Assembly (NCBI RefSeq): GCF_014138625.1
Contig: NZ_JACJHY010000003.1
Location: 124,001-188,000 of the forward strand
Direction of reading: 5' to 3'
Origin: Aminobacter ciceronei
GTDB taxonomy: Bacteria > Pseudomonadota > Alphaproteobacteria > Rhizobiales > Rhizobiaceae
Length of the DNA: 64,000 bases
Both the position numbers and the translations under genes were made by a program. Below are positions 1-64,000 of this stretch, one piece after another. The notes below the pieces were generated by a model. That model worked only from the letters and a program-made list of their open reading frames with translations, was not told where the DNA came from and made no database searches. How positions within the stretch are numbered: position 1 is the first letter of the stretch; every line of letters begins with the position of its first letter.

Positions 1-65
1 GCCTGCGCAGGCGCAGCGGTGAGCCAGAGGCTCAAGATCCCCAGGACAGAAGCGCCGGCGCGCAT
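1..65 (-). CDS. Secreted protein, N-terminal fragment (pilus operon, runs off left edge)
   Basis: Only the first 21 codons lie in the window. They encode a typical signal peptide: Met-Arg, a hydrophobic core rich in Leu/Ala, and an A-x-A cleavage site (PAQA). The ATG lies two bases after the TGA of the preceding gene, so the two are translationally linked. The position after a subunit gene and a chaperone-like gene fits an exported pilus-assembly component such as an usher, a second chaperone or a tip protein, but the product cannot be named from this fragment. Confidence 0.6.
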   Translation of the reverse strand, partial: MRAGASVLGILSLWLTAAPAQ

Positions 66-67
66 GT

Positions 68-565
68 TCACTGCCCCGTCTGTTTTGGTGGCGGCGTCTT
101 GCCATCGGTCCAGCCGCTGTCTGCCCAGCCCGCCTTGGAATGCTGCACCGAGCCGGTGACATCGCCTCCGCCGGGTGCACCCAGCCCCATCTTGAGCAGC
201 TTCAGCTCCATCTGCAGCCGCGCCACTTCGAGCTCATAAAGTTTGGAGCAGTCGAGCCGTTTCGGCGTGCGCCCGATCGGGATGACGACGCGGCCATAAG
301 TGGCGATGTCGTTGTTCTCGCGGTTGTTGCCCTGGATCACGCCGACATCGAGATAGGCGCCGCTGCCCGATACGGCCGAACGGCAGGTCGTGCCATCCGC
401 GGCGCGCACCTCGTCCTGGCCTTGCGGCAATGTCACGCCCGGCAAGGAGAAGCCGCTCTGGTTCTGGTTGAGATTGTAGACGTCCTCTGCCCAGGACGCG
501 CAAGGCGTCAATGCGGCGAGGCTCGTGAGCGTCAGAAACGCCGCTGTCCGAGGAATTTTCCGCAT
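68..565 (-). CDS. Secreted protein of unknown function in pilus-like operon
   Basis: The 165-residue product has a Sec signal peptide (about residues 1-26, ending ASWA). The mature part holds two cysteines (CRSAV and LDCSKLYELEV), a Glu/Leu-rich segment around residues 105-128 that could form a short coiled coil, and a Gly/Pro/Lys-rich tail. I do not recognise the family. The start codon lies inside the end of the upstream chaperone-like gene (34-base overlap), which argues for co-translation. It probably acts in the periplasm or at the outer membrane with the pilus-like proteins encoded around it. Confidence 0.65.
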   Translation of the reverse strand: MRKIPRTAAFLTLTSLAALTPCASWAEDVYNLNQNQSGFSLPGVTLPQGQDEVRAADGTTCRSAVSGSGAYLDVGVIQGNNRENNDIATYGRVVIPIGRTPKRLDCSKLYELEVARLQMELKLLKMGLGAPGGGDVTGSVQHSKAGWADSGWTDGKTPPPKQTGQ

Positions 566-921
566 ATTTGAGCCTTGATCTGCGTCTGTTCATTTGGAAA
601 TGGCACGCTTTCCGTACATATACGCACTTTACGCTCATTGTTGCCGTCGAACGGCACGACCACGAGGACCGGTCGTGACGCCTCTGCCCCCAGCATGAAA
701 CTGTCGGGCGCTATCTTGGCGTCGACCGGCTGGAAGTTCTGGTCGTAGACCCGGACATCGATCCGGATCTTCTTGTTGTAGGGGTTGGATGGAAACACCC
801 GCACAGCGAAGGCATCGGTGAAACTCGTCACTTCGCCGCGCATCGGCGACATAGACTGTGCGGACGCGGGGCTGGCCGCCAGACCCATTCCGAGAAATGG
901 AATTGCCAGACTGCGTAACAT
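532..921 (-). CDS. Short periplasmic chaperone-like protein of pilus operon
   Basis: The 129-residue secreted protein has a signal peptide ending at ASPASA. The mature region looks like the N-terminal immunoglobulin-like domain of PapD-type pilus chaperones: alternating beta strands, an F-x-V-R-V-F-P-S-N-P strand, and a late strand that begins RKVRIC. Classical chaperones are about 230-250 residues with two such domains; this one has only one. The ATG at 921 is preceded by AGGGAGAG at good spacing; an in-frame extension to 1245 is low-complexity Pro/Arg/Ser sequence and antisense to the next gene, so it is rejected. The chaperone role is inferred from fold-like pattern and neighbours. Confidence 0.55.
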   Translation of the reverse strand: MLRSLAIPFLGMGLAASPASAQSMSPMRGEVTSFTDAFAVRVFPSNPYNKKIRIDVRVYDQNFQPVDAKIAPDSFMLGAEASRPVLVVVPFDGNNERKVRICTESVPFPNEQTQIKAQICGKFLGQRRF

Positions 922-955
922 CAAGCTCTCCCTGTCTTTCCTGTCTGCGCAGGCG

Positions 956-1429
956 TTACTGGCATGTGACCGTGACGGTGGCCGAATAGTTGCCGGCGGC
1001 GAAGATGTCGGAGCCGGTCTTGGTGCCGGTGAGGTGGACGGTGACGGTGTCGACGCCGGGCGTCGACAGGTTGGAGGAGGCCCCTGTTTCCGCAACCGTA
1101 TGGGCACCTGCCACCGAATAGGTCGGCGCCCAGGTGATCGGGGTGACATCGGCCGGCGGCACGGTGATTGCAGTTGGCGCGCCAATGCTGATCGCGACAT
1201 TGCCCGTTGTGGTGGCCGTGATAGTGCCGGCCACGCCGCCGGCATTGTGCGAGCTCAACGATTGCAGGTCTGGGCTCACCGTCATCGTGCCGCTGCCGTT
1301 GGTGACGACCAGCGTGCAGATTGCCGCGACAGTGCCGTTGAAGGTGACGTTGCCGGTGGCCGCGAGCGCCGGCTGGGCAATAGAGCAAGCCGCTACGGCA
1401 AGACCTGCAGTGAGAATGCAGTATTTCAT
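956..1429 (-). CDS. Spore-coat-U/fimbrial-type secreted subunit
   Basis: The 157-residue product has a signal peptide ending QPALA and a mature domain of about 130 residues that is rich in Thr, Val, Gly and Ala with alternating beta-strand character. One cysteine sits near the mature N-terminus (AAICTLVV) and one at the very C-terminus (TVTVTCQ), as in spore-coat-protein-U and chaperone-usher subunits, where a disulfide closes an incomplete Ig fold. The ATG at 1429 has GGAGAG upstream; a start ten codons earlier has none. It is the first gene of the minus-strand operon and the likely main structural subunit. Confidence 0.7.
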   Translation of the reverse strand: MKYCILTAGLAVAACSIAQPALAATGNVTFNGTVAAICTLVVTNGSGTMTVSPDLQSLSSHNAGGVAGTITATTTGNVAISIGAPTAITVPPADVTPITWAPTYSVAGAHTVAETGASSNLSTPGVDTVTVHLTGTKTGSDIFAAGNYSATVTVTCQ

Positions 1430-2040
1430 TCTGCTCTCCGGGACCGCAAAAAAATGCATCTGTCCTGGAGGCGACGGTGATCCAGTATGGTTAATTTGAT
1501 ATTAACGCCAAACTCTGACCAAAAGTTCGTTTGTATGCATATAATTTATTCTGCATGAATTCGAGATTTTCGACACGGCGTCAATCTCGTTTGCTGTGTT
1601 GAATTAAAGTATATTTTATAAATTGTTTTGTCGCAGCAAATTATTTGCTCGAATTGAGCGGCCATCCCGTCAAGTATCTGTGCGTTACGATTGAACCAGC
1701 CGTGAGGTGAGTATGGTCCACAGCAGCAAGAATATGCTCATCGACTAAGCATGGCGAGACTTTGCCGCAGTCTCTTTCAAACAATATGATCGATGGCTGA
1801 TATAATCTCGCCATGGCGCGCAGCACAAGCATACGAGCTTATGCGGCGTCAGGCCCGCAGTTGACCCAACAGCAGCGGGCGCGAGTTAGCCAAGCTCAAC
1901 CAACCAATGAAGATTGGCGAACCAGCTGATTAGATTGAGCTTGAAAAGCGTCGCCTGGAACTCGATACCTTCAAGGAGCCAAGACGAGAACACGATTTCG
2001 TCACCGCCGGAGGCGGGCCGTCATCATTTGCAGATTGGTG
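1430..2040. other. AT-rich intergenic region with decayed coding remnant
   Basis: This 611-base stretch has no convincing gene. Its first part (about 1480-1640) is clearly more AT-rich than the neighbours and must contain the promoter of the pilus-like operon. Around 1909-2010 one plus-strand frame reads as a plausible charged helix (I-E-L-E-K-R-R-L-E-L-D-T-F-K-E) but is broken by a stop at its start and has no start codon, so it looks like a relic. A 63-codon minus-strand reading frame at 1641-1832 has no ribosome-binding site and an unlikely composition. Confidence 0.4.
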
Positions 2041-2307
2041 CTACTGCTTGGAGCCGCCACTGGGTTGCTTTGACGCTTCGATCAGGTCCGCCTGGCGGAC
2101 GAGGCCTTCTGCGATTTTCCGTGCCTGGTGCGGCTTTATCAGAAGTTCCACACTCTCAGCCGTGGCCTCTCCACGACGAACCCGCTCGATATGCTCCTGG
2201 GAGGTCACATACTCAAGACGAACAATAAGGTTCCCCGGCTCCAACGCGTTGATATGCACGTTGATCAGGTTCGGTGTGTTGGTCGTGTTTTCAAATTTTG
2301 CAGGCAT
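2041..2307 (-). CDS. Hypothetical small protein
   Basis: The 88-residue product begins M-P-A-K-F-E-N-T and has a first half with beta-strand-like alternation (LINVHINALEPGNLIVRLEYV) followed by charged helices and a Ser/Gly/Lys tail. The start is supported by GGAAGGAACG placed eight bases upstream. No signal peptide or membrane segment is visible. It stands alone between an AT-rich region and a divergent transporter gene. I do not recognise the family. Confidence 0.55.
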   Translation of the reverse strand: MPAKFENTTNTPNLINVHINALEPGNLIVRLEYVTSQEHIERVRRGEATAESVELLIKPHQARKIAEGLVRQADLIEASKQPSGGSKQ

Positions 2308-2525
2308 GGGCGTTCCTTCCGAATCTGCGGATCATGCCGCTCCACCAACCAATAGTCCATCAGCCGCCTCAACGCACTTCTCGCCAACGAGTGCGATCGA
2401 CCGTGATCAGAGATGAAACCCGAAGCCGTCGCAATGGGCAGGTCTTTCCCTCCGGGTCATCATCGTATAGGATAAAAAGTCAATAAATTCAAATATTTGA
2501 TCGATAGCGTCAGGAAAATTGAAGC

Positions 2526-3440
2526 ATGCGCCCGCGCCATCTGCTGCTCGCCCTGAGCATTGTTCTGATCTGGGGCGTCAACTTCGCCATCATCAAAATC
2601 GGCCTCAAGCAGGTGTCGCCACTGGCCCTCGGCGTCGCCCGCTTCTTCCTGGCTGCCTTCCCGTGGGTCTTCTTCATCAAGCGCCCGAACGTGCCGCTGT
2701 CGATGATCGCTACCTATGGCCTGCTGATTTTTGCGTTGCAGTTCGGCTTGCTGTTCACGGGGATGAAGATCGGCATGAGTGCGGGGCTGTCGTCGCTGAT
2801 CCTGCAGTTGCAGGTGTTCTTCACCATCGGCCTGTCGATGATCCTGCTCGGCGAGCGGCCGACACCCTGGCAGTTGGCCGGCGCTGCGCTGGCGTTTGGC
2901 GGCGTCGGGCTGGTTGGGCTGCATGTCGGTGGTGACGTGACCATGGTCGGATTGTTGCTGCTGATCGCAGCGGCTGCTGCCTGGGGCGGCGGCAACGTCG
3001 TTTCCAAGCAGATTTCGCAGCGTGCCGCCACGGCACCCAACGTGCTCGGCCTCGTCGTCTGGGGCAGCCTCTTCGCCTTGCCGCCGCTGCTGGTCGTGGC
3101 ATTGGTCCTCGACCCCGAGCATTTCGTCAGCAGCTTCACCGGGCTCGACTGGGCGTCGGTCGGCTCGATCGCCTATATCGTCTATCTCTCCACGCTGTTC
3201 GGCTTTGCGGCCTGGAGCGGGCTCCTGGCGCGCTATCCGGTTTCGACCGTTGCGCCCTTCACCTTGCTGGTGCCGGTGTTCGGTTTCCTCGGTTCGGCGG
3301 TGCTGCTGGGCGAGCCACTACAAGACTGGAAGCTGGTGGCTTCCAGTCTTGTCATCGCCGGACTGTGCATCAACCTGTTCGGGCCACGGCTGTTTTCGCG
3401 TCCGCAGCGGTCAGTTGCCCCGCCTCCCAGCCCAGAATAG
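2526..3440 (+). CDS. EamA/DMT-family transporter
   Basis: The 304-residue integral membrane protein has about ten predicted transmembrane helices arranged as two EamA repeats: residues 1-135, starting LLLALSIVLIWGVNFAIIK, and a second half starting near LLLLIAAAAAWGGGNVVSK. This is the drug/metabolite transporter layout, used for export of amino acids or other small metabolites. The substrate cannot be read from sequence. The 3' end overlaps the convergent AraC/MGMT gene by 71 bases. Confidence 0.85.
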   Translation: MRPRHLLLALSIVLIWGVNFAIIKIGLKQVSPLALGVARFFLAAFPWVFFIKRPNVPLSMIATYGLLIFALQFGLLFTGMKIGMSAGLSSLILQLQVFFTIGLSMILLGERPTPWQLAGAALAFGGVGLVGLHVGGDVTMVGLLLLIAAAAAWGGGNVVSKQISQRAATAPNVLGLVVWGSLFALPPLLVVALVLDPEHFVSSFTGLDWASVGSIAYIVYLSTLFGFAAWSGLLARYPVSTVAPFTLLVPVFGFLGSAVLLGEPLQDWKLVASSLVIAGLCINLFGPRLFSRPQRSVAPPPSPE

Positions 3441-4296
3441 CCCGCTTGCGTGTCAGACCCCAGTGGTAGCCGGTCAGCGCGCCCGACTTTCCAAGCGCCC
3501 GGTGGCAAGGCACGACGAACGACAGCGGGTTGGCTCCGACGGCAGCGCCAACCGCCCGGCTTGCCTTGGGCGAGCCGACTTCCGAGGCGATCGCAGAATA
3601 GCTGCAGGCCCGACCCATCGGGATCTTGAGCAGCGCCTCCCACACCCGCACCTGGAAGTCGGAGCCGATCATGACCACGCGCAAGGGCTGATCCTGGCGC
3701 CAGCGCGTCGGGTCGAAGATGTGTGCGGCATAAGGGGCCGTTGCACTCATGTCCTCGACATAGGTGGCGTTCGGCCAGCGGCCGGACATGTCGGCGAAGG
3801 CGGCGCGCTCTTCGCCGGCGTCGTTGAAGGACAGGCCGGCGAGGCCGCGGTCGGTGACCATGACAAGCGCCACGCCGAAGGGCGAGATGTGAAAGCCGTA
3901 GCGGATGGTGTGCCCGGCGCCGCGTGTCTTGTAGTCACCCGGCGACATCGCCTCATGGGTGACGAACAGGTCGTGCAGGCGGCCCGGCCCCGACATGCCG
4001 ACCTCGAATGAGGTTTCGAGCAGCGGCAGGCCGTCGTCGAGCAGCTTGCGGGCGTGGTCGAGCGTCACCGCCTGCAGGAAGGCTTTCGGCGACAGGCCGG
4101 CCCAACGGCTGAACAGCTTCTGCAAGCTTGTCGGTGTCTCGCCGACCTCGGCGGCCAGCGTCTCGAGCGACGGCTGGTCGCGGTAGTCGAGGCTGATCTT
4201 TTCGATCACCCGGCGCACAGTCTCATACTCCGAACCGGTCGGCGTGATGTCGTGCTGCAGCGTGGCGACAGGTTTCATTTGCGTCTGGGCGTTCAT
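3370..4296 (-). CDS. AraC-type regulator fused to O6-methylguanine-DNA methyltransferase
   Basis: The 308-residue protein combines an AraC helix-turn-helix region (about residues 25-105: SLETLAAEVGETPTSLQKLFSRWAGLSPKAF) with a methylated-DNA protein-cysteine methyltransferase domain (about 215-300). The acceptor cysteine is Cys264 in the V-P-C-H-R motif. It lacks the N-terminal zinc-binding domain of E. coli Ada that senses methylphosphotriesters, so it should repair O6-alkylguanine but may not be methyl-switched in the same way. The ATG at 4296 has AAGGAGAT upstream; an in-frame start 22 codons earlier overlaps the neighbouring gene and is less likely. Its 3' end overlaps the convergent EamA gene. 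Confidence 0.88.
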   Translation of the reverse strand: MNAQTQMKPVATLQHDITPTGSEYETVRRVIEKISLDYRDQPSLETLAAEVGETPTSLQKLFSRWAGLSPKAFLQAVTLDHARKLLDDGLPLLETSFEVGMSGPGRLHDLFVTHEAMSPGDYKTRGAGHTIRYGFHISPFGVALVMVTDRGLAGLSFNDAGEERAAFADMSGRWPNATYVEDMSATAPYAAHIFDPTRWRQDQPLRVVMIGSDFQVRVWEALLKIPMGRACSYSAIASEVGSPKASRAVGAAVGANPLSFVVPCHRALGKSGALTGYHWGLTRKRAILGWEAGQLTAADAKTAVARTG

Positions 4297-4358
4297 GGCT
4301 TGATCTCCTTGGACGCCAATGTCGCGTTGGCTGTGGGTATTTCCCACCCGATTCCTGC

Positions 4359-4853
4359 TCATCTGCTCCTTGCGGTTGCAAGAGCCCGCGAAAAAGCCGT
4401 GGCAAAGCTCTCGCGGTCATCGGGGTTGAGGAAACTTCCGATCGCTACGCTGTTGTCACGCGTCTCGACCGCCATGCCGGTGATGCCGATCTCGTCATGA
4501 CGGGAAACTGCGAATCGCGTCCAGAACGGATTGAAATGGTATTGCTCCGACTTGCCCGACGGGGCGGTCTTGAGGATGTCGAGGCTGGTGCGGGAGACGC
4601 TGACCTCCTCTCGGGCGCGCGCGGCGCGATAATTGAGCCGGAAGGCGACATAAAGGGCTACGACGTCGAGGCCGAGGAAGCCGAAGATCGGCCAGGCACC
4701 GTGGCTGAGAAATATGGCGCCGGTGACCATGCAGCCAAAGGTCAGCGAACCCATCAAGATCATGAATCCGGTGTGCCCGAGCGAGCGGTGCGGCAGAAGC
4801 AACGCTTTGAAGAATGGCTCGTCGGCTGCAAAAGTGGCGTTTGTCTCGCTCAT
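4359..4853 (-). CDS. DUF2244 family membrane protein
   Basis: The 164-residue protein has two adjacent hydrophobic segments (about residues 28-70: FMILMGSLTFGCMVTGAIFL and WPIFGFLGLDVVALYVAF) followed by a beta-rich cytoplasmic part with the R-x-N-Y-R motif common in DUF2244 proteins. The family is widespread in alphaproteobacteria, but the function is unknown. It is divergent from nth, with only 22 bases between start codons, so the two promoters must overlap neighbouring coding sequence. The ATG at 4853 is preferred over a TTG three codons upstream. Confidence 0.75.
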   Translation of the reverse strand: MSETNATFAADEPFFKALLLPHRSLGHTGFMILMGSLTFGCMVTGAIFLSHGAWPIFGFLGLDVVALYVAFRLNYRAARAREEVSVSRTSLDILKTAPSGKSEQYHFNPFWTRFAVSRHDEIGITGMAVETRDNSVAIGSFLNPDDRESFATAFSRALATARSR

Positions 4854-4875
4854 GCCTGACAATTATAGAGGGGCG

Positions 4876-5682
4876 ATGAAAAACCCCAAGCCCAAAGATA
4901 AGGCCAAGGCCCTGCCGAAAGGCCGCACGTCCGGTGCCGCAGCCAAACCGCGCGCCACGCGCCGCCGTTCACTCTATTCGGCGGCCGAAGTGCACGAGAT
5001 CTTCCGCCGCTTTTCGGTCCAGCGGCCGGAGCCGAAGGGCGAGCTCGAACACGTCAACGCGTTCACGCTTTTGGTTGCGGTGGTGCTGTCGGCGCAGGCG
5101 ACCGACGCCGGCGTCAACAAGGCGACGCGCGCGCTGTTTGCCATCGCAGACACGCCCGAGAAGATGCTGGCACTGGGGGAGGAAATCGTGGGCCAGCACA
5201 TCCGCACCATCGGTCTGTGGCGCAACAAGGCCAAGAACGTGATCGCCCTGTCCGAGGTGCTGATCCGTGATCATGGTGGTGCGGTGCCCGACGACCGCGA
5301 CCAGCTCGTCGAGCTGCCCGGCGTTGGCCGCAAGACCGCCAATGTCGTGCTCAACATGGCCTTCGGCCAACACACCATGGCCGTCGACACCCACATATTG
5401 CGCATCGGCAACCGCATCGGTCTGGCACCTGGCAAGACGCCCGAGCAGGTCGAAGATACGCTGGTCAGGATCATCCCTGACGAGTTCATGCGCCATGCCC
5501 ATCACTGGCTGATCCTGCATGGCCGTTATGTCTGCAAGGCACGCAAGCCCGACTGCTGGCGTTGCGTCATCGCCGATATCTGCAAGTCGCCTGACAAGTC
5601 GACCAGCGAACCGGCGCCGCTGGTGCCTCTCGACGACATCGACCCGATCGAGGTCGCCGAAGCCGAAGTGGCGGCTCAGTAG
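4876..5682 (+). CDS. nth: Endonuclease III (DNA glycosylase/AP lyase)
   Basis: The 268-residue base-excision repair enzyme removes oxidised pyrimidines and cleaves at abasic sites. The helix-hairpin-helix motif LPGVGRKTAN carries catalytic Lys153, and Asp171 follows in A-V-D-T-H. Near the C-terminus the 4Fe-4S cysteines follow the C-x6-C-x2-C-x5-C pattern (CKARKPDCWRCVIADIC). A Lys/Arg-rich N-terminal extension of about 30 residues is usual in rhizobial forms. The ATG at 4876 follows AGAGGGG; starts further upstream would overlap the divergent DUF2244 gene. The 3' end overlaps the next minus-strand gene by seven bases. Confidence 0.95.
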   Translation: MKNPKPKDKAKALPKGRTSGAAAKPRATRRRSLYSAAEVHEIFRRFSVQRPEPKGELEHVNAFTLLVAVVLSAQATDAGVNKATRALFAIADTPEKMLALGEEIVGQHIRTIGLWRNKAKNVIALSEVLIRDHGGAVPDDRDQLVELPGVGRKTANVVLNMAFGQHTMAVDTHILRIGNRIGLAPGKTPEQVEDTLVRIIPDEFMRHAHHWLILHGRYVCKARKPDCWRCVIADICKSPDKSTSEPAPLVPLDDIDPIEVAEAEVAAQ

Positions 5683-6116
5683 CCGCGCGCCATCGCCGCC
5701 GCAAATATCGGGATCAGCGCGAACACGGCGATCTCGGCCTTGAGGAAGTTGCGCACCCTGGCAATCTCGGCATTCGGGACGACATAAGCCTCGCCACCGC
5801 CGGCGCCACGCCAGCGCGCGATACGGATCGTGGGTGCGATCGACAGCAGGCCTACGGCCGCGAACGCCACCATCTTGGCCCAGAAGGTCGGGTTGTAGAT
5901 ATAGAACTCCCAGCCCTTCAGTCCGAAATAGACACGCGACGCGCCGATGAGCACCAGCAGTGCTGCAAGTCCACCATAGACCGCGTCGATGCGTCCGAGC
6001 AGTGCGAGATTGCGCCGGCCGAGCCCGGGGCGAACCAGTATCACCTCGGCAGCGAGCACGCCCGCAAGGGAGAATGCCAGGAGGTGGTGAATGATGGTCA
6101 GGATAAGGTCAGTCAT
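5676..6116 (-). CDS. DUF2214 family membrane protein
   Basis: The 146-residue integral membrane protein has four predicted helices (about residues 5-27, 45-65, 80-100 and 125-143) and conserved elements of the DUF2214 family, including H-H-L-L-A-F in helix 1 and the YFGLKGWEFY loop followed by FWAKM. Paired histidines in helix 1 could bind a cofactor, but no role is established. The ATG at 6116 has GAGG upstream. It is convergent with nth. Confidence 0.75.
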   Translation of the reverse strand: MTDLILTIIHHLLAFSLAGVLAAEVILVRPGLGRRNLALLGRIDAVYGGLAALLVLIGASRVYFGLKGWEFYIYNPTFWAKMVAFAAVGLLSIAPTIRIARWRGAGGGEAYVVPNAEIARVRNFLKAEIAVFALIPIFAAAMARGY

Positions 6117-6257
6117 CAGTGCCTCGTGATGCGACTCGACCGCGGCACCTTAGCAACGGACGTAGGGCAAGCATATGACGAGGCAGATGTCAGCAAATGT
6201 CAGCTGTCTGTCACTTGTCGAATTGACGAAGAGACTGAGGAAATACACGTTTCAACC

Positions 6258-6485
6258 ATGGCGCTGACACGACAGATCAATCCGATGCCCGACTGGATCC
6301 GCAACGAGCTCGTCTCGCGTGGCTTGGTCGGCGCCTATGAGGGGCGGCCAGACTACCAGCGCAATGATTATCTTGGCTGGATCGATCGCGCCAAGCTGGC
6401 GACGACCCGCCGCAAGCGGCTCGACCAGATGCTGGATGAGCTCGATCGTGGCGACGTCTATATGCGGATGGCCTGGCACGGTTAG
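6258..6485 (+). CDS. Small YdeI/OmpD-associated-like protein
   Basis: The 75-residue protein resembles the C-terminal helical part of YdeI/OmpD-associated family proteins: a R-x-D-Y-x-R-x-D-Y-L-G-W-I-D-x-A-K segment followed by T-T-R-R-K-R-L-D-x-M-L-D-E-L. In that family this region follows a longer domain, which is absent here. The ATG at 6258 is preferred because the longer in-frame extension runs across the divergent promoter region; the nearest purine-rich site (GAGGAAAT) is somewhat distant. Function unknown. Confidence 0.6.
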   Translation: MALTRQINPMPDWIRNELVSRGLVGAYEGRPDYQRNDYLGWIDRAKLATTRRKRLDQMLDELDRGDVYMRMAWHG

Positions 6486-6661
6486 AGCATGGTTCTGAAA
6501 GCAGGGACGGTTTCGGATAAGACCCCACGAGGAAGCCCGGGCCGTTCCATTTCTCGGACTAGGACAGGTTGGCCACTGGCGGACAGCGTCACTGGGTTCT
6601 GGCCTGCTGTTCTGCCGGCCATCTGTGCTAGACCCGCTGCCATTGTCCATGGAGATCGACG

Positions 6662-7222
6662 ATGGCCGCCTTTTCCCTTGCCGACATTCCCGTCATCGAG
6701 ACCGAGCGAACGGTGCTGCGGCCGCATCGGCTTGAAGACTTCGATGCCTATGCCGGGATGTGGGCCGATCCGGTCGTCACGCGCTTCATCGCCAAGCCGC
6801 GCACACGCGAGGAAAGCTGGCAGCGTTTCCTCCGTCATGCCGGTTCATGGTCGCTGATTGGCTACGGTTTCTGGGCGATCGAGGAAAAGGCGACGGGCCG
6901 CTTCATCGGCGAAGCGGGTTTCCACGATCTCAAGCGTGACATCACGCCTTCGATAGAAGGTATCCCTGAGGCCGGCTGGGGTTTTGTCGCTGACATGCAC
7001 GGCAAGGGCATCGCCAGCGAGACGGTCGCGGCCTTCGTGCGCTGGGCCGACAGCCGCTTTGCCGGCCCTACCGTCTGCATCATCGATCCGGCAAACGGTG
7101 CGTCGTTGCGGGTCGCCGAGAAGAACGGCTACCGCGAGACCGGCCGGACCACCTATCACGGTGAGCCGACCATCCTGCTAGAGCGGAGAGGTTCGGTTGG
7201 GTCAGCCGCCCACGGCGGTTGA
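6662..7222 (+). CDS. GNAT-family N-acetyltransferase (RimJ/RimL type)
   Basis: The 186-residue protein has the RimJ/RimL layout: an opening strand P-V-I-E-T-E-R-x-x-L-R, a D-F-x-A-Y helix, the acetyl-CoA-binding stretch near residues 112-125 (FVADMHGKGIASETVAAF, a Q/R-x-x-G-x-G/A variant), and a closing A-N-G-A-S-L-R-V-A-E-K-N-G-Y motif. It probably acetylates an amino group on a small molecule or protein N-terminus; the substrate cannot be told. GGAGATC precedes the ATG. It overlaps the convergent peptidase gene by 21 bases. Confidence 0.85.
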   Translation: MAAFSLADIPVIETERTVLRPHRLEDFDAYAGMWADPVVTRFIAKPRTREESWQRFLRHAGSWSLIGYGFWAIEEKATGRFIGEAGFHDLKRDITPSIEGIPEAGWGFVADMHGKGIASETVAAFVRWADSRFAGPTVCIIDPANGASLRVAEKNGYRETGRTTYHGEPTILLERRGSVGSAAHGG

Positions 7223-7774
7223 GGTGACCGGCTTGGCGCCGCCGATGCGTTCCCAGCTTCGGCCGTTGCCCTGAGCCTGGCGCGCGAAATAATTGTAGGG
7301 CGTGCTGGACCAGTCGCGGACCGAACTGGTCAGGTTGTCCAGGATCAGGTCGCCCTCGTTGGTGCGCACCGTCAGCACCGTGTGGCCCTGGCCGCGGTAG
7401 CGCGCCACCGTCAAAAGCAACGCCGAACCGGGCCAGCCGCGCTTCAGCAATTCGCGCTTCTTCAGGATCGCGAAATCCTCGCAATCGCCTGATGAAACCG
7501 GCACGCGCCAGTCATCGCCGATATCGTTGCGTTCCTTGATGCGCGAATTGACGGCGCGGTTGATCTGCTTGAGCTCGGACTTGAGGTCGGCGTGCAAGGC
7601 AACAACCTTGCTGCCGCCGGATGTGCTGCACAGGCCCGGCTCACGGCCGCAGAACGAGGCGAATGCGGGCGGCGCAAAAGCCTTACCCTTGGTCTCCATG
7701 GTCGTTCCGGCCTGGGCAGCAAGCGTACAGGCAAACGACGCCGATAGCGCGATCAGCGCGACGATACTTTTCAC
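7202..7774 (-). CDS. Bacterial transglutaminase-like cysteine peptidase (BTLCP)
   Basis: The 190-residue exported protein has a signal peptide ending in AAQAG. The predicted triad is Cys98 (SGDCEDFA), His131 (GHTVLTV) and Asp146 (LILDN), the pattern of the rhizobial BTLCP family. These are periplasmic proteins with a papain-like fold; their substrates are largely unknown. It is a single gene with its own upstream region on the far side of the ABC transporter operon. Its stop lies inside the convergent acetyltransferase gene. Confidence 0.85.
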   Translation of the reverse strand: MKSIVALIALSASFACTLAAQAGTTMETKGKAFAPPAFASFCGREPGLCSTSGGSKVVALHADLKSELKQINRAVNSRIKERNDIGDDWRVPVSSGDCEDFAILKKRELLKRGWPGSALLLTVARYRGQGHTVLTVRTNEGDLILDNLTSSVRDWSSTPYNYFARQAQGNGRSWERIGGAKPVTSTAVGG

Positions 7775-7996
7775 AGTGGTAGTCCCCGATGCGTAGAAAA
7801 AGGATGACGTGTGTCGGTTAATGAGCGGTTGCTAAAATGACGATTGGTCGCAAACGAGGCAGCGCCCCTAACAAATTGTAAACCGAACACATAAGAGTTG
7901 AGACATTGTCCCACCGGCCGGTCGCAGGGGCGGCGAACCGAGGCTCTTGGCGGGACGTTCCCCGATGAAAAAACTGCAACTCAGCCTGTCGAGGCG

Positions 7997-8025
7997 TTGA
8001 CATCGCTTCGGCCGTTTTGCAGAAT
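7997..8025 (+). promoter_or_regulatory. Candidate sigma-70 promoter of the amino-acid-type ABC operon
   Basis: A TTGACA box (7997-8002) is separated by 17 bases from CAGAAT (8020-8025). Transcription would begin near 8032, inside the palindrome described next and upstream of the TTG start at 8057. Confidence 0.5.
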
Positions 8026-8038
8026 GAAACCGGTTTCA
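8025..8038. promoter_or_regulatory. LacI-type operator
   Basis: TGAAACCGGTTTCA is a perfect 14-base palindrome with the central C-G step typical of LacI/GalR-family operators. It touches the -10 box and covers the expected transcription start, which suits repression. The likely ligand-controlled repressor is the LacI-family protein encoded at the other end of the operon (11922-12920). Confidence 0.65.
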
Positions 8039-8056
8039 CTTTTGGGAACGTGCCGC

Positions 8057-8728
8057 TTGAAGTTCGACCTGTCGATCCTTGCCAAGCATATCCCCTTCCT
8101 GTTGGAAGGGGCGTGGCTGACGTTGCAGGCCTGCACGCTTGCCGTCGTCGGCTCGCTGGCGCTGGGTCTTGTCGTTGGCGCGATGCGCACCTCGGCGTCG
8201 CCGCTGCTCAACCGGGTGGCTGCGGTCTATATCGACATTTTCCGCAACATCCCGTTCATCGTGCAGCTGTTCTTCTTCTATTTCGGCCTGCCCGAGATCG
8301 GCATCTACATCGACGCCTTCACCACCGGCGTCGTCGCGCTGTCGATCGCCGGCGGCGCCTTCACCTCTGACGTCATTCGCTCGGGCATCCTGGCAATCGA
8401 CCCGGGCGTCATCGAGGCAGCGCAGGTCAGCGGTCTGAGGAAGATCACAATCTTCCGCAAGATCATTCTGCCGATTGCCCTGCGCGCCTCGGTGAGACCT
8501 TTGGGCTCGGTCTTCATCAACCTGATCCTGACCTCGTCGATCCTGTCGACGATCACGCTCAACGAACTGACCGGCTCCGCCAAGATCGTCGCATCGAACA
8601 CCTTCCGTCCGTTCGAGGTCTATTTTGTCCTGCTCGTCGCCTACGCCGCGCTGACCTATGCCGTTTCGATCCTGATCGGCATGCTGCACCGCTACCTCAA
8701 CCGTCACCAGGAAGAGGGAGCCGTCTGA
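8057..8728 (+). CDS. Amino-acid-type ABC transporter permease 1
   Basis: The 223-residue membrane protein belongs to the polar amino acid (HisM/GlnP) permease family. It has about five transmembrane helices, the family opening I-P-F-L-L-E-G-A-W-L-T-L, the R-N-I-P-F-I-V-Q-L-F-F-F segment, and an EAA-like loop (V-I-E-A-A-Q-V-S-G-L). I choose the TTG at 8057, which has GGGAACG upstream and gives the usual family start (LKFDLSIL). An ATG at 8024 lies within the operator/promoter and would precede the predicted transcription start. The stop overlaps the next start (TGATG). Confidence 0.85.
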   Translation: MKFDLSILAKHIPFLLEGAWLTLQACTLAVVGSLALGLVVGAMRTSASPLLNRVAAVYIDIFRNIPFIVQLFFFYFGLPEIGIYIDAFTTGVVALSIAGGAFTSDVIRSGILAIDPGVIEAAQVSGLRKITIFRKIILPIALRASVRPLGSVFINLILTSSILSTITLNELTGSAKIVASNTFRPFEVYFVLLVAYAALTYAVSILIGMLHRYLNRHQEEGAV

Positions 8729-9399
8729 TGCGCTACGGGGATTTCACGCCGTTCGACATCATTCTGCTGCTGCAGGGTCTTGGCGTTTCGCTGGCCTTGT
8801 TCGTCTCGACCACGCTGATCGGCCTCGTCATCGGCACCGCATGGGCGGTGGTCCGCTTCTACCGCGTGCCGGTGCTGATGCAACTCGTCACCTTCGTCGC
8901 CGAACTGCTCAAGAATTCGCCTGTCCTGGTGCAACTGTTCCTGGTGTTCTTTGGCCTGCCGGCGTTCCTCAAGATCAACGTCACGCCGACTGAAGCCGCC
9001 GTCATCACGCTCTCGGGCAACAGTGCCGCCTTCATCTACGTCATCGCCGTTTCGGCCATCGAGTCGGTCGGTCGCGACCAGATCGAGGCCGCGCGGGTCT
9101 TCGGCCTGACGCGTTGGCAGATCCTGCGCCGGGTGATCGCGCCGCAGGCGACAGCCTTCGCCATCGGGCCGCTGACCGGCCTTCTGGTCAACCAGTTGCA
9201 AGTCACCTCGCTGATCTCGGTCATCGGCGTGATGGATCTGACCAAGGTCGGCAACATTCTCAACCTGCGCACGCTGAAGCCGTTCATCGTCTGGACCGCC
9301 GTAGGCCTGGTCTATTACCTCACCGCCAAGCTGGTGACCTATGCCGGCGCGCGCTTCGAGAAGCGGCTTCGCGCCCATACCGCCTGGAAGGGTCTGTAA
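8728..9399 (+). CDS. Amino-acid-type ABC transporter permease 2
   Basis: The 223-residue second permease is paralogous to its neighbour, with L-L-K-N-S-P-V-L-V-Q-L-F in place of the R-N-I-P motif and the EAA loop Q-I-E-A-A-R-V-F-G-L near residue 122. The pair forms a heterodimeric channel in the inner membrane. The ATG shares a base with the upstream stop codon, and the ATPase gene follows directly, so the operon is tightly coupled. Confidence 0.88.
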   Translation: MRYGDFTPFDIILLLQGLGVSLALFVSTTLIGLVIGTAWAVVRFYRVPVLMQLVTFVAELLKNSPVLVQLFLVFFGLPAFLKINVTPTEAAVITLSGNSAAFIYVIAVSAIESVGRDQIEAARVFGLTRWQILRRVIAPQATAFAIGPLTGLLVNQLQVTSLISVIGVMDLTKVGNILNLRTLKPFIVWTAVGLVYYLTAKLVTYAGARFEKRLRAHTAWKGL

Positions 9400-10131
9400 A
9401 TGATCAGCATCACCGGCCTGCGCAAATCCTTCGGCGCCGCCACTGTCCTCAACGGCATCGACCTCGAGATCCGCCAAGGCGAGGTCGTCTCGGTGCTCGG
9501 CTCGTCCGGCTCGGGCAAGTCGACGCTGATCCGCTGCATCAACGGCCTGGAGAAGATCGACGCCGGCAAGATCACTGTCGACAATTTTGACGTCTCCAAG
9601 CCGCGCGAGCTTGCCGAGGCGCGCAAGCGTTCGGGTACCGTGTTCCAGCTGTTCAATCTTTATCCGCACATGACTGCAGTGCAGAACGTGGCACTTGCCC
9701 CGGTCGAGGTGCTGAAGGTGCCGCGCAAGCAGGCCGAGGCAGAGGCGCGCGAGCTGTTGAATTCAGTCGGGCTTTCCGAGCGTGCCGACGCCTATCCTTC
9801 CCAACTGTCAGGCGGCCAGCGTCAGCGCGTCGGCATCTGCCGGGCGCTGGCGATGAAGCCGAGCTATCTTCTGCTCGACGAGGTCACCAGCGCGCTCGAC
9901 CCCGAGATGACGTCGGAGGTGCTGTCGATCCTGGCCAATCTCGCCAAGGGCGGCACGACGATGGTCTTCGTCACCCACGAGATCGAGTTTGCGCGCTCCA
10001 TTTCGTCGCGCATTGCTTTCCTCGACAAGGGCCAGCTCATCGCCGACCTGCCGACCGAAGATTTCTTCTCCGCCACGGGCATGGCCCTGCCGCGCGTGGC
10101 CCAGTTCCTCTCCAAGATGCGTAAAGACTGA
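9400..10131 (+). CDS. Amino-acid-type ABC transporter ATPase
   Basis: The 243-residue ATPase has Walker A GSSGSGKST (about residues 34-42), signature LSGGQRQRV (about 131), Walker B YLLLDEVTSALD (about 150) and the switch His in F-V-T-H-E. The Q-loop is present (VFQLFNLYPH). It closely follows the GlnQ/HisP pattern and powers import with the two upstream permeases. It begins at the first base after the stop of permease 2. Confidence 0.92.
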   Translation: MISITGLRKSFGAATVLNGIDLEIRQGEVVSVLGSSGSGKSTLIRCINGLEKIDAGKITVDNFDVSKPRELAEARKRSGTVFQLFNLYPHMTAVQNVALAPVEVLKVPRKQAEAEARELLNSVGLSERADAYPSQLSGGQRQRVGICRALAMKPSYLLLDEVTSALDPEMTSEVLSILANLAKGGTTMVFVTHEIEFARSISSRIAFLDKGQLIADLPTEDFFSATGMALPRVAQFLSKMRKD

Positions 10132-10132
10132 A

Positions 10133-11056
10133 ATGATCCTGCTTGCCAATTCCGAGGCCTGGCCCGGCTTCTCCAAGAGCGTCGAACTTCTGAAGGCTGG
10201 CCGCCACGGCATCGATGCCATGGTTGCCGGCATCAGCGAGGTCGAGCGCGAGGTCAAGGTCCGTTCGGTCGGCTTCGGCGGCTGGCCGAACATGCTCGGC
10301 CGCATGGAGTTCGACGCCGGCGTCATGGACGGCACGACGCGCGAAGTGGGCTCGGTCGGTGCGGTGCCCGATACCATCCCGGTGGCAGCGCTCGCCCATG
10401 AGGTGATGAAGAGGCTGCCGCACGTCATGCTGACCGGCGACGGCGCCCGCCGCTTCGCCACCGAGATCGGCTTCGGCGTCGACGAAACGCTCTACGAAGA
10501 CAGCAAGCGTGTCTGGTGGCAGCGGCTCGAAAAGGAACTGTCGCCGGAGGAGCTGGCGAAGTTCCCCGACATCGCGCTCGCGCCGCTCAGCCGCACCATC
10601 ACCGACCCCGAACGGGTACGCGACACCACAGTATTCCTGTCCAAGGACAGCCTTGGCGGGCTCAATGTCGTGACCTCGACGTCGGGCTGGGCGTGGAAAT
10701 ATCCCGGCCGTCTCGGCGACTCGCCGATCCCAGGCGCCGGCTTCTACGCCGACAGCCGTTTCGGCGCCGCCGCTTGCACCCATACCGGCGAGATGACCAT
10801 GCGCTGCGGCACCGCGCGCACCATCGTGCTCGCCATGCGCCTCGGTCATTCGCTGGAGCAGGCCATAGCCCTTGCCATCGACGAGCTGCGCGAGCTGAAG
10901 GACGGCTTCTTGGCCGGCGTCGTCATCCACGCGCTCGACGCCAAGGGCAACCACAAGGTTGTCAGCCTGAATTGCGAAGAGCAGATCAAATACTGGTTCT
11001 GGGACACCGATTTGCCCGAACCGGAACATCGCTTCGCCGAACCGTTCATATCCTAA
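10133..11056 (+). CDS. Glycosylasparaginase-like Ntn hydrolase with serine at nucleophile position
   Basis: The 307-residue protein matches the N4-(beta-N-acetylglucosaminyl)-L-asparaginase/isoaspartyl peptidase family. Family members cut GlcNAc-Asn linkages and mature by self-cleavage before a nucleophilic Thr. The diagnostic stretch G-R-L-G-D-S-P-I-P-G-A-G-F-Y-A-D is intact (about residues 192-207), as are the following C-T-H-T-G-E and G-T-A-R elements. The usual H-D-T-I-G site reads K-D-S-L-G, placing Ser173 where Thr is expected. The start lies two bases after the ATPase stop. Its place inside an ABC operon, with a ROK kinase nearby, suggests intracellular breakdown of an imported GlcNAc-Asn-like substrate. 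Confidence 0.82.
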   Translation: MILLANSEAWPGFSKSVELLKAGRHGIDAMVAGISEVEREVKVRSVGFGGWPNMLGRMEFDAGVMDGTTREVGSVGAVPDTIPVAALAHEVMKRLPHVMLTGDGARRFATEIGFGVDETLYEDSKRVWWQRLEKELSPEELAKFPDIALAPLSRTITDPERVRDTTVFLSKDSLGGLNVVTSTSGWAWKYPGRLGDSPIPGAGFYADSRFGAAACTHTGEMTMRCGTARTIVLAMRLGHSLEQAIALAIDELRELKDGFLAGVVIHALDAKGNHKVVSLNCEEQIKYWFWDTDLPEPEHRFAEPFIS

Positions 11057-11076
11057 CAACCCGAGGGAGAGGGAAT

Positions 11077-11874
11077 ATGAAGAACCTGATCACGAAACTC
11101 GCCGGCATGGCCCTGGCCGTGGGCCTTGCGGCCACCGGTGCTGCCCAGGCCGGCAAGATCGACGAGATCCGCGAGCGCGGCACCGTGCGCATCGGCGTGT
11201 CGCTTGGCGGCGAGCCGATCGGCTTCCGCGACGCCCAGAACAACCCGGTCGGCTATGACGTCGACGTTGCCACCCAGCTCGCCGAGAAGCTCGGCGTGCC
11301 GGTCGAATTCGTGGACGTGTCGGGCGACGCCCGCATCTCGATGCTGGTGTCGGGCCAGATCGACATCGCGGTTGCCAACACCTCGGCGACGCTCGAGCGC
11401 GCCAAATCGGTGGATTTCTCGATCCCTTACAACCGCGCCGGCCTGCGCATCATCGTCCAGAAGGACGCCGGCATCACCTCGCTGGAAGGCCTCGCCGGTA
11501 AGAAGATCGTCGTCGGCCGCGGCTCGACCGGCGAGACCTTCATCAAGAAGGCAGCACCTGAGGCCGAGCTCGTTTATACCGACAACTTCTCGCCTGAAGG
11601 CGTGCTGCTGCTGCAGCAGAAGCGGGTCGACGCGGCCATCGAGGACTCCTCGCTGCTCGACTATCTCGCCACCAAGAACGAGAACCTGGTGACGCTACCG
11701 GGCCTGCACTCCAACGACCCGATCGGCATCGCTGTCGCTAAGGGCGACGAGGGCTTCGTCCGCTGGATCGACATGTTCGTCTCCGACTATATCCAGAGCG
11801 GCGCTTATGAGACGAACTACAAGAAGTGGTGGGGCGAAACAGCCAACCCGCCGGCACTGACCCCGCTCTGGTAA
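11077..11874 (+). CDS. Amino-acid-type ABC transporter substrate-binding protein
   Basis: The 265-residue periplasmic protein has a signal peptide ending GAAQA and the family-3 solute-binding layout: R-G-T-V-R-I-G-V, G-F-R-D-A-Q-N-N-P-V-G-Y-D-V-D-V and D-I-A-V-A-N-T-S-A-T, followed by K-K-W-W-G near the end. GAGGGAGAGGG precedes the ATG. It should define the ligand of the transporter; context suggests a glycosylated asparagine or similar amino-acid conjugate. A terminator hairpin follows. Confidence 0.9.
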   Translation: MKNLITKLAGMALAVGLAATGAAQAGKIDEIRERGTVRIGVSLGGEPIGFRDAQNNPVGYDVDVATQLAEKLGVPVEFVDVSGDARISMLVSGQIDIAVANTSATLERAKSVDFSIPYNRAGLRIIVQKDAGITSLEGLAGKKIVVGRGSTGETFIKKAAPEAELVYTDNFSPEGVLLLQQKRVDAAIEDSSLLDYLATKNENLVTLPGLHSNDPIGIAVAKGDEGFVRWIDMFVSDYIQSGAYETNYKKWWGETANPPALTPLW

Positions 11875-11890
11875 GACAGGGCTGAGGCAG

Positions 11891-11917
11891 CGGGCAGGCG
11901 GGAAGCCTGCCCGTTTT
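11891..11917. terminator. Rho-independent terminator between convergent operons
   Basis: CGGGCAGGC pairs with GCCTGCCCG across a five-base loop (GGGAA) and is followed by TTTT. It ends the ABC operon on the plus strand and lies just outside the convergent LacI gene. Confidence 0.8.
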
Positions 11918-11921
11918 GCAT

Positions 11922-12920
11922 TCAGGACGTTGCCCTTGCCACGAAGAAGGTCGGCACCGTCACCTCGGCATGGCCGTTGCCAAACTGCTCCGGCGTCGCC
12001 AGGAAGCGCAGGATTTCGCCGACATAGGTCTTTTTGTCATAACCGATCGACGAGATCGGGTAGGCCTCGAAATCGGTCAGCGACAGATTGTCGAAGCCAT
12101 AGAGGCGGAAGCGCTCTGGCCTGTTGCCGGGAAAGGCATCGCGGTGGACGTCCATGATGCCCATGGCCATCGCATCCGAGGTGCAGAACACCGCGTCGGT
12201 CGTTGGCCATTCAGGCGACAGCGCGACGTGGCGGCCGCTCTGGTAGGAGTAGTCACCGCGCAGTTCGGCAACCAGCCTTATGCCGCGCTTGGCCATCTCG
12301 GCCTTGTAGTTGGCGATGCGCTGCTGCTCGACCGGTGAGGACACGCGGCCGGTCACAAGCGCTGCGGTGGCAACGCCCTTGCTGGCGGCGTCGGCGACAG
12401 CTCCGGCAATGCCGGTCGCTTCATCGGGCACGACTGAAGGCGACGAGCCGTCATGCATGCCGTTGAGCATCAGAACGTCGTCGCTGCGGAACATCTTGCG
12501 TACGCTTTCGGCGTCGGCGAAGTCGGAAAACACCAGTGCGGCATCGACATGATAGGCAACGCCGTTGCGCAGGAACTCCTCGATGCGCTCGACCGAGCCG
12601 ACGCGCAGGAAGATCACCTGCTTGCCGATCGACTGGATGTCGCTGATCAGCAGGTCGAACAGGTCGAGGTCGGAGAAGTCGTGGATGTGGTTGACGATGA
12701 CGGCAATCAGGTTGACCGTCTTGGTGGTCAGGCTGCGGGCCAGAAGATTGGGCTTGAAGCCGAGCTTGTCTGCTGCTTCAAGCACACGCGCGCGCTTGTC
12801 GGCGGAGACGGGACGGCTTTCGCTCGACAGCGCCCGCGAGGCGATCGCGCGCGACACGCCAGCCAGCTCGGCGACATCGGCGATGGTCGGCGACGTTCGT
12901 CGTTTGCGCGTACTGTCCAT
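11922..12920 (-). CDS. LacI-family transcriptional regulator
   Basis: The 332-residue repressor has an N-terminal LacI helix-turn-helix (T-I-A-D-V-A-E-L-A-G-V-S-R-A-I-A-S-R-A-L) and hinge (L-G-F-K-P-N-L-L-A-R-S-L), then a periplasmic-binding-protein-like sensor domain. The ATG at 12920 has AAAGG upstream and places the helix-turn-helix at the usual distance from the N-terminus; a longer in-frame start is unlikely. It is divergent from the ROK kinase and convergent with the ABC operon, and probably binds the palindrome at 8025-8038. The inducer may be a GlcNAc derivative (inference). Confidence 0.9.
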   Translation of the reverse strand: MDSTRKRRTSPTIADVAELAGVSRAIASRALSSESRPVSADKRARVLEAADKLGFKPNLLARSLTTKTVNLIAVIVNHIHDFSDLDLFDLLISDIQSIGKQVIFLRVGSVERIEEFLRNGVAYHVDAALVFSDFADAESVRKMFRSDDVLMLNGMHDGSSPSVVPDEATGIAGAVADAASKGVATAALVTGRVSSPVEQQRIANYKAEMAKRGIRLVAELRGDYSYQSGRHVALSPEWPTTDAVFCTSDAMAMGIMDVHRDAFPGNRPERFRLYGFDNLSLTDFEAYPISSIGYDKKTYVGEILRFLATPEQFGNGHAEVTVPTFFVARATS

Positions 12921-13004
12921 AAGTGCCTTTGCGAGTTTTGGTCTTGAAATTCGGGCGCCGTGGCCAGACGTCCCGCAGCATTCATCCATCCGGGAACTGA
13001 TTTC

Positions 13005-13919
13005 ATGCTTACCTGCTTCGACATTGGCGGTTCAACGATAAAAAGCGCGCGTGCGCGCTCGCCCGGCGAAATCGAGATCATCGACCGGGTGAAGACACCG
13101 CTCGACGACTTCACGGCTTTCGCCGCCGTCATTGCCGAACGCGTGGCGCTGGATCGCGGCACAACACGGGGCGTTGCCATTTCGATCGCCGGCGTCGTCG
13201 ACCCGGCCTCCGGCAGCCTGAAATGCGCCAACATCCCTTGCGTCGACGGCCGCATCATCGCCGCCGATCTCGAGGCTGAGATCGGCCTGCCGGTGTGGAT
13301 CGCCAACGATGCTGACTGTTTTGCCATGGCGGAAGCGACTGAAGGGGCAGGGCGCGGCCATCGCAATGTCTTCGGCATCATCCTTGGAACCGGCGTCGGC
13401 GGCGGCCTGGTCATCGACGGGCGCTTGGTCACCGGTGCTGGCGGTTACGCCGGCGAATGGGGCCACGGCCAGGCGCTTGCCACAAGGGTCGGCACGCCGC
13501 CAGTCGACATCCCGCATTTCACCTGCGGCTGCGGCCAGGTCGGCTGCGTCGACACCATCGGCGGGGCGCGCGGGGTCGAGAAGCTGCATCATTTCCTGTG
13601 CGGTGACGCGCTGTCGAGCACCGAGGTCATCGACCGCTGGCGCGAAGGGGAGCCGAAGGCGCGCCGCACCATGGGCATTTATCTCGAGCTCGTCGGCGTT
13701 CCGCTGGCGCTGACCATGAACATCATCGGCTCGTCCATCGTTCCCGTTGGTGGCGGCCTGTCCAACGTGCCCGAGCTGATCGAGGCGCTCGACAACCAGG
13801 TGCGCAGCCGCACGCTGCGGCGTGCGCAAGGCCCGCTGGTGGTCAAGGCCGCCTTGACCACCGAACCGGGCCTCATCGGCGCCGCAGCCGTCGGTTTCCA
13901 GGAGCTCGCCAATGTCTGA
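13005..13919 (+). CDS. ROK-family sugar kinase
   Basis: The 304-residue cytoplasmic kinase has the ROK phosphate motif D-I-G-G-S-T-I-K at the N-terminus, the sugar site N-D-A-D-C-F-A-M-A-E (about residues 105-114), G-T-G-V-G-G-G-L, G-E-W-G-H (about 162) and the zinc motif C-G-C-G-Q-V-G-C (about 179-186). This is the pattern of N-acetylglucosamine and glucose/fructose kinases. Beside the glycosylasparaginase it would suit phosphorylation of released GlcNAc. It overlaps cutC by eight bases. Confidence 0.88.
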   Translation: MLTCFDIGGSTIKSARARSPGEIEIIDRVKTPLDDFTAFAAVIAERVALDRGTTRGVAISIAGVVDPASGSLKCANIPCVDGRIIAADLEAEIGLPVWIANDADCFAMAEATEGAGRGHRNVFGIILGTGVGGGLVIDGRLVTGAGGYAGEWGHGQALATRVGTPPVDIPHFTCGCGQVGCVDTIGGARGVEKLHHFLCGDALSSTEVIDRWREGEPKARRTMGIYLELVGVPLALTMNIIGSSIVPVGGGLSNVPELIEALDNQVRSRTLRRAQGPLVVKAALTTEPGLIGAAAVGFQELANV

Positions 13920-14637
13920 GAAAATCCGTCTCGAAGTCTGCGTCGACAGCCCGCAAAGCCTGGCTGCGGCGATTGAAGGCGGTGCCGACCGCATCGAATT
14001 GTGCGCGGCGCTCGAAACCGGCGGCCTCACGCCGTCGCCCGGCCTGATGGCGCTTGCCGCCCAGGCGCCGATCCCGGTCTATGCAATGATCCGCACCCGC
14101 CCCGGTGCCTTCGTCTTTGACGATGCGGATGTTGCTACCTTGCTGGCCGACATCGACGCGGTGCGTGCCGCCGGGCTGGCGGGTGTCGTGCTCGGCGCCA
14201 ACAGGCCGGACGGTTCGCTGGACCACGAGTTACTTGCGCGCCTGGCCGGCCAGGCCAAGGGGCTCGGCATGACGCTGCATCGCGCCTTCGACCTTGCCGG
14301 GCCTGACTTCAGCGAGGCGGTCGAGCTCGCCGTCGCTCTCGGTTTCGAGCGCATCCTGACCTCGGGCGGCGAAACCACGGCATTGAAGGGGCTCGACGCG
14401 CTGGCTAGGTGCTTCGACCATGCGCAAGGCCGCATCGTCATCATGCCGGGATCCGGCGTCAATCTCGACACTGTCGGCGCGATCAAGGCGCGGCTGCCGC
14501 TGCGCGAAATCCACTCGTCCTGCTCGTTGGCATCAGACGCACCCGCCGACAAGGCGCTGGAACTCGGCTTTGTCGCGCTCCGGCCAAAGCACACCGACAC
14601 AGGCGTCGTGCGCAGGATGAAGGCGGCACTGGCGTAG
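13912..14637 (+). CDS. cutC: CutC family protein
   Basis: The 241-residue protein matches CutC across its length: L-E-V-C-V-D-S-P-x-S at the start, A-D-R-I-E-L-C-A-A-L-x-x-G-G-L-T-P-S, R-P-x-x-G-x-F-V, L-H-R-A-F-D, I-L-T-S-G-G and a closing H-S-S-C. It is a TIM-barrel protein once linked to copper tolerance, but its real reaction is not settled. Being translationally coupled to a sugar kinase rather than to metal genes hints at a carbohydrate role here (inference). Confidence 0.9.
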   Translation: MSEKIRLEVCVDSPQSLAAAIEGGADRIELCAALETGGLTPSPGLMALAAQAPIPVYAMIRTRPGAFVFDDADVATLLADIDAVRAAGLAGVVLGANRPDGSLDHELLARLAGQAKGLGMTLHRAFDLAGPDFSEAVELAVALGFERILTSGGETTALKGLDALARCFDHAQGRIVIMPGSGVNLDTVGAIKARLPLREIHSSCSLASDAPADKALELGFVALRPKHTDTGVVRRMKAALA

Positions 14638-14644
14638 GGTGGGC

Positions 14645-16201
14645 TCAGGCCTTCTCGCCCAGTTCTTTGGACGAGACCTCGTAGAGTACCTTGTCAGTCT
14701 GGGCGTCGACACCGACAAGGCTGACCTCATGGCCCCAGAGCCGCTGGATGTAGCGTATCGTCTCGTTGCGCGTTTCCTCGACCAGCGTCGCGCCATTGTG
14801 CACGGTGTGCTTGATGCGCAGCTTGCGGTCGCCCTTGAGGTCGGCATCCACTGCCTGGATGTCGGGCTGGGTCATGCCGACATCGTAGCTGTTGGCGAGG
14901 CTCGAACGCACGCGTTCGTAACCGCGCTCGTCGTGAATCGCCATCACCTCGTAATAGGGGTCCGATGATTCTTCCTGCAGCGAAAACAGCCGCATGTCGC
15001 GGATCAGCGCCGGGCTCAGGAACTGCCGGATGAAGGATTCGTCGCGGTGCGTGGCCCAGGCGTCGAGCAGTGTGCCGCACCAGTCGCCATTGCCGGCGAA
15101 GTCGGGGAACCAGTCGCGGTCTTCCGCCGTCGGTTCGGTGCAGATGCGCTGGATGTCGCGCATCATGTTGAAGCCCAGCGTATAGGGATTGAGCCCACCG
15201 TAGCGCGGGTCGTCGAAATGCGGCTGGAACACGACGTTGGAATGGTTCTGCAGCACCTCCAGCATGGTGCCTTCGCTGATCTGGCCCTTGTCATAGAGGC
15301 TGTTCATGATTGTGTAGTGGACAAAGGTGGCGCAGCCCTCGTTCATCACCTTGGTTTGCCGCTGCGGGTAGAAATACTGCGCGATGACCCGGACGATGCG
15401 CAGGATCTCGCGTTGCCAGGGCTTGAGCACGGGGCTGTTTTTCTCCAGGAAGTAGAGCAGGTTCTCCTCGGGATACTCGATCGCCGACTGCCGTTCCGAC
15501 ATGTCGGTCTGGACCTCGCGCGGGGCTTCTGCCTCGGCCGCTTGCGGCAGGGTGCGCCACAGGTCGCTGAAGGTGCGCTCTTCGTGCTCCAGCCGCTCTC
15601 GAATGCGTGCCCGCTCGCGCTCGACCGACAGGCGCGGACGGCGGCGGTAGCGGAACACTGCCTGCGGCATCAGCGCGTGCGCTGCATCCAGCACGGCCTC
15701 GACGGCAGCCGGGCTGTAGCGTTCCTCGCAACGCGCGATGAAGCTCTTGGCAAACTCCATATAAGGGAGGATTGCGCCAGCGTCGGTCCATTGCTGGAAC
15801 AGGTAATTGTTCTTGAAGAAGTGATTATGGCCGAACGACGCATGCGCGATGACCAGCGTCTGCAGCGCCATGGTGTTTTCTTCCATGAGATAGGTGATGC
15901 AGGGATTGGAGTTGATCACCAGCTCATAGGCGAGTCCCATCCGCCCCTTGCGATAAAGGTTGGACTCGTGGACGAAATGTTTGCCGAAGGACCAGTGCTG
16001 GTACATCAGCGGCATGCCGATCGAAGAATAGGCGTCCAGCATCTGCTCGGACGAGATCACCTCGATCTGGTTGGGGTAGAAGTCGAGGCGAAGCTCGTTG
16101 ACCGCGATCTCGCGGATCGCGTCATAGGCGCGCGACAGGTCGTCAAAGTTCCAGTCGGAACTGGTGAACAGCAGCGGCAACTGTTTCGAACGTTTTTCCA
16201 A
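14645..16201 (-). CDS. SpoVR family protein
   Basis: The 518-residue cytoplasmic protein corresponds to E. coli YcgB and Bacillus SpoVR. Typical stretches include Y-P-N-Q-I-E-V-I, M-Y-Q-H-W-S-F-G-K, Y-E-L-V-I-N-S-N-P, H-A-S-F-G-H-N-H-F-F and N-E-G-C-A-T-F-V-H. The reaction is unknown. The start is TTG at 16201, chosen because GAGGA lies eight bases upstream and no later Met occurs before residue 54. It is the last gene of the prkA-yeaH-spoVR operon, nine bases after yeaH. Confidence 0.92.
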   Translation of the reverse strand: MEKRSKQLPLLFTSSDWNFDDLSRAYDAIREIAVNELRLDFYPNQIEVISSEQMLDAYSSIGMPLMYQHWSFGKHFVHESNLYRKGRMGLAYELVINSNPCITYLMEENTMALQTLVIAHASFGHNHFFKNNYLFQQWTDAGAILPYMEFAKSFIARCEERYSPAAVEAVLDAAHALMPQAVFRYRRRPRLSVERERARIRERLEHEERTFSDLWRTLPQAAEAEAPREVQTDMSERQSAIEYPEENLLYFLEKNSPVLKPWQREILRIVRVIAQYFYPQRQTKVMNEGCATFVHYTIMNSLYDKGQISEGTMLEVLQNHSNVVFQPHFDDPRYGGLNPYTLGFNMMRDIQRICTEPTAEDRDWFPDFAGNGDWCGTLLDAWATHRDESFIRQFLSPALIRDMRLFSLQEESSDPYYEVMAIHDERGYERVRSSLANSYDVGMTQPDIQAVDADLKGDRKLRIKHTVHNGATLVEETRNETIRYIQRLWGHEVSLVGVDAQTDKVLYEVSSKELGEKA

Positions 16202-16210
16202 CTTGCATCC

Positions 16211-17527
16211 TCATCCGCGTTTGGCCGGGGCTGGCGCCTTGGCGAACAACTCGTGAAAGACGGGATAGATGTCGGACGGCTTGGCAATGCGTGTCATCTC
16301 GAAGTTCGGCCATTCGGCGCTGACTTCGCGGTAGGCATTCCACAATGACGTGCCGTTGTCGGCGTGGCGGAACATCTCGCTTTCGCGCTCGTCGATGATC
16401 TCGACATAGGCGTAGTACTGGCAGAGCCGCATCAGCGTGCTGTCGAGCATCGACACGCACTTTTCTGAATCGTTGGGGATGTTGTCGCCGTCGGATGCCT
16501 GGGCGGCGTAGATGTTCCACTCCTTGGCCGGATAGCGCTCACGGATGACGCGCAGCATCTCGTCGAGGGCGGTGGAAACGACGGTGCCGCCGCTCTGGGT
16601 GCTGTAGAAAAAGGTGTCCTCGTCGACCTCCGATGCCTCATGGGTGTGGCGGATGAAGACGATGTCGGTCTTGGCGTAACGCCGCTTGAGAAACAGGTGC
16701 AGCAAGACAAAGAAGCGCTTGGCGAGGTCCTTCTCGCGCTCGCCCATCGAGCCGGAGACATCCATCAGGCAGAACATGACGGCATTGGCATTGGGCACCG
16801 GCTGCGGCTCGAACCGGTTGAAGCGGATGTCGATGGGGTCGATGTAGGGGATCAGCTTTCGCCGCCGCGCGAGTGTTGCAAGCTCCTCGCGCAAGGCCGC
16901 GATGCGTTGCAGAATGGCGGCGCTTGGCCGCCTCTCACCCTCCAGCTTGGCGAGCTCCGCCGCGACCGCGTCGATCTCGGCCTGCCGCGGCCGCCGCAGC
17001 GCGATGCGCCGGCCGAAGCTGTTGAACATGGTGCGCCCGACACTGATGCTCGTCGGGTTGCCGCTCATCGTGAAACCTGCCCGGCGCGGCCGGAACGTCA
17101 CCACTTCCTTGAGGTTGAGCTTGACCAAGTCGGGCAGTTCGAGGTCCTCGAAGAACAGGTCGAGCACTTCCTCACGCGACAGCACGAAATTGAAATCGTC
17201 CTCGCCGTCGCCCGAGGACGATGGGTCCGACCCCTTGCCGCCGCCGGCGGCCGGGCGCGGGATGCGGTCGCCGGTGCCAAACGTCTTGTTGCCGGGAAGG
17301 ACCTCCTCTCGGCGGCCCGAATGTGGTGCGCGTTGAAAGGTCGGCTCCCCGATCCCCTTGCGCGGGATCGGGATGACCTGGTCTTCCCCCACCGCGTCGA
17401 TCTTTCCGGACCTGACCCGCTCGTTGATCGCCCGTTTCAACTCGTCCCGGGCGCGCCTCAGAAAACGCTGCCTGTTGCCAAGGCTCTTGTCCTTGGGATT
17501 GAGGCGCCGATCGATAAAGTTCGGCAT
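16211..17527 (-). CDS. YeaH/DUF444 family protein with von Willebrand A-like domain
   Basis: The 438-residue protein opens with the family signature F-I-D-R-R-L-N-P-K-D-K-S, has a Gly/Ser/Asp-rich linker around residues 85-112, and a C-terminal vWA domain whose metal site is D256-V-S258-G-S260. YeaH proteins accompany the PrkA/YeaG kinase in almost all genomes that carry it, in a stress and starvation programme. It lies between prkA and spoVR on the same strand, spaced by 22 and 9 bases. Confidence 0.93.
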   Translation of the reverse strand: MPNFIDRRLNPKDKSLGNRQRFLRRARDELKRAINERVRSGKIDAVGEDQVIPIPRKGIGEPTFQRAPHSGRREEVLPGNKTFGTGDRIPRPAAGGGKGSDPSSSGDGEDDFNFVLSREEVLDLFFEDLELPDLVKLNLKEVVTFRPRRAGFTMSGNPTSISVGRTMFNSFGRRIALRRPRQAEIDAVAAELAKLEGERRPSAAILQRIAALREELATLARRRKLIPYIDPIDIRFNRFEPQPVPNANAVMFCLMDVSGSMGEREKDLAKRFFVLLHLFLKRRYAKTDIVFIRHTHEASEVDEDTFFYSTQSGGTVVSTALDEMLRVIRERYPAKEWNIYAAQASDGDNIPNDSEKCVSMLDSTLMRLCQYYAYVEIIDERESEMFRHADNGTSLWNAYREVSAEWPNFEMTRIAKPSDIYPVFHELFAKAPAPAKRG

Positions 17528-17549
17528 TTCGGTCCCCGCTCGCTCCCGG

Positions 17550-19499
17550 TCAGCCTGCCTTGTTGACCCGCATGTACCAATCGACGAGGCGCCGCACCTG
17601 GCGCTGCGTGTAGCCGCGTTCGGTCATGCGTTCGACGAATTCAGCATGCTGCTTCTCGGTGGTGCTGTCGCGCTTGGCGCCGAAGCTGATCACCGGCAGA
17701 AGGTCCTCGACCTGGCCGAACATCCGCTTTTCGATCACCTCGCGCAGCTTCTCGTAGCTCGTCCAGGACGGGTTGCGACCATTGTTCTTGGCCCGTGCCC
17801 TCAGCGTGAACTTCACCACCTCGTTGCGGAAGTCCTTGGGGTTGGCGATGCCGGCCGGCTTCTCGATCTGCGACAGCTCGGAATCGAGGATGCCGCGGTT
17901 GAGGATCTGGCCGGTGTCGGGGTCCTTGTAGTCCTGGTCCTCGATCCAGGCATCGGCATAGGCGATATAGCGGTCGAACAGGTTCTGGCCGTATTCGCTG
18001 TAGGATTCGAGATAAGCCTTCTGGATCTCGTGGCCGATGAACTCGGCATAACGTGTCGCGATCTCCGACTTGATGAAATCCAGGTAAGAGGACTCAATCT
18101 CGCCCGGGAACTGCTCGCGCTTGATCGCCTGTTCGAGCACATACATCAGATGCACCGGGTCGGCGGCGATCTCCTTGGTGTCGTAGTTGAACGTCTCCGA
18201 CAGCACCTTGAAGGCAAAGCGCGTGCTGACGCCGTTCATGCCTTCGTCGACGCCGGCGGCGTCGCGATACTCCTGCATCGACTTCGCCTTGGGATCGACG
18301 TCCTTCAGGTTCTCGCCGTCATAGACACGCATCTTGGTATAGAGCGGCGAGTTCTCATGTTCGGCGAGCCGTGTCGAAACGGTGAAGCGGCTCAAAATGT
18401 CGAGCACTTCGGGTGCGCATGGATTGCTCACCAGTTCGCTCTCGCGCAGCAGCTTTTCGTAGATCTGGCGCTCTTCGGTGACGCGCAGGCAATAGGGCAC
18501 CTTGACCACCAGGATGCGGTCGAGGAAGGCCTCGTTGTTCCTGTTGCTCTTGAATTGCAGCCATTCGGACTCGTTGGAGTGCGCCAGCACGATGCCCTGG
18601 TAGGGGAAGGCGCCGAAGCTTTCGGTGCCGTTGTAGTTGCCTTCCTGGGTCGCGGTCAGGAGCGGATGCAGAACCTTGATCGGCGCCTTGAACATCTCGA
18701 CGAATTCGAGAAGCCCTTGCGTCGTCCGGTTGAGGCCGCCGCTGTAGGAGTAGGCGTCGGGATCGGCCTGGCTGAAATTCTCGAGCTTGCGGATGTCGAC
18801 CTTGCCGACAAGCGCCGACACGTCCTGGTTGTTCTCGTCGCCGGGCTCGGTCTTGGCGATGCAGATCTGCCGCAGCCTGGACGGCATCAGCTTGACGACG
18901 GAGAACTTGGAGACGTCGCCGCCGATTTCTTCGAGCCGCTTGGCGGCCCATGGCGAAATCAGGCCGGTCAGCCGGCGTCGGGCGATGCCGTATTTGTCCT
19001 CGAGAAGGCCGGCCATGCGTTCGGGATGGAACAGGCCGAGAGGTGATTCGAATATCGGGCTGAGCTGGCCGTTGACCTTGAGCGTGTAGATCGGCCGCTC
19101 CTCCATCAGCTTCTTCAGCCGCTCCGCGAGCGACGACTTGCCGCCGCCGACCGGGCCGAGCAGATAGAGAATCTGCTTGCGCTCCTCGAGCCCTTGGGCG
19201 GCATAGCGGAAGTAGCCGACGATGCGCTCGATCGTGTCTTCCATGCCGTAGAACTCGGCAAACGCCGGATAAACCTTGATTGTTCGGTTCGCGAAGATGC
19301 GGCCCATGCGCGGGTCGGCACTGGTGTCGATCAACGTCGGCGCGCCGATCGCGTCGACCATTCTTTCGGCTGCCGTGGCGTACATGGAAGGCTGGTCGCG
19401 GCAGGCGAGAAGATATTGCTGGAGGCTCATCTCCTCGGTCGTCTGACTGCTGTAGATTTCCGAGAAGAGATTGAAGACGTCGTTTTCACGTGTTTGCAT
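17550..19499 (-). CDS. prkA: PrkA/YeaG family AAA+ serine protein kinase
   Basis: The 649-residue protein has an N-terminal AAA+ module with Walker A G-P-V-G-G-G-K-S-S (about residues 115-123) and a C-terminal PrkA domain. E. coli YeaG and Bacillus PrkA act in stationary-phase and nitrogen-starvation responses. The ATG at 19499 follows GAGGGTG; a longer frame to 19592 would include the putative promoter. The gene heads a three-gene stress operon, and an EcfG-like promoter lies about 65 bases upstream of the start. Confidence 0.95.
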   Translation of the reverse strand: MQTRENDVFNLFSEIYSSQTTEEMSLQQYLLACRDQPSMYATAAERMVDAIGAPTLIDTSADPRMGRIFANRTIKVYPAFAEFYGMEDTIERIVGYFRYAAQGLEERKQILYLLGPVGGGKSSLAERLKKLMEERPIYTLKVNGQLSPIFESPLGLFHPERMAGLLEDKYGIARRRLTGLISPWAAKRLEEIGGDVSKFSVVKLMPSRLRQICIAKTEPGDENNQDVSALVGKVDIRKLENFSQADPDAYSYSGGLNRTTQGLLEFVEMFKAPIKVLHPLLTATQEGNYNGTESFGAFPYQGIVLAHSNESEWLQFKSNRNNEAFLDRILVVKVPYCLRVTEERQIYEKLLRESELVSNPCAPEVLDILSRFTVSTRLAEHENSPLYTKMRVYDGENLKDVDPKAKSMQEYRDAAGVDEGMNGVSTRFAFKVLSETFNYDTKEIAADPVHLMYVLEQAIKREQFPGEIESSYLDFIKSEIATRYAEFIGHEIQKAYLESYSEYGQNLFDRYIAYADAWIEDQDYKDPDTGQILNRGILDSELSQIEKPAGIANPKDFRNEVVKFTLRARAKNNGRNPSWTSYEKLREVIEKRMFGQVEDLLPVISFGAKRDSTTEKQHAEFVERMTERGYTQRQVRRLVDWYMRVNKAG

Positions 19500-19902
19500 G
19501 GCACCCTCACAATGCCGAAGACGGTGGGAGTGTAACACCACTTCGACCTTTTGCCTTCCTCTCAACTTCCCTGAACAGGCAAAGTTCCGCACAGAATGTC
19601 GTGATCGAAGATTTAGTTTGCATGCGTCGAATTGTGGCGCGGCGCGGGCTTCGATCTGCCTCGGTCAACGCCGGATTCCACGGGCACTCGACAGGGCTTT
19701 CGTCTCAACTTTCGGCTGCACGCGACGCAGCCTCTCGAACACACGGTCGCTCGGCAGGACAAGTTTCGGATCGTCGTCCGCGACGATTTTTCCGGCTCAA
19801 AAGGCCTCCCACTCATGGCCAAGTACTCGACGCTCCGGCCGGCATCCGGCTATGAACGTTGACCGCAGTCGCGGAACGTTTTTGCAGGGAAGGATCGCCG
19901 TC
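19500..19902. other. Intergenic region between divergent prkA and osmC-like genes
   Basis: These 403 bases hold the prkA promoter on the left and the leader of the OsmC-like gene on the right. Long reading frames cross the region, but all extend known genes backwards or lack ribosome-binding sites. I see no RNA structure or repeat in the middle portion. Confidence 0.5.
19564..19588 (-). promoter_or_regulatory. Candidate EcfG-type general stress promoter of prkA operon
   Basis: On the minus strand GGAAC (19584-19588) is followed after 16 bases by AGTT (19564-19567), close to the alphaproteobacterial EcfG/RpoE2 consensus GGAAC-N16-17-CGTT. The start codon is 65 bases downstream of the -10 box. 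Control by the general stress response would suit a PrkA operon. Confidence 0.5.
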
Positions 19903-20340
19903 ATGAAGGCACGCATCAAATGGGTTGAGGATCGCACCTTCGTCGGTCAGTCGGGCAGCGGGCACAAGATCGTGCTCGGGACCTCCAAGGAACCGGGTGG
20001 CGAGACGCCTGGTCCGAGCCCGATGGAGCTGATGCTGATCGGCGCCGGCGGCTGCTCGGCCTATGACGTCGTCCACATCCTGGAAAAGGGCCGCGAGGCG
20101 ATCGAGGACTGCTCCGTCGAACTCGATGCCGACCGCGCCGACACCGACCCCAAAGTGTTCACCCGCATCCACATGCATTTCGTCGTCAAGGGTCGTGGCC
20201 TTGCGCCGGCCAAGGTCGAGCGCGCGGTCAACCTGTCGATCGAGAAATACTGCTCGGCTTCGGCGATGCTCGCCAAGTCCGCCGTCATCACCCATGACTT
20301 CGAGGTCGTCGACACCTCCGCGCCGGCCAGCGCCGACTGA
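19903..20340 (+). CDS. OsmC/YhfA-like peroxide-handling protein
   Basis: The 145-residue OsmC-fold protein has the two redox cysteines of the family, Cys51 (G-A-G-G-C-S-A-Y-D) and Cys117 (E-K-Y-C-S-A-S-A-M-L), separated by the usual distance. Members of the YhfA subgroup are thought to reduce organic hydroperoxides, though their donors are less clear than for Ohr. The ATG at 19903 follows AGGGAAGGA; the longer in-frame extension has no support. It stands upstream of the polyol regulator but is separated from it by 135 bases. Confidence 0.87.
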   Translation: MKARIKWVEDRTFVGQSGSGHKIVLGTSKEPGGETPGPSPMELMLIGAGGCSAYDVVHILEKGREAIEDCSVELDADRADTDPKVFTRIHMHFVVKGRGLAPAKVERAVNLSIEKYCSASAMLAKSAVITHDFEVVDTSAPASAD

Positions 20341-20396
20341 CCCGCGCCGACTGGGAGTGGCCGTGGCTGCCGCGTTCTGTCCAGAATCGATGCCGA

Positions 20397-20429
20397 GCAA
20401 ATGCGCGATTTCAGGGCAATTGCGCATTT
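20397..20429. promoter_or_regulatory. Candidate autoregulatory operator upstream of SorC-type regulator
   Basis: AAATGCGC (20399-20406) pairs with GCGCATTT (20422-20429) as an inverted repeat with a 15-base centre that itself holds GCAATTGC. The eight-base word GCAAATGC at 20397-20404 recurs upstream of smoE at 21593-21600, suggesting one regulator binds both places. Confidence 0.35.
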
Positions 20430-20475
20430 CCGAAAACCCTGCGAAACTGCCTCGTCAGATGAAGAGGCGTGACGC

Positions 20476-21426
20476 ATGAGTTCCCGGAGCGAAAACCCAA
20501 GGCTCGACGAGGCAGCCCGCGCCGGCTGGCTCTATTATGTCGCCGGCAACACCCAGGACCAGATCGCAACCAAGCTCGGCGTCTCGCGCCAGACCGCGCA
20601 ACGGCTGGTGTCGCTCGCCATGTCGGAAGGCCTGATCAAGGTTCGGGTCGACCATCCGATCGCCAACTGCCTCGATCTTGCCGCCAAGCTTCGCTCGCGC
20701 TTCGCGCTCGACCTCGTCGAGGTCACGCCAAGCGATCCGGATTCGTCGTCGACGACCATCGGCATCGCGCAGGCCGCGGCCGCCGAGATCGAGAAGTGGC
20801 TGCGTTCGCCCGAGCCGATCGTGATGGCGATCGGCACCGGCCGCACGCTGAAGGCTGCGATCGAGCAACTGCCGCCGATGGAGTGTCCGCAGCACAAGGT
20901 GGTGTCTTTGACCGGCAACATCTCGCCGGACGGTTCGGCCGCCTTCTACAACGTCATCTTCACCATGGCCGACACCATCAAGGCGCGCAGCTTTCCCATG
21001 CCTTTGCCGGCGATCGCCTCGTCTTCCGACGAGCGTCGCATGCTGCATGGCCAGCCACTTATCCAGCCGACGCTGGCGCTTGCCGCCCAGGCCGACGTCA
21101 CCTTCGTCGGCGTCGGCGACATGGGCCCACAGGCGCCGCTCTATGAAGACGGCTTCATCACCGAGGCCGAGCTCAAGGCGCTGCAGAAGGCCGGCGCCGT
21201 CGGCGAGATCGTCGGTTGGGCCTTCGACCGCGACGGCAAGCTGATCGAAGGCATCACCAACGATCGCGTCGCCTCGGCACCGCTGCCGTCGCGCGAGCGC
21301 TCGCTGGTGGTGGCGCTGGCCATGGGCGAGCGCAAGCTGCCAGGCATCCTCGCCGCCATCACCCGCCGCCTCGTCAACGGACTGATCACCGACGAGCGCA
21401 CCGCGGCGGCACTGCTCGCCGGCTAG
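20476..21426 (+). CDS. SorC/DeoR-type sugar-binding transcriptional regulator
   Basis: The 316-residue regulator has an N-terminal helix-turn-helix (N-T-Q-D-Q-I-A-T-K-L-G-V-S-R-Q-T-A-Q-R-L-V) and a SorC-type effector domain with M-A-I-G-T-G-R-T-L-K-A-A, V-S-L-T-G-N-I and V-G-V-G-D-M. This domain normally binds a phosphorylated sugar. It precedes the polyol ABC operon in the same direction, 200 bases away, and is the likely regulator of that operon. Confidence 0.9.
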   Translation: MSSRSENPRLDEAARAGWLYYVAGNTQDQIATKLGVSRQTAQRLVSLAMSEGLIKVRVDHPIANCLDLAAKLRSRFALDLVEVTPSDPDSSSTTIGIAQAAAAEIEKWLRSPEPIVMAIGTGRTLKAAIEQLPPMECPQHKVVSLTGNISPDGSAAFYNVIFTMADTIKARSFPMPLPAIASSSDERRMLHGQPLIQPTLALAAQADVTFVGVGDMGPQAPLYEDGFITEAELKALQKAGAVGEIVGWAFDRDGKLIEGITNDRVASAPLPSRERSLVVALAMGERKLPGILAAITRRLVNGLITDERTAAALLAG

Positions 21427-21550
21427 CACCGTCCTTTTCCGAATTGCCCGGTGCCGCGCTTCAGTGCGCCGTCTTACGCCATTTCCCGGCATTCTTTCCT
21501 GCGCGTCGCCCGCCGGACTGGCGGTTGCACTGTCATGTCCAGATTCCCGC

Positions 21551-21579
21551 TTGACATAAATCACATCAGATGAATAATT
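21551..21579 (+). promoter_or_regulatory. Candidate sigma-70 promoter of the smo operon
   Basis: TTGACA (21551-21556), a 17-base spacer and ATAATT (21574-21579) form a good promoter. TTGCC and GGCAA half-sites at 21578-21582 and 21592-21596 lie over the expected start of transcription and may be part of the operator. The smoE start codon is about 40 bases further on. Confidence 0.6.
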
Positions 21580-21626
21580 GCCCACAGCCAAGGCAAATGC
21601 TCACTTTGGCTTTTGGGAGGAATTCG

Positions 21627-22937
<1,311 letters not shown>

Positions 22938-22954
22938 GCAGATCCTCCCTGCCT

Positions 22955-22983
22955 GGCCGTCCGGTCTCCCAGTTCGGACGGCC
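22955..22983 (+). terminator. Stem-loop between smoE and smoF (attenuating or stabilising)
   Basis: GGCCGTCCG pairs with CGGACGGCC over an 11-base loop and is followed by a weak CCTTT tract. Such hairpins after binding-protein genes usually protect the upstream mRNA and lower expression of the permease genes. Confidence 0.6.
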
Positions 22984-23030
22984 CCTTTCGGTGACCTGAA
23001 ACATCATCTGTCCGAACCGGGGTGATCGCC

Positions 23031-23903
23031 ATGGCTACTCGACAGACCAGTTCGCTGGCGCGCCTGATGATGGCGCCTTCGGTGATCCTCCTTTTCATCT
23101 GGATGATCGTGCCGCTGGCGATGACCCTGTGGTTCTCGTTCCAGAACTATAATCTGCTCAATCCGGCCAATGTCAGCTTTGCCGGCCTGTTCAACTACAA
23201 GTTCTTCTACACCGATCCGGCCTTCTTCCAATCGATCTGGAACACGCTGGTGCTGGTGGTCGGGGTGTTGTTGATCACCGTCGTTGGCGGCATCGCGCTG
23301 GCGCTTTTGCTCGACCAGCCGATGTTCGGCCAGGGCATCGTCCGCATCCTCGTGATCTCGCCTTTCTTCGTCATGCCGCCGGTGGCCGCACTGGTGTGGA
23401 AGAACATGATCATGCATCCGGGCTATGGCGTGTTCGCCGACATCGCCAAGTTCTTCGGCGCCCAGCCTGTCGACTGGTTTGCGCAGTACCCACTGTTTTC
23501 GATCATCATCATCGTCGCCTGGCAATGGCTGCCATTCGCGACGCTGATCCTGTTGACGGCGCTGCAATCGCTCGACGGCGAGCAGAAGGAAGCCGCCGAG
23601 ATGGACGGCGCCGGCTTCGTCAGCCGCTTCATCTATCTGACGATCCCGCACATCTCGCGCGCCATAACGGTCGTCATCCTGATCCAGACGATCTTCCTGC
23701 TCGGCGTCTACGCCGAGATTCTTGTCACCACCAATGGCGGCCCGGGCTACGCCTCAACCAACCTGCCATTCTTGATCTACCGCACGGCACTGCTCGGCTA
23801 CGACGTCGGCGGCGCTTCGGCCGGCGGCATCATCGCAGTCATCCTTGCCAACATCGTCGCCTTCTTCCTGATGCGCGCCGTCGGCAAGAACCTGGACAAG
23901 TGA
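23031..23903 (+). CDS. smoF: Polyol ABC transporter permease 1
   Basis: The 290-residue MalF-type permease has six predicted helices and the EAA motif E-A-A-E-M-D-G-A-G near residue 190. The ATG at 23031 follows GGGGTGAT and is preferred to the GTG nine bases earlier. It forms the channel with the next gene product. Confidence 0.9.
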   Translation: MATRQTSSLARLMMAPSVILLFIWMIVPLAMTLWFSFQNYNLLNPANVSFAGLFNYKFFYTDPAFFQSIWNTLVLVVGVLLITVVGGIALALLLDQPMFGQGIVRILVISPFFVMPPVAALVWKNMIMHPGYGVFADIAKFFGAQPVDWFAQYPLFSIIIIVAWQWLPFATLILLTALQSLDGEQKEAAEMDGAGFVSRFIYLTIPHISRAITVVILIQTIFLLGVYAEILVTTNGGPGYASTNLPFLIYRTALLGYDVGGASAGGIIAVILANIVAFFLMRAVGKNLDK

Positions 23904-23913
23904 GGAGGAGACG

Positions 23914-24738
23914 ATGGCACGCGCAGTTTCGACACGTCGCAAGATCGGCTTCACCGTTGCAGCCTGGGTGGTTGCCCTGCTGATCTTCTTCCCGATCCTC
24001 TACACCATCATCACCAGCTTCAAGTCGGAGACCGAGGCGATCGCCGGCTTCAGCCTGGTGCCTTCGGGCACGCTGGAGAGCTACGCCGAGGTTCAGGCGC
24101 AGAGCAACTATTTCAAGTTCTTCCTGAACTCGGTGGTCATCGCTGTCGGCTCGACGATCCTGGCGTTGCTGATCGCCATTCCGGCCGCCTGGTCGATGGC
24201 GTTTTCGCCGACCAAGCGGACCAAGGACATCCTGATGTGGATGCTCTCCACCAAGATGATGCCGGCTGTCGCCGTGCTGGTGCCGATCTACCTGATCTTC
24301 CGCGACGCCAACCTGCTCGACACCCGCATCGGGCTGACGGTCATGCTCATGCTGATCAACCTGCCGATCGTGGTGTGGATGCTCTACACCTACTTCCGCG
24401 AAATCCCCGGCGAGATTCTTGAAGCCGCACGCATGGACGGCGCCACCCTATGGGGCGAAATCGTCCATGTGCTGACGCCGATGGCGGTGCCCGGCATCGC
24501 CTCGACCATGCTGCTCAACATCATCCTGGCGTGGAACGAGGCCTTCTGGACGATCCGCCTGACAACCACCAACGCAGCACCGCTGACCGCCTTCATCGCT
24601 TCGTTCTCCAGTCCACAGGGGCTTTTCTGGGCGAAACTGTCGGCGGCATCGACGCTCGCCATCGCACCGATCCTGATCATGGGCTGGTTCTCCCAGCGCC
24701 AGCTCGTCCGCGGCCTGACATTCGGCGCCGTGAAGTAG
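23914..24738 (+). CDS. smoG: Polyol ABC transporter permease 2
   Basis: The 274-residue MalG-type permease has six predicted helices and the EAA motif E-A-A-R-M-D-G-A-T (about residues 170-178). GGAGGAGA precedes the ATG, which lies ten bases after smoF. Confidence 0.9.
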   Translation: MARAVSTRRKIGFTVAAWVVALLIFFPILYTIITSFKSETEAIAGFSLVPSGTLESYAEVQAQSNYFKFFLNSVVIAVGSTILALLIAIPAAWSMAFSPTKRTKDILMWMLSTKMMPAVAVLVPIYLIFRDANLLDTRIGLTVMLMLINLPIVVWMLYTYFREIPGEILEAARMDGATLWGEIVHVLTPMAVPGIASTMLLNIILAWNEAFWTIRLTTTNAAPLTAFIASFSSPQGLFWAKLSAASTLAIAPILIMGWFSQRQLVRGLTFGAVK

Positions 24739-24759
24739 TCGACCCCGCGGGAGGAAACC

Positions 24760-25754
<995 letters not shown>

Positions 25755-25758
<4 letters not shown>

Positions 25759-26531
25759 GCGGTCGTCTCGAGGGCAAGTCGGCGCTCATCACAGGGGCCG
25801 CGCGCGGTATAGGCAGGGTGTTTGCCGAGGCGTACATCCGCGAGGGGGCTAGGGTCGCCATTGGCGACATCAATCTCGACGCGGCGATGAAGACGGCAGC
25901 CGAAGTCGGCCCGTCGGCCTATGCCGTCAGCCTTGACGTCACCAACCAGAGCTCGATCGAGGCGGCGATCAAGGTCGTCGAGCAGAAGACCGGCGGGCTC
26001 GACATACTGGTCAACAACGCCGCGCTGTTCGATCTCGGCCCGATCGTCGAGATTTCCAGGGCGAGTTACGACCGGCTGTTTTCGGTCAACGTCGCCGGCA
26101 CCTTGTTCACCTTGCAGGCCGCCGCCCGCTCGATGATCGCACGGGGTAAGGGCGGCAAGATCATCAACATGGCGAGCCAGGCCGGGCGTCGTGGCGAAGC
26201 GCTCGTCGCCGTCTATTGCGCCACCAAGGCGGCTGTCATCAGCCTGACCCAGTCGGCCGGGCTCGACCTGATCAAGCATGGCATCAACGTCAATGCCATC
26301 GCCCCCGGCGTGGTCGACGGCGAGCATTGGGAGCATGTCGACGAGCTGTTCGCCCGTTACGAGAACCGGCCCCGCGGCGAGAAGAAGCGCCTCGTCGGCG
26401 AGGCCGTTCCCTTTGGCCGCATGGGCACCGCCGAAGACCTCGTCGGCATGGCGATCTTCCTCGCCGGAGCCGAGAGCCAATATGTCGTCGCCCAGACCTA
26501 CAACGTCGATGGCGGCAACTGGATGAGTTGA
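25755..26531 (+). CDS. smoS: Sorbitol dehydrogenase-type short-chain dehydrogenase
   Basis: The 258-residue NAD-dependent SDR has the cofactor loop T-G-A-A-R-G-I-G (residues 13-20), N-N-A-A near residue 87, catalytic Ser141 and Y154-C-A-T-K158, and ends in [10 protein letters not shown] as in Rhodobacter SmoS. It oxidises sorbitol to fructose (and often galactitol or related polyols) after import. The start is GTG at 25755, with GGGAGGG upstream and a GTGA overlap with the smoK stop. Confidence 0.9.
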
Positions 26532-26536
26532 AATGT

Positions 26537-26670
26537 CCTTCTCCCTTGGGGAGACGGTGGCCGAGTGGGGCGAGGTCGGATGGGGTGTTCCAGTGTGACG
26601 CTCCGTCCAGCAACCCTCATCCGTCTCGGCACTGCGCGCCGATCCACCTTTTCCCGCAAGGGGAGAAGGT
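26537..26670. repeat. RIME-like intergenic palindromic element
   Basis: Between smoS and mtlK lies a 134-base imperfect inverted repeat. The left end begins CCTTCTCCCTTGGGGAGACG and the right end ends CGCAAGGGGAGAAGG, with GGTCGGATGGGG and CCCTCATCCGTCTCGG as inner arms. This is the look of the rhizobial intergenic mosaic elements that occur in many copies. It sits inside an operon and could alter mRNA stability or read-through. Confidence 0.65.
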
Positions 26671-26709
26671 GTCGCGAAAGTCGGCGCCTAAACAGGAAAG
26701 CGTCGAACC

Positions 26710-28188
26710 ATGACCGTGAAGCTCTCCCTCGCCACACTGCCGGATTTGCCTGCCAAGGTCGCGCGCCCGACTTACGACCGCGCCTCGCTGAAGGCCGGTA
26801 TCGTCCATTTCGGCGTCGGCAACTTCCATCGCTCGCACCAGGCGATCTATCTCGACGAGCTGTTCAACACCGGCCTCGGACATGACTGGGCGATCGTCGG
26901 CGCGGGCGTGTTCGAGGGCGAGAAGGCCGGACAAGCGAAGCTCGCCGGGCAGGACTGGCTGACATCAGTCGTCGAGCAGGACAGCGGCCATATGAGCGCC
27001 CGCGTCACCTCGGTCATGGTCGATTTCCTGACCCCCGGCGATGCTGCGGCCGTCATCGAACGTCTCGCCGACCCGGCGATCCGCATCGTCTCGCTGACCA
27101 TCACCGAGGGCGGCTATTTCATCGATCCGGCGTCGGGCATCTTCAACCCGACCCATCCCGATATCGTCGCCGACGCGCAGAACGTCGCGGCGCCCCGGAC
27201 CGTCTTCGGCATCATCCTCGCCGGCCTCCGGCGTCGTCGCCAGGACGGGGTCGTGCCATTCACCGTGATGTCCTGCGACAACATTCCCCACAATGGCCGG
27301 GTCACGGCCGATGCGGTGATCGGCCTGGCGCGGCTCGCGGACGAAACCTTCGCCGACTGGATCCGCGATAACGTCGCTTTTCCGAACTCGATGGTCGACC
27401 GCATCACGCCCGCCACCACCGATCGCGAGCGCGGCATTCTCGCCAGCGACTTCGGCGTCGAGGACAGCTGGCCGGTGTTCTGCGAGCCGTTCAAGCAATG
27501 GGTGATGGAAGACCATTTCACTGACGGCCGTCCGGCGCTGGAAAAGGTCGGCGTCCAGTTCGTCCATGACGTCGCTCCGTTCGAGCTGATGAAGATCCGC
27601 ATCCTCAATGGCGGCCACGCCACGATCGCCTATCCCGCCGGGTTGATGGACATTCATTTCGTCCACGAGGCGATGGAAAATCCGCTGGTGCGCGCCTTCC
27701 TGGCCAAGCTGGAGCGCGAGGAGATCATGCCCACGGTGCCGCCGGTACCCGGCGTGGTGCTGGAGGAGTATTGCCAGCTCATCGAGCGCCGGTTTTCCAA
27801 TCCCAAGATCGGCGACACCGTCCGCCGCCTCTGTCTCGACGGTTCCAACCGGCAGCCGAAATTCATCATCCCGACCATATCGGATCGCCTGAAGGCGGGC
27901 GCTGGCATATCGGGGCTGGCGCTCGAATCGGCACTCTGGTGCCGCTATTGCTTCGGGGTGACCGATTCCGGTGCCATCATCGAACCCAATGACCCGAGTT
28001 GGGACCGCCTGCAACGAACAGCGCAGGCGGCGAAGAATGCGCCTGCGACCTGGCTTGCGATGGAGGACATCTATGGCGATGTCGGCAAATCCGCAGCCTT
28101 CGCGGCTGCCTTTGGCGACAGCCTCGACATGCTCTGGCAGTTGGGCACGCAGGAGACATTGACGCGCTATCTCGGCGATCGCCTCTGA
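26710..28188 (+). CDS. mtlK: Mannitol 2-dehydrogenase (polyol-specific long-chain dehydrogenase)
   Basis: The 492-residue enzyme has the family nucleotide site G-V-G-N-F-H-R-S-H (about residues 35-43) and the catalytic signature K295-x4-N300-x2-H303 (KIRILNGGH), matching the numbering of Pseudomonas mannitol 2-dehydrogenase. It oxidises mannitol to fructose and often D-arabitol to xylulose with NAD. AGGAAAG lies ten bases before the ATG. It follows smoS across a RIME-like repeat. Confidence 0.93.
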   Translation: MTVKLSLATLPDLPAKVARPTYDRASLKAGIVHFGVGNFHRSHQAIYLDELFNTGLGHDWAIVGAGVFEGEKAGQAKLAGQDWLTSVVEQDSGHMSARVTSVMVDFLTPGDAAAVIERLADPAIRIVSLTITEGGYFIDPASGIFNPTHPDIVADAQNVAAPRTVFGIILAGLRRRRQDGVVPFTVMSCDNIPHNGRVTADAVIGLARLADETFADWIRDNVAFPNSMVDRITPATTDRERGILASDFGVEDSWPVFCEPFKQWVMEDHFTDGRPALEKVGVQFVHDVAPFELMKIRILNGGHATIAYPAGLMDIHFVHEAMENPLVRAFLAKLEREEIMPTVPPVPGVVLEEYCQLIERRFSNPKIGDTVRRLCLDGSNRQPKFIIPTISDRLKAGAGISGLALESALWCRYCFGVTDSGAIIEPNDPSWDRLQRTAQAAKNAPATWLAMEDIYGDVGKSAAFAAAFGDSLDMLWQLGTQETLTRYLGDRL

Positions 28189-28345
28189 ACCAAATCCGGG
28201 GCGTCGCTGACCGCTGGAATTGGCCATGGCGCGCATATAGACTGCGCGTCATGGTGTTGATCTCCACGTCCTTGCCTCATCTGAACTCGCCGCCGGAAGG
28301 CTCTGGCTGTCGCGCGGTCGCGCCGTTCGGGGCGTCGTCGTTCTG

Positions 28346-29917
28346 ATGGCGGCCTATCTATGTGCGGTCGATGTCGGTACCGGCAGCGCGCGCGCCGGCA
28401 TCTTCGATGCCGCAGGCAAGCTGCTCGGGCGCGCTGAACATCCCATCGTCATGAACCGCTCGCCATCGGGCCATTGCGAGCATGACTCCGAGCAGATCTG
28501 GTCGGCTGTCTGCGACGCTGTGCACGGAGCCCGCAAGGCTGCCAGCGTCGACCCGGCTGAAATTGTCGGTATCAGCTTCGATGCGACATGCTCGACGGTG
28601 TTCCGGGGCAGGGCGGGCGAGCAGGTTGGTATTTCGAGCAATGGCGAGCAGCGTTGGGACACCATCGTCTGGCTCGATCATCGCGCACTGGCCGAGGCCG
28701 ACGAATGCACCGAGACCCGCCATGACGTGCTCGGTTATGCCGGTGGGGTGATGTCGCCGGAGATGGCGACGCCCAAGCTGATGTGGGTCAAGCGTCACTT
28801 GCCGCAGAGCTGGGCGCGAACCGGGCAGCTTTTCGACCTTGCCGATTTTCTCAGCCACAAGGCCTCAGGCTCGTTCGCCCGCTCGCAATGCACGCTGACC
28901 GCCAAATGGACCTATCTGGCCCACGAACGTGAGGCCTGGCGTCACGATTTCTTTGCGGCGGTCGGCCTCGCCGACATCTTCGAGCATGCCGCTCTGCCCG
29001 AGCGCGCCAGCCCGGTCGGCGCCGACCTCGGTCCGCTCACGCCTATCGCCGCCGCGGCGCTCGGCCTGACCACGGCCTGCCGCGTCGGTGCGGGCATGAT
29101 CGACGCCTTTGCCGGCGCCATAGGCGTCATCGGCGGCCTGTCCGGTATCGAGCGCCATCTCGCGCTGATTGCCGGCACCTCGAGTTGTGTCATGGCGATG
29201 TCGCCCGAGCCGCGCGCCTTTGCCGGTGTCTGGGGGCCGTATTTCGGCGCCGCCTTGCCCGGCCTGTGGCTGAGCGAAGGCGGCCAGTCGGCGACGGGTG
29301 CGCTGCTCGACCACGTCATTCGCTGGCACGGCGCTGGCGGCGAACCCGACGCAGCGCTGCACCGGCGCATCACCGAGCGCATCATGGACCTGCGTGCCAT
29401 CGAGGGCCTCGACCTCGCCGGTCGCCTTCATGTGCAGCCCGACTTCCACGGCAACCGCTCGCCGCTGGCCGATCCGCACGCCCTTGGCGTGATCAGCGGG
29501 CTGACGCTCGATTCATCCTTCGACAGCTTGTGTCGGCTCTACTGGCGTACCGCGGTCGCCATCGCGCTCGGCCTGCGCCATGTGCTCGACGCGCTCAATG
29601 CCAATGGCTACGGCATCGACACGCTGCACGTCACCGGCGGCCACACCCGCAATCCGCTGCTGATGGAACTCTATGCCGACGCCACCGGCTGCACCGTCGT
29701 CGAGCCGCTGGGCGGGGATGCAGTGCTGCTGGGAACGGCGATGGCGGCAGCTGCCGCGGCCGGGCTCTATCCAAGTCTCACCGGGGCTTGTACGGCGATG
29801 CGCCAGGAAGGCCGCGCGCGCCGGCCCACCCCCTGGGCGAAGCAACGTTTCGACCGTGATTACCGGGTGTTCCTCGAAATGCACCGCCAGCGCAAGGCGC
29901 TCGATGACATCGCATGA
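28346..29917 (+). CDS. FGGY-family carbohydrate kinase, D-ribulokinase-like
   Basis: The 523-residue kinase opens with D-V-G-T-G-S-A-R-A-G-I-F-D and has G-H-C-E-H-D, I-S-F-D-A-T-C-S, W-L-D-H-R-A, a D-F-H-G-N-R-S-P element and V-T-G-G-H-T-R-N-P. These features fit the ribulokinase-like branch (human FGGY, YpCarbK) better than xylulokinase, where G-Q-M-H-G motifs are expected. It could phosphorylate D-ribulose or another ketose from a dehydrogenase in the operon. The gene is 157 bases after mtlK, so it may have its own promoter. Confidence 0.85.
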   Translation: MAAYLCAVDVGTGSARAGIFDAAGKLLGRAEHPIVMNRSPSGHCEHDSEQIWSAVCDAVHGARKAASVDPAEIVGISFDATCSTVFRGRAGEQVGISSNGEQRWDTIVWLDHRALAEADECTETRHDVLGYAGGVMSPEMATPKLMWVKRHLPQSWARTGQLFDLADFLSHKASGSFARSQCTLTAKWTYLAHEREAWRHDFFAAVGLADIFEHAALPERASPVGADLGPLTPIAAAALGLTTACRVGAGMIDAFAGAIGVIGGLSGIERHLALIAGTSSCVMAMSPEPRAFAGVWGPYFGAALPGLWLSEGGQSATGALLDHVIRWHGAGGEPDAALHRRITERIMDLRAIEGLDLAGRLHVQPDFHGNRSPLADPHALGVISGLTLDSSFDSLCRLYWRTAVAIALGLRHVLDALNANGYGIDTLHVTGGHTRNPLLMELYADATGCTVVEPLGGDAVLLGTAMAAAAAAGLYPSLTGACTAMRQEGRARRPTPWAKQRFDRDYRVFLEMHRQRKALDDIA

Positions 29918-30518
29918 GGGATCGGTGCAGGCAATTCCAGAAACTGACGTAGACGAAGCTCCCACCGCCCAAGCGCTGATCGTTGTCGACGTCCAGAGCG
30001 CTTTCGTGTCGGGCACGGACGCGGTGCCGGGACATAAGCGGCTTCTGTCTGCGGTGGCGACGTTGCTCGAGAATGCGCGGGCGTCGGGCGTGGCCGTCAT
30101 CTTCATCCAGAACGACGGTCCGGCAGGCGCCGTCGACGAGCCACACACGCCTGGCTGGCAACTGCATTTCACACCCCGGCCCGGCGAGCACGTCGTGCGC
30201 AAGGAACTCGACGATGCCTTCGATGGCACCAGCTTGAACGACCTGCTGTCGGTCTCCGGCATCGAGACCATCGCCTTCTGTGGCATGCTGTCGGAGATGT
30301 GCCTTGCGGCGACGGCGCGAACAGCGATGGCGCTCGGCTATGGCGTGATCCTGCCGCATGACGGCCATGCCACCTACGACGTGCCGCCTGGCCCTGGCGG
30401 CTCTGAGGGCGTTCCTGCGCATCTCGCCGCGCGGGCAGCGGAATGGTCGCTGGGCGACGAGGTGACGATCGTGGCTTCGGCGGGCGACGTCAAATTTGCC
30501 CGCCACCAAGCGGGCTAA
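29904..30518 (+). CDS. Isochorismatase-family cysteine hydrolase
   Basis: The 204-residue protein has the family triad Asp29 (I-V-V-D-V-Q), Lys100 (V-V-R-K-E-L-D-D-A-F) and Cys133 (S-E-M-C-L-A-A-T-A-R). The ATG at 29904 overlaps the kinase stop by 14 bases; a GTG at 29925 is the alternative. Such enzymes hydrolyse amides or vinyl ethers (nicotinamide, carbamates, isochorismate). No substrate can be assigned, although coupling to the kinase gene suggests co-expression with polyol use. Confidence 0.85.
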   Translation: MTSHEGSVQAIPETDVDEAPTAQALIVVDVQSAFVSGTDAVPGHKRLLSAVATLLENARASGVAVIFIQNDGPAGAVDEPHTPGWQLHFTPRPGEHVVRKELDDAFDGTSLNDLLSVSGIETIAFCGMLSEMCLAATARTAMALGYGVILPHDGHATYDVPPGPGGSEGVPAHLAARAAEWSLGDEVTIVASAGDVKFARHQAG

Positions 30519-30530
30519 CTGCCCCGCTAT

Positions 30531-30695
30531 TCATTCCGTTTGGTCGTCTTCCGCAGTTTGCCGTTCGCGCCGCCTGGTGTCATCGTCAGACTTCTTGTGT
30601 TGCGCGGCTGCCGTCTTGCGGATGAAATCAAACCGGTTTTCTTCGGCATCTGCGAGCTTCGGCGGCGTGCCGGTCTTGCTTGAAAACTTGATCAT
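30531..30695 (-). CDS. Hypothetical small charged protein
   Basis: A 54-residue, Lys/Asp/Arg-rich, probably disordered protein (M-I-K-F-S-S-K-T-G, ending E-D-D-Q-T-E). AGGAT lies upstream of the ATG at 30695. No domain is recognised. The composition is like small stress-related proteins of rhizobia, but that is only an impression. Confidence 0.4.
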   Translation of the reverse strand: MIKFSSKTGTPPKLADAEENRFDFIRKTAAAQHKKSDDDTRRRERQTAEDDQTE

Positions 30696-30813
30696 GGGCG
30701 AAATCCTATTCTGCTGAAGCCGAGGAACCCGCCGGGACATGTCCTGGCGGCGGCGGCACTAGTCTTTCGGGAAGAAAATCAGGCTGAGTTTGACAACTGG
30801 CAGTGCGCGAACT

Positions 30814-30840
30814 GTCCGCGCCGGTGTCTCCGGCGCGGAC
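30814..30840. terminator. Perfect hairpin after the 130-residue membrane protein gene
   Basis: GTCCGCGCCGG pairs perfectly with CCGGCGCGGAC over a five-base loop (TGTCT). There is no U-tract on either side, so it may act as an mRNA end-stabiliser or a Rho-assisted stop for the minus-strand gene that ends at 30861. Confidence 0.45.
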
Positions 30841-30860
30841 GTAGGAAGATACGCCAGATA

Positions 30861-31253
30861 TCAGGCTGCGAGCGCGGTGGCGCAGCCGATGGAGGCGCGG
30901 CGGTCGGGAGAGGTTTCGCCCGGCATGGTGGCCCAGCCGCCGGTCTCGACAAACTTCTGCCTGTCATAACCGACCGACTTGGCCTTCAGTTCGACCAGCT
31001 TTGCCGCTGCGTCGGGTGCCGCATTGAACCGCTCGACGCAGATGGTCGAGGCGAGCTGACCGCGCGCCACGTCGCCGGCCGTCTGTGCAAGTGTCTGCGA
31101 AGTGCCGCCGGTGACCCAGCCGCCCCAGCTGAAGCCGACGATCATCGTGGCGACGGCGGTGCCGACGCATGTCCAGACAAGCGTTGATTTGGACGGCTGG
31201 TAGCTTTCCCAACGTGCGGCGAGGGACTGCTTCTGGTTGCTCTGCATAGCCAT
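30861..31253 (-). CDS. Hypothetical membrane-anchored protein
   Basis: The 130-residue protein has a short cytoplasmic N-terminus, one transmembrane helix (about residues 24-44: LVWTCVGTAVATMIVGFSWGG), and an external part with two cysteines (STICVERF and SIGCATALAA) that could form a disulfide. AAGGAACG precedes the ATG at 31253. The style is common in rhizobial genomes, but no function is known. It follows groEL on the same strand with a 70-base gap. Confidence 0.65.
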   Translation of the reverse strand: MAMQSNQKQSLAARWESYQPSKSTLVWTCVGTAVATMIVGFSWGGWVTGGTSQTLAQTAGDVARGQLASTICVERFNAAPDAAAKLVELKAKSVGYDRQKFVETGGWATMPGETSPDRRASIGCATALAA

Positions 31254-31323
31254 GGAAACGTTCCTTGTTGATGGTGGGAAGTCACCATCCAGCCGTGTCG
31301 CGGCCAGATGGTTCAGGTGTCGC

Positions 31324-32988
<1,665 letters not shown>

Positions 32989-33303
32989 TCAGGCGGCTTT
33001 CTTGGCGGCTTCGCTCGTGTCGACGATGCCCATGATGTCGGCCTCCTTGATGATCAGGAGATCCGCGCCGTCGATCTTGACCTCCGTGCCCGACCATTTG
33101 CCGAACAGCACTGTGTCGCCGGCCTTGACGTCGAGCGGGATCAGATTGCCGCTTTCGTCGCGGGTGCCCGGGCCAACGGCAAGGACTTCGCCCTGCTGGG
33201 GCTTTTCCTTGGCATTGTCGGGGATGATGATGCCGCCCTTGGATTTGATATCGCCTTCGGCGCGCCGAATGACGACGCGGTCGTGAAGTGGTCGGAATTT
33301 CAT
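32989..33303 (-). CDS. groES: 10-kDa co-chaperonin GroES
   Basis: The 104-residue lid protein has [12 protein letters not shown], a mobile loop ([13 protein letters not shown]) and [11 protein letters not shown]. It is the first gene of the groESL operon and lies behind a promoter with a CIRCE operator. Confidence 0.96.
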
Positions 33304-33357
33304 GAATGTTCTTTCTGCAGCCGGCGCATAGGGGACCGCATGTCCTATATACGCCCT

Positions 33358-33384
33358 TTGGCACTCGAATGACAGGAGTGCCAG
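33358..33384 (-). promoter_or_regulatory. CIRCE element (HrcA operator) of groESL
   Basis: TTGGCACTC-N9-GAGTGCCAG matches the CIRCE consensus TTAGCACTC-N9-GAGTGCTAA with one change in each arm. It lies between the -10 box and the groES start codon, where HrcA would block transcription until heat stress. Confidence 0.92.
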
Positions 33385-33386
33385 AA

Positions 33387-33414
33387 ATTATTCGCTATGC
33401 ACGAGAGTATTCAA
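33387..33414 (-). promoter_or_regulatory. Promoter of groESL
   Basis: On the minus strand TTGAAT (33409-33414), a 16-base spacer and AATAAT (33387-33392) form a sigma-70-type promoter directly upstream of CIRCE, so the operator would cover the transcription start. Confidence 0.6.
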
Positions 33415-33562
33415 AAATAACAGGCGCCAGGGGGCGGATTAAAATTATGATTCAGTGCAAATAGGCTGGGAATTTGAATTCCAGGTCGAGAAACCCTATT
33501 TAAGGTGCAGTGGAATTTTTATTTTCCGCGCACGAAGAGGATTTCAGATATTGGATGTAGCC

Positions 33563-33790
33563 ATGGAAAATTTTCTGGAAAAAGCGCAGTCCCGTTCGAT
33601 CGAGGCACAGAAGAAGGCAGCAGAGCGCAACAGCGCCATGGCTGATTATCAGTCAGAAGCAAAGGCTCGGGCCATCAAGACGGCAAAGTTGCGGGAATTG
33701 CGCTTGGCCAAGGACGAGGCTGACCGCGCTGCCGAGGCCCTGAAACCCGTAGAAGCCAAGAAGAAGCGCGTGGCGCGCGCCGCAAAGTAG
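33563..33790 (+). CDS. Hypothetical small Lys/Ala-rich helical protein
   Basis: The 75-residue, strongly charged protein (F-L-E-K-A-Q-S-R-S-I-E-A-Q-K-K-A-A-E) is likely one long helix or coiled coil with a basic Ala/Lys C-terminus. The ATG at 33563 is chosen; a TTG at 33551 has the better-spaced GAGGA site and may be the real start. It diverges from groESL and could share its stress context. Family not recognised. Confidence 0.5.
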   Translation: MENFLEKAQSRSIEAQKKAAERNSAMADYQSEAKARAIKTAKLRELRLAKDEADRAAEALKPVEAKKKRVARAAK

Positions 33791-34196
33791 CAAGCGCATC
33801 ACCTGACTGCCAATCCTGCCTGGAGCGTCAGCCCATGTGTACGCACCTGGGCGTCGTGCTTTCCGAAAAACGACTCCGATTTTCGGGCCGATGCGCGGGG
33901 CAGGATGCCAGTCGGTCGATGTACGATCAAGAATGCCGGCCTTGCTGTCAGCTAGCCTATTGTTTTGTAGAACATCCCTCCCCATATGAAGGCTCATCGG
34001 CACTCCGCCGGGAGCGAAACGCTCATCGAGATACGATGGTGGGTTTTGCCGCGGAATGCTGCATTTGCCCTGATTGACAGCTGGCCGACCACGAATGTAC
34101 CGGCGGCATGCAAGTTTCAGGAGCCAGAGGGAAGCGGGCCTATGCCCGCTTTTTTCTTTTCTGGAGAGCTTTTGCCAAAAGCAGCTTCTGCCCGCG
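33791..34196. other. Intergenic region with possible small RNA
   Basis: These 406 bases have no supported protein gene. Around 33860-33905 a short sequence (CGACTCCGATTTTCGGGCC) resembles degenerate intergenic repeats of rhizobia. The right part ends in a very strong plus-strand terminator that is 340 bases beyond the nearest upstream gene, which leaves room for a non-coding transcript. Confidence 0.4.
34132..34157 (+). terminator. Strong Rho-independent terminator of an orphan transcript
   Basis: AAGCGGGC pairs with GCCCGCTT over CTAT, followed by a run of T (TTTTTCTTTTC). The strand is set by the T-run. It could end a long 3' tail of the gene at 33563-33790 or, more likely, a separate small RNA starting somewhere in 33900-34060. 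Confidence 0.85.
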
Positions 34197-35039
34197 TCAG
34201 GCGGCTGGCCTGGCGTCGGCTTGAGGCAGCAGCCGGAACAGCGCCCGGGCAATTCCCCCGACCTTCCCCTGGTCGACCTGCGCCGTGTCGTTGGGCAGCA
34301 GCGTCGTCACCTTGTCGACGCCGAGATCTTTCAGCTGGAACGGCGTGCCATGGCCAAATTCGAGATGTCCGCGGCCGATGATGCCGATCACCAGCGGCGA
34401 GCTGTCGGCCGTCCGCGCTTTGGCGATGTTGCAGGCAAACGCCCGATCCCAGGTCTGCTGCGCCCGGACGAAACGGTCGAACTCCGGCGCCTCGGGCGCT
34501 TTCACCTTGCGCGCCGGCGAGCCGCCGCCGGTGGTATCGAACAGATATTGCCGATAGGCCGGCGTCGCGTTTGCCGAGGGCGTGAGACCGTCACGCTCGT
34601 CGACAGGAACGGCGTCCCAGCCTTCCTTGCCGACCCGCGTCACCAGTTCGCGGTAGCAATTGAGCGCCAGCATCGGCACGCCAAACTCGCGGCAGAAATG
34701 GAAGATCGGAAGGTAGAGCTCGGCCGGGAACCCCCAGACCTTGCCCCATTCGGCAGCCTTCAGAAATTCGTCCCGCTCAAGACTGCCGGCGACCCACTGG
34801 TCGAGCACCGGCTGCAACCGGCGCGGAAACATCTCGAAACCGATGACGATGTCATTGCGCAAAGTCCGCATCGCCGTGCAGACATGCAACTGCCAGCGGT
34901 GGATGTCGAAGCGGTCATGCGTTTCGCCGAGCAGCAGCACGTCGCTCTGCGCGACCTCGCGCATCAACGCCGTATGATCGAGCAAAGCTCCGCTGTCGGC
35001 GTCGAGCCATGTCGCGACAGGGTGGTTCCATTCGGTCAT
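34197..35039 (-). CDS. ChaN-family heme/iron-related protein
   Basis: The 280-residue protein has the ChaN/DUF399 signature L-L-L-G-E-T-H-D-R-F-D-I-H-R-W-Q near residues 37-52, E-M-F-P-R-R-L-Q-P-V and, late, I-G-R-G-H-L-E-F-G-H-G. Campylobacter ChaN binds two hemes and is an outer-membrane lipoprotein, but this copy has no signal peptide and should be cytoplasmic. The ATG at 35039 is six bases after the upstream stop. It is the last gene of the iron-regulated operon. Confidence 0.8.
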   Translation of the reverse strand: MTEWNHPVATWLDADSGALLDHTALMREVAQSDVLLLGETHDRFDIHRWQLHVCTAMRTLRNDIVIGFEMFPRRLQPVLDQWVAGSLERDEFLKAAEWGKVWGFPAELYLPIFHFCREFGVPMLALNCYRELVTRVGKEGWDAVPVDERDGLTPSANATPAYRQYLFDTTGGGSPARKVKAPEAPEFDRFVRAQQTWDRAFACNIAKARTADSSPLVIGIIGRGHLEFGHGTPFQLKDLGVDKVTTLLPNDTAQVDQGKVGGIARALFRLLPQADARPAA

Positions 35040-35044
35040 GACGG

Positions 35045-35767
35045 TCACCCGAAGCTCGTCTGCGCGCCCGAAACGGTGAGCCCGGTCTCGGCGCCTTCGG
35101 CGGTCAGCGCGACGAAGCGCGCCTCGCCTGCGTTGTCCTCGCGGCGCCAGCCGCCGACCGATCCGCCCTTGAGATGAAGATGGAAGTCCGGCCGCATGAC
35201 GTTGACGTAGCCCATGACAGGCTTGACCACCGGCATGTCGCCTTCCCAGGCCTGCCAGAAGGACGGACGGCTGAACTCGATCCTGACGCGGCCGCCGTTG
35301 CGCTCGGCCGCGGCGAAGGGTTCGAGCCCGGCATCGTCGGCGTCCAGTTCCTTGCGCTCGTCCAGGCTGCCGGTCCGCTCTTCGGCGGCAAGCTCGGTGC
35401 CTTGCGGGAAGGCCGCAAGCACGGCGTCGAACGGTTCGAGGCCCTCGAAGCCGGTGACATTGGCGATGCTCTCACCGTCGGCGCCGCGCAGTTCGATGCG
35501 CGGATAGGATTTTTCGCGCATCACCGACGTGCGATCGACGATGATTGTGACGACCGCCGCCAGCTCGATGCGGGAGTTGTGCTCGGCCCCTTCGCAGACC
35601 AGCCAGCCATCCTCGATGCGAACTTTCTCGACCGGGCCGATGCGCTCGTGAGTGGCGCCAAGGCGTTCCGAATTGATCATCACCCGGCCGATGGCCGGCA
35701 GCCGCGCCAGCAGGGCGGTGGGGGCGACGTCGAGGCGTTCGCGTTTGTGGGGCGTGCGGGCGGTCAT
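35045..35767 (-). CDS. HemS/ChuX-like heme-utilisation protein (single domain)
   Basis: The 240-residue cytoplasmic protein has a stretch (about residues 40-115: I-G-P-V-E-K-V-R-I-E-D-G-W and V-V-T-I-I-V-D-R-T-S-V-M-R-E-K) that resembles one repeat of HemS/HmuS and the ChuX/HutX fold. It is about two thirds of a full HmuS. Placement between a TonB-receptor operon ABC gene and ChaN supports a heme or iron role, but the match is weak by eye. The second ATG (35767) is six bases after AGGAA and is preferred to the ATG two codons earlier, which is too close. Confidence 0.5.
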   Translation of the reverse strand: MTARTPHKRERLDVAPTALLARLPAIGRVMINSERLGATHERIGPVEKVRIEDGWLVCEGAEHNSRIELAAVVTIIVDRTSVMREKSYPRIELRGADGESIANVTGFEGLEPFDAVLAAFPQGTELAAEERTGSLDERKELDADDAGLEPFAAAERNGGRVRIEFSRPSFWQAWEGDMPVVKPVMGYVNVMRPDFHLHLKGGSVGGWRREDNAGEARFVALTAEGAETGLTVSGAQTSFG

Positions 35768-35776
35768 GGGCATTTC

Positions 35777-37513
35777 CTATGCGAATTGCAGTGCTGGATT
35801 TTCGTTCGCCGCTTCGGCTTTCGGATCGAGATCGATGACGCGAATGGTCCCCAGCGCCTTCGGGCTGCGGTGCGCGACGATAACGAATGTCGTGGCCGGC
35901 AACTCTTTCTTGAGCACGGAAAACAGTTCGGCCTCGGCCGTCTCGTCGAGCGCGCTGGTGGCTTCGTCGAGGAACAGCCAGTCCGGCTTCAGCACAAGCG
36001 CGCGAGCCAGCGCCAAGCGCTGCAGTTCGCCACCAGAGAGGCCAGACAACACCAGCGGATGGCCTTCCCAGGCATCTTCGAGCCGCAGCATGTCGCTGTC
36101 GCCGAAGCCGACGGCTTCGATAGCCTGTCGCAATTCCTGTCGCGTGAAGGCCTCGGCTGGCGCGGGGTAGGCGACCGCTTCGAAGACGTCGCCTTGCGGG
36201 AAATAGGCCTTCTGCGACAGGAACAGCTTGCTGGCCGAGGGCATCTCGATGCGACCGTCGCCATGGTCCCAGCCGCCGGCCATCGCCTTGAGCAGAGTGG
36301 TCTTGCCTAGCCCCGACTGCCCGCGCAGCCACACTGCTTCGCCGGCGCCGATATCGAGGCGCGGTAGCGGCAGCAGCTCGCGCCCCTCCGGTGTCCGCAG
36401 CGTGAGCTTGTGCACATGCAGTCCGCCGGACGACGCCTCTTGGACGATGCCCGAAGCACGGCCGCGCACCGCCTCGGTCGCGGCGAGGAAGCCATCGAGA
36501 CGGGAAGACGCGGCGACGAGGTTCGACAGCGGCTTGTAGGAGAAGATGAACCAGGACAGCGTGGTGACGACGTTGGAAAACGCCATGGCGATCTGCATCA
36601 GGCCGCCAAGCGCAATGCTGCCGGCGAGAAAGCCGGGCAGGGCAACGAACAGCGGGATGCGCAGCACCGTGTGCGAATAGGGAAAGGTGAAGCAGCCGAG
36701 CAGGAATTCGCGGCCCGCCATCTTGCGCCAGTTCTGTGCGATGCCGTCGAAGCGGCGGTCGAGCCCGGTGCGCTCGACGTTCTCGCCACCCATCAACGCG
36801 ATCTCGTCGGCCGACTGGCGGATGCGCGCCATGGCGAAGCGGAAATCGCCTTCGCGCTTCTGCTGCGTGTAGAACAGCGATTTCAGCGGCCGGCCGAGCA
36901 GATGCGTCAGCCCGCTCGACAGTGCGACATAAATGAACGCCGCCCAGACCATGTAACGCGGGATCGAGACGTCGAAACCGAACAGCGAGAAGTTGAGCGC
37001 GAAGGTCGACAACCCCCACAGCAGCGCGAGAAAGGAGAAGATACCGACGATCTTGGTGATCAGCTCGATGCCTTCGTCGAGGATACCCTTGACGAACAGG
37101 CCGCAATCGTCGGCGATGCGCTGGTCGGGATTGTCGACGTCGCGCGGGCAGTCGCCCTGGGTCAGTCGCCAATAGGCGCGGTCGGCGAACCACGAGCCGA
37201 GGGCTGCCTCGGTCAGCGACTTGCGCCACCTGATATGCAACATTTTCTGCAGGTAATCTGCCGTCAGTGAGCGCACCGAATTGGCTGCGACGATGCCGGC
37301 AAAGATCCAGATCTGCCAGACCGCCGCCTTGGCGTCGACCTTTTCCAGCGCACCGTAGAATTCCGAGGTCCAGCTCACCAGCCTGATGGTGAAATAGATG
37401 CCGGCCAGTTGCAGCGCGATGACCGCGGTGAGGCAGACGAGGCTCGTCTTGCCACCCTTGCCGGCAATGCAGAGCTTGAGCAGGCGAACGAACTGCCTGA
37501 GGACGTTGGTCAC
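35777..37513 (-). CDS. SbmA/ABCD-type fused ABC transporter (membrane and ATPase domains)
   Basis: The 578-residue protein joins an SbmA/BacA-like membrane domain (about residues 1-330, six helices) to an ATPase with Walker A G-Q-S-G-L-G-K-T-T, signature L-S-G-G-E-L-Q-R and Walker B W-L-F-L-D-E-A-T-S-A-L-D. The E. coli YddA and mycobacterial Rv1819c proteins share this layout; Rv1819c imports B12 and peptides. Located directly after a TonB-dependent receptor gene (64 bases), it may carry the receptor's ligand across the inner membrane without a periplasmic binding protein. Confidence 0.8.
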   Translation of the reverse strand: MTNVLRQFVRLLKLCIAGKGGKTSLVCLTAVIALQLAGIYFTIRLVSWTSEFYGALEKVDAKAAVWQIWIFAGIVAANSVRSLTADYLQKMLHIRWRKSLTEAALGSWFADRAYWRLTQGDCPRDVDNPDQRIADDCGLFVKGILDEGIELITKIVGIFSFLALLWGLSTFALNFSLFGFDVSIPRYMVWAAFIYVALSSGLTHLLGRPLKSLFYTQQKREGDFRFAMARIRQSADEIALMGGENVERTGLDRRFDGIAQNWRKMAGREFLLGCFTFPYSHTVLRIPLFVALPGFLAGSIALGGLMQIAMAFSNVVTTLSWFIFSYKPLSNLVAASSRLDGFLAATEAVRGRASGIVQEASSGGLHVHKLTLRTPEGRELLPLPRLDIGAGEAVWLRGQSGLGKTTLLKAMAGGWDHGDGRIEMPSASKLFLSQKAYFPQGDVFEAVAYPAPAEAFTRQELRQAIEAVGFGDSDMLRLEDAWEGHPLVLSGLSGGELQRLALARALVLKPDWLFLDEATSALDETAEAELFSVLKKELPATTFVIVAHRSPKALGTIRVIDLDPKAEAANENPALQFA

Positions 37514-37577
37514 CGCGATGGCCTTTCATGCAAGACGCAGGGCAACGTGCCCTGCGTCGGATCGCTGTCGATCTGGC

Positions 37578-39878
37578 TCAGAAGCGCACCGTTGCGCCGA
37601 GCTTGAAGGTGCGGCCTGGCGCCACCTGCATTTCCGGATTGTTGGCGTTGGCCACCGGCCCCGAGATCACGTTGGTGACGCCAGTGAGGGTGTTGGGGAA
37701 ATAGCGGCGGTCAAAGATGTTCTGGATGCCGAAGTCGACATCGACATTTTCGGTCGGCTTCCAGCGGGCATAGGCGTCGAACACCGCATAACCGCCCGGC
37801 TTGAAGGCGTTGGGGTCGGCGCGTTCGGTGACGCCATGGGCGAAGGTGGCGACCAACTCCGTTTCGAGGTTCCAGTCGGGGACAAGGTAACGCCCGCCCA
37901 GCACCGCGGTGAGCGGTACCGCACCGTCGAAGGCCGTTTCGGCAGCACTTGCCGAAATCCGCTGCGTGCCCTTCTGGTAGGAGATCGAGCCGTTCAGGTA
38001 GAGGTTTTCGTAGACCTCGTACTCGCCGCCGAACTCGATGCCCCAGACCTTCACGTCCTCGACATTGTCTGAGGTGTAGTGGTTCGGCCTGCCCGGAACC
38101 TCCTGCAGAGAGCGGATGAAATCCTTGTAGTCGGCATAGAAGGCCGTGAGGCTGAAGTAACCCTTGTCGAGCTCGCCACGAATGCCGGCCTCATAGCTGC
38201 GCACGGATTCAGGCTTCAGGTTCGGATTGGGAATCAGGACGGATGGCGGAGACGTAAAAAGATTGTCCGACGACACGAACAACTGCTGCGACGTCGGCAT
38301 CTTGAAGCCTTCGCCATAGCCGGCATAGAGCGTATAGGTGTCGTTCAGCTCATACATCGCGCTGATCCGCTTGATCAGCTTGGTCTCGTCGATCTTCTTG
38401 GGCTCGAAGCCGGGCTTCGGCTTGTAGTCGGCGTCGCCGGTGGGATCGATGGAATAGTGCGCCAGGCGCGCGCCTGGGGTGATGGTCAGCCGGTCGTCGA
38501 ACAGCTTGATCTCATTTTGAAGGTAGATGTCGGCGCGGACGGTGTCGACCTTCGGGAAGTTGAAGCCCTGGTTGTTGGCGGTGGTCGTGGTGCCAGCTGT
38601 CAGGTTGTTGGTGATGTTGTAGCCGTCATAGTTGCTCTTGGTCAGATCGCCGTCGAAACCATAGGTCAGCTTGTGCGACAGGCCGCCCAGTTCGAAGGAC
38701 GAGTTGGCCTGCACGTCGGCCTCGAGGAAATCCTCGCCATAATTGCGGACCTGGATGTTCTGTTGGCGGCGCGTTGGGTAGGTGCGCAGCTGATTGCTGT
38801 AGGTGTCGCGCTTCTGCGGCGAATAGGAGATCTGCCACTTGATCTCATCGAGCCACGGCGCGTCGACCTTCCAGTCGTGCGACAGGGCCAGCCTGTAACG
38901 CTCCATCTCCAGTTCGCGCTGCCAGCTGGTGTTGACGTACGTCGATCCCGCAGACGAGTCGTACATCTGCTGGATCGTCGTGTTGCGGTTGAACCACTCG
39001 CCGGTCAGCTTGACCTCGTGATCCTGGGTCGGGTTCCACTGCAGCTTCATCAGACCGTTGAAGGCGTCGGTGTCGGCGGGAAACGCCTTGTTGCACGGCC
39101 AGATCGCCTGGCGTGGACAGCCCCACTGGCCGCCATCGGCGCGGCTGTTGCTGAAATCGCCTTCCGACGCCCCGAGATGACCGAAGCTGCCGAGGAACTT
39201 GAAGTCGCCGGATTCAGCGGCCGCACTCACCTGCTTGCGGAACGAATCGTCGTAGCTGTCATAGGCGGTCTTCATCTCGACTGCCCATGGCTTCGAGCCG
39301 TTGAGAAGATCGTCGGGGTCGAGCGTGCGGAATGCGACTGCGCCACCCAGCGCATCGGCGCCCTGGAGCACCGAGTTCGGACCGCGTACGATCTCGGCGC
39401 TGCGCATGTTGAAGGGGTCGACGAAGTCGCGGCTGCCGTCGATGATCTGCTCCTGGATGCGGCTGCCGTCGACACTCATCTGGACGCGGTTGCCGCCCAT
39501 GGCGCGGATGTTGAAGCCGGTCAGCTGGCCGAACGGATTGGTAAGCGATGTCGTGCGCGAGACGGTGACGCCCGGCTCGTAGCGAACCATGTCCTGGATG
39601 TCGCGGACGACATGGCGCTGCAGCGTCTCGCGGTCGATGACCGACACCGACATCGGAATGTCGAGCACCTTGCCGGTGGTGCGCGCCGATGTGACGACGA
39701 GCCTGTCGAGCACGATGCGCTCTTCATTGCTCAGCAGCGGCTTCGTTTCCTCGACCTTCTTGGCCGGTGTCGTTGCCGTCTGGGCACTGGCGATACCGGC
39801 CGATTGCAGCAACAGAAGCGAAACGCCGGCCAGAAGCATTTGCGACCGCGAACCGCGGCCGGTGTGAACGTTAGACAT
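37578..39878 (-). CDS. TonB-dependent heme/hemoglobin-type receptor
   Basis: The 766-residue outer-membrane protein has a signal peptide ending GIASAQ, a TonB-box-like segment (L-D-R-L-V-V-T-S-A), a plug domain, a 22-strand barrel with the heme-receptor N-P-N-L motif (L-I-P-N-P-N-L-K-P-E) and a C-terminal Phe (G-A-T-V-R-F). Length is usual for HmuR/ShmR-type receptors. GAGGGGG precedes the ATG. A TGA-N9-TCA iron box lies 67 bases upstream. Confidence 0.9.
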   Translation of the reverse strand: MSNVHTGRGSRSQMLLAGVSLLLLQSAGIASAQTATTPAKKVEETKPLLSNEERIVLDRLVVTSARTTGKVLDIPMSVSVIDRETLQRHVVRDIQDMVRYEPGVTVSRTTSLTNPFGQLTGFNIRAMGGNRVQMSVDGSRIQEQIIDGSRDFVDPFNMRSAEIVRGPNSVLQGADALGGAVAFRTLDPDDLLNGSKPWAVEMKTAYDSYDDSFRKQVSAAAESGDFKFLGSFGHLGASEGDFSNSRADGGQWGCPRQAIWPCNKAFPADTDAFNGLMKLQWNPTQDHEVKLTGEWFNRNTTIQQMYDSSAGSTYVNTSWQRELEMERYRLALSHDWKVDAPWLDEIKWQISYSPQKRDTYSNQLRTYPTRRQQNIQVRNYGEDFLEADVQANSSFELGGLSHKLTYGFDGDLTKSNYDGYNITNNLTAGTTTTANNQGFNFPKVDTVRADIYLQNEIKLFDDRLTITPGARLAHYSIDPTGDADYKPKPGFEPKKIDETKLIKRISAMYELNDTYTLYAGYGEGFKMPTSQQLFVSSDNLFTSPPSVLIPNPNLKPESVRSYEAGIRGELDKGYFSLTAFYADYKDFIRSLQEVPGRPNHYTSDNVEDVKVWGIEFGGEYEVYENLYLNGSISYQKGTQRISASAAETAFDGAVPLTAVLGGRYLVPDWNLETELVATFAHGVTERADPNAFKPGGYAVFDAYARWKPTENVDVDFGIQNIFDRRYFPNTLTGVTNVISGPVANANNPEMQVAPGRTFKLGATVRF

Positions 39879-39944
39879 GACAGCCCCCTCGAAAAATCTG
39901 GAAAAGCTGGCTGTCCGCGAACGAAGGGCTGGCGTAAGTTAATA

Positions 39945-39959
39945 TGAGTCTGTGACTCA
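39945..39959 (-). promoter_or_regulatory. Iron-responsive operator (RirA-type) of TonB receptor
   Basis: TGAGTC-TGT-GACTCA is a perfect inverted repeat that fits the rhizobial iron-responsive operator TGA-N9-TCA bound by RirA. It is 67 bases from the receptor start codon. Confidence 0.65.
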
Positions 39960-40143
39960 AGATTGGTGATGGCTGTATAATGGGTCCTGCGGTGTGTGCA
40001 AGCCGGGTGATGCGCGGCGCGACACCTGGCCTCACCTGGAACAGACACATGCCGGCGCCGCCCAGCTACGGCTGGCGAGGATCTGGAAGACTTGTTTTGT
40101 GCGTCGTTCCGCGAGGCGGGCGCTTTTCGCCGAAGCGTTTCAC

Positions 40144-40172
40144 AATAATATGACTATCATTGTCATATTATT
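40144..40172 (+). promoter_or_regulatory. Iron-responsive operator (RirA/Fur-type) of ABC exporter
   Basis: AATAATATGAC and GTCATATTATT form a perfect 11-base inverted repeat around TATCATT, with the TGA-N9-TCA core at 40151-40165. It lies 65-93 bases before the ABC exporter start and is followed by TTGACA. The AT-rich flanks also make it Fur-box-like. Confidence 0.7.
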
Positions 40173-40236
40173 TGACAGGAAAGCGCGAATGACCTAGCGA
40201 ACCCGTCCCTGTTGTTCGAGCGGCGTCGGGTAGGCA

Positions 40237-41997
40237 ATGAAATTTCGAGAGAAACTGAACGCCTTGCGCAAGATACCGCTCGGCGATTGGCGGATACTGA
40301 TGCGGATCATGGGCATCTACCGCCGTGAATTTTTTCTTGCCATTGCACTTTCGCTAGCCGGAATCGTGCTCTCGGTGACGGTTCCGATCCTTTCGCAGAA
40401 GATCGTCGACAGCGTCATGGTCGGCAAGGACGGTTGGGCAGCGACCCAGTTCGCCGCCATCGCCATCGTGGCGGCGGTTATCAGGCACATGACCTCACGC
40501 TGGCACAACTCGCCGATCAACGACGTGGACGCAAGGTTCACCGCCCGGCTGTCGAGACGCATCTACTTCCGCCTCATGCGCATCCCCTATGAGAGTTCGG
40601 CATCCGCAGGCGGAAGCACGATCAACCTCCTCAACGAATCCCAGCGTGTCGCCACCTTCATGCTGAGCGCTGCGCCGAATTTCTTCCTCACCATGTTGGG
40701 TGCTGCCGTCTCGTTCGCCGTGGCGCTGTACTACGACTATCTCATCTGCCTGCTGGCCTTTGTCGTTGCCCTGATCTTCGCCGTTTTTGCCCGCAAGACC
40801 AATGCCCAGCTGGGCGAGGCGAGCCGCAGCTCGTTCCGCCTCAACGGCGCCCTGCAGGGGGCGACCGCTGAAACGGTAGGCAACATCCGCGGCATCAAGT
40901 CGAATGCGGTTGAGCGCTTCTTCATCGGGCGCTGGTCCGCGAAGTCGGCCGAAGCCATCAAGGCGCGCTGGCACATACTCGACCTCTCGCACTCCTATTC
41001 GTTCACGCTTGGCCTGCTGAGCGAGATCCTGACGCTGCTCGTCGTCCTCGTCGGCTGCTGGCGCATCCTGCGCGGCGATCTCACGATCGGTGGCCTGCTT
41101 GCGCTGCAGCTGCTCGTCACCCGGGCGACCATGCCGATGCTGACCAGTGCCGGCATCCTGATCCAGTTCCATTCGGTGAGCGCCACCGTCTCGGCCCTCG
41201 CGGCTTTCCTCAAGCGCCAGCCGGAGCGCGCCATCGTTGCCCCGGCGCTGCGTGCTGCTGATTTCGGCCCGATCACGGTCGAGGATCTGACCTTCCGCTA
41301 TCCCGAGGCGACGGCTGCGGCACTCAACGGTGTCAGCCTGGTGCTGCCGGCGACGGGCGTCGTGGCGATCGTCGGCCGCAATGGCTCCGGCAAGTCCAGC
41401 CTGCTGCGCGTGCTTTTGGGACTGGAGCGCGATCATGCCGGCAAGGTGGCAATCGGCGGCATCGACGTCCGCGCCTACAATCCGCGCTGGCTGCGCGGCC
41501 GCATAGGTGTTGTCGACCAGGAGACGTCGCTGTTTTCGGGTACCATCCGCGAGAACCTTCAGGCGTCGCTGCCGCGCCCGCTTCGCGACGACGAGATCGA
41601 CAAGGCGCTGGCGTTTTCCTCCGCCGACAAGTTCACCGCCGGCCTGCCCAAAGGCATCGACACCGAACTGGTCCAGGCAGGGCAGAACCTCTCCGGCGGC
41701 CAGCGCCAGCGCCTGGCGATTTCGCGCGCCGTGCTGCGCGATCCGCACATCGCCGTTTTCGACGAACCGACCTCGGCGCTCGACGCCGAATCGGCGATGG
41801 CGCTCGAACGTGAACTGCTGGCCTTCGGCCGCGACCGCCTCGTCATCATCGTCACGCATCATCTCTTTTCGGCGCGTTCGGCCGACATGATCGTCGTGCT
41901 CGACGATAGCAGGATCGTCGGCACGGGCAGCCATGAGGCTCTGACTGCCGAATGCCCGGTCTATCAGGCGCTGTGGCGCGACTACGTCAGGGATTGA
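40237..41997 (+). CDS. ABC half-exporter (membrane and ATPase domains)
   Basis: The 586-residue protein has a type-IV exporter membrane domain (about residues 30-320, six helices) and an ATPase with Walker A G-R-N-G-S-G-K-S-S, signature L-S-G-G-Q-R-Q-R-L and Walker B I-A-V-F-D-E-P-T-S-A-L-D. It resembles peptidase-less HlyB/Atm1-like half-transporters that act as homodimers. It is single and iron-boxed, so it may export a siderophore or peptide, or import a ferric siderophore as YbtPQ/IrtAB do; direction cannot be told. Confidence 0.8.
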   Translation: MKFREKLNALRKIPLGDWRILMRIMGIYRREFFLAIALSLAGIVLSVTVPILSQKIVDSVMVGKDGWAATQFAAIAIVAAVIRHMTSRWHNSPINDVDARFTARLSRRIYFRLMRIPYESSASAGGSTINLLNESQRVATFMLSAAPNFFLTMLGAAVSFAVALYYDYLICLLAFVVALIFAVFARKTNAQLGEASRSSFRLNGALQGATAETVGNIRGIKSNAVERFFIGRWSAKSAEAIKARWHILDLSHSYSFTLGLLSEILTLLVVLVGCWRILRGDLTIGGLLALQLLVTRATMPMLTSAGILIQFHSVSATVSALAAFLKRQPERAIVAPALRAADFGPITVEDLTFRYPEATAAALNGVSLVLPATGVVAIVGRNGSGKSSLLRVLLGLERDHAGKVAIGGIDVRAYNPRWLRGRIGVVDQETSLFSGTIRENLQASLPRPLRDDEIDKALAFSSADKFTAGLPKGIDTELVQAGQNLSGGQRQRLAISRAVLRDPHIAVFDEPTSALDAESAMALERELLAFGRDRLVIIVTHHLFSARSADMIVVLDDSRIVGTGSHEALTAECPVYQALWRDYVRD

Positions 41998-42026
41998 TCG
42001 GCCGCCGGCGTTGATCGGTCGATGAG

Positions 42027-42047
42027 GGTGGAAATGATTCTTCCACC
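42027..42047 (+). terminator. Hairpin after ABC exporter gene
   Basis: GGTGGAA pairs with TTCCACC over a seven-base loop. No T-run follows, so it is a weak terminator candidate. It lies just upstream of the nrd promoter. Confidence 0.4.
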
Positions 42048-42049
42048 TG

Positions 42050-42077
42050 TTGACACGACGCCGGGCAGTCATACTAT
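42050..42077 (+). promoter_or_regulatory. Promoter of riboswitch-nrdAB-cobF operon
   Basis: TTGACA (42050-42055), 16 bases, then TACTAT (42072-42077). The start of transcription would be near 42084, immediately before the riboswitch. Confidence 0.55.
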
Positions 42078-42085
42078 ATGTAGAC

Positions 42086-42275
42086 ATCGTGGTCTTCCGA
42101 GTTGATTCCAGCTCGGGAGCTAAGAGGGAAGCCGGTGCGCGATTTCGCAATGCCGGCGCTGCCCCCGCAACTGTAAGCAGTGAGTTGCTGTCGCGTAGTG
42201 CCACTGGCGCCAATGGGCGCTGGGAAGGCCAGACAGCAGCAATGACCTGCGAGCCAGGAGACCTGCCGCGATCGA
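42086..42275 (+). promoter_or_regulatory. Cobalamin riboswitch upstream of nrdA
   Basis: The conserved blocks appear in order: GGGAAGCCGGTG (42126), CGCTGCCCCCGCAACTGTAAGC (split by structure, 42157-42178), GCCACTGG, GGGAAGGCC (42222) and the B12 box GAGCCAGGAGACCTGCC (42251-42267). A GC-rich hairpin-forming stretch follows (about 42280-42310) as expression platform. In this class, bound adenosylcobalamin normally turns expression off. Confidence 0.95.
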
Positions 42276-42391
42276 GTCTGAACGTCCACGGGCGGGGTGT
42301 CCGGTGGTGCGCTTGCGTTCTGCTGGCTTGCGCCGGCCGAAATCCGGCATGCGTCCGCCCAAGGCCCTTCGCCCCCAAACCATCGGGGAAG

Positions 42392-45280
42392 ATGATGCCG
42401 GCGACCTCTACACTTCAATCCAGCGGAACCGACAGCGTTCCGTCCGCTCTCAGCCAGGGTTCCGAGACCGCGTCCGAACCTGGCTACCGTGTCATCCGGC
42501 GCAACGGCGCGGTGACGCCGTTCGATGCGATCAAGATCACTGTGGCGCTGACCAAGGCATTTCTCGCCACCGAGGGTTCGGTGGCCGCCGGTTCGCGCCG
42601 CGTCCACGACGTCGTCGAGGAACTGGCCGGCCAGGTGTTCGCCGCGCTGACCAGGCGGGCAGATAGCGGCCGCACCTTCCACATCGAGGAAATCCAGGAC
42701 CAGGTCGAACTGGCGCTGATGCGCTCCGAGCATCACAAGGTCGCCCGCGCCTATGTGCTCTACCGCGAGGAACGTGCCCGCGAACGCGCTGCCGCCAAGG
42801 TCACGTCGGTCGAGGTCGCCGCACCGCCGCTCCAGGTCAAGGCCGATGACGGCGGCCTGGCACCGCTGAACGAGACGCGACTGGCCCGCATTGTCGACGA
42901 GGCCTGCAGCGGGCTCGAGGCCGTCTCAGCGGATGCGATCCTGGCCGAGACAAGGCGCAATCTCTATGACGGCATCACCGCCGACGAGCTTTCGCTGGCG
43001 CCGATCCTGGCCGCCCGTACGCTTGTCGAAACTGAACCGAACTACGCCTTCGTCAGCGCCCGGTTGTTGCTGGACCGGTTGCGGCGCGAGGCACTGAGCT
43101 TCGTCTCGGCCAGGTCTGAGCAGGCCACCCAGGCCGAAATGACCCAGCGCTATGCCACCTATTTCCCCGCCTTCATCGCCACCGGCATCAAGGCCGAATT
43201 GATCGACCCCGAACTTGGCCGTTTCGACCTTGCCAGGCTCAGTGCCGCGCTAAAGCCCGAGCGCGACCTGCAGTTCCAGTATCTGGGTCTGCAGACGCTC
43301 TATGACCGCTATTTCCTGCACAGCAAAGGCAAGCGTTTCGAACTGCCGCAGGCCTTTTTCATGCGCGTGGCTATGGGCCTGGCAGGCCGCGAGATCGACC
43401 GCGAGAGCCGCGCCATCGAGTTCTATGATCTTTTGTCGTCCTTCGATTTCATGGCCTCGACGCCAACGCTGTTCAACTCCGGCACGCTGCGCCCGCAATT
43501 GTCGTCCTGTTTCCTCACCACCGTCGCCGACGATCTCGACGGCATCTTCAAGGCGGTGAAGGACAATGCGCTGTTGGCCAAATATTCCGGCGGGCTAGGC
43601 AATGACTGGACCCCGGTGCGCGGCCTCGGCGCCCACATCAAGGGTACCAATGGCGAGAGCCAGGGTGTGGTGCCGTTCCTCAAGGTTGCCAACGACACGG
43701 CTATCGCCGTCAATCAGGGCGGCAAGCGCAAGGGTGCTGTCTGCGCCTATCTCGAGACCTGGCACGTCGATATCGAGGAGTTCCTCGACCTCAGGAAGAA
43801 CACCGGCGACGACCGCCGCCGCACCCACGACATGAACACCGCCAACTGGGTGCCGGACCTGTTCATGGAGCGCGTCGAGGCCGATGGCGTGTGGACGCTG
43901 TTTTCGCCCGACGAGGCGTCCGACCTGCACGATCTCTATGGCACGGCGTTCAAGGCGGCCTACGAAAGCTACGAGGCCAAGGCTCTGGCTGGTGGCATCA
44001 AGGTGTTCCGCACGGTCAGGGCGCTCGACCTGTGGCGCAAGATGCTGACCATGCTGTTCGAAACCGGGCATCCGTGGATCACCTTCAAGGACCCGTGCAA
44101 CATCCGCTCGCCGCAGGGCCACATCGGCGTCGTGCATTCGTCGAACCTCTGCACCGAGATCACCCTCAACACTTCGAAGGACGAGGTCGCCGTCTGCAAT
44201 CTCGGTTCGGTCAATCTTGCCAATCATATCGCAGCCGAGGGGCTCGACATCGACCGTCTGGCGCGCACCGTGAAGACGGCGATGCGCATGCTCGACAATG
44301 TCATCGACATCAATTTCTACACCATCCCCGAAGCCAGGCGCTCCAACCTGCAGCATCGTCCTGTCGGCCTCGGCCTGATGGGATTCCAGGATGCACTTCA
44401 GGCGCTGAAGATCCCCTATGCGTCAGACGCTGCCGTGGCCTTCGCCGACGCCAGCATGGAGGCGATCTCCTACAACGCGATTTCGGCGTCCTGCGACCTT
44501 GCCGCCGAACGCGGGCGTTATCCGAGCTTTGACGGTTCGCTGTGGTCGAAGGGCATCCTGCCGATCGATTCCATCGACCTCTTGGCCAAGGCGCGCCCCG
44601 GTGTCGACATGGACGGCGCCTCGACGCTCGACTGGGATGCCTTGCGCAAGCGCGTCAGGAAGACAGGTATGCGCAACTCCAACACCATGGCGATCGCGCC
44701 GACTGCGACCATCTCCAACATTTGCGGTGTCGCGCAGTCGATCGAGCCGGCCTACCAGAACCTGTTCGTCAAATCGAACATGTCCGGCGACTTCACCGTG
44801 GTCAACGCAGCACTGGTGCATGAGCTGAAGGCGCGCGGCCTGTGGGACGAGGTCATGGTCTCCGACCTCAAATATTTCGACGGCTCGATCGGCCGGATCG
44901 ACCGCATCCCCGACGACCTCAAGGCGCTCTTCGCTACCGCCTTCGAGATCGACAGTGCCTGGCTGATCGAGGCAGCGTCGCGTCGGCAGAAATGGATCGA
45001 CCAGGCCCAGTCGCTCAACCTCTACATCGCCGATCCAAGCGGCAAGAAGCTCGACGCGCTCTACCGCCTGGCATGGAACAAGGGCCTGAAGACGACCTAC
45101 TATTTGCGCTCGCGCTCGGCCTCGCATGTCGAGAAGTCGACGCTGAAGGGCACCGACGGCAAGCTCAATTCCGTCTCCGCTGTCGCTGTTGCAGCGTCAG
45201 CCCCAATCATCGTCAACGCCGATGTCGCATGGGGCAAGGCCTGCGCCATCGACGATCCCGAATGTGAAGCCTGCCAGTAA
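42392..45280 (+). CDS. nrdA: Class I ribonucleotide reductase, alpha subunit
   Basis: The 962-residue catalytic subunit has an N-terminal ATP-cone (about residues 25-115: R-R-N-G-A-V-T-P-F-D-A-I-K-I), the active-site cysteine region S-S-C-F-L-T-T-V-A-D-D-L, N-L-C-T-E-I, and a C-terminal C-x2-C redox tail (E-C-E-A-C-Q). It reduces ribonucleotides using the radical of NrdB and needs oxygen but not B12. The start is ATG at 42392 or the adjacent ATG three bases on; GGGGAAG lies just upstream. It is expressed from a B12 riboswitch leader. Confidence 0.95.
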   Translation: MMPATSTLQSSGTDSVPSALSQGSETASEPGYRVIRRNGAVTPFDAIKITVALTKAFLATEGSVAAGSRRVHDVVEELAGQVFAALTRRADSGRTFHIEEIQDQVELALMRSEHHKVARAYVLYREERARERAAAKVTSVEVAAPPLQVKADDGGLAPLNETRLARIVDEACSGLEAVSADAILAETRRNLYDGITADELSLAPILAARTLVETEPNYAFVSARLLLDRLRREALSFVSARSEQATQAEMTQRYATYFPAFIATGIKAELIDPELGRFDLARLSAALKPERDLQFQYLGLQTLYDRYFLHSKGKRFELPQAFFMRVAMGLAGREIDRESRAIEFYDLLSSFDFMASTPTLFNSGTLRPQLSSCFLTTVADDLDGIFKAVKDNALLAKYSGGLGNDWTPVRGLGAHIKGTNGESQGVVPFLKVANDTAIAVNQGGKRKGAVCAYLETWHVDIEEFLDLRKNTGDDRRRTHDMNTANWVPDLFMERVEADGVWTLFSPDEASDLHDLYGTAFKAAYESYEAKALAGGIKVFRTVRALDLWRKMLTMLFETGHPWITFKDPCNIRSPQGHIGVVHSSNLCTEITLNTSKDEVAVCNLGSVNLANHIAAEGLDIDRLARTVKTAMRMLDNVIDINFYTIPEARRSNLQHRPVGLGLMGFQDALQALKIPYASDAAVAFADASMEAISYNAISASCDLAAERGRYPSFDGSLWSKGILPIDSIDLLAKARPGVDMDGASTLDWDALRKRVRKTGMRNSNTMAIAPTATISNICGVAQSIEPAYQNLFVKSNMSGDFTVVNAALVHELKARGLWDEVMVSDLKYFDGSIGRIDRIPDDLKALFATAFEIDSAWLIEAASRRQKWIDQAQSLNLYIADPSGKKLDALYRLAWNKGLKTTYYLRSRSASHVEKSTLKGTDGKLNSVSAVAVAASAPIIVNADVAWGKACAIDDPECEACQ

Positions 45281-45307
45281 GCGGCGATCAGGAAAAGGAA
45301 CAACAAG

Positions 45308-46435
45308 ATGCTCGACTGGTCCGAACCAAAGGCTGCCGCTGCAACCATCCACCCCGCCTTCACAGGCGACGTCCCGCTTGCCGATGCCACGGGGCTGGGT
45401 GTGATCGAACGCGGCGGTGGCCGCGTCCGCGTCGACGACAAGCGCATGATCAACGCCCGTGCCGACGTGAACCAGCTTCTGCCGCTCAAATACCGCTGGG
45501 CCTGGGAGAAATATCTCGCCGGCTGCAACAATCACTGGATGCCGACCGAAGTGTCGATGCAGGCCGACATCGGCCTGTGGAAGTCGAAGGATGGGCTGAC
45601 CGACGACGAACGGCGCATGATCAAGCGCAATCTCGGCTTCTTCGCCGCGTCGGAGAGCCTGGTTGCCAACAACATCGTGCTGGCCATCTACCGCCATCTG
45701 ACCAATCCGGAATGCCGGCAATATCTGCTGCGCCAGGCATTCGAGGAGGCGGTGCACACCCACACCTTCCAGTACATCGTGGAGAGCCTCAGCCTGGACG
45801 AAGGCGAGCTGTTCAACATGTACCGCGAGGTGCCCTCGATCACCGACAAGGCGGCATGGGCGCTGAAGCACACACAGCATCTCGACGATCCGGATTTCAG
45901 GACCGGCACGCCTGAAGCGGACCAGGCCTTCCTGCGCGACCTCGTCGCTTTCTACGTCATCTTCGAGGGCATGTGGTTCTACACCGGTTTCGCCCAGATA
46001 TTGTCCTTGGGCCGGCGCAACAAGATGGTCGGCATTGCCGAGCAGTACCAGTACATCCTGCGGGACGAGTCGATCCATCTGAACTTCGGCATCGACGTCA
46101 TCAACCAGATCAAGCACGAGAACCCGCATCTGTGGACGCCGGCGTTCCAGGATGAGATCCGTGGCATGATCCGCACGGCTGCTGAGCTCGAGGCCTCCTA
46201 TGGCCGCGATACGATGCCGCGCGGTTTCCTTGGCCTCAATGCAGCGCTTTGCGAAACCTATATGCACTTCATCGCCAACCGGCGCTGCGCCCAGCTCGGC
46301 CTGCAGCCGGTCTTCGCCGAAGTCGAGAACCCATTCCCGTGGATGTCCGAGGCGATGGATTTGAAGAAGGAGAAGAACTTCTTCGAGACCCGTGTCATCG
46401 AATACCAGAATGGTGGAGCACTGGCATGGGACTGA
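45308..46435 (+). CDS. nrdB: Class I ribonucleotide reductase, beta subunit
   Basis: The 375-residue radical-generating subunit has ferritin-like helices with metal ligands in [11 protein letters not shown] and [11 protein letters not shown]. It follows nrdA by 27 bases. The C-terminal tail that docks into NrdA is present. The last ten bases overlap the next small gene. Confidence 0.95.
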
Positions 46436-46659
46436 CCTGGAACCGTCCCACCATTGCATCGGTCATGCCCGAACCCGAACAGGTGTTCCTGGCTTGGCTG
46501 GTCGCGCAGCCTGAAGGCGGCAACCTCCACGAGGCCGCCTCGCGGCAGGCCACTCGGCTCGCCGAATATGGTGGCAGGCATCCGGGGCCGCGCCGGCTCA
46601 GGCAATTGTTTCTGGACCTTGCCGCCGAACTCGGCGGCGGCACGGCCATGCCGTCATGA
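46426..46659 (+). CDS. Hypothetical small protein between nrdB and cobF
   Basis: The 77-residue product (M-G-L-T-W-N-R-P, ending G-T-A-M-P-S) looks mainly helical, with a basic middle ([11 protein letters not shown]). Its ATG overlaps the nrdB stop by ten bases and its stop overlaps the cobF start (ATGA), and GGTGGAG precedes it; such double coupling supports a real gene. I do not recognise the family. It may assist ribonucleotide reductase or corrin synthesis (inference from position only). Confidence 0.6.
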
Positions 46660-47414
46660 AGCGAAGGATTCTTGTCATCGGCATCGGTGCGGGCAATCCC
46701 GACTATGTCACGATCCAGGCTGTCGATGCGCTCAACCGGGTCAACGTCTTCTTCATCCCCGACAAGGGTATCGAGAAGGACGGGCTGGCGCGGGTCAGGC
46801 GCGAGATCTGCGAACGCTTCATCCGCGACCAGAGCTATCGCACCGTCGCGTTCGAGGTGCCTCGCCGCAGGCCGGCGGCGGAGGACTACGGCACCGCCGT
46901 CGCAGATTGGCATGACGCTGTCGAAGGCGTCTACCAACAGCTGCTCATGGAGGAACTCGAGGAAGACGAGTGCGGCGCGTTCCTCGTCTGGGGCGATCCG
47001 ACGCTTTACGACAGCACCCTGCGCATCCTCGACAGGCTGCAGGCCAAGGGCGGCTTCGAACTCGAATATGATGTCATTCCGGGTATCACCAGCATTCAGG
47101 CGCTTGCCGCCCGGCACAAGGTCACGCTGAACAGGATCGGCCAGTCGATCGCCATCACCACCGGTCGCAAGCTTGCGGAGGGTTTTCCCAACAATGCCGA
47201 CAGCGTCGTCGTCATGCTCGACGGCGAAGGTGCCTTCGCCGGTCTCGATGGTGATCTCGACATCTGGTGGGGCGCCTATGTCGGCACGCCGGATGAAATC
47301 CTGGTGTCGGGTAAGTTGCGCGAGGTCGTCGGCGACATCGAGCGCATCCGCAAACAGGCGCGCGAGCAAAATGGCTGGATCATGGACACCTATCTGCTGA
47401 AGCAGCCGGACTAG
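46656..47414 (+). CDS. cobF: Precorrin-6A synthase (deacetylating)
   Basis: The 252-residue tetrapyrrole methylase has the opening glycine loop I-G-I-G-A-G-N-P-D-Y-V-T and the downstream W-G-D-P-T-L-Y-D-S-T and V-I-P-G-I-T-S-I-Q motifs. CobF is specific to aerobic cobalamin synthesis, where it methylates C-1 and removes an acetyl group. Being in the same riboswitch-controlled operon as B12-independent nrdAB, it is made when B12 is low. The other cob genes are outside the window. Confidence 0.92.
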   Translation: MKRRILVIGIGAGNPDYVTIQAVDALNRVNVFFIPDKGIEKDGLARVRREICERFIRDQSYRTVAFEVPRRRPAAEDYGTAVADWHDAVEGVYQQLLMEELEEDECGAFLVWGDPTLYDSTLRILDRLQAKGGFELEYDVIPGITSIQALAARHKVTLNRIGQSIAITTGRKLAEGFPNNADSVVVMLDGEGAFAGLDGDLDIWWGAYVGTPDEILVSGKLREVVGDIERIRKQAREQNGWIMDTYLLKQPD

Positions 47415-47475
47415 CCGGCAGGCTGGTCGTGTTGCGCGTGGTCGCAAATGCGATAACGACACACTCGACATATTG

Positions 47476-47495
47476 ACATAAAGATGTCTTTATGT
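47476..47495. promoter_or_regulatory. Palindromic operator upstream of metH
   Basis: ACATAAAGA-TG-TCTTTATGT is a perfect nine-base inverted repeat with a two-base centre, 33 bases before the metH start codon. The AT-rich hyphenated form is like sites of ArsR-family regulators such as SahR that control methionine-cycle genes; the actual regulator is not in the window. Confidence 0.55.
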
Positions 47496-47528
47496 GACCT
47501 GACGGCTTTGTCGCCGAAAGGATGAAAA

Positions 47529-51338
<3,810 letters not shown>

Positions 51339-51354
51339 CAACACGATGACATCA

Positions 51355-51394
51355 CATGGGCTCTGTCGCCTTTGCGCTGAGCCCGTGTCGTTTT
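51355..51394 (+). terminator. Terminator hairpin after metH
   Basis: GGGCTC (51358-51363) pairs with GAGCCC (51379-51384) over a 15-base loop, with CA/TG extending the stem and TTTT at 51391-51394. It separates metH from the next riboswitch leader. Confidence 0.55.
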
Positions 51395-51441
51395 CATGCT
51401 CGTGCCCGGCCACCAATCCGTGGTCTGATCCGGTCATGTTC

Positions 51442-51624
51442 AAGGTGCTGCTTCGAGTGTGAGACGAAGCGGAGAATTGGGAAGCCGGTGAGAAGCCGGC
51501 GCTGCCCCCGCAACGGTGGCGGAGTTATTGTTTCGACGCGAGACCACTGGGCCAGCCGGCCTGGGAAGGTGTCGAGACAGTCCGAAAGGACAGCTCCGAA
51601 GCCCGGAAACCAGCCTTGAACCTG
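51442..51624 (+). promoter_or_regulatory. Cobalamin riboswitch upstream of Rieske oxygenase gene
   Basis: Conserved blocks in order: GGGAAGCCGGTG (51480), CGCTGCCCCCGCAACGGT (51500-51517), ACCACTGGG (51543), CTGGGAAGGTG (51561) and the B12 box GCCCGGAAACCAGCCTTG (51601-51618). A GGCGGA...TCCGCC stem at about 51660-51692 can form the expression platform before the gene start at 51751. By analogy with most proteobacterial cases, B12 should repress. Confidence 0.93.
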
Positions 51625-51750
51625 ACAGAACTCGACTGATCGCGGTGGGCGGTCAAGAGGCGGATCGTTGCTGCACGGACCTCTGCGTCCGCCGGCTGGC
51701 GTTCTTCCCAAATCAAGCCACCCGTTCAGTCCTTGGTGCGAGGACAGGAC

Positions 51751-52998
51751 ATGGATGCGAAGAACGAAATGCTGAAGCTGCTGCGCGGACGCCGCGACGG
51801 GTTCAGCCTGGCACAGCCCTTTTACACCGACCCGGATTTCTACCGGCTCGACCTCGAGCTGATCTGGTACCGCGACTGGCTGTTTGTCGGCCATGACTGC
51901 GAACTGGCCAAGCCGGGCAGCTTCTTCACCGTCCAGGTCGGCGACTATCCCGTCGTGCTCGTCCGCGACCAGAAGGGTGAGCTGCGCGCCTTCCACAATT
52001 CCTGCCGCCACCGCGGCAGCCGCGTCTGCACCACGGACAAAGGTACGGCGGCCAAGCTCGTCTGTCCTTACCACCAGTGGACCTACGAACTCGACGGACG
52101 CCTGCTGTTTGCGCGCCAGATGGCGGAAGGTTTCGACAAGAGCCAGTTCGGCCTGAAGCCGGTCGCCTGCGAATCCGTCGGCGGCTACATCTTCATCTGC
52201 CTCGCCGACGAGCCCGCCGACTTCGCGCCGATGCGGGCCATGGTCGAGCCGTACCTGCTGCCGCACCGGCTGCGCGAAGCCAAGGTCGCCTTCGAAAGCA
52301 CAATCGTCGAGAAGGGAAACTGGAAGCTGGTCTGGGAAAACAACCGCGAGTGTTACCACTGCGCCGGCAATCACCCTGAGCTGTGCAAGACCTTTCCCGA
52401 GGCGCCGAACGTTACCGGCGTCAATGGCGCCGAAAGCGATCCCGAAATGCTGGCGCACTGGGCAAAGTGCGAGGCGGTGGGGTTGCCGAGCAAGTTCCGC
52501 ATCGATGCCGGCGGCCAGTACAGGGCGACACGCGCGCCACTGCTGCGTGACGCGGTGAGCTACACCATGTCGGGCAAGCGCGCAGTGCGGAAAAACCTCT
52601 CCGACAGCGTCTCGGCCGACAGGATCGGCACGCTGCTGCTCTATCATTATCCGACAACCTGGAACCATGTGCTCGGCGACCATGCCGTCACCTTCCGCGT
52701 GCTGCCGATCAGCGCCACGGAAACGGCCGTCACCACCAAATGGCTGGTTCACAAGGATGCCGTCGAAGGCGTCGACTACGACCTGGCCGAACTGACCCAT
52801 GTTTGGACCGAGACCAACGACCAGGACCGCCGCATCGTCGAGGAAAATGCCTTCGGCATCAAATCGCCGGCCTACGAGCCCGGGCCTTATTCGGAGGAAC
52901 ACGAGGGCGGCGTCATGCAGTTCATCGAATGGTACGTCGGCTTCATCGAACCGCGGCTGGCCGACGGTGGCAAGCCGGTCCTGCGAAACGTCGCCTGA
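51751..52998 (+). CDS. gbcA: Rieske oxygenase, glycine betaine monooxygenase-like
   Basis: The 415-residue protein has a Rieske 2Fe-2S site (C-R-H-R-G-S and C-P-Y-H-Q-W, about residues 88-112) and a mononuclear iron site (N-R-E-C-Y-H-C-A-G-N-H). Length and order fit GbcA, which demethylates glycine betaine to dimethylglycine with formaldehyde release; stachydrine and carnitine oxygenases are close relatives. AGGACAGGAC precedes the ATG. The partner reductase gene follows 13 bases later. The gene lies behind a cobalamin riboswitch. Confidence 0.8.
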   Translation: MDAKNEMLKLLRGRRDGFSLAQPFYTDPDFYRLDLELIWYRDWLFVGHDCELAKPGSFFTVQVGDYPVVLVRDQKGELRAFHNSCRHRGSRVCTTDKGTAAKLVCPYHQWTYELDGRLLFARQMAEGFDKSQFGLKPVACESVGGYIFICLADEPADFAPMRAMVEPYLLPHRLREAKVAFESTIVEKGNWKLVWENNRECYHCAGNHPELCKTFPEAPNVTGVNGAESDPEMLAHWAKCEAVGLPSKFRIDAGGQYRATRAPLLRDAVSYTMSGKRAVRKNLSDSVSADRIGTLLLYHYPTTWNHVLGDHAVTFRVLPISATETAVTTKWLVHKDAVEGVDYDLAELTHVWTETNDQDRRIVEENAFGIKSPAYEPGPYSEEHEGGVMQFIEWYVGFIEPRLADGGKPVLRNVA

Positions 52999-53011
52999 CC
53001 GGGAGAAGGGC

Positions 53012-54114
53012 ATGAACGCGATGACCGAGCTTGGCCTTTACCGCAACCTCGACGAAATGGCGCCCTGGAACGACCGGCTCCAGGTACTGGAGGTCATCGG
53101 CGTCACCGACGAGGCGCCCGACGTCAGGACCTTCACCTTCCGCTCCGACAACCAGACCTGGTTCCGCTACAAGCCGGGCCAGTTCGTGACGCTCGAACTG
53201 CCGGCCGAACCGGCACCCGTCATGCGCACCTACACGCTGTCGTCCAGCCCGTCGCGGCCGTTCTCCATCGCCGTCACCGTCAAGGCGCAGGCGGGCAGCG
53301 TCGGCGCTGGATGTTCGACCATCTGAAGCCGGGCGTCCGCATCAAGGCCTATGGCCCTTCAGGCGACTTCTCGCTGCACCAGCATCCGGCCGCCAAATAT
53401 CTGTTCGTCTCGGCCGGGTCCGGCATCACGCCGATGATGTCGATGCTGCGCTGGCTAAACGACTGCGCGCCGTGGACGGACGTTGCCTTCGTCAACTGCG
53501 CGCGCCGTCCGGAAGAAATCATCTTCCGGAAGGAGCTCGAACTGCTGGGCACACACATGCCCGGACTGTCGCTCGGTTTCATGATCGAGGAGCGGTCGAG
53601 CCGCGAAGGCTGGTTCGGCCATATGGGCCGCATCGATGCGGTGCGACTGCCGTTGCTGTCGCCCGACTTCCGCGAGCGTGAGGTGTTCTGCTGCGGCCCA
53701 GATCCCTTCATGCGCGCCGTGCGCGGCATGCTCGAGTCTTCCGGCTTCGACATGTCCCGCTACCATCGGGAAAGCTTTGCCGCACCTGCCGTCGAGGAGG
53801 TCCCCGCGCCGTTCTCGACGCCGGGCGGGGACAGCGAGACTGTGCCGGATGCCGTCCTGCCGGTTCGTTTCGCGTTGTCTGATGTCGACGCCGACTGCCT
53901 CTCGGGCCAGACCGTGCTGCAGACGGCGCGTGCTTCGGGCGTGCGTATTCCGGCGGCCTGCGAGTTCGGCCTATGCGGCACCTGCAAGGTCAGGAAGCTC
54001 TCCGGCGAGGTCGAGATGAGCCACAATGGCGGCATCCTCGACCACGAGATCGACGATGGCTTCATCCTTGCCTGCTGTTCGAAGCCGCTGTCGGCGATCG
54101 AGGTCGAGGCGTAG
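53012..54114 (+). pseudogene. gbcB: GbcB-like ferredoxin reductase, frameshifted
   Basis: Two frames together make a complete GbcB-type reductase. The first (53012-53326) holds the FAD domain start (R-T-Y-T-L-S-S-S-P-S) and stops soon after V-K-A-Q-A-G-S-V-G. The second (from about 53311) resumes at W-M-F-D-H-L-K-P-G with the NAD domain and a C-terminal 2Fe-2S site (C-E-F-G-L-C-G-T-C...C). The shift is minus one, consistent with loss of one or four bases near 53303-53312 in a GC-rich run. It is either a real disruption or a sequencing error. It would pass electrons to the Rieske oxygenase. Confidence 0.8.
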
Positions 54115-54163
54115 CGCAAGTCAGGAAAACCGTGCAGCGGTTTCCGTCCGGAGTTGGGAAAAG

Positions 54164-54922
54164 TCAGCGGTGGTGCAGCACCAGCGGCGCGCCGCCGACG
54201 TCGATGACGTCCATGCCGTAGCCGAAGACGCGGGCCAGCATGTCGGGCTGCAGCACCTCCGCCGGCGATCCGTCGGCGACGACGCACCCCGATTTCATTG
54301 CAACGATCCGGTCGGCATAGACGGCGGCGTGATTGATGTCGTGCAGCACGACGATGACGGTGCGTTTGTCGTTGTCGGCGGCCGCGCGCAGGTCACGCAT
54401 CAACTGGCGGGCAAACAGCATGTCGAGATTGTTCAGCGGTTCGTCCAGCAGCATGTAGTCGGTGCCCTGGCAGAAGGCCATGGCGACCATGGCGCGCTGG
54501 CGCTGGCCGCCCGACAGATTGTCGAGGAAGCGGTCGGCGAGATCCATCAGGCCGAACTGCTGCAAGGCCGCCTCAATCAGCTTCATGTCGTTTGCGTCGA
54601 TTCGCCCGCGCTGGTGCGGAAAGCGGCCGAAGCCGACGAGTTCGCGCACCTTGAGCCGGCTTGCCACCGCCGGGTCCTGGCGCAATATGGCGAGCGTCCT
54701 GGCCAGCTGGCGGCTTGGCGTCGTGTCGACCGGCAGGCCGTCGACCGAGATCGATCCGCTCTGCAGCGGCTGCAGCCGGGCGATCAGCGACAACAGGCTC
54801 GACTTGCCGGCGCCGTTGGGCCCGACCAGCGCCGTCACCCCACCCTTGGGCATGGTCAGCGACACATCCTCCAGGATTTGCGTGTCGCCGAGGCGCAACG
54901 AAACATTCTTGATCTCGATCAT
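54164..54922 (-). CDS. Ferric siderophore ABC transporter ATPase
   Basis: The 252-residue FecE/YclP-type ATPase has Walker A G-P-N-G-A-G-K-S-S, signature L-S-G-G-Q-R-Q-R-A, Walker B Y-M-L-L-D-E-P-L-N-N-L-D and the switch in V-L-H-D-I-N-H-A. It is last in the siderophore operon and its start overlaps the upstream permease stop (ATGA). It is convergent with the gbc genes. Confidence 0.92.
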   Translation of the reverse strand: MIEIKNVSLRLGDTQILEDVSLTMPKGGVTALVGPNGAGKSSLLSLIARLQPLQSGSISVDGLPVDTTPSRQLARTLAILRQDPAVASRLKVRELVGFGRFPHQRGRIDANDMKLIEAALQQFGLMDLADRFLDNLSGGQRQRAMVAMAFCQGTDYMLLDEPLNNLDMLFARQLMRDLRAAADNDKRTVIVVLHDINHAAVYADRIVAMKSGCVVADGSPAEVLQPDMLARVFGYGMDVIDVGGAPLVLHHR

Positions 54923-55860
54923 CGCTTGCTCGTTGTGATCAGCATGGCCAGGAAGACGAGGCCCCCCACGAATTCGATGACGACGCCGAGCGTCGCGGCA
55001 CCGCCCAGAAGATGCTGCAGCACCATCTGGCCGCCAAGCAGCACGATGACGGCGGTCAGCATCGCCGCCGGCAGCAACAGGTGATGGCGGCGGCTATCGA
55101 CGATGCGCTCGGCCAGCGCCACCACCAGAAGCCCGAAGAAGGTTACCGGCCCGACCAGCGCCGTCGACACCGCAACCAGGGCAGCCACCAAAAGCAGCAG
55201 CCCGGTCAGCGCCTTGGTCCATGACACGCCAAGCCCGGTGGCACTGTCGGCGCCGAGTGCCACGATGTCGAGCAGGTGGCGCTGGCGCCAGAGGATGATG
55301 GCGGCAATCGTCGTCACCACCAAGCCGATGACGACCAGGTCCGGCCGCACCGTGTTGAAGTCGGCGTAACTCGAACCTTGGACGACGGCGAATTCGTTCG
55401 GGTCGATCAGCCGCGCGATAAGCGAGGCGAGGCTGCGGAAAAGCACGCCGAGCACGACGCCGGTCAGCAGCAGCAGGCCGATGTCGAACCGCCGCCGCAG
55501 CATCGGCAGGAACAGTACCAGCGCCATGACCATCATCAGGCCGGCCTCGCCGGCGAATTTCAGGCGCGGGTCGAGCGCGACGTAACCGACGCTGCCGAGC
55601 GCCAGCACCAGCGCCATCTGGCCGAACAGGTAAAGCGCGTCGAGCCCCATGATCTGCGGCGTCAGCACCCGGTTTGCGGTCACCGTCTGGAACACCACCG
55701 TCGAGATGGCGATTGCCACGCCGACCTGAATCAGCGTCACCAGCCGCACGGCGCGCAGTTCGAGCGCGAAGGCGATGTTGCCGCGCAGGCCGATGGTCAT
55801 GAAGGCGACTGCCACCACCGCTGCAAGGGCGGCCAGGATCAGGAGACGCTTTTCAAGCAC
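54919..55860 (-). CDS. Ferric siderophore ABC transporter permease 2
   Basis: The 313-residue FecCD-family permease has eight to nine helices and the conserved G-P-V-T-F-F-G-L-L-V-V-A-L-A-E coupling region. The start is GTG at 55860, which overlaps the upstream permease stop by eight bases; the longer frame is low-complexity. It most resembles the YclO/FatC partner. Confidence 0.85.
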   Translation of the reverse strand: MLEKRLLILAALAAVVAVAFMTIGLRGNIAFALELRAVRLVTLIQVGVAIAISTVVFQTVTANRVLTPQIMGLDALYLFGQMALVLALGSVGYVALDPRLKFAGEAGLMMVMALVLFLPMLRRRFDIGLLLLTGVVLGVLFRSLASLIARLIDPNEFAVVQGSSYADFNTVRPDLVVIGLVVTTIAAIILWRQRHLLDIVALGADSATGLGVSWTKALTGLLLLVAALVAVSTALVGPVTFFGLLVVALAERIVDSRRHHLLLPAAMLTAVIVLLGGQMVLQHLLGGAATLGVVIEFVGGLVFLAMLITTSKR

Positions 55861-56815
55861 GCTGCGCCCGCCCGAACAGGATCCACAGGAACAGCCCCGA
55901 ACCGACGACGCCGAGCACGGTACCGACAGGAATTTCGTAGGGGTAGCGGATGACGCGGCTGACGACGTCACAGGCCAGCAGGAGTGTAGCGCCGGTGACG
56001 GCGACCCAAGGCAGGGCGCTCTTCAGATTGTCGCCCATCAGGCGCGAAACGAGATTGGGTACCACCAGTCCGACGAAAGGGATCATGCCGACGACGACGA
56101 CGGCCAGCGACGAGATCACCGCCACCATGACCAGGCCGAGCTGGACGATGCGTTGGTAGTTGAGGCCGAGCCCGAGGCTGACCTCGCGCCCCATCGCGGC
56201 GATGGTCAGCCGGTCGGCGACCCACCAGGCCAGCGCCACCATGGCAGCCGTGATCCACAGCAGCTCGTAGCGTCCGCGCAGCACGCCGGAGAACTCGCCA
56301 TTGGTCCAGACGTCGACATATTGCAAAAGGTCGGTCTGCCAGGCGATGAACGTCACCGCAGCCCCGATGACGCCGCCATAGACGAGGCCAAACAGCGGGA
56401 TGAGAAAGGGCTGCGTCGGCGGCAGCCGATGCGCGATGCCAAGGAAGATCGACGTGCCGGCAAGTGCGGTCACGCTGGCGCCCAGCGTCTTCATCGCGAT
56501 CGAGGCGGTCGGAAACAGCAAGGTCACGGCAAGCACGCCGAGCGCGGCGCTCTGGCCGGTGCCGGTGGTGATCGGCTCGACGAAGCGGTTGCGCACCAGG
56601 ATCTGCAGCACCAGCCCCGCAATCGCCAGGCCGGCGCCGGTCAGCACCACGGCCACGGTTCGCGGCAGGCGGCTGACCAGGAGAAGCTGTAGCGCACCGG
56701 CATCGGTGAACACGCTGTCCACAGGCAGATCATCGACGCCGATGCTCAGGCTGACGGCAAAAAGCCCGACGAGCCCGGCGGCGACGAGCAGCCGGATGTT
56801 GGGCAACGCTGCCAT
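55853..56815 (-). CDS. Ferric siderophore ABC transporter permease 1
   Basis: The 320-residue FecCD-family permease has the L-P-R-T-V-A-V-V-L-T-G-A-G-L-A-I-A-G opening, G-E-F-S-G-V-L and the G-M-I-P-F-V-G-L-V-V-P-N-L coupling helix. The ATG shares a base with the stop of the binding protein gene. It corresponds to YclN/FatD. Confidence 0.88.
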   Translation of the reverse strand: MAALPNIRLLVAAGLVGLFAVSLSIGVDDLPVDSVFTDAGALQLLLVSRLPRTVAVVLTGAGLAIAGLVLQILVRNRFVEPITTGTGQSAALGVLAVTLLFPTASIAMKTLGASVTALAGTSIFLGIAHRLPPTQPFLIPLFGLVYGGVIGAAVTFIAWQTDLLQYVDVWTNGEFSGVLRGRYELLWITAAMVALAWWVADRLTIAAMGREVSLGLGLNYQRIVQLGLVMVAVISSLAVVVVGMIPFVGLVVPNLVSRLMGDNLKSALPWVAVTGATLLLACDVVSRVIRYPYEIPVGTVLGVVGSGLFLWILFGRAQRA

Positions 56816-57720
56816 CACTTGGCCTTGGCGAAGGCTTGCTCGATGGTGGACAGCACGCGATGCGTCGACTGCACGCCACCGGCGGCGATGTAGAAGTCGG
56901 GCGACGGTAGGAAGATCACCTGGCCCTTCTTCCATGCGGTCGTCTGGGCTACCAGCTCGTTGTCGAGCGTTGCCTTGGCGCCCTGGTCGTTCGAGCCGAT
57001 CGCGGCGGCGCGGTCGAGCACCAGCAACCAGTCCGGGTTGGTCTTGCTGATGAATTCGAACGAGATCGCCTCGCCATGCGTTGCCGCCTCGACGTCGGCG
57101 ACAGCCGGCTCCAGGTCGAGCGTCTTGTGCACCCAGCCGAAGCGCGAGCCGGGGCCGTAGGCGGTGATCTTCGGGCCGTTGGTCATCAGGATCAGCGCCT
57201 TGCCCTTGCCCTTGACGGCCTGCCTTGCGGCTTCGACCGCGGCGTCCAGCTCCTTGGCGGCAGCGGCTGCTTCGTCCGGCTTGGCGAACAGCTCGCCATA
57301 GGCGGCGAGGCGCGCCTTGGCCTGGGTCACCAGGTCGTCGCCATCCATCGTCATGTCGATCGTCGGCGCCACGCGCGACGTCGCCTCGACCTGCGTCGAC
57401 GAACGGCCGCCGACGATCACCAGATCGGGGGCGAGCGCATTCAGCGCCTCGAGGTCTGGCTCGAACAGCGTGCCGACGACGGTAGCGCCCTTGGCGACGC
57501 CGGCGAGTTCCGGCACGAACAGCTTGTCGGGGATGCCGGCCGGCTGGATGCCGAGGCGGTTCAGCGTATCGATCGCGGCGATGTCATAGACGGCGACCTT
57601 GGCCGGCACCTTGTCGATGGTCTTGGGGCCGGTTGCGGTGGTGATCTCGACCGCAAGGGCGGGTGCGGTGGCAATAGCCAGTGCCGCCGAAAGAGTGGCC
57701 AGCAGGCGAACAAACTTCAT
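56815..57720 (-). CDS. Siderophore-binding protein, YclQ/FatB type
   Basis: The 301-residue periplasmic protein has a signal peptide (ending A-L-A-V) and a helical-backbone class III binding fold, with the YclQ-like runs P-A-K-V-A-V-Y-D-I-A-A-I-D-T-L, D-L-V-I-V-G-G-R-S-S and the closing G-G-V-Q-S-T-H-R-V-L. There is no lipobox cysteine, as usual for Gram-negative proteins. FatB/YclQ proteins bind ferric petrobactin, in agreement with the asb-type genes just upstream. Confidence 0.87.
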   Translation of the reverse strand: MKFVRLLATLSAALAIATAPALAVEITTATGPKTIDKVPAKVAVYDIAAIDTLNRLGIQPAGIPDKLFVPELAGVAKGATVVGTLFEPDLEALNALAPDLVIVGGRSSTQVEATSRVAPTIDMTMDGDDLVTQAKARLAAYGELFAKPDEAAAAAKELDAAVEAARQAVKGKGKALILMTNGPKITAYGPGSRFGWVHKTLDLEPAVADVEAATHGEAISFEFISKTNPDWLLVLDRAAAIGSNDQGAKATLDNELVAQTTAWKKGQVIFLPSPDFYIAAGGVQSTHRVLSTIEQAFAKAK

Positions 57721-57792
57721 CTGTTATCTCCGTCCTTGTCGGTGGGCGTTGGTTGGATAAAACCTTCGCCAAATACTCTTCTTTTGCGCATA

Positions 57793-58638
57793 TCAGAAGC
57801 TGCCGGTGCGCAGCAAGACTTCGTTGGGGCTTTTCAGACGCTTGATTGCTTGTCGGTCACTGCGCAGGACATTGAAGCAATCATTGCCGAACCATTCGAG
57901 CGAGGCCTCGACAGTGGGGTCGTCGCGCAGCTCTGCAAGGAAGCGCCGATAGTCGACCTTGCCGTCGAACAGCGGCGTCATGCCTTCGCGGCTGCCGGCT
58001 GCAGCATAGACATTAGCCGGCTCGAAGACCCTGAGATCGGCGCGCGAGCGCACATTCTTGAGATGGTAATGGCGGATATGGGGACGCATCGCTGAATGCG
58101 CGGCGACGGGGTCATCGCCGCCTTCCCAGACATGCAGCGTGTCAAAATTGATCTTGAACGCCGGATGGTCGACCTCGGCGACCAGCCTGAGCGTCGAGGC
58201 GCCGCAATCGGCCAGCGTGCCGGGATGCGTTTCGGCCAAAAGTTCTAGGTCGAAATCCGCGGTCATCCCGGCAACCTCGTGCAGCCGCGCGGTGAGGATA
58301 CGCCTGACCTCGGCCGGGGTATCCCGGCTGCCGCGGCTGCCGGCAAAGGTGCGGATCTTGCCCGCCCGCCAATGCCGGGCGAGGCGGCACAGGTCGACGG
58401 TCTTCTTGCGCAAGGTTTCGGCGTCGCCGTCGAGCGGCAGGTAGTCGCTGACCATCGGCACATAGAGCCCTTGCCCGGCCAGCCAGTCGGCGTCGCATTG
58501 CGGCTGGTAGGCCAGGTTACGCGCATGCGCGCCCCACAGCTCGATGCCCTGGAAGTCGTTGGCCCCAGCCCATCTGGCGATGTCCTCGAGCGAGACGAGA
58601 TGATGGCGGAAGGTGATGGTGCAGAGCGAGATTTTCAT
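57793..58638 (-). CDS. asbF: 3-Dehydroshikimate dehydratase, AsbF-like
   Basis: The 281-residue TIM-barrel protein has the AsbF/xylose-isomerase-like metal ligands in order: Glu in L-L-A-E-T-H-P, Asp in K-I-N-F-D-T-L-H, His in I-R-H-Y-H-L-K-N and Glu in A-S-L-E-W-F. AsbF makes 3,4-dihydroxybenzoate, the special catechol of petrobactin. The ATG overlaps the upstream stop (ATGA). Confidence 0.85.
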   Translation of the reverse strand: MKISLCTITFRHHLVSLEDIARWAGANDFQGIELWGAHARNLAYQPQCDADWLAGQGLYVPMVSDYLPLDGDAETLRKKTVDLCRLARHWRAGKIRTFAGSRGSRDTPAEVRRILTARLHEVAGMTADFDLELLAETHPGTLADCGASTLRLVAEVDHPAFKINFDTLHVWEGGDDPVAAHSAMRPHIRHYHLKNVRSRADLRVFEPANVYAAAGSREGMTPLFDGKVDYRRFLAELRDDPTVEASLEWFGNDCFNVLRSDRQAIKRLKSPNEVLLRTGSF

Positions 58639-59936
58639 TCGGCTGCTCCGAGCAGTTCGGCGGGAAGTGTGTGGGGAATGCCCTTTGTGGCGCACCAGGC
58701 CTGGAAGGCTTCGCCGAGGTGCGCCTTGATCCGCTTTTCGAGCCCGTCCAGCGTGTCGAGGCGGCAGAACACGTCGTCGGCGAGGCTGTGGTCCTCGGTC
58801 TGTGCCAGCTTCATGACGGCGTAGTGCAGCGTCTTGAAGTCCTGGATCACCCGCTCGATCTGGTCGCACCAATGGTCGAAATCGGCATTGGCCAGCTTCA
58901 TCTCGCGCCAGAAGAAGGCGAAGCCGTGCTCATAGGCATATTTGCGGATCGAGATGACAGGCACCTCGCGCAGCGCCGCACCAAGATCGGCGAGCTTGAC
59001 GCCGTCCCTGCCGTCGAGATGGGCTGCAACGATGCGACGCACGCCGTCGACCAGCGGATTGTGGTCGGGCTGGTAGCAGGCAAGGAAGAAGTCGCGCAGG
59101 TCGGTGGCGGCGGGCACGCGCGCTTCCAGCCGGTCGAAGATGTAGCCGCCGCCCACGGTTGGCTGGCGGATGGCGTGGATGACCTTGTCGCGGGCGATCT
59201 GACCTTCCCAGCGGAAGTCGGGATCGTTGACCTGCCAGATCTTCGGATCGTCGGTCTTCTCGATCATCAGATAATGCGGGAAGGGGTTCTGGTTGAACTT
59301 GTTCTCCCGCTCCGGCAGGTGGAACAGGTCCAGCATCACCATCAGATATTCGCTGTCGCGCTTGCGCTCGAGCAGGTCGAGCATGACGACGAGGTTTTGG
59401 TCCTTCGACCGTGCCGGGTCGTACCAACAATGCATGCCGACGCCGTAGAGCCGCTGGTACCAGGCGTGGAAGAAATCGTGGTTGATCGACTTGTCGTGAT
59501 AGGCGAGCTGCCAGCGCTCGTTGATGGCGAAGCCGGCGTCCCAGACACTGAAATAGAACGGCCGCTGGTCGATGCCGGAGCGCTTCAGCGCGTCGCAGAC
59601 GCTGCTGACGAAGCAATGCACCTTGATGTCGATATAGTCCTCGCCATGCACGCCTTCACCGGCCGGCGCGGAGCGCTCTGCAGCGACACTCGCCTCGCCG
59701 GTGAACAGCTGCGCCAGCTCGCGCACCGTCTCGATGTCCTGGCGGTTGATTGCTTCCTCCGGCGCGGCCAGGCCGAACTCGAGCTCCAGGCTGAGGAAGA
59801 TCTCGAGAATCAGCACCGAGTCGAGATAGAGGTCCTCGTTGAGCCGTGCCTCGGGTCCGAAACGCTCGACATGGGCGTGCTTCATGTGATCGTGCAGCAC
59901 TGTGCCGATCGCTTCGATCACCTGTTCGGTGTTCAT
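58635..59936 (-). CDS. asbDE: Fused AsbD-like carrier protein and AsbE-like condensing protein
   Basis: The 433-residue protein has an N-terminal acyl/aryl carrier domain (about residues 1-80) with phosphopantetheine Ser40 in L-Y-L-D-S-V-L-I-L-E, a Glu/Ala linker, and an AsbE-like domain (about 100-430) with Y-F-S-V-W-D-A-G-F-A-I-N-E and Y-E-H-G-F-A-F-F-W-R-E. In Bacillus anthracis these are separate genes. AsbD carries the 3,4-dihydroxybenzoyl group and AsbE transfers it to spermidine. The start shares TGATG with the upstream gene. Confidence 0.85.
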   Translation of the reverse strand: MNTEQVIEAIGTVLHDHMKHAHVERFGPEARLNEDLYLDSVLILEIFLSLELEFGLAAPEEAINRQDIETVRELAQLFTGEASVAAERSAPAGEGVHGEDYIDIKVHCFVSSVCDALKRSGIDQRPFYFSVWDAGFAINERWQLAYHDKSINHDFFHAWYQRLYGVGMHCWYDPARSKDQNLVVMLDLLERKRDSEYLMVMLDLFHLPERENKFNQNPFPHYLMIEKTDDPKIWQVNDPDFRWEGQIARDKVIHAIRQPTVGGGYIFDRLEARVPAATDLRDFFLACYQPDHNPLVDGVRRIVAAHLDGRDGVKLADLGAALREVPVISIRKYAYEHGFAFFWREMKLANADFDHWCDQIERVIQDFKTLHYAVMKLAQTEDHSLADDVFCRLDTLDGLEKRIKAHLGEAFQAWCATKGIPHTLPAELLGAAE

Positions 59937-61204
59937 CACGCGACCTCCCTCGTCACTGCCGTGAACTGGCCGGCGGCATGCTGTGCCGCCACTTCGCGCC
60001 GGCTGATCTTGCCGTTGGCCTGGCGTGGTATCGCGTCGACCTGGACGATCTCCATCGGCAACTGGTGGCTGGCGAGGTTCTGGGCGCACCATTGCCGCAC
60101 GACGGGCCCCTCCAGCCGCTCGGTGGCGCTGAACAGCAGGCCGACCCGCTCGCCGGCCAGCGTGTCAGCCTTGCGGAAAGCGACGGCGTCGGTGACCGAA
60201 GGCATCGACATCACCACGTCTTCGACCTCGCGCGGATAGACGTTGAGGCCGGAGACATTGATGGTGTCGTCGAGCCGAGAGACGAACACCAGCATGCCAT
60301 CAGGCCTGTAGTAGCCGAGGTCGCGGGTAGCGACGGCGCCATTCGGACCGCTGACGACAATTTCGGATGGCGCAACCGCGCTGTTGCTGCAGCTGACCGC
60401 GTGATGCGGCAGGACGAAGCCCATGTCGGCCGCGTCGGTGACATCGGGGTTGACCGCGATGCAGCCGGTTTCCGAGCAGCCATATTGCTGGAACAGATGC
60501 GTGGTGCGTGCCCGGATGCGGGCGAACCACGGCTCAGGCAGCACCGTGCCGGAGGTCATCGCCGCGAACAGCTTCTCGCCCTCGGGCATCAGCCGGGCCA
60601 GCGTGTGCAGCACCGCCGGCGACGAATAGAGCAATGGCCGCTCGATAGCGCGCAGGGTCCTGAGCAGGTATTTCGGATTGCCGGCATCGACGATGACGGG
60701 CGTCCGGCCGCGCTTCAGGGCGACGAGGATGCCGCAGATCAGCCCGTAGGAATGCGTCGTCGGGCAGGCGATGACCGGCGTCATCTCCTCCGGCTTGCGG
60801 AAGGTCGCGACATAGCTTGCCACCTCGGCGTCGATCTCGGCCCAGCCGCGGGCGATGCATTTCGGCGCGCCCGTCGTGCCCGAGCTCATCTGCAGGAGCT
60901 GACCGGTGGCGCCTGGCGGGGTTTCGCTCGACAGCGTCTCGGCGTCGAGGCTGTTGAAATAGAGCGCGTGGCAGTCCGCCGCGACGGCCAGGCGGCGTGC
61001 CGCGGCATGCGGCGTTGCCGGATGGATAGGGAAGACGCTGGCGCCGATGTTGCGGATGGCGAAGAACAGCGCCAGCCAGGCCGCCGTGTCGCTGAAACAG
61101 ACGGCATAGCGCCCGTTCGGGTCAAGTCCGGCCCGGTCGGCGCTTTGCGCCACCATCTGCTCGAACTTCTGTCGGTCATAGTACCTGTCGTCGATCTGGA
61201 GCAT
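59936..61204 (-). CDS. asbC: 3,4-Dihydroxybenzoate-activating enzyme, AsbC-like
   Basis: The 422-residue adenylate-forming enzyme has the ATP motif Q-M-S-S-G-T-T-G-A-P-K (about residue 105), Y-G-C-S-E-T-G, and a late R-L-D-D-T-I-N-V-S-G-L-N-V-Y-P-R-E-V-E-D segment, then the invariant Lys in N-G-K-I-S-R. It is shorter than typical aryl-CoA ligases, as is AsbC. It loads the catechol onto the carrier domain next door. AAGGAAAA precedes the ATG at 61204. Confidence 0.87.
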   Translation of the reverse strand: MLQIDDRYYDRQKFEQMVAQSADRAGLDPNGRYAVCFSDTAAWLALFFAIRNIGASVFPIHPATPHAAARRLAVAADCHALYFNSLDAETLSSETPPGATGQLLQMSSGTTGAPKCIARGWAEIDAEVASYVATFRKPEEMTPVIACPTTHSYGLICGILVALKRGRTPVIVDAGNPKYLLRTLRAIERPLLYSSPAVLHTLARLMPEGEKLFAAMTSGTVLPEPWFARIRARTTHLFQQYGCSETGCIAVNPDVTDAADMGFVLPHHAVSCSNSAVAPSEIVVSGPNGAVATRDLGYYRPDGMLVFVSRLDDTINVSGLNVYPREVEDVVMSMPSVTDAVAFRKADTLAGERVGLLFSATERLEGPVVRQWCAQNLASHQLPMEIVQVDAIPRQANGKISRREVAAQHAAGQFTAVTREVA

Positions 61205-61214
61205 CGATTTTCCT

Positions 61215-62933
61215 TCAGGCGTCGGGGGTGGAGAGGGGGTTGGGGACGGCATGGCTGGAGCGGCCGGTGTTCAGCTTGCGGGCGAGCAGGGCTTCAGCCG
61301 TCAATCTCGGGCGCGCGAGGCCGAGCATGTCCTGCCGGTGGCCGAGCCCATGAGTGGCGGCGTACTCGGCCAGCATCTGCCGGACGGCGTTCCAGAAGTC
61401 GGCTTCGCGCAGACCGTAGAATGTCTGCAACAGGTGCGAGACCTCGGCCAGGTTGAAGACGAACAGCGCGTCCGTCACCAATTCGCCGAGCGTCTCGACA
61501 TCTTCCATCCAGTAATACTGGTCGGGCGGTGCGTCCCGATAGTCTGGGTCGAGCGCCAGGAAATCGGGCGCCCTGTCCGGCTCATGCAGGAAGCCAGGCA
61601 CGTATTCGACACTGTCGTGGAAGTCGCGTAGCACGAGCCTGACAGGCCAACCGTCGCGGTGGACGAGCACCATGTTCTGTCCATGCGCCTCGGTGGCGAT
61701 GCCGTGCCCGACGAGCAGATGCCAGACAGGCAGCACAGCGACTTGCAACAATTGCTCCAGCCAGTTGCGGAAGCCGTGGCGGTGCACCCACGCGTCGATG
61801 AATGGGCGTCCGTCATGCTCGACAGCCATCAGTGCGTTGAACGGCACGGCCTGTTCGCCGTCACCGAGCGTTGCGCTGACGCTGCGGCGCCAGATCGCTG
61901 CGAGCTGGCCGGCCAGCGGCCCGTCGCGGCCAGCGATGATGCCGGCATATTCGTCGAGCACGACAAGCGGATAGGTCGTTTCGAACAGCGGATCGCCGGC
62001 GACGATTTCGCCGAGCCAGCGCGAGATGACAGGCGCCGTGCACACCGAATGCGGCTCGATTGTCCGCAGCGACGACGAGTTGCTCATGTTCATCGACAGC
62101 TTGACGTTTGCCGCCTCGGTGCGGTCGGTATTGAGCAGCGTCCGGATCGACTGGCTCGCAACGTAACGGTCGCCGGCGATGCCGGCGAAATGCGCCGTGC
62201 CATCGGCAAGCCATGGCTCAAGCAGCGTCTCCCGCAGCGACTGCCACTGCCAGGGATGCAGCGGCAGCAGGCAGTAGTCCGCCCAGCCAAGGCCGAGGCG
62301 CGCGCGCTCGCGGTCGAGCTGCGCACAAACGTCCGCCCCAAGCTCGGCGATCCAGAACGCGCCTTCATCCCCAGGCAAGCGCTGGCTCACCTCTGTGCGC
62401 TTCATCAGCAGCCAGGCGAGCTGGAAGCTGTTGCCGGCTTCGGGGCCGAAATCGCGATGGTCGCTTTCGCTGAACCCCGTCCGCGCCTTGAAGCATGGGT
62501 GATAGGCGTGGCCCTCGTGCAGGGCGCCTTCCAGCGCGGCGAAGGCCAGGTCGCGACGCGGACCACTGTGCAGGTTGCGCTCGTTCCAACTGCAATGCGC
62601 CACCGTGCTGTGCAGCTCGCTGAGCAGCCGGCGCCGGTCTTCCACCGAGGCCGGCAGGCTCGCGACCAGCTCGTCGAGTGTCGCCGGTTGCCAGAAGCCG
62701 TCGCGGCCCTCGCTCTCGACCGAGCCGGCCGAAAGGCGGATCCGGCCGAAAGCGCCTGCCATGCCCGAGCAGCGAAACCGCTTGGCGCCATCCGACCAGG
62801 TGAAGACGAGCTGTGCGCCGTCGCCGGTTACACCAGCCACGACGAGCCCCTCATACAGCACCGCCTCGACCAATTGCCTGACCACGCGCTCATCGGGGCG
62901 GCCGGGCAGGTCAAGAGGCAAGGGCACTGCCAT
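61215..62933 (-). CDS. asbB: NIS siderophore synthetase, AsbB-like (IucA/IucC family)
   Basis: The 572-residue NRPS-independent siderophore synthetase has the family landmarks G-H-A-Y-H-P-C-F-K-A-R-T-G-F, L-L-P-L-H-P-W-Q-W, S-M-N-M-S-N-S-S-S-L-R-T-I and H-G-Q-N-M-V-L-V, followed by L-R-D-F-H-D-S-V-E-Y. It joins citrate to a polyamine. The ATG at 62933 lies 23 bases inside the end of the upstream paralogue; GGAG is unusually close to it, so translation may depend on coupling. Confidence 0.9.
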   Translation of the reverse strand: MAVPLPLDLPGRPDERVVRQLVEAVLYEGLVVAGVTGDGAQLVFTWSDGAKRFRCSGMAGAFGRIRLSAGSVESEGRDGFWQPATLDELVASLPASVEDRRRLLSELHSTVAHCSWNERNLHSGPRRDLAFAALEGALHEGHAYHPCFKARTGFSESDHRDFGPEAGNSFQLAWLLMKRTEVSQRLPGDEGAFWIAELGADVCAQLDRERARLGLGWADYCLLPLHPWQWQSLRETLLEPWLADGTAHFAGIAGDRYVASQSIRTLLNTDRTEAANVKLSMNMSNSSSLRTIEPHSVCTAPVISRWLGEIVAGDPLFETTYPLVVLDEYAGIIAGRDGPLAGQLAAIWRRSVSATLGDGEQAVPFNALMAVEHDGRPFIDAWVHRHGFRNWLEQLLQVAVLPVWHLLVGHGIATEAHGQNMVLVHRDGWPVRLVLRDFHDSVEYVPGFLHEPDRAPDFLALDPDYRDAPPDQYYWMEDVETLGELVTDALFVFNLAEVSHLLQTFYGLREADFWNAVRQMLAEYAATHGLGHRQDMLGLARPRLTAEALLARKLNTGRSSHAVPNPLSTPDA

Positions 62934-64000
62934 CTCCGTGATAGAGGCCCGCAATGGCCGCGAAGAGGGGGTTGGGCTGGCGGGCATAGAGCGAGCGCTC
63001 GTTGCTTGTCTGCAGCTCGTCGACATCGAACAGCCGCGTCATCAGATTGGCCTTGAACGCTACCGTCGGGCGGTCGAGTACGCCGCGGACGAATTCGCGG
63101 CCGACGCCCGATGTCGTTCGCGACAGCACCTCCAGCCGGTCCCGCAGCATGTTCAGCAGGACCTCCTCTTCGACCAGGCCGTCATGGCCCATGCGGGCGA
63201 TGACCGAGAAGATCTGGTTGACGATCAGGTAGTAGGCGAAGCGGTCCTGGATATCGCGGTCGTCGTAGTAGAGCGAGGCGATCTCCGCCGCCTCCGGCAC
63301 ATGCTGGCTGAGGCGAGCGCGGTGGCGTTTCGAGAGGTAGAAGCCCTGATTGTCGCGATAATAACCCGTGCTCGGATAGCCCTGGCTGATGTCGATCAGG
63401 CTGTTCTGCTGGTGCGCTTCGAGTGCCAGGCCGAAATCGTCATAGAGGCAGACCAGCGGGTCGAGCGCGCAGTCGAGATAGCGCTGGAACCAGTAGCGGC
63501 AGATCAGCTCGGGATGCGTGCCGTCTCTTAGGCCGATATTGTAGATGATGCGTTCGAGCCGCGACCATTCACCCGGCAGCGGCTCGGCGGTCAGTGCTGC
63601 GATGGTGATCTTGCCATTGCCCTTGCAGGCGACAAACGGGTTTTCGCGCAGGATCACCTCGAACCCGCTTTCGCCGCGACCGGGCAGGTCGAGCGTGATG
63701 TAGACCGGATCGGAAATGATTCTGAAGCGGCCGTCGCCGCCGCCGATGCCTGCCCGCTGCACGAGCTTGGCCATGGCAACGCCGGCCTCCAGCTCCTTGC
63801 GGCTGTTGACCCTGAGCGAATTGGTGATCCGCACCGGCAGCGAGAACTTCAGCATCCATGGCAGATCTTTGTTGTAAACCGTGCGCACGGAGGACGTAGC
63901 GGTGAATGCCGGGCCGGCCGGACCGATGAGGCGCAGCTTGCCCGATGCCTGCAGGGCGCGGATGCCGTCGTCGAGCAAGAGCGCTTCGGCCTGCAGCGGA
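62911..64000 (-). CDS. asbA: NIS siderophore synthetase, AsbA-like, C-terminal part (runs off right edge)
   Basis: About 362 C-terminal residues of an IucA/IucC-family enzyme lie in the window, and the frame stays open to the edge. Visible landmarks are T-S-S-V-R-T-V, K-F-S-L-P-V-R-I-T-N-S-L-R, A-L-E-A-H-Q-Q-N-S and the FhuF-like end. With its paralogue it would build the citrate-bis(spermidine) core. The promoter, the N-terminus and any iron box are outside the window. Confidence 0.88.
   Translation of the reverse strand, partial: PLQAEALLLDDGIRALQASGKLRLIGPAGPAFTATSSVRTVYNKDLPWMLKFSLPVRITNSLRVNSRKELEAGVAMAKLVQRAGIGGGDGRFRIISDPVYITLDLPGRGESGFEVILRENPFVACKGNGKITIAALTAEPLPGEWSRLERIIYNIGLRDGTHPELICRYWFQRYLDCALDPLVCLYDDFGLALEAHQQNSLIDISQGYPSTGYYRDNQGFYLSKRHRARLSQHVPEAAEIASLYYDDRDIQDRFAYYLIVNQIFSVIARMGHDGLVEEEVLLNMLRDRLEVLSRTTSGVGREFVRGVLDRPTVAFKANLMTRLFDVDELQTSNERSLYARQPNPLFAAIAGLYHGDGSALAS

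Follow-up and report, generated by a model that had tools for sequence, protein, structure and literature searches.

The Rieske oxygenase encoded behind a cobalamin riboswitch in Aminobacter ciceronei is likely to be a B12-free, oxygen- and iron-dependent betaine N-demethylase that is induced by betaine, vetoed by B12 and serves as a backup for a corrinoid MtgB-MtgC(-MtgD) route encoded elsewhere in the genome. The oxygenase looks like such a backup because, among the related bacteria sampled, every genome with the riboswitch also has a member of the B12-dependent demethylase gene family. The computed basis comprises a riboswitch with a covarying P13 hairpin, the group-Vb residues of the oxygenase, an operator-like repeat, genes of the MttB family and of MtgC-like type in the genome, and the co-occurrence of MttB with the riboswitch.

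The gbc riboswitch and its leader

The following features were located in the window (the whole stretch of 64,000 nucleotides that was analysed):

47529-51338: metH, ending 87 bases ahead of the riboswitch
51364-51391, plus strand: direct repeat TGTCGC-N16-TGTCGT, a candidate binding site for an AraC regulator of GATase-1-like type (GbdR/CdhR class)
51426-51632, plus strand: cobalamin riboswitch aptamer (RF00174), scoring 115.6 bits (gathering score 31.5; E = 2.8e-28)
51505-51511, plus strand: C-rich L5 loop CCCCCGC, read from the sequence
51600-51615, plus strand: B12 box of the gbc subtype, AGCCCGGAAACCAGCC
51637-51655, plus strand: P13/L13 hairpin with loop CGGTGGG, 3' of the aptamer
51740-51744, plus strand: Shine-Dalgarno-like GAGGA, read from the sequence
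51751 (ATG) to 52998 (stop), plus strand: group-Vb Rieske oxygenase of GbcA-like type, 415 aa; Pfam domains Rieske and Ring_hydroxyl_A
53012-53326, plus strand: GbcB-like reductase, N-terminal part (FAD-binding), with an early frame end
53311-54114, plus strand: GbcB-like reductase, C-terminal part (NAD-binding and 2Fe-2S), in a different frame

The aptamer is complete, with 189 of 189 model positions matched and no truncation, as an earlier note on this DNA had claimed in placing a full B12 riboswitch upstream of these genes. The interval given there does take in the riboswitch but its start, 51442, falls 16 bases within the aptamer. The end of the riboswitch is separated from the start of the Rieske gene by 118 nt. 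Further, RF00174 was found at the equivalent position in 22 of 29 relatives scanned, as well as in L069 and L070, and a purpose-built model (R1) detected the gbc riboswitch in 50 of 80 named loci, 47 of which have 109-156 nt between the end of the B12 box and the start codon.

This riboswitch has an AACGGT core and the B12 box AGYCCGGAAACCAGCC, while nine other RF00174 sites of this genome have AACTGT with AGYCAGGAGACCTGCC. The gbc-type box, with C or T at its third position, is present in 50 of the 80 named loci but at only 1 of the 11 RF00174 sites of this genome. It is conceivable, though we think it improbable, that the gbc riboswitch forms a separate subtype which is tuned to one corrinoid form in particular, for example methylcobalamin; it would then sense the corrinoid pool of MtgC and, with a betaine-activated promoter, act as an AND-NOT gate choosing between two chemically unrelated demethylases.

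The loop motif of the hairpin that follows the aptamer, CGGNGGG, was found in 48 of 51 loci, and the P13 stem covaries, with two-sided changes at 5 of 7 pairs in an alignment of 27 leaders hand-picked from the 51. The P13 loop could pair with the C-rich loop of the aptamer, and a kissing contact is predicted; we name these loops L13 and L5 from general knowledge of the riboswitch class and take them to be its expected kissing partners. Of the 27 rows in alignment A3, at least 90% keep the AGG core of the Shine-Dalgarno-like site.

Inspection of the Mesorhizobium group by eye suggested that the P13 region might pair, as an anti-sequestor, with the sequence preceding the ribosome site. We do not claim this pairing because its duplex energies were indistinct from those of shuffles across 48 loci (median z of -0.46, with z < -2 in just 2 of 48). 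No sigma-70-like promoter was found within 51330-51800, and the sole plus-strand terminator-like match in that interval, 51500-51521, is internal to the aptamer.

A group-Vb oxygenase and a divided reductase

Against the GbcA equivalog model NF058607 the oxygenase scores 523.7 bits, below the cut-off of 670, but this model does not decide GbcA identity because all 10 further relatives tested from the Alphaproteobacteria (478.6-513.3 bits) fall below it as well. The earlier naming of the genes as gbcA/gbcB-like is sound for the family, although the oxygenase stays below the GbcA equivalog cut-off. In group Vb (GbcA/BmoA/Stc2) an Asn replaces the aromatic residue Tyr203 of CntA (PMC7948474), and the oxygenase has Asn (N198) at this position, two residues ahead of the bridging E200. 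The Rieske and mononuclear iron ligands (C85, H87, C105, H108; H203, H208, D359) are invariant in 13 sequences, as are E200 and the Cys-X-X-Cys pair C201/C204. The nearest solved structures are 3n0q (545.1 bits) and the stachydrine demethylase Stc2 (3vca, 544.8 bits). By alignment, Stc2 (3vca, 4qup) shares the iron-ligand and Cys pair positions, but its Ala223 aligns with Thr222 of the oxygenase here. To our knowledge, no riboswitch is known for Stc2. The oxygenase probably N-demethylates betaine.

The two reductase parts score 73.4 and 269.9 bits against the GbcB model NF058606, whose cut-off of 500 over one protein neither reaches. Of 62 loci possessing both parts, 60 have them in a single open frame, so that the "gene pair" of the earlier note is right by descent while the second gene is broken over two frames in this assembly. 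This break raises the possibility that the unit is decaying in this strain, with the reductase a pseudogene and the oxygenase either idle or served by a foreign reductase. We consider this unlikely since the oxygenase and riboswitch are intact, the reductase of Aminobacter carboxidus, whose oxygenase is 96% identical, has both parts in one open frame, and a sequencing error is possible in a draft of 96 contigs.

An operator-like repeat upstream of the riboswitch

The published CdhR site consists of direct half-sites of the GGTCGC type with a 15-bp spacer (PMC5806209), and the spacer of the repeat at 51364-51391 is one base wider, at 16. Direct TGTCG pairs were found upstream of 34 of 51 riboswitch-bearing and 21 of 30 riboswitch-less loci (L165 included among the latter), compared with a shuffled mean of 0.34 per 81 loci. 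Their spacing ranges from 18 to 24 bp over the 81 loci, with 48 of 58 pairs at 21 bp (a 15-bp spacer) and 8 of 58 at 22 bp. Only 1 genome with MttB was found among the 21 riboswitch-less loci that carry the repeat. A genome-wide use of the pattern was rejected, with 25 matches against 17 in the reversed control at 21-bp spacing and 11 against 8 at 22-bp spacing. We treat the pattern as informative only in aligned upstream regions because its genome-wide matches are close to the control and mostly inside reading frames (34 of 36 sites are covered by a frame of at least 200 codons). In those regions, the repeat suggests a second, substrate-driven input to the gbc genes.

A proposed B12-dependent counterpart in the same genomes

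The earlier note had reasoned that mttB-like genes should be sought in this genome and might accompany the riboswitch. MttB-family genes are indeed present, and one of them (G000:C2:177355) lies beside genes that encode a corrinoid protein resembling MtgC (215.8 bits, against a cut-off of 370) and a DUF1638 protein. The locus of its orthologue in genome G295 contains MtgD-, MtgE- and RACo-like genes. Since neither the MtgC nor the MttB matches reach the curated cut-offs of the models they hit, we base the label "MtgB type" on PF06253, on orthology and on the neighbouring genes; on these grounds the genome appears to encode an MtgB and thus the B12-dependent counterpart of the oxygenase. Betaine demethylation in Ruegeria pomeroyi requires MtgC and MtgD (PMC12478193).

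The accompaniment, too, comes out strongly. On the combined tree, an MttB-superfamily gene is present in the genomes of 71/71 riboswitch-bearing rows compared with 19/51 riboswitch-less rows (L165, with a partial riboswitch match 1.3 kb upstream, and 5 identical proteins excluded). The order sample gave 25/25 and 10/22 (excluding L092 with its fragmented Rieske gene, 13 outgroup rows and L068, which was unscanned then), and the named genomes 50/50 and 9/29 (with the ambiguous L165 dropped). Rows are genes, and a few genomes recur, such as G150, G254 and G377. Together with the MttB genes of this genome and the GbdR/CdhR-like repeat, these counts support the betaine-backup role that had been proposed from the sequence. 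As a counterpoint, MttB co-exists with riboswitch-less GbcA-like genes in 19 rows.

The link between riboswitch and MttB could also be lineage hitch-hiking, if the joint loss of both traits in a few clades had unrelated causes. Only 6 independent pairs were available in the order sample and 7 in the combined tree, and the phylogeny-aware sign test did not reach 0.05 in either (median p of 0.25 in both). On the other hand, zero pairs run the opposite way in either test (means on supported branches of the combined tree: 3.0 the same way, 0.0 opposite and 4.0 without difference), and riboswitch and MttB are jointly absent from several separate clades. General B12 traits also split differently, and sampled genomes with neither the gbc riboswitch nor MttB still have MetH and other cobalamin riboswitches. 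MetH was rejected as a correlate, being present in 24/24 riboswitch-less and 14/16 riboswitch-bearing genomes tested, and so was a general loss of cobalamin riboswitches, since 12/12 genomes tested that lack the gbc riboswitch have others elsewhere. Hitch-hiking would therefore seem a rather poor explanation.

Somewhat more plausible, though still the lesser prospect, is that the B12 veto is real but acts on an enzyme for a different quaternary amine, with proline betaine (stachydrine) the foremost candidate; the B12-dependent counterpart would then be an MttB paralogue. MttB relatives that act on proline betaine, gamma-butyrobetaine and other compounds exist (PMC12478193), several riboswitch-bearing genomes have 4-16 MttB genes, and the Stc2 match is as good as that to 3n0q. 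However, five riboswitch-bearing genomes in which all candidates were scored (G406, G418, G423, G455 and G476) have a single MttB, which is 83-84% identical to the MtgC-adjacent gene of this genome in G418 and G423 and 68% identical in G406. An MtgC-like cluster lies near 8 of 13 such MttB loci examined, and Thr222 stands at the Ala223 position of Stc2. Copy numbers from the initial MttB scan, which included this genome, are lower bounds because at most 3 candidates were scored per genome; the named-genome scans scored every candidate. Glycine betaine, rather than proline betaine, is most likely the substrate.

Neighbouring genes in the window

The nearby nrdAB, with which the earlier note drew a parallel, also has an RF00174 riboswitch (42073-42284). 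That note did not mention metH, which lies directly upstream of the gbc leader and has a TGTCG repeat of its own at its start (47509). No MetE N-terminal domain was found in this genome. The position of metH, its repeat and the missing MetE domain would fit a pair that supplies methionine or one-carbon units, from methyl groups released as formaldehyde, when MetH fails without B12, rather than one that replaces MtgB. We find this very unlikely, as only 6 of 41 neighbourhoods, counting that in the window, have a metH-type gene within ~8 kb, and MetH is as common in riboswitch-less as in riboswitch-bearing genomes.

Discussion

In our preferred reading of a betaine-induced, B12-vetoed backup, a GbdR-class activator would bind 51364-51391 and turn the operon on when betaine is present. 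Plentiful B12 would bind the riboswitch, stabilise the L5-L13 kissing contact and hold the leader in its OFF form, such that the Rieske enzyme would be made only with betaine present and B12 short. Which way control runs, which activator binds, which substrate is used and how the leader blocks expression are inferred, as is the response to B12.

Rodionov et al. 2003 (J Biol Chem) reportedly named genes without known function under the control of B12 elements, a pair ardX-frdX perhaps among them, and a Rieske pair behind a B12 element may thus have been sighted earlier. Among the matches listed in our search of the ardX/frdX literature there was no B12-related title, and among those listed for GbcAB/BmoAB-type pairs we found no paper linking such a pair with a cobalamin riboswitch. 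The words "betaine" and "dioxygenase" are absent from the main text of PMC3766115, and in the searched text of PMC12478193 "riboswitch" occurs only in a reference title on the glycine riboswitch.

The gbc genes share with the glycine betaine monooxygenase GbcAB/BmoAB an oxygenase and reductase pair, best NCBIfam matches to GbcA and GbcB and the group-Vb residues, but they fall below the equivalog cut-offs and are preceded by a cobalamin riboswitch. MtgBCDE of Ruegeria pomeroyi and Sinorhizobium meliloti has the same proposed reaction, betaine to dimethylglycine, but is corrinoid-dependent and belongs to an unrelated protein family (PMC12478193), so we propose it as a counterpart of the gbc pair and not as a relative. 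The arrangement is like that of metE and nrdAB, in which a B12-free enzyme lies behind a cobalamin riboswitch and a B12-dependent counterpart is encoded in the same genome. Isozymes of B12-dependent enzymes are a recognized regulon category (PMC3766115, main text), and the metE riboswitch of Mesorhizobium loti is among those listed in PMC5948670. However, metE and nrdAB are biosynthetic, with MetH and NrdJ as partners, while gbc would be a catabolic demethylase with MtgB-MtgC as its partner, and unlike them it has an operator-like repeat that suggests a second, substrate-driven input.

If this reading is true, the few B12-free backups that B12 riboswitches control would gain a catabolic member. 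For bacteria of soils, symbioses and the sea, the supply of B12 would be tied to how they use betaine, which is a major osmolyte and a store of methyl groups, and low B12 would shift betaine demethylation from a corrinoid to an oxygen-dependent enzyme in those Mesorhizobium, Sinorhizobium and Roseobacter-group strains that have both systems.

Locus layout and reductase

The window, from a 6.77 Mb draft genome of 96 contigs, holds two cobalamin riboswitches in Rfam scans (42073-42284 and 51426-51632), and the second, here called the gbc riboswitch, precedes a Rieske oxygenase gene:

42073-42284, cobalamin riboswitch preceding nrdA/nrdB
46656-47414, cobF, between both riboswitches
47529-51338, metH, between both riboswitches
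51426-51632, gbc riboswitch, complete (115.6 bits)
51751-52998, Rieske oxygenase gene (415 residues)
53012-53326 and 53311-54114, GbcB-like reductase, split over two frames

The earlier note had placed a complete B12 riboswitch before a gbcA/gbcB-like gene pair. The riboswitch is as described and the oxygenase gene is whole, but the GbcB-like reductase is split. Across the window and 80 named loci (the best 80 of 596), 62 of the 81 carry both reductase parts no more than about 2.4 kb downstream, and in 60 of these 62 the parts share one open frame, the exceptions being the window and L162, whose reductase has a stop within the span; no reductase was found within that distance in 19 of the 81, and 2 of those contigs end early. 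Unlike the window at 53012-54114, Aminobacter carboxidus (L103) has its reductase in one open frame, and the window's split reflects an error in the draft or else a frame break of recent origin. For a Rhizobium clade lacking the riboswitch (L127, L132, L138, L142-L146), no GbcB-like reductase was found in the roughly 2.4 kb that follow the oxygenase gene. Judged by eye from translations, the minus strand at 54164-63026 carries an apparent ABC transporter set (ATPase, two permeases, binding protein) and an apparent siderophore-type synthesis cluster.

Identity of the oxygenase

The oxygenase's top NCBIfam model is GbcA, whose cut-off of 670 it does not reach with its 523.7 bits. Because 10 alphaproteobacterial relatives also fall under this cut-off (478.6-513.3 bits), we regard the model as narrow and not decisive. 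The closest solved chains are 3n0q (545.1 bits) and the stachydrine demethylase Stc2 (544.8 bits), and the nearest named relative, among the best 80 of 596, is from Aminobacter carboxidus (96% identical). By alignment, an Asn (N198) stands at the position of CntA Tyr203, together with the bridging E200, C201/C204 and the iron ligands H203, H208 and D359, all invariant in 13 sequences. These are group V / clade Vb features as given in the accessible part of PMC7948474, which assigns glycine betaine or proline betaine demethylation to clade Vb enzymes. No further oxygenase relative was found in the window's genome at E 1e-10.

Same-family relatives carry a Rieske paralogue of about 34% identity (noted around L101 1847-1946, L102 4587-4686 and L043 11249); an Rfam PYLIS_3 (mttB) match lies near it in L101 and L102, and in L043 it starts a little downstream of the riboswitch-controlled pair. 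Two records titled Bacillus subtilis SK6B4 (L155) and Marinicella sp. W31 (L162) have Rieske genes that fall within Brucellaceae and beside Martelella on the tree, and are probably mislabelled or contaminated.

Conservation and subtype of the riboswitch

Oxygenase relatives at E 1e-60 occur in 95 of the 397 order-sample genomes, and Rfam scans placed a riboswitch directly upstream in 22 of 29 relatives' loci; the rest (L020, L022, L025, L026, L028, L033, L038) had none upstream, with no cobalamin match in a permissive scan either. Eight more loci yielded riboswitches in L069 and L070, and scanning L083-L102 found none. Our own model, built from 25 riboswitches and applied to the 80 named loci, found one just upstream in 50, with L165 ambiguous besides. 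All 50 belong to a single subtype (AACGGT with the box AGYCCGGAAACCAGCC), whereas nine of the other ten cobalamin riboswitch sites in the window's genome carry AACTGT with AGYCAGGAGACCTGCC, the tenth lacking an exact box.

After the aptamer, 48 of 51 loci have a hairpin whose CGGNGGG loop is of a type complementary to the C-rich L5, and its stem shows both-side changes at 5 of 7 pairs across 27 of those loci. Its covariation score is 0.379 versus 0.249 when shuffled (0/500 reach 0.379) and at most 0.174 when slid, controls that correct only partly for relatedness. L016 (3253-3450), L030 (813-1017) and L156 (5293-5497) have a second, divergently oriented cobalamin riboswitch further upstream than the gbc one, those of L016 and L030 being of the common AACTGT subtype.

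MttB genes accompany the riboswitch

The earlier note had proposed that the Rieske enzyme is a B12-free stand-in for a corrinoid-dependent MttB-superfamily betaine demethylase, to be checked through mttB-like genes in the genome and their co-occurrence with the riboswitch; we found both. Genes of the MttB family (PF06253) are present in 125 of the 397 order-sample genomes, including the window's (G000):

G000:C2:177355-178854, MttB gene (PF06253 family)

Its product shares 82-84% identity with the MttB proteins of G295, G361, G418 and G423 and 68% with the G406 protein; this is the sole MttB in G418, G423 and G406 (all candidates scored), and the sole match among three candidates scored in G295 and G361. 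Genes for a DUF1638 protein and for an MtgC-like corrinoid protein (215.8 bits; the cut-off is 370) adjoin the G000 gene, and the G295 locus adds MtgD-like, MtgE/BHMT-like and RACo-like genes. Both loci resemble the MtgBCDE system, which, in the accessible text of PMC12478193, was shown through mtgC and mtgD genetics in Ruegeria pomeroyi to act as a glycine betaine demethylase and is described as co-localised in Sinorhizobium meliloti, the MtgB substrate being assigned there by homology. By family, orthology and neighbours, the G000 gene resembles mtgB.

MttB is present in 25/25 riboswitch-bearing versus 10/22 riboswitch-less order-sample rows, in 50/50 versus 9/29 named genomes, and in 71/71 versus 19/51 rows of the combined tree (Fisher 1.9e-16, phylogeny ignored). 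The strictest test, which used independent pairs from supported branches, gave a mean of 3.0 in the same direction, 0 opposite and 4.0 without difference, which is consistent with the link and not significant. Riboswitch and MttB are jointly absent on the tree from the Rhizobium leguminosarum/etli-type, Agrobacterium-Martelella and Brucellaceae clades, from Agrobacterium vitis, G131 and a clade near Roseobacteraceae. Riboswitch-less genomes are not generally B12-free, since MetH is present in 24/24 tested and in 12/12 tested RF00174 matches other sites, two to seven per genome and a few of them under cut-off. Counter-examples, with MttB and a riboswitch-less gene, are Ciceribacter lividus (L133), Methylocapsa sp. 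S129 (L159), Mesorhizobium sp. CA8 (L166), six metagenome-assembled genomes and 10 order-sample rows; in two of the latter (L072 and L076) a 686-aa neighbour appears DgcA-like by eye.

An operator-like repeat upstream

A direct repeat of TGTCG, its copies set 21 or 22 bp apart in almost every case, lies upstream of the riboswitch in 34/51 riboswitch-bearing loci and upstream of the gene itself in 21/30 riboswitch-less loci, versus 0.34/81 in shuffled upstream regions. It resembles the operators of GbdR/CdhR-class AraC regulators; the accessible text of PMC5806209 gives GGTCGC half-sites separated by a 15-bp spacer for CdhR and describes them as closely similar to the sites of GbdR, SouR and ArgR. 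The repeat keeps a near-constant distance from the B12 box (222-246 bp in 32 named riboswitch-bearing loci, 236 in the window). The repeat is missing from 8 of 9 MttB-positive riboswitch-less named loci, and because only 1 of the 21 riboswitch-less loci with the repeat (L133) has MttB, riboswitch and MttB nearly always go together within one promoter type. A TGTCGC-N15-TGTCGC of the same form stands at the metH start (47509-47535). In Aminobacter carboxidus (L200 7037) the repeat also precedes an MttB gene, one belonging to the ~40% identity class, and an identical site is present in the window's genome at G000:C2:248318.

Proposed mechanism

The most likely mechanism is a betaine-induced promoter combined with a B12-sensing leader. 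Its computed elements are the class of the enzyme, the riboswitch, the operator-like repeat and the partner in the genome; we infer the activator's identity, the direction of control, the substrate and the OFF mechanism. Betaine and a GbdR-class activator would turn the promoter on, and the nascent leader RNA would then sense cobalamin. With B12 bound, an L5-L13 contact would keep the OFF form and betaine would be demethylated by MtgBCD; with B12 absent, the Rieske enzyme would be made and the methyl group released oxidatively. The window's genome has six matches to PF16350, a domain of dimethylglycine and sarcosine dehydrogenases, and these proteins could take the demethylation product onward; the MetE N-terminal domain was not found in this genome.

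The gene pair may reportedly have been sighted earlier, as 'unknown', by Rodionov et al. 2003. Our literature search, of limited coverage, found no publication in which glycine betaine monooxygenase is linked with a cobalamin riboswitch. Riboswitch control of B12-free isozymes is already known and forms a regulon category in the accessible part of PMC3766115.
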